Assembly: GCA_003857395.1 (NCBI GenBank)
Contig: RPRC01000101.1
Location: 1-33,886, forward strand
Length of the DNA stretch: 33,886 nt
DNA from: Geobacter sp.
Lineage (GTDB): Bacteria > Desulfobacterota > Desulfuromonadia > Geobacterales > Geobacteraceae
Reading direction: 5' to 3'
Under the pieces are notes generated by a model. It saw only the letters and a program-made list of their open reading frames with translations. It was not told the origin of the DNA and ran no database searches. The translations under genes and the position numbers were made by a program. Positions 1 through 33,886 of this stretch are shown piece after piece (positions within the stretch are counted from its first letter, which is position 1; every line of letters begins with the position of its first letter).

Positions 1-712
1 AGCTGCTGCCCCAGAAGAGAACGCCGTTGCCGGAAGCATTGGCAGCGACTTCGAAGCCGACCCGGTTGACGCTGATGACCGGTATGCCGTTCGCAATGGC
101 ATGGGCACGCTGGACCGTGATCCAGGCGTCTCTCTGGCGATCCTGCTCAGCGGGGCTATCGCTCTGGTCCCAGCCGATGGCGGTCGGGTAGATCAGCAGT
201 TCCGCGCCGGAGAGAGCCATCAAGCGGGCCGCTTCGGGAAACCACTGGTCCCAGCAGACTAGGACGCCGAGTCTGCCGACCGAAGTGTCGATGGGAGAGA
301 AGCCCAGATCGCCGGGGGTGAAGTAAAATTTTTCGTAGAAGCCGGGGTCGTCCGGGATATGCATCTTCCGGTATTTTCCGGCAATCGTTCCGTCCTTCTC
401 GAAGACGACGGCCGTATTGTGATAGAGACCCGCTGCACGGCGCTCGAAAAGCGAGGCAACGATGACGACCCCGCATTCTCGTGCAACGGCGGCGAGCAGG
501 TCGCTGGAGGGACCGGGAATCGGCTCTGCCTGATCAAAGCAGCGGGTTTCTTCGGTCTGGCAGAAATAAAGGCCGGTGTGAAGCTCCTGTAGAACAACCA
601 ACTGTGCACCAATTCGTGCGGCTTCCCTGATCGCCGCAATACTTTTCGACAAATTTCCCGAAGTGTCATTGGTGCAGGATTGCTGTACGAGAGCTGCTTT
701 CAGGGTTTTCAT
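1..712 (-). CDS. aguB: N-carbamoylputrescine amidase, partial at left edge
   Basis: Carbon-nitrogen hydrolase of the nitrilase superfamily. It hydrolyses N-carbamoylputrescine to putrescine, CO2 and ammonia, the last step of the agmatine route to putrescine in the cytoplasm. The first 237 residues are visible and the C-terminus lies outside the window (the family is about 280-295 residues). The nitrilase triad is present: Glu43 in VVLQELHTGLYF, Lys116 in GKYRKMHIP and Cys153 in LVCWDQWFPEAA, with the 73- and 37-residue spacings expected of plant and bacterial enzymes. The ATG at 710-712 overlaps the agmatine deiminase stop as ATGA and has an AAGGAG Shine-Dalgarno about 8 nt upstream, inside the preceding gene, so translation is probably coupled. 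Family assignment is firm; the specific substrate is supported by the partner gene. Confidence 0.93.
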   Translation of the reverse strand, partial: MKTLKAALVQQSCTNDTSGNLSKSIAAIREAARIGAQLVVLQELHTGLYFCQTEETRCFDQAEPIPGPSSDLLAAVARECGVVIVASLFERRAAGLYHNTAVVFEKDGTIAGKYRKMHIPDDPGFYEKFYFTPGDLGFSPIDTSVGRLGVLVCWDQWFPEAARLMALSGAELLIYPTAIGWDQSDSPAEQDRQRDAWITVQRAHAIANGIPVISVNRVGFEVAANASGNGVLFWGSS

Positions 713-1734
713 GGTAAAACTCCTTTCGGGATCTGCATGGTGAGGCAGTGAAGCGAGCCATGCTGCTCAATCAACGGCAGGCAGTCGATGCCGATGACGG
801 CTCTTCCCGGGAAAGCCTCGCGGATTGCAGCAAGGGCGGCCGTGTCATTCTTGTCCAGGTAGGTTGGCACGAGGACCGCACCGTTGATGACAAGAAAATT
901 GGCATAGGTGGCCGGAAGACGTTGACCGTCTTCGTCATAACGGGGTGAAGGCCAGGGAAGGGGAATCAGGCGGAAAGGGCTGCCGTCGCTGGTTCTGAAG
1001 GACTCCAGTTCCACGGCCATCTGTTGAAGCGCCGTGAAATGTAGATCTTTTTCATCGGGACAGGAAACATAGAGTAGCGTATTTTCGGGACAAAGTCGAG
1101 CCAGCGTGTCAATGTGTGAGTCGGTGTCATCCCCGGCCAGAAATCCGCTGCCGAGCCAGAGCACCTTCTCCGTACCGAGTGTTTCTGCCAGCGTCGCCTC
1201 GATCTCTTCCCTTGACAGGTGGGGGTTGCGGTTTGGTCCCAGGAGGCATTCCTCGGTGGTAAGGAGGGTGCCCTTGCCGTCACTTTCAATACTGCCACCC
1301 TCCAGGACCAGGCCGACAGTTTTCAGTGCTGTCTTGGCAAAGACTCCGGCCTGGTGGAGACGCCTGGTTGCCTGGTTGTCCTGGTCGGCGGCAAACTTGA
1401 GGCCCCAGCCATTGAAGAAGAAGTCGAGCAGGAGCGGTTTCTCGTCTTCAAGCACGGTAATTGGTCCGAAGTCCCGCATCCAGGTATCGTTGGAGCCTAT
1501 TTCGCAGATGGTGACCCGTTCCATTATCGCCCCGGCATGACGGAGCTTTTCCTTCAGCACGTTCCTGTCCGGAGCGATGATCACTACTTGTTCGTAGAGG
1601 CTGATCTGTTTGGCGATCTCAACGAAGACCGGCTCCACTTCGTGCAGTACGGGGTGCCAGTCGCTATCTTTGTGGGGCCAGGCGAGCAGCACGCCGTCCT
1701 GCTCTTCCCATTCGGCCGGTAATCTTCTTTTCAT
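709..1734 (-). CDS. aguA: Agmatine deiminase
   Basis: Converts agmatine to N-carbamoylputrescine and ammonia; the adjacent amidase takes the next step, so the pair makes putrescine from decarboxylated arginine. It is a peptidyl-arginine-deiminase-type fold (PAD_porph family) of about 341 residues. Visible family motifs are RLPAEWEEQDGVLLAWPH at the N-terminus, WMRDFGP, LEGGSIESDGKG, the active-site histidine in DDTDSHIDTLARLCP, and the catalytic cysteine near residue 330 in GSLHCLTMQIP. I chose the ATG at 1734 because MKRRLPAEW matches where family members begin. A GTG at 1779 has a nearer GAGG and would add 15 residues, so the start is uncertain. The gene overlaps aguB by four bases. Confidence 0.93.
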   Translation of the reverse strand: MKRRLPAEWEEQDGVLLAWPHKDSDWHPVLHEVEPVFVEIAKQISLYEQVVIIAPDRNVLKEKLRHAGAIMERVTICEIGSNDTWMRDFGPITVLEDEKPLLLDFFFNGWGLKFAADQDNQATRRLHQAGVFAKTALKTVGLVLEGGSIESDGKGTLLTTEECLLGPNRNPHLSREEIEATLAETLGTEKVLWLGSGFLAGDDTDSHIDTLARLCPENTLLYVSCPDEKDLHFTALQQMAVELESFRTSDGSPFRLIPLPWPSPRYDEDGQRLPATYANFLVINGAVLVPTYLDKNDTAALAAIREAFPGRAVIGIDCLPLIEQHGSLHCLTMQIPKGVLP

Positions 1735-1974
1735 GGGCAAGCCTATATCATTATTTCCAAGGTTCGTCAATGCGGGCACTGATCCTCGCTTGAGGCGAGG
1801 CTTGATTTTTTCAGCCTTTCACGATAGTATTCATAATTCTTTCAAGCGCTTCGGTATCGCTGAAACAGCCCCGGCAATGAGGATAGCGTCCGGGATTTTT
1901 TGTCTTTTCTGAAGGGTTTGGGAACTTTTCAAGCAACCAGAGTCCTTATTTACTTGTTGTTACGGGAGTTGTTC

Positions 1975-2154
1975 ATGATTGTTGCTTGTCCGATCTGCAG
2001 GAAAAAGGTGGAATGGGAAGGCAATTCTTATCGTCCGTTCTGCTCCGATCGCTGCAGGATGATCGACCTGGGGGCGTGGGTTGCGGGAGAATACTCCGTT
2101 CCCGCCGAAGCACTCCCCTCCGGAGAGGATACTGAAGAACCGGAAAACCTCTGA
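1975..2154 (+). CDS. yacG: DNA gyrase inhibitor YacG, zinc-binding
   Basis: A 59-residue protein of the YacG family, whose E. coli member binds GyrB and inhibits gyrase. The zinc site is the diagnostic CPIC (residues 5-8) followed by FCSDRC about 20 residues later; the helix RMIDLGAWVAGEY is the typical YacG ending of the folded part, and an acidic tail (EDTEEPE) follows. The ATG at 1975 has GGGAG at 1964-1968, six bases upstream. Upstream in-frame codons would add a hydrophobic stretch not found in the family. The gene lies 201 bp before gltX on the same strand. Confidence 0.92.
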   Translation: MIVACPICRKKVEWEGNSYRPFCSDRCRMIDLGAWVAGEYSVPAEALPSGEDTEEPENL

Positions 2155-2355
2155 AACACATCTGCATTTCGCCAATTTCGAATGCCCGGTACTGTCAGGG
2201 TGAGGGTTCCCTTGCCTGCTGGTACGGATGATTCGTTGCCCGATACCCTATCAGCTGGTACAGTTTTTTCACGGCGGCTTTCTTTTGTTCAGATGCCGTA
2301 CGATCGATACCATCGTGTCGGGTAAAACTGTTCCTCGTTATACAAGGAGTTCATA

Positions 2356-3747
2356 ATGTCTGAAGTTCGCCTGCGTTTTGCCCCGAGTCCGACCGGGTAC
2401 CTCCATGTTGGGGGGGCACGGACCGCCCTGTTTAACTGGCTTCTAGCTAGAAAGGAGGGGGGGAAATTCATTCTCCGCATCGAGGATACCGATGTGGCGC
2501 GTTCAACCCAGGAGTCGGTGGATGCAATTCTCGAGGGGATGACCTGGCTCGGCCTCGATTGGGATGAGGGCCCGTTTTACCAGTCCGACAACTTCCCCCT
2601 CTACCGGGAATACGTAGAAAAGATGCTGGCTGACGGTACCGCCTACAAGTGTTATTGCTCCGCCGAGGAATTGGAAAAGAAACGCGAACTCGCCATCAGT
2701 GAAGGGCGCAAGCCGAAATACGACGGCACTTGCAGGAGACTGACCGAGGATGTCCCCGGTGCTCCCTTCGTGGTCAGGTTTCGCTGCCCTCAGGAGGGTG
2801 AAACGGCCTTTGACGATCTGATCAAAGGCAGGATATCCTTTCAGAACGAGGAACTGGATGACCTGATCATTCAGCGCACCGATGGCACGCCCACCTACAA
2901 CTTCACCGTGGTGGTCGATGATGCCACCATGGGCATTACCACTGTTATCCGCGGTGACGACCATGTCAACAACACACCGCGCCAGATTCTCCTCTACGAG
3001 GCGCTTGGCTACCCGGTGCCGAAATTTGCCCATGTTCCGATGATACTGGGCGAGGACAAGTCGCGTCTTTCGAAACGTCACGGCGCCACGAGCGTCATGG
3101 CCTATCGCGACATGGGCTTCCTCCCCGAGGCGATGGTCAATTACCTGGTCAGGCTGGGCTGGAGTTACGGTGATGAGGAGATTTTCACCCTTGATGATCT
3201 GGTCGAGAAGTTTTCCATCGAGTCGGTCGGCCGCTCCGCAGGGGTGTTTAATCCCGACAAACTCCTTTGGTTGAATGCTCACTATATCAAGACCGGTGAC
3301 CCGGTGCGGTTGGCGGAACTCTTAGTGCCCTTCCTGAAGGAGCGAGGCGTTGATTATACCGTCGGGCCAGACCCGATTGCCGTGATCCGGACGCTTCTTG
3401 ACCGTTCCCGAACCATGCTTGAGATGGCGGACGGCGCGATCTTCTATTATACATCGGACCTCGCGTATGATGAAAAGTCACTGCTAAAGTTTCTGACCCC
3501 GGCTGCCCGTGAATTATGCACCGACCTGGTGGAGCGATTGAAGAAAGCGGAGGATCTGGGCCATGACGCAATTGCCGCGCTCTTTGAGGGCTTCTGTGCG
3601 GAGAAGGGCGTCAAGATGAAGGATGTTGCCCAGCCGGCCCGCTATGCCCTGACCGGCGGCTCTGCCTCGCCGGGTATCTACGACGTGATTGGCGTCCTCG
3701 GTCGGGACGAAACGATCAGAAGAATTCAACGTGCGTTGGCGGCCTGA
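2356..3747 (+). CDS. gltX: Glutamyl-tRNA synthetase
   Basis: Class I aminoacyl-tRNA synthetase that charges tRNA with glutamate in the cytoplasm. It has 463 residues, close to the normal bacterial length. The N-terminal catalytic signature [18 protein letters not shown] carries the HIGH-type motif as HVGG, and the KMSKS-type loop is [11 protein letters not shown] near residues 234-243. [11 protein letters not shown], characteristic of GluRS, is present. The C-terminal anticodon-binding region is all alpha and intact to the stop. The ATG is preceded by AAGGAG at 2343-2348. Whether the enzyme is discriminating or also charges tRNA-Gln cannot be read directly. Confidence 0.97.
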
Positions 3748-3755
3748 AGGAACAG

Positions 3756-3814
3756 GGTAGGGGCGGCCCCGTGTGGCGCCCGATTCAGGGCAACCACACG
3801 GGGTTGCCCCTACC
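3756..3814. repeat. REP-like palindrome (GGTAGGGGC type)
   Basis: Two 21-bp arms, 3756-3776 and 3794-3814, are inverted copies matching at 19 of 21 positions and separated by 17 bp. They begin and end with GGTAGGGGC and GCCCCTACC. Arms of this kind recur between genes in many bacterial genomes as REP-type elements. It sits 9 bp after the gltX stop and could also act as a terminator hairpin, but it has no T-run. Confidence 0.65.
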
Positions 3815-3878
3815 AGATCCAATCCTTGACCCTCTTCCGTCGCAGAAGGGGGAATGATTTGTTACGAGTGCATCGGCT

Positions 3879-4136
3879 ATGCTGTTACGATATTTTCGCG
3901 TCGATCGGCGCGATATTGGCTATTTTCGCTTTACCCTGGATGCCTACGAGGGTTTTGCAACCCTTAGTACGCTGGATGCGCGGAACGGAATTGTTGTGCT
4001 TTCGATTCCTGAATGCTTTGCGGATGACGTGGATTCCCTGCTTGCTGCACTCGCAGACGAGATCAGCCTGACGGAAATCCCGTTTTCCGATGACCTTGAC
4101 CTTCCCTTGAAACAGGAGACCCACAATGATGCTTGA
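3879..4136 (+). CDS. DUF4911 domain protein
   Basis: A small 85-residue protein that I assign to the DUF4911 family from its pattern: RYFRVDRRDIGYFRFTLDAYEG then STLDARNGIVVLSIPE. Members are short, soluble, of unknown function and seen mainly in deltaproteobacteria. No signal peptide, membrane segment or catalytic motif is visible, and the C-terminus is acidic. The end overlaps the next gene by 11 bases in another frame, so translation is likely coupled to the TldD homologue. The family name is from memory of the sequence pattern. Confidence 0.75.
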   Translation: MLLRYFRVDRRDIGYFRFTLDAYEGFATLSTLDARNGIVVLSIPECFADDVDSLLAALADEISLTEIPFSDDLDLPLKQETHNDA

Positions 4137-5511
4137 CGCCATGGATCTATCCCGAATACTTCGCAGCGCTCTTTCCGAAGGAGGAGAATTCGCAGACATC
4201 TATTTCGAGGAAGGCTCTTCCACTTCCATTGTCTGTGAAGACGGGAAGATTGAGAAGATCGTCGCTGGAACGGATCGCGGGGTCGGAATCCGTGTTGTTT
4301 CGGATCTCAGGACTGCCTATGCCTATACGAACGAGGTCACGGAAAAAGCTCTTCTGGAGCTTGCACGTACGGTGAGCCGTGCGGTCAAGGGACGGGAATT
4401 CGGAGCTCCAATCGACCTTCGGGAGAAGATTGTCGGCGCGGGATTCCCTATCAAGACCTCACCTGGGTCCGTGCCGCTTCAGGACAAGGTTGCACTGGTA
4501 CGGCGCGCGGATGATGCTGCGAGGAAGATTGACCAGCGTGTTCGTCAGGTAATGGTTGTCTACCGTGATGGCAGGGTTCGCACTCAGATAGCCAATTCAC
4601 TGGGCGATTTCATCGAGACGGGAAGGACCGGAACCGTCTTTTTGACCCAGGTGGTGGCATCACAGGGCGAAGTTATCCAGACCGGGTACGAGCCGATTGG
4701 CGGATTTCGAGGTTTTGAACTGTTTGATGCCACCAGCCCTGAGGAGGTGGCCCGCACCGCTGCCGGGAGGGCCCTCATGATGCTTTCTGCACGCAAAGCG
4801 CCGGCAGGAACCATGCCGGTCGTGATTTCCTCCGAGGCAGGAGGCACCATGGTACACGAGGCAATCGGTCATGGGTTGGAAGCTGATCTCGCCCAGGCGG
4901 GAATGTCCGTCTATACCGGAAAGCTTGGCACTCAAGTTGCTTCTCCTCTCATTACCGTCATCGACGATGCGACCATTCCCCATGCTAGGGGTTCCTATTC
5001 CCATGACGATGAGGGGGTTGCCGGGCAGAAGACGGTGCTGGTGGAAAACGGCATCCTGAAATGCTACCTCTATGATCGTCTCTCCGCCATGAAGGACGGT
5101 TGTGCATCAACCGGCAACGGCCGGCGAGAGTCATATCATGCCAAGCCAATCGTGAGAATGACCAATACGCTCATTGCTCCGGGAGAGTCTTCTCCTGAGG
5201 GGATTGTCAAGGAAGTATCGCAGGGTCTGTTTGTGAAAAAGATGGGTGGAGGTCAGGTTAATACGGTGACCGGCGACTTCGTCTTCGAGGTTTCGGAAGG
5301 ATATCTGATCCAGAACGGCACTATCGGCGAACCGGTGCGGGGCGCGACATTGACGGGAAATGGGCCCGATGTGCTGAAGAAAGTGACAAAAATTGGCAAT
5401 GATCTCGGTTTCGGCATAGGAACCTGCGGCAAGGATGGGCAGGGAGCCCCTGTGTCAGATGCCCAGCCGACCCTGCTTATTTCTGAAATAACGGTTGGTG
5501 GGGCCCTGTAA
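4126..5511 (+). CDS. tldD: TldD-type metalloprotease
   Basis: A 461-residue member of the TldD/PmbA (TldE) family. In other bacteria TldD and TldE form a heterodimeric zinc protease that degrades unfolded peptides and matures some peptide products. The metal motif HEAIGH (HExxxH, residues 244-249) is the hallmark of the TldD subunit and absent from TldE; the late GTCGKDGQ segment supplies the usual cysteine. AGGAG at 4114-4118 precedes the ATG at 4126; a second ATG follows immediately at 4129. No TldE partner is in the window, so one may be encoded elsewhere. The role of the overlapping DUF4911 gene is unknown. Confidence 0.93.
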   Translation: MMLDAMDLSRILRSALSEGGEFADIYFEEGSSTSIVCEDGKIEKIVAGTDRGVGIRVVSDLRTAYAYTNEVTEKALLELARTVSRAVKGREFGAPIDLREKIVGAGFPIKTSPGSVPLQDKVALVRRADDAARKIDQRVRQVMVVYRDGRVRTQIANSLGDFIETGRTGTVFLTQVVASQGEVIQTGYEPIGGFRGFELFDATSPEEVARTAAGRALMMLSARKAPAGTMPVVISSEAGGTMVHEAIGHGLEADLAQAGMSVYTGKLGTQVASPLITVIDDATIPHARGSYSHDDEGVAGQKTVLVENGILKCYLYDRLSAMKDGCASTGNGRRESYHAKPIVRMTNTLIAPGESSPEGIVKEVSQGLFVKKMGGGQVNTVTGDFVFEVSEGYLIQNGTIGEPVRGATLTGNGPDVLKKVTKIGNDLGFGIGTCGKDGQGAPVSDAQPTLLISEITVGGAL

Positions 5512-5540
5512 AAGGTCTGGTGTTTCCCGTATATTGTCCT

Positions 5541-5557
5541 GACTTTCCGGGAAAGTC
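5541..5557. repeat. Perfect 17-bp dyad upstream of the GGDEF gene
   Basis: GACTTTCC and GGAAAGTC flank one central G. The dyad lies 30 bp after the tldD stop and 53 bp before the GGDEF start. It has no T-run, so an operator is as plausible as an RNA hairpin. No regulator is identifiable. Confidence 0.4.
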
Positions 5558-5610
5558 GAACCACAGGGTTCTCATTCTCCCCTGACGTTTGCGTGGAACG
5601 AGGAAAAACC

Positions 5611-7689
5611 ATGTCTTCCGATGAGTCAGCAACGCTAAAACCCTTGGAGCTTCTTGAGGTTCTCAGCGGGTATCCTTTTCTGGAAAAGTTTGACCTTGCC
5701 CTTTTCTATGAAAAGGATGGCATTGTTACCCGACTGGGTACGGTTTCACCGCTCTGCGGGGTTCTTGCACGAAACCTGGTCTGCATTGAAAAATGCGAGC
5801 CGTCCTACGAAAGAGCTGTCAAGCTTGCCCTTGGCAAACAGAAGCCTATGGTTTTCAGTTGCAGGGCGGGCCTTATGAATTTTGCCGTTCCTTATCAGGT
5901 TTGTGAGGGTTTTCGCTACTGTTTTGTCGGGGGCGGGGTCAGAAATCCGACCCTTGATCTGTTTTTGACGGAAAAGCTGGCAAAATCCGACAGAATTGAC
6001 GGGTTCGCACTTCTGGAAAGTTTAGAGAGGCTTCCCTCGGCCACTTCTCAGGAGGTCAAGGATGCTGCAATGGAGGTATCCCGTCTTCTTGGTGGTCTGG
6101 TTGCCGACAGTATCCAGGCGCGGTTACTTGAAAAGAACCTGGAGATGTTCCGGACGGTTCGAGGTATTCTGGCACACATGGAAGGCATCTCAAACCCGGA
6201 AGACTTGATGGGGCTCTTGAGTGAAACACTGGGAATTCTTTTTGATATCCCTCGAGTTGCCATCGGTATCACGAATGGCCCGGGAAAAGATGTCTCTTTG
6301 CATGGGCTCATAGGGATGGTAAAAAATCTGGGCATATGCTCGGAAACGCAGCTGGCTTCGCTCTTCCCCTTTGGCGATTCCGGTCCGGTACTGGTGCCCG
6401 AGAAGCAGATGGGAGAGCACTTTCCTTCGGTGGTGGCGGAGAGAGCACTCTGCCTGCCGATCACCAGCGGAGACCAGGTGTTGGGCCTGCTTGCCATTTT
6501 TGATGATGACCTCAAATACCGTGACAGCCTTCTGGTGGGGATGATTACCGACAGAGTTGCGGCAAAGCTGCTCCAGTTCCGTGTGGAAGAATCACATCGG
6601 CTGGAGGCTTCTCTTGCCAGTAAATTCGTGACTGTGCTGAGCACTATCTCGTCGACAGAGAACAGGCGTGACCTTTACCTCTCAATTCTCGAAACGGCTG
6701 CGGATCTTCTCCAGGCTTCATCGGGTTCTCTCATGCTGATAGACGATAACGGAAAGAACCTTCGCATCGAGTCGGTCTTGGGGATGAGCCTGCAGTTGGC
6801 TCGCAGTATGAGTGCACGTGTCGGCAGGGGGATCGCCGGTAAAGTGGCGGAAAGCGGCGAGCCTCTCCTGGTAAAAGATATCGAGCGGGATTCGAGGGTC
6901 CGGATTTCCAACCGATCCCGTTTCAAGACCAAATCTTTTATCAGTATTCCGCTCCGGGTAAAGGGTTCTGTCATCGGAGTGCTGAATCTTTCGGACAAGC
7001 GGAACGGAGGGGTCTTTTCTGAAGCTGATCTGGAGCTTCTGCTTACCGTGGCGCGCCATGCATGTGTAGTTCTGGAGAGGACCGAGTTCAGTGAGAAAGC
7101 GGCTCAACTGGAAGAAGTAACCCTTGCCGATCCCCTTACCGGACTTTTTAATCGCCGCTTCCTGGAGCAGCGGTTGGACGAGGAACTGAGCCGTTGCGGC
7201 AGGCAGCAGCAGAGTGTCACGATTCTACAGGTGGACCTGGACAACTTCAGGGTCTACAACGAGCTGTGCGGTCACGCAGCCGGCGATGTGGTTCTGAAAA
7301 AGACGGCGCGCCTGCTCAAGGGATCCGCTCGCCAGATGGATATCGTAACTCGCTTTGGCGGGGAGAGGTTCTGCATCATTCTGCCCGGTACCTCGAAAAA
7401 GGAATCGTTCTGTGTTGCTGAAAGGTTCCGGCGCGAGGTGGAGCGGGCTGGGTTTACCCATGAAGAGAATCTGCCTCTCGGGCGCCTCACGGTAAGCATC
7501 GGTATTGCGACAGCTCCTGCCAACGGCAATGACTTTCAGTCCTTGATCGGCTGCGCCGATGTGGCGCTCCACCGTGCAAAGCTTTCCGGCCGCAACCGGG
7601 TCGTGCATTTCGACTCCCCGGCCAGTGCCAACCCCACAACTCCTACCGCCGTGTTCCGTCCCTTGGGAGAGCCTAAGGCAAGAGCCTGA
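5611..7689 (+). CDS. PocR-GAF-GAF-GGDEF diguanylate cyclase-type protein
   Basis: About 692 residues, soluble, with no membrane segments. Rough domains are a PocR-like ligand-binding domain (10-150, with Cys-rich LCGVLARNLVCIEKC and FSCRAGLMNFAVP), two GAF domains (about 170-330 and 345-485) and a GGDEF domain (about 515-675). The GGDEF signature reads FGGERF, so the usual fourth acidic residue is Arg. The metal Asp (QVDLDNF) and an inhibitory I-site RQMD five residues before the signature are present. The GHxxGD Asp that specifies GMP is retained (CGHAAGD), unlike cGAMP-making Hypr enzymes, which carry Ser there. It therefore predicts c-di-GMP synthesis if active. I chose the ATG at 5611 with an upstream GAGG over the GTG at 5593. 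Confidence 0.9.
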   Translation: MSSDESATLKPLELLEVLSGYPFLEKFDLALFYEKDGIVTRLGTVSPLCGVLARNLVCIEKCEPSYERAVKLALGKQKPMVFSCRAGLMNFAVPYQVCEGFRYCFVGGGVRNPTLDLFLTEKLAKSDRIDGFALLESLERLPSATSQEVKDAAMEVSRLLGGLVADSIQARLLEKNLEMFRTVRGILAHMEGISNPEDLMGLLSETLGILFDIPRVAIGITNGPGKDVSLHGLIGMVKNLGICSETQLASLFPFGDSGPVLVPEKQMGEHFPSVVAERALCLPITSGDQVLGLLAIFDDDLKYRDSLLVGMITDRVAAKLLQFRVEESHRLEASLASKFVTVLSTISSTENRRDLYLSILETAADLLQASSGSLMLIDDNGKNLRIESVLGMSLQLARSMSARVGRGIAGKVAESGEPLLVKDIERDSRVRISNRSRFKTKSFISIPLRVKGSVIGVLNLSDKRNGGVFSEADLELLLTVARHACVVLERTEFSEKAAQLEEVTLADPLTGLFNRRFLEQRLDEELSRCGRQQQSVTILQVDLDNFRVYNELCGHAAGDVVLKKTARLLKGSARQMDIVTRFGGERFCIILPGTSKKESFCVAERFRREVERAGFTHEENLPLGRLTVSIGIATAPANGNDFQSLIGCADVALHRAKLSGRNRVVHFDSPASANPTTPTAVFRPLGEPKARA

Positions 7690-7788
7690 CGCGAGCCTTC
7701 TTTTCCTGCCACCTTAAAATCTTCGTTCGCAAACGGCCCTTCTTTCGGGAACTGGTAGCCGTGTACCCCGTACCTCTTTCCCCCGACA

Positions 7789-8787
7789 TTATCTGAGCAT
7801 GTAGAGCAACATCAGGTTGGTAATAAATAAAAGAATTATGCCGATGGAATCCCAAGGCAACAGAAGCAGTTTTTTTTCCGCGCGGTAGGTTATCCCAATG
7901 CATACCAGGCCGGTCATAGCGATTGCCGATAGGGCGGAGATGGCGTGGCAACTTTGCACATGGTAGAGAATCGGACCTTTCACGAAGAAGAAATCATCGA
8001 CGGCTAGAATAAGGATATTGAAGAGGTTGCTTCCCAGCAGGTTACCGATCGCCATGTCAATGGCGCCCATTTTCACTGCGGCGATGGAGACGACTACTTC
8101 CGGCAAGGAAGTGGAGACGGCGATAAAGATGGTCCCAATGAAGGTTTGCCCCAGACCGGTGCTCGTTGCCAGATCTGCACCAATTCCCGGCAAGGAGACG
8201 GCTGCTGCAATAACAACCAAGGCATTGATGGAATAGATGGAAACAGCTTTTTTCGCGGGGATGGTTTCATACTTCAGTTCCTCGGCAATCCCACCGATAA
8301 ACTTCGCCAACTGTCTTTTCTCGTATGAATAAACCATCTTCATGGCAACGAAATAAATTACGATGAAAACCAGGCTGTACAGACCGAGCCAACCGAAGGT
8401 CAGCAAGGGTTTCCGAACGGAAATCCAGGTGCCGACCATGGCGAGGAGCAGAATGGAAAAACCCGCGGCGAGCAAGTGGCCGTGATGGGCTCTTGTCTTG
8501 ATCGGCTCATCACGATGTGCTATGTCCAGAAGAGCTAGTATGAGCAGGTTGAACACGCAGCTTCCGAGAATATCGCCGACTGCAATATCCGGAACATCCG
8601 CAAAGGTGACGGAACTGATGCCGGTGGCCAGTTCCGGGAGTGAGGTGACTGATGCCATGATAACAACACCCACCCAGGTTCTGCCTAACCCGGTTTTTTC
8701 TGCGATGACGTCACCGTATTTGGCCAGCTTGGTACCGGAGTAGAGAATGAGCAGCACACAAACGGTGAATTCGATCCATAAGAGCAT
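7789..8787 (-). CDS. Sodium/calcium exchanger family membrane protein
   Basis: A 332-residue inner-membrane protein with about ten hydrophobic helices in two homologous halves, as in the YrbG-like branch of the Ca2+/cation antiporter superfamily. Each half carries the alpha-repeat: SVTSLPELATGIS with VGDILGSCVFNLL in the first, and AVSTSLPEVVVSI with AIGNLLGSNLFNI in the second. The acidic residue of each SLPE motif is the expected ion ligand. Ion specificity (Na+/Ca2+ or other) cannot be read. The gene is convergent with the GGDEF gene and stands alone. Confidence 0.9.
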   Translation of the reverse strand: MLLWIEFTVCVLLILYSGTKLAKYGDVIAEKTGLGRTWVGVVIMASVTSLPELATGISSVTFADVPDIAVGDILGSCVFNLLILALLDIAHRDEPIKTRAHHGHLLAAGFSILLLAMVGTWISVRKPLLTFGWLGLYSLVFIVIYFVAMKMVYSYEKRQLAKFIGGIAEELKYETIPAKKAVSIYSINALVVIAAAVSLPGIGADLATSTGLGQTFIGTIFIAVSTSLPEVVVSIAAVKMGAIDMAIGNLLGSNLFNILILAVDDFFFVKGPILYHVQSCHAISALSAIAMTGLVCIGITYRAEKKLLLLPWDSIGIILLFITNLMLLYMLR

Positions 8788-9005
8788 CTAAATTTCCCCT
8801 GGGGTGGCTTTCCCTCCCCCGATTCCCCTTGACTCCTCAGCTCGTCAGCATGCGAGACGCCTGCAGGTTCGTCATGAGGATTGTGAGAATCGTTCAGGCA
8901 AATCAGGGTACTTTTCCCCACGTTTGGTGAGCCTGGCATGATTCCATTAACTGGAAAAGAGTATACCACACCGGATTCATTCGATGGTTGTGCTGCTCTG
9001 CTTGG

Positions 9006-9398
9006 TCAGAATCTGCCGCTGATCAATTCCGCCATGATGGTAACGTTGGTTCCCCGTGTTCCTTTCTCCTGAACATCAGGCATGATCAACGGTACGTCAA
9101 TACTGATCTTATCTCCTTTGATTGCTATCAGGGATGTTTGCGACTTGAAAAGGCCGTACGCTCCACCTGCGACAGCCCCCCCTGCGGTTCCATATGCCAT
9201 GTATTCAAGGTGTTGGCCCGGTTTCCTCGTGAAGGCCAGCACTGCCGCACCTACCAACCCCCCGGCCAAACCGCCGATCATGGCGTCCATGAAAATTTCC
9301 GAAGAGTGCGAGTTGTCGCTGGCGAAACAACTAAGGTTCCCGCTGATAGTTATCACTAGTGCCACAAGGATCACCCTTGCCTGTTTGACGAGTTTCAT
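9006..9398 (-). CDS. Small exported glycine-rich protein, unknown function
   Basis: A 130-residue protein I do not recognise. It starts with a signal peptide (MKLVKQARVILVALVITIS, cleavage probably after CFA near residue 26). A glycine-zipper-like hydrophobic segment follows (MIGGLAGGLVGAAVLAF) and a second glycine-rich stretch (YGTAGGAVAGGAYGLF), a pattern common in outer-membrane-associated or periplasmic proteins. The C-terminal half looks beta-rich (IAIKGDKISIDVPLIMP). AGGAG precedes the ATG at a normal distance. The upstream side is the palindrome-rich gap 9399-10166. Confidence 0.7.
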   Translation of the reverse strand: MKLVKQARVILVALVITISGNLSCFASDNSHSSEIFMDAMIGGLAGGLVGAAVLAFTRKPGQHLEYMAYGTAGGAVAGGAYGLFKSQTSLIAIKGDKISIDVPLIMPDVQEKGTRGTNVTIMAELISGRF

Positions 9399-9453
9399 GC
9401 AACGCTCCTTGTGTGACAGCCTGTTTTGCAGGGAGACGGGAAAGAGTCTTATC

Positions 9454-9572
9454 CCAATTCCATATTAAGGCCCTCTCTGCGTTGGCTCGTCTTCGGCTGC
9501 TCAACGTACTCTTCAGTTCGCCTCGCAGCCTCAATCCTCGCCGCCTTGAGATCATCCTTGATCTGGAATTGG
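9454..9572. repeat. 119-bp element with 17-bp terminal inverted repeats
   Basis: The left end 9454-9470 (CCAATTCCATATTAAGG) and the right end 9556-9572 (CCTTGATCTGGAATTGG) are inverted copies matching at 15 of 17 positions. The interior is GC-rich and partly self-complementary. There is no convincing reading frame. The arrangement resembles a small non-autonomous palindromic element of the kind dispersed in Geobacter intergenic regions; copy number could not be checked. Confidence 0.55.
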
Positions 9573-9648
9573 TATTATGCATGTCAGGTTGTGTCATGGA
9601 AGAGTTAGACTCTTCTTTTTCCGGGGTAGAGGAAAAATGAACGTGCGC

Positions 9649-9667
9649 GTGTAGTCCTTGACTACAC
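9649..9667. repeat. Short perfect hairpin
   Basis: GTGTAGTC (9649-9656) and GACTACAC (9660-9667) flank a 3-nt loop. It lies between the two larger palindromic elements of this gap. No T-run follows. Confidence 0.45.
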
Positions 9668-9710
9668 GGAGGAGGAGGGTCGTCGTCAAACGGGGATACT
9701 GCAGCGCAGG

Positions 9711-9899
9711 TATGTAGTTTTCATCCGGAAACTCCGGATGTGAAACTAGGCGTTTCCAATTTGGAAACGAGGATTTTTTTGTCCTGACAAGGAAATCAAG
9801 GGATTGTGCGGAGACGTACTACTGTACGTCGCACAAACAAGACCGCTGATTGACGCTGTCAGGGCGAAAAAGAACCGTTCCTGGATGGAAACTATGTAG
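9711..9899. repeat. Compound palindromic element, about 190 bp
   Basis: Three nested palindromes make up one folded unit. The first (9715-9748) contains CATCCGGA/TCCGGATG around a 3-nt loop. The second (9751-9769) is a perfect 9-bp-arm dyad, CGTTTCCAA/TTGGAAACG. The third (9783-9863) has CCTGACA/TGTCAGG outside and TTGTGCG plus ACGTAC paired with GTACGT plus CGCACAA inside, with T7 and A5 runs at its base. The outer ends, 9715-9726 and 9883-9894, are inverted copies with one mismatch. It codes for nothing visible and could be a mobile palindrome or a structured RNA. Confidence 0.6.
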
Positions 9900-9912
9900 T
9901 ATATCGGAAGAC

Positions 9913-9954
9913 GAGAAGGAGCCTTCAGCTGCTGTATTCGGCTTGTTCCTTCTC
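9913..9954. repeat. Inverted repeat GAGAAGGA/TCCTTCTC
   Basis: Perfect 8-bp arms (9913-9920 and 9947-9954) lie immediately after the compound element. The loop is 26 bp. The remaining part of the gap, about 9960-10166, is AT-richer, and I see no gene or convincing signal in it. Confidence 0.4.
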
Positions 9955-10166
9955 TTTCGCCAGTGATGTAATAAGCAAATCGTATGCCATTTGTTATGTT
10001 TTAGTTATAGAAGTGCGCTATGAGCTGCTTCGGCACGGAAAAGTGCTTCAATTTTCCGGGAACGAGTAAGGCAGTTTATGGATAATTGACGGAAATTTAC
10101 AGGCAGGTGACAAAAAAAGAGAGTATCAAGAGTGTGCGTCGGCAGGTAAAGGTGTCGATTCAGACG

Positions 10167-11489
10167 TCATGGCTGTTGTTTATTTTGCCTCATTCGTGGT
10201 TTTTCTCCAAGAAAGGGGCCGAAGGTGTCGTGCAGCCGTAGGAGTTCATCTTTTTTAAAGAGCCGGATAGTGCCAAATTCTCCGTCGTATCCACCCTGAC
10301 GGAGGACCTGTCCTTCCCTCATGTGGCAAATTGCTTCGGCGAGCAGCGGGGAAACCTCACGGATCTCTTCTGCAGAGGCACGGAGCAGCAGGCCAAACTC
10401 GGAGCCAAAGTGGCCAATTACGAGGTTGTATGCCCTCTCCACCGCTTTTGAAGCCGGACCGACTCCCAGTATTTCTCCCAGCACCTCGGGAAGGGGAACA
10501 AGGCTGTGAAAAACGGGGGAGGTGTCGGAATAGAACGGTTCCCGCCGGTCTGCCAGTTCAAGAACCCGGTGGAGAACACCGACAGTGAGTGGTTTGTTGC
10601 AGATCGGACAGCGACTTTCGACCCTGCGGGTTTCTTCCGGTTCGAGCCTTACGCCACAGGCCCGGTGGCCGTCAAGGTAGTACTTTCCTTCCTCGGGGAA
10701 AAATTCGACCGTGCCGCGAAAGACCTCCCTGGAGTTTGACTTCAGGGCATCACGGAGGGAGTAGAAGTCGTAGCCGGTGGAGAAAAGATTCGCCTCCCGG
10801 CCGAGTCGCGACGGTGAATGACAGTCCGAGTTGGAGATGAGGGCGAAGCGGTCCAAGGCAGAGATCATCCGGTTCATGGCAGGGTCCGATGACAAGCCGG
10901 TTTCCAGGGCAAAAACGTGCTGCGTCAGCTCGCCGAAGCAGTCCTCTATCCGATCGAATCCCGATTTAGAGCCGAAGAGGGAGAACCAGGGCGTCCAGAT
11001 GTGGGCCGGGACCAGAAAACCATCCGGTGCCTCCTCCAGGACGATTTCCAGGAGATCCCGTGAATCGAGTCCGAGAATGGGGCGACCGTCTGATTGAATG
11101 TTGCCGATCCTTGCCAGGCGGGCATTTATCCGCTCCGCAGAGGGAAAGTCTGGCACGTATACAAGGTTGTGAACCTTGCGAACCACGCCGTGCCGTTTGT
11201 AGATACAGCTGATTTCGGCAGAGAGCATGAAGCGGACCGGTTCTATGCTGGCCGGCAGCAGCGGGTGCGGGGGTGCGATGTTTTCGTTGCGGAGGCGGAA
11301 GAATCCGCTTTCTGCCGGTTCAAGGTCTTCTTTGAGGCGTTGAAACCAGCCCGGATGAGTAAAATCTCCGGAGCCGACCACCTGAATGCCCTTGATTCGA
11401 GCCCAGGCACTGAGCCCCGCGGGCGAGCATTCCCTGCTTGTGGCGCGGGAAAAGGGCGAATGTATGTGGAGATCAGCGATATAGTTCAT
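10167..11489 (-). CDS. Endonuclease Q family PHP-domain protein
   Basis: About 440 residues. The PHP metallo-phosphoesterase domain opens with MNYIADLHIHSPFSRAT and continues with GSGDFTHPGW, PAHIWTPWFSLFG and the late metal motif ISNSDCHSPSRLGREANLF. A zinc-ribbon-like segment SRCPICNKPLTVGVLHRV follows near residues 295-320, then a helical C-terminal part. This order is that of EndoQ-type enzymes, which in archaea and Bacillus nick DNA 5' of deaminated bases or abasic sites. The activity here is inferred from family. The ATG at 11489 places DLHIHS at the usual distance from the N-terminus; an ATG at 11546 would add 19 residues. Confidence 0.85.
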   Translation of the reverse strand: MNYIADLHIHSPFSRATSRECSPAGLSAWARIKGIQVVGSGDFTHPGWFQRLKEDLEPAESGFFRLRNENIAPPHPLLPASIEPVRFMLSAEISCIYKRHGVVRKVHNLVYVPDFPSAERINARLARIGNIQSDGRPILGLDSRDLLEIVLEEAPDGFLVPAHIWTPWFSLFGSKSGFDRIEDCFGELTQHVFALETGLSSDPAMNRMISALDRFALISNSDCHSPSRLGREANLFSTGYDFYSLRDALKSNSREVFRGTVEFFPEEGKYYLDGHRACGVRLEPEETRRVESRCPICNKPLTVGVLHRVLELADRREPFYSDTSPVFHSLVPLPEVLGEILGVGPASKAVERAYNLVIGHFGSEFGLLLRASAEEIREVSPLLAEAICHMREGQVLRQGGYDGEFGTIRLFKKDELLRLHDTFGPFLGEKPRMRQNKQQP

Positions 11490-11709
11490 AGGGGCAGCCT
11501 GTTCTGTCGCACTGTCAAAAGATTCCACCTTGGGCAAGCCGGCCATGCCGGATCACGTGGCTGCTTACCCTACACGTTTGCCAAGGGCCTGTCCAGAGGG
11601 TTTTCCTTGTCCGGTGACAAATGCGGCTCGCTGTAAAATAGAACATGACAAGCTTGATTTCCGTGAGTACTATTTGAGAAAAGAAAGAATTCTTTGGGTA
11701 TCTCCCCTT

Positions 11710-12588
11710 TTATCCGAACAGGACAATCAAGGCAAATCCGGTCACCATGAGTGCACCCCCGGCAAATCGCTCCCGGATGGATTTTTCCTTGAGGACCGCG
11801 CCAGCCAGCAAAATGCTGAATAAAACGCTGAGTCTTTTTACCGTGGTGACGTAGGTTACCTTGGTGATGCTCATGGCGTAGGCAGCGGCGAATACTGCCG
11901 TTACAAACAGGAGGGCGGGGAGGAGAGATTTTCTGACCGCGCCGTCACGGAAAGTATTCCGCCACTTCCCCCGATAGGCGAAGAAAAGCAGCGGGGTCAT
12001 GCCGACAACGATGCCGGTCCAGTAGACCGCCATGTAATGCAGTGGGGATGAGAGCATGATCGCCTTTTTGGAAAGGGTCGCAGTGAAGGAAAAGAGCAGC
12101 GCCACAACGCACATGTAGACAGCTCCACGCTCCCGCAGCAGGGCCTTGAATGGCTCCAGAACCCCGCGCTTCACGGCCCCGGCGTTCAGCAGGTAAGCAC
12201 CGGAGGCAATCAGAAGAACTCCGGTCCCGGCGATCAGGTTAATTTTTTCGCCAATGAGGAGCAGCGGGACCACCAGCATAAATACGGGAGAAAGGGAGAG
12301 CAGGGGGGCAACGATGCTGAGGGGAGAAAGCCGGAGCGCTTGCATGTAGAGAATCTGCGCAAGGATTTCCAGCGGGAGCGCGGTGCATAGCGCCCCATAG
12401 AATCCGGGCAAGGGCTGCGGCATGCCGACAAGGTAGTCAGCGGTATAGATTGCGGGAAGAGGCAGGGCAAAGATCAGCCAGGTGAACAGGAGGGAGTTTC
12501 CCTTGGTGAGAACGCGCTTTGCTGCCAGATCGCGCACGGCATCTCCCGTTGCGGAAACGAGTGCAATCAGGACCCAACCCTGCATCAT
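11710..12588 (-). CDS. EamA/DMT family transporter
   Basis: A 292-residue membrane protein with about ten hydrophobic helices in two EamA repeats of five, typical of drug/metabolite exporters (RhaT/EamA-like). The second repeat ends with GAVLKEKSIRERFAGGALMVTGFALIV, the common C-terminal EamA signature. Substrate cannot be inferred. It is divergent from the CYTH gene, and its start is preceded by AAAGAGGAGA. Confidence 0.88.
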   Translation of the reverse strand: MMQGWVLIALVSATGDAVRDLAAKRVLTKGNSLLFTWLIFALPLPAIYTADYLVGMPQPLPGFYGALCTALPLEILAQILYMQALRLSPLSIVAPLLSLSPVFMLVVPLLLIGEKINLIAGTGVLLIASGAYLLNAGAVKRGVLEPFKALLRERGAVYMCVVALLFSFTATLSKKAIMLSSPLHYMAVYWTGIVVGMTPLLFFAYRGKWRNTFRDGAVRKSLLPALLFVTAVFAAAYAMSITKVTYVTTVKRLSVLFSILLAGAVLKEKSIRERFAGGALMVTGFALIVLFG

Positions 12589-12765
12589 TTTGTCTCCTCT
12601 TTACCGTTGGTCTTTGTGGAGCATTTCCTGGAAATACAGCCTGCAGCTGACATCATACCGCATGCCCGGCTGGTTGTGGTGCGAATCTTGGCAGGGGCAT
12701 CCGTATCTTTCAATTTTTTAAAAAATCTACCGGTATATTTCACTGAAACCGGAACGGAGCATAAT

Positions 12766-13236
12766 ATGGCACGTGAAATAGAAAGAAAATTTCTGGTGAA
12801 AAATGATTCCTGGAAAATTGGCTGCCAGGGTCTGGCCTGCCGACAAGGATACCTGGTTACCGGTGAGAAAGTTACCGTAAGGGTACGGATACTTGGTGGT
12901 GAAGGTTTCCTCACCGTTAAAGGCAGGACCGAAGGGATGACGAGGGACGAATTCGAGTACCGAATTCCTTTGGAGGATGCCGAAGCCATGCTCGGGAGCA
13001 TGCGCAGTGGAGGGCTTGTGGAAAAAATCCGCTACCATGTTAAAGTAGAAAGCTTTACTTGGGATGTCGACGAATTTTTGGGGGAAAACAACGGACTTGT
13101 ACTGGCGGAGGTGGAACTGGAAGATGAGGAGCAGCAACCGGAATTTCCTGACTGGCTTGGACAAGAAGTGACCGGTGATGTAAGATATTACAATGCGTAT
13201 CTGGCGGGAAACCCCTTTTCCGCATGGAAGAAGTAA
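12766..13236 (+). CDS. CYTH domain phosphatase/cyclase-fold protein
   Basis: A 156-residue protein of the CYTH/triphosphate tunnel metalloenzyme fold. The diagnostic EIERKFLV (ExExK) starts at residue 4, followed by RQGYL, VRVRILG, LTVKGRTEGMTRDEFEY, RYHVK and AEVELEDEEQ, which supply the alternating acidic and basic residues lining the tunnel. Close short relatives hydrolyse tripolyphosphate or other triphosphates; a few are class IV adenylyl cyclases. The sequence cannot decide between them. I use the ATG at 12766 because longer starts place unrelated residues before the ExExK motif. Confidence 0.88.
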   Translation: MAREIERKFLVKNDSWKIGCQGLACRQGYLVTGEKVTVRVRILGGEGFLTVKGRTEGMTRDEFEYRIPLEDAEAMLGSMRSGGLVEKIRYHVKVESFTWDVDEFLGENNGLVLAEVELEDEEQQPEFPDWLGQEVTGDVRYYNAYLAGNPFSAWKK

Positions 13237-13264
13237 ACTGTTTCATGAAAAGAGGGGCACTCTT

Positions 13265-13534
13265 ATGGCACGACCCACTTTCCCACTGCTTATTCTTGTG
13301 CTGCTGACTGGTTGTTCCCAGACTGTACATACCGCTAAGGTCGCCGACACTATTGAGATTGAGGTCCATGACGATGGGACAACCTCGTATCTTAATTCCA
13401 GCACTTTGCACCGAGACTGGGAAGAACAGGCAGAAAAACACTGTCCTCAAGGATACACTGTTCTCAGGCATCACTATTTTAAGGAAGAGCCTTTCATTCC
13501 GGCCAGGATAGTCGGTGCTGTGCAGTGTCGCTAG
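13265..13534 (+). CDS. Small lipoprotein, unknown function
   Basis: An 89-residue protein with a lipoprotein signal peptide: MARPTFPLLILVLLTGC with the lipobox LLTGC, Cys17 being the predicted lipidated residue. The mature part (SQTVHTAKVADTIEIEV and so on) is about 70 residues with one further Cys pair (HCPQGY and the C-terminal QCR). I do not recognise a family. The ATG follows GAGGGG. It sits 28 bp after the CYTH gene and may be cotranscribed with it. Confidence 0.7.
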   Translation: MARPTFPLLILVLLTGCSQTVHTAKVADTIEIEVHDDGTTSYLNSSTLHRDWEEQAEKHCPQGYTVLRHHYFKEEPFIPARIVGAVQCR

Positions 13535-13591
13535 GGTTCCGGGATTACATATGCTCTGTTTCGGCAAGGGTACCTTGCGCCACTGATTACC

Positions 13592-14551
13592 ATGGGTAGT
13601 GAGGCTGAAGTAGTGGAAACCGGGAGTGATTCTTGGCGTCCCGTTCCTGCTGATCTGCGGGCTGGCACGTCGGCCACCGTCGCCCTGTCCCGGCAACGAG
13701 CCTCCCTCTGGGCCTTGGTTCTGGAGTCTCGATCCGTACCTTGTCGCGTAGAGCAGGCAGTTGGCGGCTGGGCCCTTCTCGTCCCGCCGGGATTCTACCT
13801 GCCCGCACTGGAAGAATTGCGCCTCTTTGAAGAGGCAAACCGGAACTGGCCACCGCTCGCTCCAAAGGCAACCCCTTTGGTGGAGAACACTCTGTCGACT
13901 CTTTCGGTGCTCCTGCTCGTGGCAACCTTTCACAACCTGACTCGTCTAGACATACCTCTCTTTGGTCATCCCCCCCTTCACTGGCTGGAATTGGGCAGCG
14001 CGCAAGCCGGAAAGATCCTGGACGGACAATGGTGGCGAACGGTCACCGCCCTGACGCTTCATTCCGGAGCGCTGCATCTTTTCGGAAATCTCACCATTGG
14101 AGGGTTTTTTATTGTCCATCTCTGCAGGGATCTCGGGTCGGGACTTGCCTGGACCTTGCTCCTGTTGTCCGGGATCCTTGGCACGTTGACGAATGCCTGG
14201 TTTCAGCCTGAGTACCATACGTCCATCGGAGCTTCTACTCTCGTGTTCGGAGCCGTCGGCATCCTCGCCGCATTGCAGGTAATTCGTGGAAAAAACAGAC
14301 GATGGAAAAATTGGTTTCTTCCTGTTGCCGGGGCTCTAGCTCTTCTGGCGATGCTTGGTACCGAAGGCGAGAATACCGATATCGGAGCGCACCTGTTCGG
14401 TTTTATTTTTGGAATTCTCCTCGGACTGATGGGGGAGTATTTTGTGGAAAGATTTGGTCGTCCTGGCTCGCGCGTAAATTTCCTGCTGGCACTCACTGCT
14501 GCGGCCGTGCCCGTTGTGGCCTGGTGGGCTGCTGTGGTTTCAGGAAGCTAG
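13592..14551 (+). CDS. Rhomboid family intramembrane serine protease
   Basis: About 319 residues with a soluble N-terminal region of roughly 110 residues and about six to seven membrane helices. Active-site elements are visible: HLFGNLTIGG supplies the oxyanion-side Asn, SIGASTLVFGAVG the nucleophile Ser in GxSx, and DIGAHLFGFIFGILLG the catalytic His. Rhomboids cleave single-span membrane proteins within the bilayer; the substrate here is unknown. No strong Shine-Dalgarno precedes the ATG at 13592, so the true start may differ. Confidence 0.87.
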   Translation: MGSEAEVVETGSDSWRPVPADLRAGTSATVALSRQRASLWALVLESRSVPCRVEQAVGGWALLVPPGFYLPALEELRLFEEANRNWPPLAPKATPLVENTLSTLSVLLLVATFHNLTRLDIPLFGHPPLHWLELGSAQAGKILDGQWWRTVTALTLHSGALHLFGNLTIGGFFIVHLCRDLGSGLAWTLLLLSGILGTLTNAWFQPEYHTSIGASTLVFGAVGILAALQVIRGKNRRWKNWFLPVAGALALLAMLGTEGENTDIGAHLFGFIFGILLGLMGEYFVERFGRPGSRVNFLLALTAAAVPVVAWWAAVVSGS

Positions 14552-15148
14552 CAGGCGTTATCTTGGACTGGGTTGGAAGTGTTTGTTGCCTTGATGGAAA
14601 CAGCTGGTTGTTATTGCTGAAGCATCAGTTCTGGCTGTTCGTGAGGCCTGTCAGCTAGAAGGCTGTGTTCCTTGAAACATATCGCATGTTTATAAGTATT
14701 TTATTTCTCCAGCACAAAAGAACAGCATAAACTTTACCCTGTCTAAGTTACCGAAATTAGCGCGTAAAATTGTAACATATTGATATTTAAAGGATATTGC
14801 GATTGAATAGGATTTAGGCAATTTGAAGCTATCTCCAGAATTAATGGAACTTTTTCTGTTTTCCAACATGGTTATCAACAGGTTGTCAACAGGAATTGTT
14901 GAGAACAATTACAAGCACTCAAATCTTTTACATAGGACAGGTCAGATACCTTGAAAGCCCCAACCCGACGCGGAACGTGTTGTTGCGGAGTTTCCTTATG
15001 GATACAAATTAATAAATCCCCGTAAGGTTGTGTAGGCGTAGGGTGGTTAAAATTGCTTGACATCGATTGTCTAAAACGGTAAAAGGAAAAAAGTATTCGG
15101 GATGATTCTTGATAAAATAAACAAGACGGATCGGGAGACAGAAAGTAC
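14552..15148. other. AT-rich gap without a gene
   Basis: Some 600 bp with no convincing reading frame. The right part holds the cold-shock gene promoter and leader. In the middle, 14870-14891 is an 11-bp tandem, GGTTATCAACA then GGTTGTCAACA. No tRNA or known RNA was recognised. Confidence 0.5.
15057..15085 (+). promoter_or_regulatory. Sigma-70-type promoter of the cold-shock gene
   Basis: TTGACA at 15057-15062, a 17-bp spacer and TAAAAG at 15080-15085 (4 of 6 to TATAAT). The implied leader of about 55-60 nt precedes the cold-shock ATG. The -35 is perfect and the -10 is moderate. Confidence 0.5.
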
Positions 15149-15349
15149 ATGGTAAACGGAACAGTTAAATGGTTTAATGACAGTAAGGGTTTTGGTTTTC
15201 TTGAGCAGGAAAATGGCGAAGACGTATTTTGTCACTTTTCCGCCATCGTCGGCGATGGGTTTAAATCTCTTGCCGAAGGTGACAGGGTAACGTTTGATGT
15301 TGTCAAAGGCCCGAAAGGCCTTCAGGCTGCAAACGTTTCAAAAATCTAA
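15149..15349 (+). CDS. Cold-shock protein, CspA family
   Basis: A 66-residue single cold-shock domain that binds single-stranded RNA or DNA. RNP1 reads KGFGFL (residues 13-18) and RNP2 DVFCHF (about 25-30), with [14 protein letters not shown] at the start and [13 protein letters not shown] at the end, which is the standard length and layout. It is monocistronic: its own promoter lies upstream and a clear terminator 24 bp downstream. Which physiological csp paralogue this is cannot be told. Confidence 0.96.
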
Positions 15350-15372
15350 TTCAGATTTTCATCGGAAAAAAG

Positions 15373-15399
15373 CTCCGGGTAACCCCGGAGTTTTTTTTT
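15373..15399 (+). terminator. Intrinsic terminator of the cold-shock gene
   Basis: Seven-bp stem CTCCGGG/CCCGGAG with a 4-nt loop, followed directly by nine T. Confidence 0.9.
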
Positions 15400-15578
15400 G
15401 CTTTAAACTTCGAAAACTTCTGCTTCCCGCTTCTCAGAAAACATCCACGACCTCTTTTCAAAAGCATCCTTTCTGTGCTATGGTTCACCCCCCTGTGGGC
15501 GGGTGTTGCCCTTTTATTGACAAGAAATCCTCCGCTGATTCTTAGAAATCCGTAACAGGCATTCTGAAAGGTATATTT

Positions 15579-17861
15579 ATGTCTCATTCTGATACTTATC
15601 GTGACCGGATTCTCCCTTGGCTGATAGAAGAGTCAGGGCTCAAGCTTTTTCAAGTGGAAAATACTGTAGACCTTCTTCGGGAGGGTGCCACGGTGCCCTT
15701 TATTGCTCGCTATCGCAAAGAGCAGACCGGCGAGATGGATGAGGTTGCGATCCGTGGTGTCGAGGAGCGTTTCGGCTACTTTTCTGAACTTGAAGATCGC
15801 AAAATCACGGTCCTGAAGACGATCGAAGAGCAGGGAAAGCTGACAGCTGAGCTCGCACAACGTATTCAGGAAACTCGTCAGAAAACAGAGTTGGAAGATC
15901 TCTATCTCCCTTTCAAGCCGAAACGTCGCACGAAGGCAACCATTGCCAAAGAGCGGGGCCTGGAGCCGTTGGCTGACCTGGTTGCCGCACAGGAACTGAT
16001 AGCGGTTTCCCTTGAGGATGCAGCTCTCCCCTTTGTAGATGCGGGGCGCGATGTTCCCGATGCAGCAACTGCATTGGAAGGTGCCGGACACATTGTCGCC
16101 GAACGAATTGCCGAGAATGCTGATCTTAGGGCGTTTGTCCGCCGTCTTACCTGGGAACAGGGTAAGATTTCATCACGAGTCGCTTTAGACAAAAAGGAAA
16201 CCGTTACCAAGTTTGAAATGTATTACGATTACCATGAATTGTTGAAGGATGTGCCATCCCACCGTATGCTTGCCATGCGGAGAGGAGAAAAGGAAGAGGT
16301 CCTCTTCCTTTCCATTCTGGCACCGGTAGAGGAGATTCTTGCTGGGTTGAGAGAGCGGGTCATCACCGGGACAGGTATCTGCCAGCAGTTTCTTTCGAGT
16401 GTCGTGGAGGATGCCTATAAGCGGTTGCTGGCCCCTTCCATCGAGGTTGAACTGCGATTGGAGTCAAAGCAGCGTGCCGATGAGGCGGCAATCAAAGTCT
16501 TTGCCGATAACCTGCGGAACCTGCTTCTTGCTCCTCCTGCCGGTGAGAAAAGGGTTCTCGGTATTGATCCAGGGCTGCGAACAGGATGCAAAGCTGCTGC
16601 CGTTGATGCCACCGGCCGCTTTGTCGACCACCTTACCATCTATCCTCATTCCGGCAAGGGTAAAGCCGAAGCGGCCAGGCAGGATCTGCTCAAGCTCATC
16701 ACGAGTCATAACTTCGAGATGATTGCCGTGGGCAACGGAACTGCCGGGAGGGAAACGGAACAGTTTGTCCGGGAGGCCCTGGCAGGAGTGGGGTTGCAGT
16801 TGCCCGTTGTTCTGGTGAGTGAGGCTGGTGCCAGTGTCTATTCGGCATCAGACATCGCACGCGAAGAGTTTCCTGATCTCGACCTCACGATTAGAGGGGC
16901 TATCTCCATCGGGCGCAGGCTTCAGGACCCCCTGGCCGAACTTGTCAAGGTTGATCCTAAGAGCATTGGTGTGGGGCAGTACCAGCATGATGTCAGTCAG
17001 GCCCACCTGAAGAAGTCTCTCGATGCAGTGGTTGAGTCGTGTGTAAACTACGTGGGGGTGGATCTGAACACCGCTTCGTGGGCGCTCCTGGCCTATGTTT
17101 CCGGGCTCAGTTCTTCCCTTGCCAAGGCCATCGTACGCTATCGTGACGAACAGGGAAAGTTCCCCTGCCGAAAGTCCCTTCTTCAGGTTCCCCGCTTTGG
17201 GGCAAAGGCCTTTGAACAGTCTGCCGGCTTTCTCCGTATATGCGATGGAATAAACCCGCTGGATAACACGGCAGTTCATCCTGAGCGCTATTCCCTTGTC
17301 GGGGCGATGGCTTCTGACCTGGGTGTCGCCCTGGTTGACCTTGTTGCCGATCCCACTCTGGTGTCACGCATTGATCTGGCACGCTACGTAACCGAATTTG
17401 TTGGTCTTCCAACCTTGCGAGATATTCTGGACGAACTGAAAAAGCCGGGTAGGGATCCGCGCAGGGAATTTCAGGCAACGGTCTTTCGTGATGAAATCCG
17501 GGAGATTACTGACCTGAAAGAAGACATGGTTCTTCAGGGTGTAGTAACTAATGTAACTGCATTCGGTGCTTTTGTGGATGTCGGGGTCCACCAGGACGGA
17601 CTGGTTCATGTCAGCCATCTTGCAGATCGGTTCATAAAAAATCCGAACGATGCTGTCAGCGTGGGGCAGGTTGTGAAGGTGAAGGTGCTGGCGGTCGACC
17701 TTGAGCGTAAGAGGATTTCGCTTTCCATCCGTGAGGCCGACGGTTCGGGAGACCAACGTACGAAGAGGGAGAAAAATCAAAAGGCCGAGAAGATAGTCCC
17801 TTCGGGAGGTGTCGATCTCAATGGTTTGGAAAAGGCGGGATTTCGGGTAAAGAAAAGGTAA
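15579..17861 (+). CDS. tex: Tex family RNA-binding transcription accessory protein
   Basis: 760 residues, the usual Tex length. Layout is a helical Tex N-domain (1-190), a YqgF/RNase H-like core (about 325-430, starting RVLGIDPGLRTGCKAA), tandem helix-hairpin-helix motifs (about 490-570, VGVDLNTASWALLAYVSGLS and KFPCRKSLLQVPRFG) and a C-terminal S1 RNA-binding domain (about 645-720, VTNVTAFGAFVDVGVHQDGL). Tex binds nucleic acid nonspecifically and is related to eukaryotic Spt6. A basic tail follows the S1 domain. It is convergent with the GNAT gene, with only 18 bp between stops and no obvious terminator. Confidence 0.96.
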   Translation: MSHSDTYRDRILPWLIEESGLKLFQVENTVDLLREGATVPFIARYRKEQTGEMDEVAIRGVEERFGYFSELEDRKITVLKTIEEQGKLTAELAQRIQETRQKTELEDLYLPFKPKRRTKATIAKERGLEPLADLVAAQELIAVSLEDAALPFVDAGRDVPDAATALEGAGHIVAERIAENADLRAFVRRLTWEQGKISSRVALDKKETVTKFEMYYDYHELLKDVPSHRMLAMRRGEKEEVLFLSILAPVEEILAGLRERVITGTGICQQFLSSVVEDAYKRLLAPSIEVELRLESKQRADEAAIKVFADNLRNLLLAPPAGEKRVLGIDPGLRTGCKAAAVDATGRFVDHLTIYPHSGKGKAEAARQDLLKLITSHNFEMIAVGNGTAGRETEQFVREALAGVGLQLPVVLVSEAGASVYSASDIAREEFPDLDLTIRGAISIGRRLQDPLAELVKVDPKSIGVGQYQHDVSQAHLKKSLDAVVESCVNYVGVDLNTASWALLAYVSGLSSSLAKAIVRYRDEQGKFPCRKSLLQVPRFGAKAFEQSAGFLRICDGINPLDNTAVHPERYSLVGAMASDLGVALVDLVADPTLVSRIDLARYVTEFVGLPTLRDILDELKKPGRDPRREFQATVFRDEIREITDLKEDMVLQGVVTNVTAFGAFVDVGVHQDGLVHVSHLADRFIKNPNDAVSVGQVVKVKVLAVDLERKRISLSIREADGSGDQRTKREKNQKAEKIVPSGGVDLNGLEKAGFRVKKR

Positions 17862-17879
17862 CTTTTGTAGGTCCCGGTT

Positions 17880-18704
17880 TTACCCCATGCTTCCCATGCT
17901 GGCAAGGGCATAAATGTATTCCGGGGCATAGTCCGGCTTATCTCCCCGGTACATGAGTGTGCTCGATGATTCTACGGTGAATCCTGTCTTGAGCAGCAGT
18001 TCCGACGCATCTCGGTTCTTCGACGGAACGTCGAGAAATATCTGCGAACCATCTTTCTCCGGAATCATGCGCTGCTGCAAAAGCTTTGTTGCTGTTTTCG
18101 GATTTCTGCTCCCCCAGGGGCCAATCATAACGGCATTCTCCTCGCCCTGCTGGGCCATAAAGCCGTCAGGCAGGAGTGACAATCTACCTCGTTCGATTGT
18201 CGCACGGAGCAGGGTTTCTCTGCTGTCTCCCCACCCGGCCTCATCCAATGCAAGAATCTCCGCGAAACCATCAGCTGTGTCGTTGACTGGTGTAAATCTT
18301 CCTTGAGCATGCCAGCGGTTTACTGTGTCGATGGCAATAAAACCCTGTCGTTCATAGATGGGGCGACCGGAAACCGAAGCGGTGAGCCAGACGGTCCGGG
18401 TACCCGCTTCATCAAGCACTTCCAGGGCTCTCTGAAAAAGTGCGGATCCCAGGCCCTGTCCCTGCCATTCCTTACGAACCAGCAGATTACCAATCCAGCC
18501 GCTCCGTCCATGTTTAATCGAGGTGAGGAATGCCACGGGAATTCCTTTGTTTCTGCAAACAAGGCAGCCGGAGGGAAAGGTTCTCCGTAGAAACTCCAGT
18601 TCCCAGGCATCGCTGATCCACCCTTCTTCTGCTGCGAGAGAGAGAAACTCATTGATGTCATCGTTGCAGAACAAAACAGTCACCTTCTTACTGGTCGTAC
18701 ACAT
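17880..18704 (-). CDS. GNAT family N-acetyltransferase
   Basis: About 274 residues. The N-terminal half is a GNAT domain with the acetyl-CoA pyrophosphate loop in VRKEWQGQGLGSALFQRAL (Q-x-x-G-x-G type, near residues 78-96) and YERQGF near 125. The C-terminal half (about 135-270) looks like a second, degenerate GNAT-like lobe ending in LLLKTGFTVESSSTLMYRG. The acceptor is unknown. It lies 39 bp downstream of nifB on the same strand with no terminator seen between, so it is probably in the nifB transcript. Confidence 0.85.
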   Translation of the reverse strand: MCTTSKKVTVLFCNDDINEFLSLAAEEGWISDAWELEFLRRTFPSGCLVCRNKGIPVAFLTSIKHGRSGWIGNLLVRKEWQGQGLGSALFQRALEVLDEAGTRTVWLTASVSGRPIYERQGFIAIDTVNRWHAQGRFTPVNDTADGFAEILALDEAGWGDSRETLLRATIERGRLSLLPDGFMAQQGEENAVMIGPWGSRNPKTATKLLQQRMIPEKDGSQIFLDVPSKNRDASELLLKTGFTVESSSTLMYRGDKPDYAPEYIYALASMGSMG

Positions 18705-18743
18705 CCGTTATTAAACATTTCAGCCGGCAAAATCGCTGGCAGG

Positions 18744-19613
18744 TCAGGTTGCCTGCGGATTGCAACCCGATTCCTCGAACTTCACGTCCTGGCCGATGAG
18801 CCCGACGGCGTCGGCACGGCACTGGCGGCAATGCTTGAATTGTCCGATTATCTGTTCGTTGGCGAGGCGGATTTGCTCCAGTCTTTCGTGACTGGGAGGG
18901 ACGACATCGGCAAAATCTGCCTGGGGAATAAGGGGCATTATATTCATGACCGTTGCGCCAAGTTCCTTGATTCGTTTGGCTATGAGTGGAATCTGCTCAT
19001 CATTGAGCCCAGGAATAAGGACCGTATTTACCTTGACAGTCATGCCGAATCGAGCTGCCTGCTCGATTCCCCTGATCTGGTTGGCGATGAGAATCTCCGC
19101 TCCTTCACGACCGGTGTATCTTTTCCCTTGATAGAGAACGTGAGAGTAAATTTTCCCCGCAACTTCCGGGTCAAGGGCATTCAGGGTGACGGTAACGCTG
19201 CAGAGATTCAGGGCTTCAAGTCGTTCGATCTTTTCCGGAAGAAGCAGCCCATTGGTGCTCATGCACTTGATAAGCTGGGGGAACTCCTTGTCGATGAGTT
19301 CAAAGGTTCTGAAGGTCTCCTCGTTTGCCAGGGGATCTCCGGGGCCGGCTATGCCGATAACCTTGATTATTGGTCCGAGAATTTCACTTGACATGACTTC
19401 CCGTACTTTAACAAGTGCTTCCTCAGGGGTCAAAATCTTGCTGGTAACACCGGGGCGTGATTCGTTGGCACAGTCGTGTTTCCTTGTGCAGTATCCACAT
19501 TTGATATTACAGCGGGGTGCCACCGCCAGATGCATTCTTCCGTTGTTGTTGTGGTTGCCGCCAAAACATGGATGTCCCTGTATATTTTTCTTCTTATCGC
19601 AGCTCGTTGCCAT
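18744..19613 (-). CDS. nifB: NifB, radical SAM nitrogenase cofactor maturase, stand-alone form
   Basis: 289 residues. NifB fuses iron-sulfur clusters and inserts carbide to make NifB-co, the precursor of nitrogenase cofactors. The radical SAM cluster motif is CNIKCGYC (Cys35, Cys39, Cys42). Other NifB marks are HPCFGGNHNNNGRMHLAVAP near residue 14, SRPGVTSKILTPEEA, GIAGPGDPLANEETF, CMSTNGLLLP, VNTVLIPGLND and the C-terminal CRQCRADAVGLIG. The NifX-like C-terminal domain found in many bacterial NifB proteins is absent, as in archaeal and some Geobacter forms. AGGAG precedes the ATG by seven bases. A sigma-54 promoter and an ANTAR/terminator leader lie upstream. No other nif structural gene is in the window. 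Confidence 0.93.
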   Translation of the reverse strand: MATSCDKKKNIQGHPCFGGNHNNNGRMHLAVAPRCNIKCGYCTRKHDCANESRPGVTSKILTPEEALVKVREVMSSEILGPIIKVIGIAGPGDPLANEETFRTFELIDKEFPQLIKCMSTNGLLLPEKIERLEALNLCSVTVTLNALDPEVAGKIYSHVLYQGKRYTGREGAEILIANQIRGIEQAARFGMTVKVNTVLIPGLNDEQIPLIAKRIKELGATVMNIMPLIPQADFADVVPPSHERLEQIRLANEQIIGQFKHCRQCRADAVGLIGQDVKFEESGCNPQAT

Positions 19614-19651
19614 GGAAGTCTCCTTTCTGAACCGTCTGGGGTCTGAAACGG

Positions 19652-19682
19652 AAAAAGCCCGGCGAAATCCTTTTCGCCGGGC
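19652..19682 (-). terminator. Attenuator terminator in the nifB leader
   Basis: Read on the minus strand, an 11-bp stem GCCCGGCGAAA/TTTCGCCGGGC with loop AGGA is followed by five T. It lies between the sigma-54 promoter and nifB, about 40 nt before the start codon, so transcripts must pass it to express nifB. Its 5' arm overlaps the second ANTAR hairpin. Confidence 0.85.
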
Positions 19683-19715
19683 TTCGTTGCCGGAACTTTA
19701 ATGCTTCTTTGCATT
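19677..19715 (-). promoter_or_regulatory. ANTAR-type antitermination RNA motif, two hexaloop hairpins
   Basis: On the minus strand P1 is AATGC-AAAGAA-GCATT (19715-19700) and P2 is CCGGC-AACGAA-GCC(C)GG (19693-19677). Both loops are six nt with A at position 1 and G at position 4, the pattern ANTAR-domain antiterminators recognise. P2 uses bases of the terminator's 5' arm, so P2 and the terminator exclude each other. In G. sulfurreducens the ANTAR protein GnfR controls nitrogen-fixation genes by antitermination, so a GnfR-like protein is the likely partner. Confidence 0.8.
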
Positions 19716-19728
19716 GGTATCGTATGTA

Positions 19729-19745
19729 TGGCAGAAAGCGTGCCA
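19729..19745 (-). promoter_or_regulatory. Sigma-54 (-24/-12) promoter of nifB, palindromic
   Basis: On the minus strand TGGCACG-N4-CTGCC has the invariant GG and GC ten bases apart, close to the consensus TGGCACG-N4-TTGCA. The implied start is near 19720, just before hairpin P1. The site is a palindrome (TGGCA...TGCCA), so the plus strand also reads GG-N10-GC towards draG, with a poorer -24 match. Confidence 0.75.
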
Positions 19746-19947
19746 GATTTGAAATAAAGATTAGCTGCTGATTTTACTGCTATTTGCCAGTTGCATGATG
19801 GTTTTCCTGTTCGGGTCGGCGCCTAAAATGTGCGAGGTGGTGCTGAAATAGTAGGCAAAAATCGTGCGGTGAGAGGGGGCTTTACTCGGCATTTCAGATA
19901 GTTGCCTGCGGTATATCCAGCGGTGTGTTTATTGCACTACTTTCATC

Positions 19948-20904
19948 ATGGCCGTTATAGGAACACCTGATGATATTCGCACAAGAGCAAGGGCCGCTTT
20001 CCTTGGAGTTGCAGTGGGGGATGCCCTGGGTGCAGGGCTTGAATTCATGACTCCCGGTGAGATACGTTCCAAGCATGGCACGGTGCGGGAAATTATTGGC
20101 GGAGGCTGGCTCCGCCTGAAGCCGGGTCAGATTACCGACGATACCGAGATGTCCCTCTGCATTGCACGCGCCATTGACGCGGCAGGGGGATGGTCGCTGC
20201 CGGGAATCGCTGAATCATTTGCCGCCTGGCTTCGCACCAAGCCCATCGATGTGGGGGATACCTGTCGTCGGGGGATCAGAAACTATATGCTCAAAGGGGT
20301 TCTTGAGTCTCCTTATAACCAATGGGACGCCGGTAATGGGGCCTGCATGCGGATGCTGCCGGTTGCCCTGTGTACTCTCACCAGTGCAGACCTCCTCCAA
20401 GAGTATTCCATCCAGCAGGCCCACGTAACACACAATCATCCTTTGTCTGATGCAGCCTGCATAGCCCTTGGCAGTCTCGTGCATCTTTCCCTGCTGGGTT
20501 ATTCAAAGTCACGCCTGCGCCGGGAACTTGAAATTCTCCTTTCCCGCTACGAAAATTTCCGCTTTGAACCGTACCATGGCCTTGCCACTGCATATGTGGT
20601 TGATACCATGCAAACCGTTTTTCACTATTTCTTCAAAACCAGGGATTTTGAGTCCTGCCTCGTGGAAACGGTGAACCAGGGTGGGGATGCAGATACGACC
20701 GGTGCCATTGCCGGTATGCTTGCGGGGGCCTACTATGGTATGGAAGGCATTCCGAAGCGTTGGCTGAAAAAAATTGACAAAAATCTCGTGGCTGAAATCA
20801 ATTCTCTTGCCGACCGAATGATAGAATTATCGCCTTTCATGTCTCCCGATCAAGCCTCTCGGGTGCACGACGGAAAAGACGGCAAGGGGAACTCATTCGA
20901 GTAG
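19948..20904 (+). CDS. draG: DraG, ADP-ribosyl-[dinitrogen reductase] hydrolase
   Basis: 318 residues of the ADP-ribosylglycohydrolase family. DraG removes ADP-ribose from the nitrogenase iron protein and reactivates it after a switch-off. Motifs close to characterised DraG are GDALGAGLEFMTPGEI, GGGWLRLKPGQITDDTEMSL (Asp pair for Mn2+), DVGDTCRRGIRNYM, HVTHNHPLSDAACIALG, FEPYHGLATAYVVDTMQT and VNQGGDADTTGAIAGMLAGA. Divergence from nifB across a sigma-54 site supports a role in nitrogen fixation. The partner transferase gene draT is not in the window. The leader implied from the shared promoter is about 190 nt. Confidence 0.9.
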   Translation: MAVIGTPDDIRTRARAAFLGVAVGDALGAGLEFMTPGEIRSKHGTVREIIGGGWLRLKPGQITDDTEMSLCIARAIDAAGGWSLPGIAESFAAWLRTKPIDVGDTCRRGIRNYMLKGVLESPYNQWDAGNGACMRMLPVALCTLTSADLLQEYSIQQAHVTHNHPLSDAACIALGSLVHLSLLGYSKSRLRRELEILLSRYENFRFEPYHGLATAYVVDTMQTVFHYFFKTRDFESCLVETVNQGGDADTTGAIAGMLAGAYYGMEGIPKRWLKKIDKNLVAEINSLADRMIELSPFMSPDQASRVHDGKDGKGNSFE

Positions 20905-20933
20905 TCCCGAGTCGTTACAAAACTTCTCTTGTG

Positions 20934-20963
20934 GCCCTCCCCGAGTGGGGGAGGGCATTTTAT
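20934..20963 (+). terminator. Terminator after draG
   Basis: Nine-bp stem GCCCTCCCC/GGGGAGGGC with a short loop, followed by ATTTTATT. It lies between convergent draG and the rhodanese-YceI gene, and could serve draG mainly. Confidence 0.75.
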
Positions 20964-21018
20964 TAATTCCTGGGAGTTTACTAGGAAGAACTGAAAAAGG
21001 ATAGTCGCTGGGGTCGGT

Positions 21019-21924
21019 TTATCGCGCGGTTATGAATAGTTCCAGAGAAATCGTGTCGTTCACCAGGTGCATGCCAAGTTTTTCGAACAGCTTTCCTGAT
21101 CCATAGTTGATGTTCCATTCTGTCCGGTCAATATCGAAGCACGCCTGGGCCCGGATGCTTCCGTTGTCGCCAGGCACGATATTCGCGGGAATGGAAACCT
21201 CTTTTGTCACATCTTTCAGGGTGAGTTTCCCTCTGATGAAATAGTTCGGTGAACCAGGGGTTGCACCGACCAGAACCCCGCACTCGAGAAGGTCGAAGCT
21301 TGCCGTGGGGAAACGCTCCACATCGAAAAAATCATCGGATTTTAGATGGTGGACCAAGAGGCTGTTTTCTTCCTGGTCACGAAGATCGCAATTCTTGATG
21401 GTACGCATGTCGAGAGTGATTGAGCCGTTGGTAACTTCGCCTTCCTTGACGGTAATTTCTCCGTCGGACATGGCGATGGTACCAAAATGTTTCTTGAAAA
21501 GGTTTCTTCCGGTCCATTCAACTCTGCTCTCCGTACAGTCAATGGGATGAACTCCATCGGAGAGGGCGGGCTCTTCCTCAATTTCGGGACCCACAACGTC
21601 GACGGGATAGCCGCTGCCTTCCCATTCTTCGATGCCGCCGGAAAGAACAAAAACCTGTGTATACCCGATTCCTGATAGTTTGTTTGCGGCACTTTCAGCG
21701 CCTCGAGAGCGGTTACTTGAATCGTACAGAACAATGCAGGAAATTACGTCACGGGTAATCTCTCTCACCTGTTCGAGGAAGGGTATTTCGTACACGCAAG
21801 CATTGTGTGCACCTGCTATGTGCCGTGACTGATAAAATTCTGGTGGCAGCGTGTCAATCATGATGAAATCACGTTCTTCTGCAATCCACTGGTAGAGTTC
21901 TTTGCAGGATATTTTATTGATCAT
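21019..21924 (-). CDS. Rhodanese-like/YceI fusion protein
   Basis: 301 residues with two domains. The N-terminal rhodanese-like domain (1-115) has IDTLPPEFYQSRHIAGAHNA and VFVLSGGIEEWEGSGYPV. Its active-site loop reads VLYDSSNRSRG, with Asp where catalytic rhodaneses have Cys, so sulfur transfer is not expected. The C-terminal part (about 130-300) is a YceI-type lipocalin-like barrel (DCTESRVEWTGRNLFKKHFG, RGKLTLKDVTKEVSIP, FDIDRTEWNINYGSGK), a fold that binds isoprenoid-type lipids in known members. No signal peptide is visible, unlike periplasmic YceI. AAGGA precedes the ATG. The fusion's function is unknown. Confidence 0.85.
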   Translation of the reverse strand: MINKISCKELYQWIAEERDFIMIDTLPPEFYQSRHIAGAHNACVYEIPFLEQVREITRDVISCIVLYDSSNRSRGAESAANKLSGIGYTQVFVLSGGIEEWEGSGYPVDVVGPEIEEEPALSDGVHPIDCTESRVEWTGRNLFKKHFGTIAMSDGEITVKEGEVTNGSITLDMRTIKNCDLRDQEENSLLVHHLKSDDFFDVERFPTASFDLLECGVLVGATPGSPNYFIRGKLTLKDVTKEVSIPANIVPGDNGSIRAQACFDIDRTEWNINYGSGKLFEKLGMHLVNDTISLELFITAR

Positions 21925-21992
21925 TGTTTTTTCCTTGGAGTCAGTTGTCTGATGTTTGGATTTAATGGTAATTAATACGTTTCGTTTGAATT

Positions 21993-22021
21993 AGTATACA
22001 TGATTTCAGTGAACAGGCAAA
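21993..22021 (-). promoter_or_regulatory. Candidate promoter of the rhodanese-YceI gene
   Basis: On the minus strand TTTGCC, a 17-bp spacer, then TATACT (5 of 6 to TATAAT). The -35 box is weak (3 of 6). The implied leader is about 65 nt. Confidence 0.4.
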
Positions 22022-22105
22022 GGGGTGAGAACAAGGGGAGGCAATTCACTATGGGCAGGAGGTCGTATTTTTTGAAAATAGTTTTCTCAAGATTCCTTCC
22101 TGTAT

Positions 22106-22133
22106 TGTCACAATCTGTCACCATTTTGTGACA
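22106..22133. promoter_or_regulatory. TGTCAC dyad plus extra half-site
   Basis: TGTCAC (22116-22121) and GTGACA (22128-22133) form a perfect dyad with a 6-bp centre; another TGTCAC lies at 22106-22111, ten bp before. This looks like a binding site for a dimeric regulator. It lies in the 463-bp gap 21925-22387 upstream of the riboswitch array, about 180 bp from the rhodanese-YceI start. The rest of that gap shows no convincing gene. Confidence 0.45.
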
Positions 22134-22387
22134 AAAAATGCTAGTTTGGCCAGCTGCTGCAGAATTAGGGAAGGGTAATGTACCTGTAATCCTGCATGAA
22201 ACAACGATCTCCAGAGGTTTGCGTCATCATGAAAAATTGGTTCAATATATGCTTCATATGAGATTGTTGTTAGAAGTTCGGAGTTATCTTGTAGAATCTA
22301 ATTGTTCTTGCTCTAATTATGAAATTTTATGTTGAATGACAGAGTTCTTTGATTTAGGGTGCATCACGAAAAACATTACCTTACAAA

Positions 22388-22478
22388 GGTGAAAGACGAT
22401 AATACTAAACCATTCGAGAGGATGGGACGGAAAGCCTACAGGGTCTCATGCAGACAGCCGGGTCGCCGAAATATCACC
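22388..22478 (+). promoter_or_regulatory. Riboswitch 1: GEMM-Ib, cGAMP-type aptamer
   Basis: P1 is GGTGA (22388-22392) with TCACC (22474-22478). Inside is ATAATACTAAACC, then a GAGA-capped hairpin, GGGACGGAAAGCC and GCCGGGTCGCCGAA, the GEMM-I core. At the base-pairing position equal to Vc2 G20 the residue is A, the change that turns c-di-GMP specificity towards 3',3'-cGAMP in Geobacter riboswitches. The neighbouring pair is C-G instead of G-C (the C after that A and the second G of GACGG), a compensatory swap relative to copy 3. Terminator sequence starts inside the aptamer, so ligand binding should favour read-through. Confidence 0.88.
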
Positions 22479-22503
22479 AGATATTCGGCGACCCGGCTTT
22501 TTT
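22457..22503 (+). terminator. Terminator of riboswitch 1
   Basis: GCCGGGTCGCCGAA pairs with TTCGGCGACCCGGC, extended by ATAT on both sides of the loop, and six T follow. The 5' arm is the 3' part of the aptamer core, so aptamer and terminator compete. Confidence 0.92.
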
Positions 22504-22616
22504 ATTGTGTTTCATGATTCGGCCGCGCAAGGCAAAGTTATTTAACGGCAAATAAAAGATTAAAGTTCTGGCAAAAAATACCGAACAATTACTAAAACGA
22601 AACAGATTCATAAACC

Positions 22617-22703
22617 TGATACACGATAATACTAAACCATCCGCGAGGATGGGACGGAAAGCCTACAGGGTCTCATGCAGACAGCCGGGTCGCCGAAATA
22701 TCA
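22617..22703 (+). promoter_or_regulatory. Riboswitch 2: second GEMM-Ib, cGAMP-type aptamer
   Basis: Nearly identical to copy 1 from GATAATACTAAACC through the terminator; the main difference is the first hairpin (ATCCGCGAGGAT instead of ATTCGAGAGGAT), which keeps pairing and its GNRA loop. The 5' P1 strand has diverged but still pairs, as TGATA (22617-22621) with TATCA (22699-22703). The same A at the G20 position and the same C-G swap are present. A recent tandem duplication kept functional by selection is the simplest reading. Confidence 0.88.
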
Positions 22704-22730
22704 CCAGATATTCGGCACCCGGCTTTTTTT
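22684..22730 (+). terminator. Terminator of riboswitch 2
   Basis: Same stem as copy 1 but with one G deleted in the 3' arm (TTCGGCACCCGGC), leaving a one-base bulge. Seven T follow. Confidence 0.9.
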
Positions 22731-22864
22731 ATGGTGAGGCACCGCTTGAAACAACATTAGAAACTGGGAGGAAATAACATACTTATCTAATGCACAGGTA
22801 CGTTGGAAAGCAACAGGGTTCATCGGTTATGGAGGTGTCGGAAGCAAAAAATGTACGGATCACC

Positions 22865-22964
22865 ATCCGCCTGAACAGGGTAAACCATTCGAAAGAATGG
22901 GGCGCAAAGCCACTGATCTAAATCCCGGAATTATCGGGACATGGTAGCAGGGTTGCCGGGCGAT
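22865..22964 (+). promoter_or_regulatory. Riboswitch 3: canonical GEMM-I, c-di-GMP-type aptamer
   Basis: The core reads ACAGGGTAAACC, a GAAA-capped hairpin (CCATTCGAAAGAATGG), GGCGCAAAGCC, a second hairpin (TCCCGGAATTATCGGGA) and TAGCAGGGTTGCC, very close to the Vibrio Vc2 c-di-GMP riboswitch. P1 is ATC(C)GCC (22865-22871) with GGCGAT (22959-22964), one bulged base. The ligand-contacting G20 is kept and followed by the G-C pair, so c-di-GMP is the expected ligand, in contrast to copies 1 and 2. Confidence 0.9.
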
Positions 22965-22969
22965 AGTAG

Positions 22970-23023
22970 TACCTCCTTGAGGGGTGCTCTTCGTTTGGGC
23001 ACAGATATCAAGGAGGTATTTTT
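22970..23023 (+). promoter_or_regulatory. Expression platform: anti-SD hairpin that is also terminator-like
   Basis: TACCTCCTTGA (22970-22980) pairs perfectly with TCAAGGAGGTA (23008-23018), with GTGC/GCAC inside. The 3' arm contains the Shine-Dalgarno AGGAGG (23011-23016) of the following gene, and five T follow directly. The same hairpin could block ribosomes, terminate transcription, or both. The extended P1 pairing GTAC/GTAC (22853-22856 with 22969-22972) would compete with its base. Confidence 0.8.
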
Positions 23024-23025
23024 GT

Positions 23026-25083
23026 ATGGAAGCAAAAGGTAGATGTGCGTTTTTAAACGCAAAATTTGTTAAAGCAGTAATCTGTAGTAATGTTAGGTGT
23101 TTGAGTGTTTTTGTCGTAGCAGCGACATTGCTTTTCTCGTCGGTGATGTCGGCGTATTCGGCCCAGGCCACCCTTTCATGGGATGCCGTATATGAGACAA
23201 GCGTTGCTGGTTATAAACTGCATTACGGCAAGACTCCCGGTGTCTATACCAACTCCGTTAATTCCGGAAAAACGACAAGTTATACCGTTACCGATCTGGC
23301 TGAAGGAGAGACATATTATTTTGCCTCGACAGCCTATGACTCGGAAGGAAACCAGAGCGGGTATTCTAACGAGGTGAGCAAGTCGGTGCCGTCAACTACC
23401 CAGTATTCCCTCATGATCGCCCAGAATGGAACCGGTAGCGGAACAGTGACCGGTTCCGGTATTAATTGCGGAAGCGTCTGCACCAATGGCTACGCGCCGG
23501 GAACAGCCGTCACCCTTACGGCAACCCCCGCAAGCGGTTCATCCTTCGCGGGCTGGTCCGGAGGCGGTTGCAGCGGGACCGGAAGCTGCACCGTTACCAT
23601 GAACGCCTCAACAAGCATAACCGCGACCTTCAATTCCTCTGCCGTAACCTATGACATCACTGCAACTGCGAACGGTAGCGGCTCGATCACGGCACTGAAT
23701 AACCCCAATGTCAGCCAAGGAACCAGTGGTTCAACCACAGTAAGCATCGTCAAGGTCACCAAAGCTGCTAATCAGCAATTTTCGATTACACCCAACTCCG
23801 GTTATAAAACAGCCAGCGTATCCGTTGATGGATCCGTGGTAGCCACCAACCAGGGCAGTTATACCTACACTTTCAGCAATGTTGCCGCAAACCATACGAT
23901 TTCCGCAACCTTCGCGGCTAATCCGGTAGCCACCTATTCCATTTCCTCCAGCGCTGGGGCAGGCGGCAGCATCTCACCGGCAGGCTCGGTTTCAGTTAAT
24001 TCGGGCGGAAGCCAGGGATATACCATAACACCGGCAAGCGGTTACAAGATTGTGGGCGTAACGGTCGATGGTGTGTCGGTAGGCGCGGTGTCCACTTACA
24101 TCTTCAGCAACGTCACCGCCAATCATACGATCTTGCCGACGTTTGCCGAGAACAGCACGTCTTCGACATCTATTACCAGTTCCAGTGTTTGGCAAAACCA
24201 GTCCTTTGCATCGCAAAGCGGAGTGTTCACTGCCAGTTTCGACATGATTCCCAATGCCGGTAACATTGACGGAGTAACGGTGCTGTCCGCCGTACCGGCA
24301 CAAAGCTTCACCGACGGCGCGGCCATCGTCAGATTCAACACGACCGGCAGCATAGACGCTCGTAACGGAAGTTCCTATGCCGCGGATGTTGCGGTTCCCT
24401 ACACGGCCGGAAGCACTTACCACGTTCGTATGGCGGTCAATGTCCCCAACAAGACCTACGACGTCTATGTGACGCCGCTGGGTGGAAACGAAATTCATCT
24501 GGCCTCCGGATATGCCTTCAGAACTGAACAGGCCACCGTATCTGTACTCAAAAACCTCGCTGTCTTTGCCGGTGTCGGCAGCTACCAGATGTCGAATTTT
24601 GCAATAGCGGCGCAGGTGCCGACAACGTCGTACTCCATATCGGCCTCAGCCGGCACGGGCGGCAGCATTTCTCCCTCAGCCTTGGTCTCCGTTAGTTCCG
24701 GAGGGAGCAAAGGATTCACCATCACCCCGAACAGCGGCTATAAGATTGCCGATGTGAAGGTGGACGGCACATCGGTCGGCGCTGTGAGTTTGTACAATTT
24801 CAGTAACGTCACCAGTAACCACACAATAAGCGCAACATTTACCGCCACTACGACTACGAGCAGTTACGCCATAACGGCATCCGCGGCAACAGGAGGCACT
24901 ATTTCGCCGGCAGGAACAGTTGTGGTGAGCGGTGGAACGAGCAAAACATACACCATAGTGCCGAAATATCGCTACCGCATCTACTACGTAAAGGTAGACG
25001 GCGTATCGAAGGGTGCGATTAGTTCCTACACCTTCTCCAATGTCGCGGCCAAGCACACAATTCAGGCCTATTTCAAACGATAA
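23026..25083 (+). CDS. Secreted FN3 / InlB-like repeat surface protein
   Basis: 685 residues. A long signal peptide (1-48, ending SAYSAQA) is followed by a fibronectin type III domain (49-125, ATLSWDAVYETSVAGYKLHYG). Then come five divergent InlB-B-like beta repeats (about 126-205, 208-300, 303-377, 535-610 and 613-685; pattern GGSISP, SGGS, ITPxSGYK, VxVDGxSVGAVS, FSNVxxNHTI). A distinct beta-sandwich-like region (about 378-530) interrupts them. No membrane anchor or sorting signal is visible. It probably acts outside the cell in the matrix or at the surface; no enzyme motif is seen. I chose the ATG at 23026, 9 nt after AGGAGG; a GTG at 22984 lies inside the switch hairpin. It is controlled by the upstream riboswitches. 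Confidence 0.85.
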   Translation: MEAKGRCAFLNAKFVKAVICSNVRCLSVFVVAATLLFSSVMSAYSAQATLSWDAVYETSVAGYKLHYGKTPGVYTNSVNSGKTTSYTVTDLAEGETYYFASTAYDSEGNQSGYSNEVSKSVPSTTQYSLMIAQNGTGSGTVTGSGINCGSVCTNGYAPGTAVTLTATPASGSSFAGWSGGGCSGTGSCTVTMNASTSITATFNSSAVTYDITATANGSGSITALNNPNVSQGTSGSTTVSIVKVTKAANQQFSITPNSGYKTASVSVDGSVVATNQGSYTYTFSNVAANHTISATFAANPVATYSISSSAGAGGSISPAGSVSVNSGGSQGYTITPASGYKIVGVTVDGVSVGAVSTYIFSNVTANHTILPTFAENSTSSTSITSSSVWQNQSFASQSGVFTASFDMIPNAGNIDGVTVLSAVPAQSFTDGAAIVRFNTTGSIDARNGSSYAADVAVPYTAGSTYHVRMAVNVPNKTYDVYVTPLGGNEIHLASGYAFRTEQATVSVLKNLAVFAGVGSYQMSNFAIAAQVPTTSYSISASAGTGGSISPSALVSVSSGGSKGFTITPNSGYKIADVKVDGTSVGAVSLYNFSNVTSNHTISATFTATTTTSSYAITASAATGGTISPAGTVVVSGGTSKTYTIVPKYRYRIYYVKVDGVSKGAISSYTFSNVAAKHTIQAYFKR

Positions 25084-25154
25084 CAACAGTCGAGTCAGTT
25101 CTCGAAAGTCTAGAAATACCCTTGACCTTTCTTTGGTGAGAGTCAAGAATTAAA

Positions 25155-25183
25155 GTCGCAGGGTTGCCTGGCGACCCTGTGAC
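25155..25183 (+). promoter_or_regulatory. Stable leader hairpin before the beta-helix gene
   Basis: A 13-bp stem (GTCGCAGGGTTGC with GCGACCCTGTGAC, two G-U pairs) capped by CTG, ending 17 nt before the ATG and just ahead of GAGGAG. No T-run follows, so it is not a terminator for this strand. It includes GCAGGGTTGCC, which also occurs in riboswitch 3. Confidence 0.5.
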
Positions 25184-25200
25184 AAAAGAGGAGAAAGATA

Positions 25201-26409
25201 ATGTTAAGCAAAAAAATGACGCGATTTTTTAGGATTCTATTAATAGCCGCTTTCGTTGTACCATGTCTATCAGCAGCGGCCTTCGCAGCCACGTACTATG
25301 TGGATTCTGTGAGTGGAAACGACAGCAACAGTGGTAATACTTCATCTTCCCCCTGGAAAACCATAGCCAAGGTCAACAAATCGAGCTTCCAACCGGGCGA
25401 TTCAATTCTCTTTGCTGCGGGCAGAAGCTGGCAAGAGCAGCTCAATCCGCCTTCGAACGGCGCCGCCGGCAAGCCGATCACCTTCGGCGCTTACGGTACC
25501 GGCGATAAGCCTACTATTGACGGCAACAATTCAATCCAATACAACATAAACTGGAACAAGAGCTACATTACGATTGATGGTCTGCACCTCACACGGGCAG
25601 CTAATTGTAACATCTCGCAATGGTCTGGCGAGGCTGATTACGGGATAGTGCAGAACTGTCTGCTCGAATACTCTATTGGCATGGGAATCTACGCCGGGCA
25701 GAGTGCTTCGCTCACCGCGAAAAATTGGATTGTTCGCAATAATGTGTTCCAGAACGGAGTTAATGGCTCTCCAGCGAAGCATGATATCTATATTAAATGG
25801 GCGTCGGGCTGGCTCATTGAAAACAACAGATTTACCGATAAAAAGGCTTCCGCTGTAAACCTCAATGGCTCGTCCGACTGCATCGTGAGATACAACTATT
25901 CAAGCGGTCACGTTGCGCAATTCGTGCAATTTTACCAGGATACTGCGGGTGGTTCAAAGAACAACCAAATTTACTACAACGTCGTCAATGGCGATAATCA
26001 ATTGATCTATGCTGGTGGGGGTAGTGGTCATTCGGGAAATGTTGTCTACAATAACACCCAATATGGCGGCAAGATCGGCATCTATATTGAGGGGGGCGGT
26101 ACGTTTGCGGCTGTCAAGAACAACATCTTTTGGGGCTTATCCGGCACGGTATTGAATAACACAAGTAGCATGGGCTCAGTATCGAACAATAACCTCAATA
26201 GTTATAATCCGCTGTTTGTGAATGCGGGAACTGATTTCCACCTTACTGCCAGTTCACCGTGCAGAAATGCCGGAACAAAAGTCTCACTGACGAGGGATAT
26301 GGATGGTAAAGACATTTCTTCGCTAACATCCCCGGATATTGGAGCATATCAATACAGTGCTACGGCGACTGCAACCCTGAGTCCGCCTACAAACCTACGC
26401 TTGCTGTAA
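25201..26409 (+). CDS. Secreted right-handed beta-helix protein
   Basis: 402 residues. A signal peptide (1-30, ending AAAFA) is followed by ATYYVDSVSGNDSNSGNTSS, the typical opening of DUF1565/pectate-lyase-like parallel beta-helix proteins. Short repeating coils (WLIENNRF, CIVRYNYS, KNNQIYYNVVN, GNVVYNNTQYGG, AAVKNNIFWG) follow. The end has the choice-of-anchor-Q pattern (SPCRNAGTKVSLTRDMDG, SPDIGAYQY). Such proteins bind or cleave polysaccharides; I see no certain catalytic residues. The C-terminus stops at PPTNLRLL, like the first strand of an FN3 domain. GAGGAG precedes the ATG. It lies 117 bp after the repeat-protein gene and may share its riboswitch-controlled transcript. Confidence 0.85.
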   Translation: MLSKKMTRFFRILLIAAFVVPCLSAAAFAATYYVDSVSGNDSNSGNTSSSPWKTIAKVNKSSFQPGDSILFAAGRSWQEQLNPPSNGAAGKPITFGAYGTGDKPTIDGNNSIQYNINWNKSYITIDGLHLTRAANCNISQWSGEADYGIVQNCLLEYSIGMGIYAGQSASLTAKNWIVRNNVFQNGVNGSPAKHDIYIKWASGWLIENNRFTDKKASAVNLNGSSDCIVRYNYSSGHVAQFVQFYQDTAGGSKNNQIYYNVVNGDNQLIYAGGGSGHSGNVVYNNTQYGGKIGIYIEGGGTFAAVKNNIFWGLSGTVLNNTSSMGSVSNNNLNSYNPLFVNAGTDFHLTASSPCRNAGTKVSLTRDMDGKDISSLTSPDIGAYQYSATATATLSPPTNLRLL

Positions 26410-26453
26410 GCTTCATTAAAAGCGTTTTGTCTATTTATCGCCTCGGACAGACC

Positions 26454-26509
26454 TTAGAATGGTCGTCCCCGAAAAAGTTTTAGGACTTTTTCAGGGACGA
26501 CCATTCTAA
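26454..26509. terminator. Long inverted repeat between convergent genes
   Basis: Arms of 25 bp (26454-26478 and 26485-26509) match at 24 of 25 positions around a 6-bp loop; the arms start TTAGAATGGTCGTCCC. It lies between the beta-helix gene and the last gene of the polysaccharide operon, so a bidirectional terminator is likely. No clean T-run follows, and the arm length is unusual for a terminator; an insertion-element remnant is possible. Confidence 0.6.
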
Positions 26510-26530
26510 ACTGCTTATCGGCTACCTTTC

Positions 26531-27739
26531 TCAGTTGAAAATAGCATCAAATTTCGAAGGAATATGCGCAATATTGAACTCCCGCATCACTTTTAATCTC
26601 GCCAGTCTTCCCATTTCATCCCGCACATGAGCGTTCTCTATCAGGTGTTCCAACGCCAAAGCAAGTCCAGCGGAGTCCTGCTGCTCAACTAACAACCCCT
26701 CTTTTCCATCCTCGACAAGTTCCGGTATGCCCACAATCTTTGTCGAAACCACAGGCAGCTCCATGGCCATGGCTTCCATGATGGAAACCGGAATTCCGTC
26801 TCGCTGTCCTTGGTCGGTAATAATTGAAGGAAGAACGAAGATTGAAGCTTTCCGAAGCAATTCATAAACTATTGCCTGCTGCTGGCTGCCGAGAAAGGTC
26901 ACAATGTCCTCAACTCCGAGGTCTGAAGCTTTATTGTGCAGCGCATCTTTCTCTTCGCCATCACCGACAATAAGGCAAGTGAAAGAAATTCCCTTGTCTT
27001 TCAACTTCCGACACGCTTCCAAAAGGTAGTGAAAACCTTTCATGGCAACAAGCCTTCCTACGGCGAGGACAACTGGACAGTCACTTTTTTCACCGTGACT
27101 CGGTGTAAACGTTCCAGGGTCGATACCGCAATGGATAATAACCAATTTCTCCGAGAGATAATTTCCATATTTGTTAAGTATAAATTTTTTATTGTATTCC
27201 GAGATAGTGACAGCTTTTTTGCAAAGATGCAGTTTTGTACCCAGCATAAGAGGGTCGATGAATATGTTTGAAGCGTGCATAGTGAAGCTGTACGGAATAT
27301 TTAAATAATTGGATAAAAAAAGCGCAATAGATGTGGGCGCATTCAAAAAATGAGCATGTATCTGCGAGATGCCTTCGTCTCTGATCTTCACATAAACAAA
27401 CCCCGCTTCAATAAAATGCTTTATCAGACGAAAGCGGTCGTGTAGGTTTCTTGTTTCTCTTTCATTAAATATGAGGCGTATATTTTTCAGCCATTCAAGT
27501 GGCTTACAAGCTAAAACATATAATTGGGCATACAGTTGCCTGAAGATGCTGGCTTGATCCAAGTACAGAGTGCCCCTGTAATAATCTAGGGTTTCATCTG
27601 AGACGTCTTCCTTTAGCGGCGATCCTCTAGAAACTGTCTTGATGTTGTATCCGGCAGCAGCTAGTGCGCGTATTTCTCGATCTATGAAAGTAGCCGACAA
27701 TGCAGGCAACCGGCTTGCTACGTACAAGATTTTTTTCAT
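26531..27739 (-). CDS. Glycosyltransferase, GT4 family
   Basis: About 402 residues, GT-B fold. The N-terminal part starts KKILYVASRLPALSATFIDRE and contains IHAHFLNAPTSIAL. The C-terminal nucleotide-sugar half has VVLAVGRLVAMKGFHYLLEA, CLIVGDGEEKDAL and the EX7E-type motif in DGIPVSIMEAMAMELPVVST near residues 315-335. It would transfer a sugar from a nucleotide donor in the cytoplasm to the growing polysaccharide unit; donor and acceptor are unknown. The ATG at 27739 follows a GGAGAGAGGGGG stretch. It is the last gene of the operon in transcription order. Confidence 0.9.
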   Translation of the reverse strand: MKKILYVASRLPALSATFIDREIRALAAAGYNIKTVSRGSPLKEDVSDETLDYYRGTLYLDQASIFRQLYAQLYVLACKPLEWLKNIRLIFNERETRNLHDRFRLIKHFIEAGFVYVKIRDEGISQIHAHFLNAPTSIALFLSNYLNIPYSFTMHASNIFIDPLMLGTKLHLCKKAVTISEYNKKFILNKYGNYLSEKLVIIHCGIDPGTFTPSHGEKSDCPVVLAVGRLVAMKGFHYLLEACRKLKDKGISFTCLIVGDGEEKDALHNKASDLGVEDIVTFLGSQQQAIVYELLRKASIFVLPSIITDQGQRDGIPVSIMEAMAMELPVVSTKIVGIPELVEDGKEGLLVEQQDSAGLALALEHLIENAHVRDEMGRLARLKVMREFNIAHIPSKFDAIFN

Positions 27740-27755
27740 TCCGCCCCCTCTCTCC

Positions 27756-28913
27756 TTAAGGCAATGTGGCGTCGGAATCAACAAGTCTTGACAAGTATTC
27801 TTGTAAACAATCTGAACGGTGACCCCATGTAATATTATCTAAATGTCTTTGGCGTTCATCCATACCCCTTTTGAAGTAAATGTCAGGGTTTTCTTGATAG
27901 CAATTGTAGCACTCGATAATTCTTTCCGCAAAGGAGTCGGCGGTTGTCTCGTGAACCCAGAAATACTTGTTATTGGTTCCCACGGCATTTGTATGCGCTA
28001 TAATATCGGTTAATAGGATATTCTTTCCGCAGGCAATGTACTCCATTAATTTCAGTGGACTGCTAACCCTCCACCAGAAAATATCGGGGAGGGGTATTAC
28101 ACACAAGTCGGCTGTTGATATGAATTGAGGGACCTCATTGCATGCTACCCAGTCATGAATTTTTACTGTATCTTCCAAGCTGGCATCCCGTATGATTTTT
28201 TCTAACTTTTCTGAACATTCTCCTTTCCCCAAAATAAGAAGCTTTATTGCCTGTTCGCGATGTCTGATAATTCGAAAAGATTCGACAAGTTCTATGACGC
28301 CCCGGGCATTCGAAAGAGAACCATGATAAAAACAGACAAAATCATGGACGCTGAAACCGATTTTCTGCTTAAGCTCAAGGTTTTTCGGTAAAGGTTTAAA
28401 CATTTCCTCGTCAACTCCAGACTCCCAGATACCAACCTGCTTATGGATCTCCGTGCACTTATTTTGGATATAATTTAACATTTCTGGAGTTATTACAGTG
28501 ATTCCTTGGTAATACCTGTTGGCAAAATGTACTTCTTTACAAAATTGCTTTTCAATTGTTTCCGCCTGTTCTCTGACATAGTCTACAGGGATAGTGCGTA
28601 AGTCATAGACGAAGATAGTTTTAAACTGATGTATGAAACTACTGATTATTGGAAAAAGTGTCGGCATGTAAACACTTCTGTAATCAGTCATACAGACATC
28701 ATATTTTCTCGTAAGAAGAAGGAAAGTTGTCAATATATATGCGACAATCGAATACCCCCGTCTCAATCCAAACAATTTAGAAATGTGATAATTTCCATTT
28801 TCTATTTTAAATATGTCGCGACTTTTGAATATATAGTCCACTTTATTTTTTTTTCTGAGTTCCCTGACTATTTCATCATACCAAGGCTCCCGAACGACAA
28901 TGAGAATTTTCAT
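27756..28913 (-). CDS. Glycosyltransferase, GT4-like
   Basis: About 385 residues. The N-terminal half is divergent (MKILIVVREPWYDEIVREL). The C-terminal half shows GT-B features: VCFYHGSLSNARGVIELVESF, KLLILGKGECSEKL, TVKIHDWV, and ADLCVIPLPDIFWWRVSSPLKLMEYIACG with the catalytic-site Glu in PLKLMEYIACGKNIL. The ATG at 28913 has GGAG upstream. It ends 16 bp before the next GT4 gene starts, so the two are cotranscribed. Donor and acceptor cannot be read. Confidence 0.87.
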   Translation of the reverse strand: MKILIVVREPWYDEIVRELRKKNKVDYIFKSRDIFKIENGNYHISKLFGLRRGYSIVAYILTTFLLLTRKYDVCMTDYRSVYMPTLFPIISSFIHQFKTIFVYDLRTIPVDYVREQAETIEKQFCKEVHFANRYYQGITVITPEMLNYIQNKCTEIHKQVGIWESGVDEEMFKPLPKNLELKQKIGFSVHDFVCFYHGSLSNARGVIELVESFRIIRHREQAIKLLILGKGECSEKLEKIIRDASLEDTVKIHDWVACNEVPQFISTADLCVIPLPDIFWWRVSSPLKLMEYIACGKNILLTDIIAHTNAVGTNNKYFWVHETTADSFAERIIECYNCYQENPDIYFKRGMDERQRHLDNITWGHRSDCLQEYLSRLVDSDATLP

Positions 28914-28987
28914 TTCAGTCTCCTTTTTCAACATACCCCAGTTAAAAAAAGATCTCTGGATTTCGGCTCCGCTGGCGGAATACGCTG

Positions 28988-30436
28988 TCAATCATTTTGT
29001 TTTCCAGAAAAATCGACTAGATTTTCAGCGCTGAAGAGAATGGCTATCAGGATGAATATAAGATAAAAGTTTGAATCCGGATGACGGAGGAATCCATCGA
29101 ATTTTTGCGCTTCTACTAAAAACATGATGAAACATATCAGGTATGCGGAATAACAACTTTTCAAGTAGGGCTCTAAATTGGCATAAACTTTCCTGAGTCT
29201 GATTGTACGGTAAGCCAGAAACATATAGCTGATAAGTCCATAGATACCTACTGTGGACAATATAATAAGAATAATGTTGTGCGGCCACGTCATTTCCTCG
29301 CCGGCAATAATTTTGCGCCAGTTGAATTCTTTGGATATGTATGGTGCATAAGAGGGGCCAGCTCCCAAGTAATGATGTGATTTCGAGAACTCAAGACTAG
29401 GTGCCCACGTGTAATATCTGGTCTCTGGAATGTAACCAACATTTTTGCTCGTATCGGCAAAATCGTAAAAACGGTCTAGTAAGTTACTGTCTTTGGAGTA
29501 CGTTTTTAAGGCAAAGATAGTCGCGGTGGAAACTGCAATAATCGATACAAAAATCACGGATTTCTTCCAAAGCTGAACCGATCCGGAAGACAGAAGAATT
29601 ATGACGGCTCCGATTAAAAAAACTGCACTAGCGCCCCTTGCCTGTGTCATTATCATGGCTATAATTGTGCAGGCGGTTAGCGCCCATACAAAAAACTTGC
29701 CTCTTTGGAATTCCCCTCGTATCAACATGGTGAAGAGCCATAAGGCGCACATCATAGTGTATTCCCCATATGCCTCTCCACGGAAGGAAAAGCCCTGGAT
29801 CCGTGTTGCTTCTTCACCGCTGAACACCCATAAAGACAGAAACTCTGCTTTCAGTGCATCTATCTGAGGGTAAATCAGGAAAAGTAATGAAAAAACGAGG
29901 TTCATCAGCAATACCGCCAGCATGATCTTGTTGATCGCCATGAGCTGACTTTTTTCCCGGATGGTGCTGATGATCATCCAGATCAATACTGAAGCGAATA
30001 TAATGCTTTGATACATCTCGAAGTGATCACTGAACCCCTGTTTCGCGAAAAAGAGGGAAACAGTATAGGAACATATGACAAGGATCAGGGGCAAAGTAAC
30101 ACTGTTGTTTTTGATCCTCTCGTATAACTTTCCGGTACTCTCCCTGAAGGAATAGCGAACGAAAAGCACCAGCAATGCAATCAATATGAGGATATTAGTT
30201 GATGAAGTATATAGTTGCCTGATTGGGACATTCATCATGGACATAAATATCAGCACATATACTATTTGCTCGTTTTTCAGGTAGAATAAAACTGCTACAT
30301 ATACCAATACTATACCGGAAAATATTGCTCCCTTTATAATGAATGGTTCATTGTAATACTGAGTAATGAGCAATACTGATGTCAAAACTGCTGATACAAT
30401 CAGTGCGTAAATAACGGCGGGCAGATATTTATTCAA
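28988..30436 (-). CDS. O-antigen polymerase/ligase-type membrane protein
   Basis: About 482 residues and roughly 12 hydrophobic helices, with a large loop near residues 320-400 (PETRYYTWAPSLEFSKSHHYLGAGPS, EEMTWPHNIILIIL). This is the layout of the Wzy/WaaL O-antigen ligase superfamily, in which such a loop holds the active-site residues. It would polymerise or transfer the repeat unit on the periplasmic side. There is no early ATG. I favour the TTG at 30436 because GGAGG lies five bases upstream; a TTG at 30460 has no good Shine-Dalgarno. Polymerase versus ligase cannot be decided. Confidence 0.82.
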   Translation of the reverse strand: MNKYLPAVIYALIVSAVLTSVLLITQYYNEPFIIKGAIFSGIVLVYVAVLFYLKNEQIVYVLIFMSMMNVPIRQLYTSSTNILILIALLVLFVRYSFRESTGKLYERIKNNSVTLPLILVICSYTVSLFFAKQGFSDHFEMYQSIIFASVLIWMIISTIREKSQLMAINKIMLAVLLMNLVFSLLFLIYPQIDALKAEFLSLWVFSGEEATRIQGFSFRGEAYGEYTMMCALWLFTMLIRGEFQRGKFFVWALTACTIIAMIMTQARGASAVFLIGAVIILLSSGSVQLWKKSVIFVSIIAVSTATIFALKTYSKDSNLLDRFYDFADTSKNVGYIPETRYYTWAPSLEFSKSHHYLGAGPSYAPYISKEFNWRKIIAGEEMTWPHNIILIILSTVGIYGLISYMFLAYRTIRLRKVYANLEPYLKSCYSAYLICFIMFLVEAQKFDGFLRHPDSNFYLIFILIAILFSAENLVDFSGKQND

Positions 30437-30504
30437 TTCAGCCTCCGGAGGTTCGTCCAATGGTTTATCTCAGGCTGTTGCGATCGGCTTGCGGGCTTTC
30501 TATT

Positions 30505-31971
30505 CTATAACAGAAACGCAAATAGAGACTTGATTCTGTTCCCGATCTCTTTTCTTTCACTTCTTGTCAAAATTATATAATAACTTACAAGCGCGTAAAG
30601 GAACAAAAGGACTGATTTCATAAAAAACATGTTCAGGTTCGTGACATTATTGGCCGGTCCGGAAACATAACTTACCAATCCTCCCCCCGCCAGTGCCAGG
30701 GCAAACGCAGCAATCAACCTGCCGGAGGAAAAGCTGAATGGGAAATACTTCTTTATGGTCAGTCCATACGAAAGAAAATACACTGCCGCGGATACGTCAA
30801 GCGCCAGAACTAGACCCGTCGCGGCATAATGGGGGACCAGGACCGCCGCAGTTATCAGGAACACCGCAAGTTGAACAATAGCCATCAACGAAGTATGCGC
30901 AACTTTGTTCACCGAATATAAACCGGTTGAAAAAATGAGCGTGAGTGCCCGAACCGCATAATAGACACAAATGCCTCCTACCAGCGTCGCGGCCGGGTAG
31001 TATTCGGGAGGAGTCAGAAGTCGGAGGATATCCCGGGCAAAAAAGGTTAGGAACGTAATCAATAACAGCAGTAAATAGGAAAAGTACCTGAAAACCTTCT
31101 CATACAGATATTTTTCATCCGCTTGGCCGGCGTTGGAAAAAGCAAAAGGGTTCCAGGCACGGTTGAAGGAGGTCTTGAACATTTCGATGGTATTCGCCAC
31201 CTTGTCGGCAATTCCGTAAAGCCCCACTGCCGTCAAGCCGGTATAATACGCAAGAATATACCTGGGAAGAAGAGCCATGACATTTCCCTGGAGAATTGCG
31301 GGAAGGCCGGGCAGGGAAAATTTCATGATGCCGACTGCTTCACTGAGCTTTATTTTCTTTGAAAAAAACTTTCTCTGCTGTAGTAACAGGGGCGCTGTGA
31401 TGAGTAAAACGGTTGCAAGCCTTGCGATGAATACGCCTTTCATGTTTTGCCCCAGAGGGACTACTAAAAGATAGGTCAGCAGCGGTTGGATGATTACCTG
31501 GCTCACATTATATATGGAGAAACTGAGTGCCTTTCTGTTTAGTCGCAATAGAAGCATGAGCTGCGCATTCATATCTTCAAAGGGGAGTATCGCGCACAGC
31601 AGGAATATTTCCGCAGCATAAGACCCCCGGTGAAAAGCTAGCCGGGATATGTGGTCAGAGAACGCCGCAACGAGAACAGCGACCAGGATGGTTGATACAA
31701 AACGGAAGCTCATCGTTGAGCTGAGAAGAATTTTTCTTTCTTCTCCTTCCCGGAGGAAATAAAATTTCTGCACCCCGGTATCTATATTGAGACTGATGAC
31801 CATCAGCGCAAACAGGAAGGAAGTATTTAGGAGATCTATTATTCCGTAATCACCAGGCAGAAAAATTCGCGAAAGAATAGGCACCAGAATAAGGCCGCCA
31901 AGCTTGCCTATCCACTGACCCACTGCATAGTAAAGTGAATCTTTTGCAAATTCTTTCAATTTATAATTCAT
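30505..31971 (-). CDS. Wzx-type oligosaccharide flippase
   Basis: About 488 residues with 12-14 hydrophobic helices, of the polysaccharide biosynthesis protein/MATE-like flippase family. The start MNYKLKEFAKDSLYYAVGQWIGKL and ILVPILSRIFLPGDYGIIDLL are typical of Wzx/RfbX-like proteins. It would move lipid-linked sugar units across the inner membrane. Its ATG shares a base with the stop of the upstream deacetylase-like gene (TAATG), which suggests translational coupling. Confidence 0.9.
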   Translation of the reverse strand: MNYKLKEFAKDSLYYAVGQWIGKLGGLILVPILSRIFLPGDYGIIDLLNTSFLFALMVISLNIDTGVQKFYFLREGEERKILLSSTMSFRFVSTILVAVLVAAFSDHISRLAFHRGSYAAEIFLLCAILPFEDMNAQLMLLLRLNRKALSFSIYNVSQVIIQPLLTYLLVVPLGQNMKGVFIARLATVLLITAPLLLQQRKFFSKKIKLSEAVGIMKFSLPGLPAILQGNVMALLPRYILAYYTGLTAVGLYGIADKVANTIEMFKTSFNRAWNPFAFSNAGQADEKYLYEKVFRYFSYLLLLLITFLTFFARDILRLLTPPEYYPAATLVGGICVYYAVRALTLIFSTGLYSVNKVAHTSLMAIVQLAVFLITAAVLVPHYAATGLVLALDVSAAVYFLSYGLTIKKYFPFSFSSGRLIAAFALALAGGGLVSYVSGPANNVTNLNMFFMKSVLLFLYALVSYYIILTRSERKEIGNRIKSLFAFLL

Positions 31972-33257
31972 TACTGTTGTTTTCGTCCAAAGAAAAAAGC
32001 AGGACATTTGCCTGTTTTTGATTTGGTGTTCCGGGTCCTGTTTTTGTTTGTCAGATAAGCCCGGCAGAATCCGATGCTGTTGCCGAGAAAAAAGACCATG
32101 GCTATACCTCCCCGGAATCCGAGTTGCTTGGGGGTTAAATTATATCTGGCCAGTAACAACAGGAAGGCGAGCATGAATAAAGAAATTGTCGGTAACAAAT
32201 GCCAGGGTCTGCGCAACACCCCGTTCCCTAGCCAAAAAGAAAAAGCGATTGATAGAATGAAGGTGACAAGATAAAGGGAGGCAATCTTTGCACGGACTTT
32301 AGTCGTCTCTCTTCCTGCGGCCGTCGATGATAAATAGAGTTTCTTGAATTCCACGAAAAAATCTGGCGCCAGTTTGAACGTCCGCCAGTAGGACCGGTTA
32401 TCCTGATACCGACGTGAGCCGGTATCGTTTATTTCACTCACAGCCTGCTCGATACTCATAACCCGAACATTTCCCCTGGCCGCCAGCCAATCCAGGAGAT
32501 TCGCGAATTCGTCGAATGATATCTTTCCACGCTGCTTGTCGATATCGGAGAAATCGAATTCATGGAACATCACCCCGATAACTGCCTGCCCATCGTGAAC
32601 GCGGCCGGCAGATTCAACGGCTTTCCGCACTTCGTCGAGTTCGCAGGTTACCGGCAGATAGCGAAGAGAAGAACTTTTCTTTGCAACGCCGTACCTGTTC
32701 GCGGATACTACGGTGAATCCATGGTTTTCCAAGACCTGAAGGGTATTCAGGTCGTAGCTGTTGAAGGGAGGTATAAACGTCGTAATTTTTCCTCCGAATA
32801 TCTCCTCCAACAACCTCTTACCCTTCACTATCTTCATTTCCTGTTTTTTGTAATCGAGCCCGGAAAATTCCGTATACGGACCCTCTTTTCGAGTGCGAAT
32901 GCTTTGGTGGGAATAACCGTGCAAGGCCACGTCCAGCGTACCGGTTTTGACTGCATCCCTGAGTATCTCGGCTTTCTGGGGGGAAAGCGCGATGTTACCC
33001 TGCAAGCCGGGGTCCTCGTAATCCCTGTCGCATACGAATGGTATCACGCCAACAGTGAAGCTGAAGCGGTGGCGCCGGAAAAGATCGATCAGTTTCTGCT
33101 CCAGCACGGTTGTACTGCGTCCTGAAATATCATCATAGCGGAAAAAAATATTCGTAGTTCTGTCTACCTGCGCGTAACATTCTTCGATGGGGGGAAACAC
33201 CGTCATTATGAACAGAATATAAATCAATAAAAAACTCTTGCCGGTAAAGAATGACAT
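31971..33257 (-). CDS. DUF2334-type polysaccharide deacetylase-like membrane protein
   Basis: 428 residues. An N-terminal signal or anchor helix (GKSFLLIYILFIMTVF) is followed by a NodB-like domain of the DUF2334 kind (about 35-280). The metal site is visible as FFRYDDISG (Asp pair) and ALHGYSHQS (HxxxH), with FIPPFNSYD and the late MFHEFDFSD. The C-terminal 130 residues hold about three membrane helices, an uncommon addition. It would deacetylate or otherwise edit the polysaccharide at the periplasmic face. The ATG is preceded by AAAGG. Confidence 0.85.
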   Translation of the reverse strand: MSFFTGKSFLLIYILFIMTVFPPIEECYAQVDRTTNIFFRYDDISGRSTTVLEQKLIDLFRRHRFSFTVGVIPFVCDRDYEDPGLQGNIALSPQKAEILRDAVKTGTLDVALHGYSHQSIRTRKEGPYTEFSGLDYKKQEMKIVKGKRLLEEIFGGKITTFIPPFNSYDLNTLQVLENHGFTVVSANRYGVAKKSSSLRYLPVTCELDEVRKAVESAGRVHDGQAVIGVMFHEFDFSDIDKQRGKISFDEFANLLDWLAARGNVRVMSIEQAVSEINDTGSRRYQDNRSYWRTFKLAPDFFVEFKKLYLSSTAAGRETTKVRAKIASLYLVTFILSIAFSFWLGNGVLRRPWHLLPTISLFMLAFLLLLARYNLTPKQLGFRGGIAMVFFLGNSIGFCRAYLTNKNRTRNTKSKTGKCPAFFFGRKQQ

Positions 33258-33358
33258 GATTTCAACCTTTAGCTGTTATGGAAAGAGGGTGTTTCCACGT
33301 TCATTTATCGCTAAGCACCAGATAACGCTCTTGGTCATTGCCTCAAGCATCCCTTGTT

Positions 33359-33886
33359 TTATTGACCCAGCGTACCGGGGGACTGTCGCTTTGTATTGAT
33401 CCCCAGCGTTCTCCGGAACATAGTCTTCAGACGCTGCATCTGTTCCTTCCGTCGGAACGCAATTAATTCTTCGGATATGGCAATTTTCTCTCTTCCCATT
33501 AAACCTGACACATACCCGCTGAACAGAAATAATCCTCCAAGAACGTAGGGTCTATACCTCATGTAATACAGGCTTCTGAAAATTTCCCAGATCGGATGTC
33601 CTCCCCCATAGTAATCTTTTTTCCCTGCATTAAATCTTGTGTAGAGTATGCTCTGATTGCCGCCTACTTTCCGGTGGTGAACACAGGTTCTTTCCGTAAA
33701 CGTTCGTGTTTTCCAACCCTTCATTCGAGCGGTTAGTACGGCCACGGAATCAATTCCACCAACATTGATAGGAACATATCCGCCAATTTCTTCGAAACAT
33801 TCACGCCTGAATAACTGGCAATGACCTGTAACATCTTCAATATTTACAATGTTGTAGTTATACCCTGTAAACGAATCTTCCGTATA
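33359..33886 (-). CDS. Glycosyltransferase family 2, C-terminal part at right edge
   Basis: The last 175 residues or so are visible; the frame stays open to the right edge. It begins YTEDSFTGYNYN and continues with EDVTGHCQLFRRECFEEIGG and DSVAVLTARMKGWKTRTF, the GT-A C-terminal motif of GT2 enzymes (normally an acidic pair near the acceptor site). CVHHRKVGG then follows, and a hydrophobic patch (RPYVLGGLFLFSGYVSG). The nucleotide-binding N-terminal half lies outside the window. It is upstream of the deacetylase-like gene on the same strand with 101 bp between, in which I see no terminator. Confidence 0.85.
   Translation of the reverse strand, partial: YTEDSFTGYNYNIVNIEDVTGHCQLFRRECFEEIGGYVPINVGGIDSVAVLTARMKGWKTRTFTERTCVHHRKVGGNQSILYTRFNAGKKDYYGGGHPIWEIFRSLYYMRYRPYVLGGLFLFSGYVSGLMGREKIAISEELIAFRRKEQMQRLKTMFRRTLGINTKRQSPGTLGQ

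Follow-up and report, generated by a model that had tools for sequence, protein, structure and literature searches.

The window, a stretch of 33,886 nucleotides from Geobacter sp. (contig RPRC01000101.1), carries three matches to the c-di-GMP-I (GEMM-I) family RF01051 when scanned whole with cmscan against Rfam 15, all on the plus strand and all above the gathering cut-off of 35 bits; no other RNA family exceeds its gathering score in the same scan. The array is flanked by a minus-strand ORF (21019-21924) and by the controlled gene, whose ATG at 23026 has GGAGGT ahead of it and whose product looks secreted, with an N-terminus that is signal-peptide-like by eye. An earlier note, made from the letters alone, had described three GEMM-I aptamers before this one gene, and the coordinates that it gave are right (Table 1).

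Table 1. Features of the riboswitch array and of the gene behind it.
Feature	Position	Strand	Evidence
Copy 1, GEMM-I aptamer, predicted cGAMP type (A20, C21-G46)	22394..22470	+	44.8 bits, E 8.6e-6
Terminator of copy 1	22456..22503	+	hairpin of -34.8 kcal/mol, then T6
Putative promoter box of the sigma-28 (FliA) type, downstream of copy 1 and 33 nt ahead of copy 2	22561..22587	+	12/14 consensus positions
Copy 2, GEMM-I aptamer, predicted cGAMP type (A20, C21-G46)	22621..22697	+	44.6 bits, E 9.4e-6
Terminator of copy 2	22683..22730	+	hairpin of -28.3 kcal/mol, then T7
Possible decoy: GGAGGT ahead of copy 3 that complements the anti-SD arm	22831..22836	+	sequence
Copy 3, canonical c-di-GMP-I aptamer (G20, G21-C46)	22869..22960	+	74.7 bits, E 4.3e-13
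SD hairpin, presumed platform of copy 3; arms 22968-22980 and 23008-23020, pairs the Shine-Dalgarno (SD) sequence AAGGAGGT	22968..23020	+	fold
Controlled gene, 685-aa protein	23026..25083	+	ORF; fn3 domain and InlB B-repeats (Flg_new_2) by Pfam

The three aptamers differ at the ligand pocket. At position 20, which we take to be G20 of Vc2 numbering, the site just before the two pairs leading into P1b (mapped via the consensus structure), the Rfam consensus alignment shows A in the first two copies and G in the third; the adjacent pair is C-G in the former and G-C in the latter. By the A20 and C-G signature copies 1 and 2 would be of the cGAMP (GEMM-Ib) type, and by G20 and its otherwise canonical pocket copy 3 would be of the c-di-GMP type; inspection of position 20 thus bears out the note's division into two cGAMP-type aptamers and a canonical c-di-GMP-type one. 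The weight of this position is illustrated by Gmet_0970, where an A20G change shifts selectivity from cGAMP to c-di-GMP (PMC6456294).

Each with its own terminator, as the note had held, copies 1 and 2 agree at 114 of 121 positions in an alignment that takes in the terminators; sequence identities point neither way as to their concerted evolution. In both, AGCCGGGTCGCCGAA doubles as the 3' strand of the aptamer and an arm of the terminator; in copy 1 this strand of the aptamer serves as the 5' arm of the terminator, which makes the two folds mutually exclusive. The copies fit an ON architecture, in which terminator competes with aptamer, and cGAMP is reported to be an ON signal for Geobacter pgcA (PMC6456294) and pilM (PMC9262584). 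A simple terminator scan missed both terminators.

The arrangement recurs in relatives. When 141 genomes of the order are searched, 13 of them yield 14 matches of at least 80 bits in all, the next match scoring 67.6; the window and the 13 of these 14 matches that have the fn3 gene form a set of 14 loci, each of which combines a copy-3-like aptamer with a hairpin that covers the ribosome-binding site and with a gene whose product matches fn3 at the N-terminus. Left out were L181 (81.1 bits), which has a different ORF, and L182 (67.6 bits), which is of another type. One or more A20 aptamers lie directly upstream of the copy-3-like unit in 12 of the 14 loci, window included (11 of 13 without it), and number one to three per mixed array. 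Counted by the letter at position 20 only (the position-46 letters come partly from a neighboring column), the upstream units are A20 in 18/18 cases and the copy-3-like units G20 in 13/14, with C in L179; the reverse order, G20 5' of A20, occurs in 0 of 146 arrays. A T5 run is missing from five of the 26 A20 units that were checked in loci with mixed arrays, one of the five (L174, 2928; T4) lying within a mixed array. In L172 and L178 the DNA covered contains copy 3 and the gene but no A20 aptamer. L179 has kept the hairpin, next to a c-di-GMP aptamer that looks decayed. Geobacter sp. OR-1 (L020) has an A-A-G array with a terminator after each of its three units. Two loci with an A20 aptamer about 700 nt from a G20 pair were not taken as mixed arrays, L006 because an ORF lies in between and L120 by its likeness to L006; the third match in L058 (17.3 bits) was not counted as a c-di-GMP element.

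Between copies 1 and 2 lies a match to the sigma-28 consensus, which we take to be TAAAGTTT-N11-GCCGATAA-like boxes. The same stretch fits TAAAGTT-N13-CCGAAYA with 0 mismatches, a pattern shaped on this sequence and its relatives. Three relatives (L053/L185, L029/L186 and L179) have the box at an equal distance from the last A20 aptamer, with 14/14 consensus positions in L179; across 214 upstream regions, matches of at least 12/14 comprise four at -60 and one at -64 in L086, and shuffled controls (5 per region) give none at this threshold. FliA scores over the cut-off in 8 of 12 relatives and in all three (3/3) that have the box; five genomes with FliA over the cut-off have no such box at their arrays. 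Because the box lies between the copies and recurs in three relatives, copies 1 and 2 probably do not act simply in series: the note had assumed strict series action and had named a promoter between the copies as what would speak against it, and at the level of sequence a putative one is found there. A sigma-70 scan of 21900-23100 gives no plus-strand match; by eye, a weak TTGAAT-N17-TAGGGT stands at 22332-22360, upstream of copy 1.

The presumed platform of copy 3 is of a different kind. Since the relatives share the SD hairpin, and TTTTT follows it only in the window and L185 among the 14 aligned loci, the third stage is probably translational, c-di-GMP acting on translation via copy 3, and not the last of three transcriptional stages as the note had proposed. 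In the window and L185 the hairpin with its TTTTT could also terminate, and the simple terminator scan places a terminator-like site inside it at 22968-22988; as a terminator it was rejected, the T5 run being present in just 2/14 loci. Complementarity of the hairpin arms is kept in 13 of the 14 loci, weakly in some, and 74.9% of cells are paired in homologues, against 38.0-53.3% when the hairpin is slid. Covariation was dropped as proof of the hairpin, which taken alone stays within shuffles on four of five measures: cells paired reach 73.9% in shuffles, and the covariation score is reached by 110/500 of them; pairs changed on both sides number 3 against 1.3 (reached by 14/500). Aptamer and hairpin taken jointly have a score higher than in any shuffle, whereas their further pair types stay within the shuffled range (386/500), and a version slid by -1 has equally many both-sided pairs (10).

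In folding models the SD is largely buried, with a mean unpaired probability of 0.001-0.402 over the 14 loci; in L176 the best fold pairs it with upstream sequence instead of the hairpin arm. Unpairing the last 22 nt, SD included, costs 3.9 to 16.8 kcal/mol in 13 loci even with the aptamer forced; these models therefore show no ligand-dependent alternative fold, nor did they yield an apo fold that frees the SD, and the AND logic of the note is not supported in the form in which it was stated. A candidate partner for the anti-SD arm is the GGAGGT upstream of copy 3, of which GAGGT is found at -27 to -38 in 12/14 loci. Duplex energies of this decoy helix beat shuffles weakly (Fisher p 0.010 over the 14 loci, which are related, and 0.072 in a subset of 10), and in transcripts cut before the SD the helix has almost no weight in 9 of 13 loci and some in L177, L178, L175 and L184. 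A leader peptide behind this GGAGGT was rejected by eye, there being no common start codon at a usable distance: the window has an ATG 14 nt on, L185 and L186 none there.

These considerations suggest, with fair probability, a recurrent leader that reads two messengers at two levels, cGAMP on transcription and c-di-GMP on translation. Transcripts would start from two promoters, a putative one upstream and the sigma-28-type one. Behind each would stand an aptamer of the cGAMP type that shares its 3' strand with the 5' arm of a terminator; bound cGAMP would hold this strand and let polymerase read through. RNA from the first promoter would have to pass both terminators, RNA from the second that of copy 2 only, and all read-through RNA would carry the c-di-GMP-I aptamer directly 5' of the hairpin that buries the ribosome-binding site, so that c-di-GMP would tune translation of a secreted-type fn3/InlB-repeat protein. 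It thus appears that the two signals jointly set the controlled gene. Two forms can be drawn, in which c-di-GMP either opens the hairpin (AND) or closes it (cGAMP AND NOT c-di-GMP); the former may be slightly favored because of L020, where, by eye, the 5' arm of the terminator behind the c-di-GMP aptamer can pair with sequence 5' of that aptamer.

The opposed form, with cGAMP opening transcription and c-di-GMP closing translation, is somewhat less likely. It would suit the different roles reported in Geobacter, where c-di-GMP lowers cGAMP synthesis and the two messengers are assigned to different lifestyles (PMC6456294), and it agrees with an SD that is mostly paired and costly to free with the aptamer forced; however, the models gave no apo fold in which the SD is free, and the L020 terminator, which may overlap P1 as read by eye, suggests an ON role for c-di-GMP in that locus. 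A further alternative, that all three aptamers read one pool in a pseudo-cooperative manner, the A20 copies also taking c-di-GMP or copy 3 taking cGAMP, seems improbable. Since c-di-GMP can reportedly be bound by A-type aptamers as well (PMC9262584), separation of the two inputs may be incomplete, and one omcST riboswitch is said to respond to both messengers; yet the pgcA riboswitch is reported to be selective by about 1200-fold (both PMC6456294), and the loci keep the two pocket types apart upstream and at copy 3. Equally improbable is a strict AND gate of three transcriptional stages, with one promoter before copy 1 and three terminators in series, of which cGAMP would open two and c-di-GMP the third. 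The TTTTT and terminator-like site of the window and the third terminator of L020 would allow it; against it stand the absence of T5 after the hairpin in 12 of 14 loci and, in four loci, a sigma-28 box that lies between the last A20 units or ahead of them.

The preferred reading, a two-level leader for two messengers, can be extended, tentatively and with some doubt: a recurrent leader would integrate two cyclic dinucleotides at the RNA level, under a sigma factor of motility. Sigma-28 and another promoter would feed the cGAMP-gated terminators, and the surviving mRNA would meet a c-di-GMP-gated ribosome-binding site, so that production of one secreted protein would be limited to a single combination of the two messengers. 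Together with the signal peptide and the fn3 N-terminus, the leader would form a fixed cassette joined to varying extracellular domains across species.

By its predicted ligands, the leader would be a recurrent two-ligand, two-level variant of known tandem riboswitches. Like GSU2885 (omcAHG) of Geobacter, where cGAMP raises expression, it has two GEMM-Ib riboswitches, predicted ones in the window, ahead of one gene (PMC6456294); unlike GSU2885, it adds a c-di-GMP-type aptamer with an SD hairpin, and a sigma-28-type box between the copies. It shares three GEMM-I units with a known triple c-di-GMP leader (PMC4759541), which reads one ligand three times; the window combines pockets of two types with platforms of two kinds. 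Different ligands in one leader with a proposed Boolean output are likewise found in the AdoCbl / c-AMP-GMP and AdoCbl / c-di-GMP-I logic gates of Desulfobacca acetoxidans and in a glycine / c-di-GMP-I AND gate, and control of both transcription and translation by one RNA in the SAM-II / SAM-V tandems, although these use one ligand at two levels and the window would use two, one per level (PMC9481103). In the excerpts covered, the table of two-input systems in that review lists no cGAMP and c-di-GMP pair, nor was a description of one found in the other literature excerpts covered. The review counts 347 doublets and 12 triplets among c-di-GMP-I tandems, which these excerpts do not divide by ligand. 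Such counts may hide two-ligand arrays, as both classes fall under one Rfam model.

Geobacter metallireducens is reported to use both cGAMP and c-di-GMP (PMC9262584). A natural leader that apparently reads both messengers, and that is present with its gene in 11 other genomes, would allow a direct test of signal combination, for which natural variants are at hand, with one, two or three cGAMP units, with the c-di-GMP unit alone, and with parts absent or decayed in some.

Three Rfam 15 matches exceed the gathering threshold in the whole window and every one is to RF01051 (see table), so that the covariance search recovers the three GEMM-I copies proposed in the earlier note. At position 20 of the Rfam consensus, which we take, from the consensus structure, to be the ligand-contacting position 20 of Vc2 numbering, copies 1 and 2 carry A and copy 3 carries G; next to it copies 1 and 2 have a C-G pair and copy 3 has G-C, in agreement with the hand alignment in that note. 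Its further claim, that copies 1 and 2 are nearly identical and have a terminator each, also holds: they share 114 of 121 positions, and in both the 3' strand of the aptamer is the 5' arm of the terminator; neither terminator is in the output of a simple terminator scan. A20/G20 is a published determinant, the A20G change converting the cGAMP-selective Gmet_0970 RNA into a c-di-GMP-selective one (passages of PMC6456294), and Geobacter cGAMP ON switches have the same layout as copies 1 and 2 with their terminators (passages of PMC6456294 and PMC9262584). At the loci from related genomes (L numbers) that have mixed arrays, a hairpin with at least five terminal T follows 21 of the 26 A20 units checked, other arrays at these loci included; of the five units without it, one sits in a mixed array (L174, 2928; T4).

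Features of the window around the riboswitch array
Feature	Coordinates	Strand	Basis
Intergenic inverted repeat TGTCACCATTTTGTGACA	22116-22133		~260 nt 5' of copy 1
Copy 1, RF01051	22394-22470	+	Rfam 15, over gathering
Terminator of copy 1	22456-22503	+	hairpin -34.8 kcal/mol, T6
Sigma-28-type box	22561-22587	+	0 mismatches to pattern shaped on window and relatives
Copy 2, RF01051	22621-22697	+	Rfam 15, over gathering
Terminator of copy 2	22683-22730	+	hairpin -28.3 kcal/mol, T7
Copy 3, RF01051	22869-22960	+	Rfam 15, over gathering
Shine-Dalgarno (SD) hairpin of copy 3	arms 22968-22980 / 23008-23020	+	fold
Second gene	25201-26409		beta-helix match
Polysaccharide cluster	26531-33257	-	

A pattern for cGAMP aptamers, applied to one genome per species, marks at least 118 stretches. 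The covariance model R1 was run on the window together with 127 of 128 loci (L124, a duplicate of L120, was omitted), picked by the A20 pattern except for nine from a general RF01051 search; on these it gives 192 matches at E ≤ 0.05. Grouped on the same strand with gaps below 450 nt, the matches listed form 146 arrays (107 single, 32 double, 7 triple), and among these A20 and G20 occur together in nine, of which eight were kept: A-A-G in the window, L053, L029 and L020, and A-G in L045, L083, L118 and L128. L058 was discounted, its third match reaching just 17.3 bits. G20 lies 5' of A20 in none of the 146 arrays among the matches listed, in a sample mostly selected for A20. At L128 (1501-1797, minus strand) the second of two otherwise alike GEMM-Ib units has G20 and keeps C21-G46, as if, to judge by its sequence, a single substitution had changed the switch from the cGAMP to the c-di-GMP type.

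A second model, R2, comprises copy 3 and its hairpin and was built from the window and five mixed-array loci. In 141 genomes of the order, among the matches listed by score, 14 loci in 13 genomes reach at least 80 bits and the next 67.6 bits (together L172-L186). Contig positions identify five of the 14 as training loci (L185, L186, L173, L184 and L183, identical to L053, L029, L045, L083 and L118, respectively), so the R1 and R2 counts must not be summed. In 13 of the 14 an ORF begins at the codon behind the hairpin, three ORFs extending past the examined DNA; L181, with a different ORF at that place, was dropped from the fn3 loci. An fn3 match at E ≤ 0.001 lies close to the N-terminus of every one of the 13 proteins, in six of them below the Pfam curated cut-off, and Rfam independently confirms the riboswitch units of the 13 loci. 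Directly upstream, 11 of the 13 have A20 aptamers: one in L173, L174, L175, L177, L180, L183 and L184, two in L176, L185 and L186, and three in L179; the upstream DNA examined contains none in L172 (about 500 nt) and L178. With the window included, A20 thus precedes the copy-3-like unit and fn3 gene in 12 of 14 loci. L172 and L176, from one genome (G040), are paralogous leaders and genes, with two A20 units in L176 and none in the DNA examined of L172. At L179 (2091-2871, plus strand) three cGAMP-type units, 94-97% alike, precede a decayed-looking c-di-GMP aptamer (position 20 is C, stem P1b is broken), the SD hairpin being retained.

The SD hairpin begins 7 nt 3' of copy 3 and includes the SD of the gene at 23026. 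A T5 run follows it in the window and L185 only, with no such run in the other 12 of 14 aligned loci, so that the common feature of copy 3 loci is a buried ribosome-binding site. Across 14 loci 74.9% of the hairpin cells are paired, against 38.0-53.3% when it is slid, and 88.7% against 32.8-50.4% for aptamer and hairpin jointly; the joint covariation score exceeds all 500 shuffles, much of the signal coming from the aptamer, and the hairpin alone shows weak covariation, with both-sided change in three pairs (matched by 14 of 500 shuffles) and the other four measures not above shuffles. Freeing the last 22 nt, SD included, with the aptamer forced costs 3.9 to 16.8 kcal/mol (13 loci), and in unconstrained folds of 14 loci the mean unpaired probability of the SD is 0.001-0.402. 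At L176 the SD pairs chiefly with upstream sequence, not the hairpin arm; at L180, where it is unaligned, a hairpin of its own 5' of the ATG, formed by ACTCCTTCTGT with ACAGGAAGGAGT, can be read from the sequence.

No alternative fold that frees the SD in a ligand-dependent manner is convincing among the folds of 13-14 loci, and c-di-GMP may accordingly open or close the hairpin. In G. sulfurreducens each messenger is linked to a lifestyle of its own (passages of PMC6456294), which would suit a gate of the type cGAMP AND NOT c-di-GMP; against it stands L020 (1328-1741, minus strand, Geobacter sp. OR-1), an A-A-G array with a terminator after each unit, the c-di-GMP-type one included. Behind its G20 aptamer stands a terminator (-20.8 kcal/mol for the folded stretch, T9); by eye, the 5' arm of this terminator can alternatively pair with the strand lying 5' of the aptamer, which would make c-di-GMP an ON signal at this locus. 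A strict array of three terminators, of the kind expected for the serial gate of the earlier note, is thus present at L020, in another lineage, with a hint that it would form a true AND series.

That the copies act in series, as also proposed, fits RNA starting 5' of copy 1 and otherwise conflicts with a putative sigma-28 promoter between copies 1 and 2. The shaped pattern, at up to two mismatches, gives 2 matches against 0.54 expected, equalled by 11 of 100 shuffles. In a fairer test, what we take to be the sigma-28 consensus was scored over 14 positions in 110 nt upstream of each of 214 distinct aptamers: five regions reach at least 12 (L179 14, L086 13, and 12 in the window, L053 and L029), a score that none attains when each region is shuffled five times. 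Of the five boxes, four stand at exactly -60 relative to the final A20 unit of an A..G array. Of 12 relatives searched, eight have FliA (TIGR02479) above its curated cut-off: all three genomes with a box (G048, G044, G049) and five without a box at their arrays; G012, G013, G014 and G040 have neither FliA over the cut-off nor a box there. With the box between them, copies 1 and 2 probably act on transcripts from two promoters. A sigma-70-type scan of 21900-23100 gave no plus-strand match. The 14/14 box of L179 lies 5' of its third cGAMP-type unit. L141 (1450-1670, plus strand) is an independent case of box, c-di-GMP-type aptamer and buried SD with no cGAMP unit between: a perfect TAAAGTT-N13-CCGATAA stands 24 nt 5' of a GEMM-I unit with G20 (by eye), behind which come a hairpin over GGAGGTGG and the ATG. 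At L174, L175 and L176, TGTGA-N6-TCACA-like palindromes, by eye resembling CRP/FNR-family sites, occur ~50-80 nt 5' of several cGAMP units.

Published systems include cGAMP riboswitches in tandem, arrays of three c-di-GMP riboswitches and other gates that read two ligands (passages of PMC9481103, PMC12452182, PMC6456294, PMC7266159 and PMC9262584), and the word 'tandem' occurs 0 times in the text of PMC8835794. No array of cGAMP and c-di-GMP aptamers was found in these passages, the outline of PMC8835794 and the open-access listings searched. The c-di-GMP-I tandems of PMC9481103 (347 doublets, 12 triplets) come, in the passages available, without a ligand split, so that such mixed arrays may be among them.

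The controlled gene encodes 685 aa with fn3, InlB B-repeats and, by eye, a signal-peptide-like start. The second gene, 3' of it, may share its mRNA, and behind it on the opposite strand lies the polysaccharide cluster, with glycosyltransferases, proteins of the O-antigen ligase and polysaccharide export types and a polysaccharide deacetylase. The start of the gene downstream of the L020 array is also fn3-like (by eye). The related proteins share the fn3 N-terminus and differ in the remainder (malectin at L185, FG-GAP repeats at L176, dockerin at L180), B-repeats occurring in 9 of 13 proteins; leader and N-terminus together, as far as sequence goes, look like a cassette.
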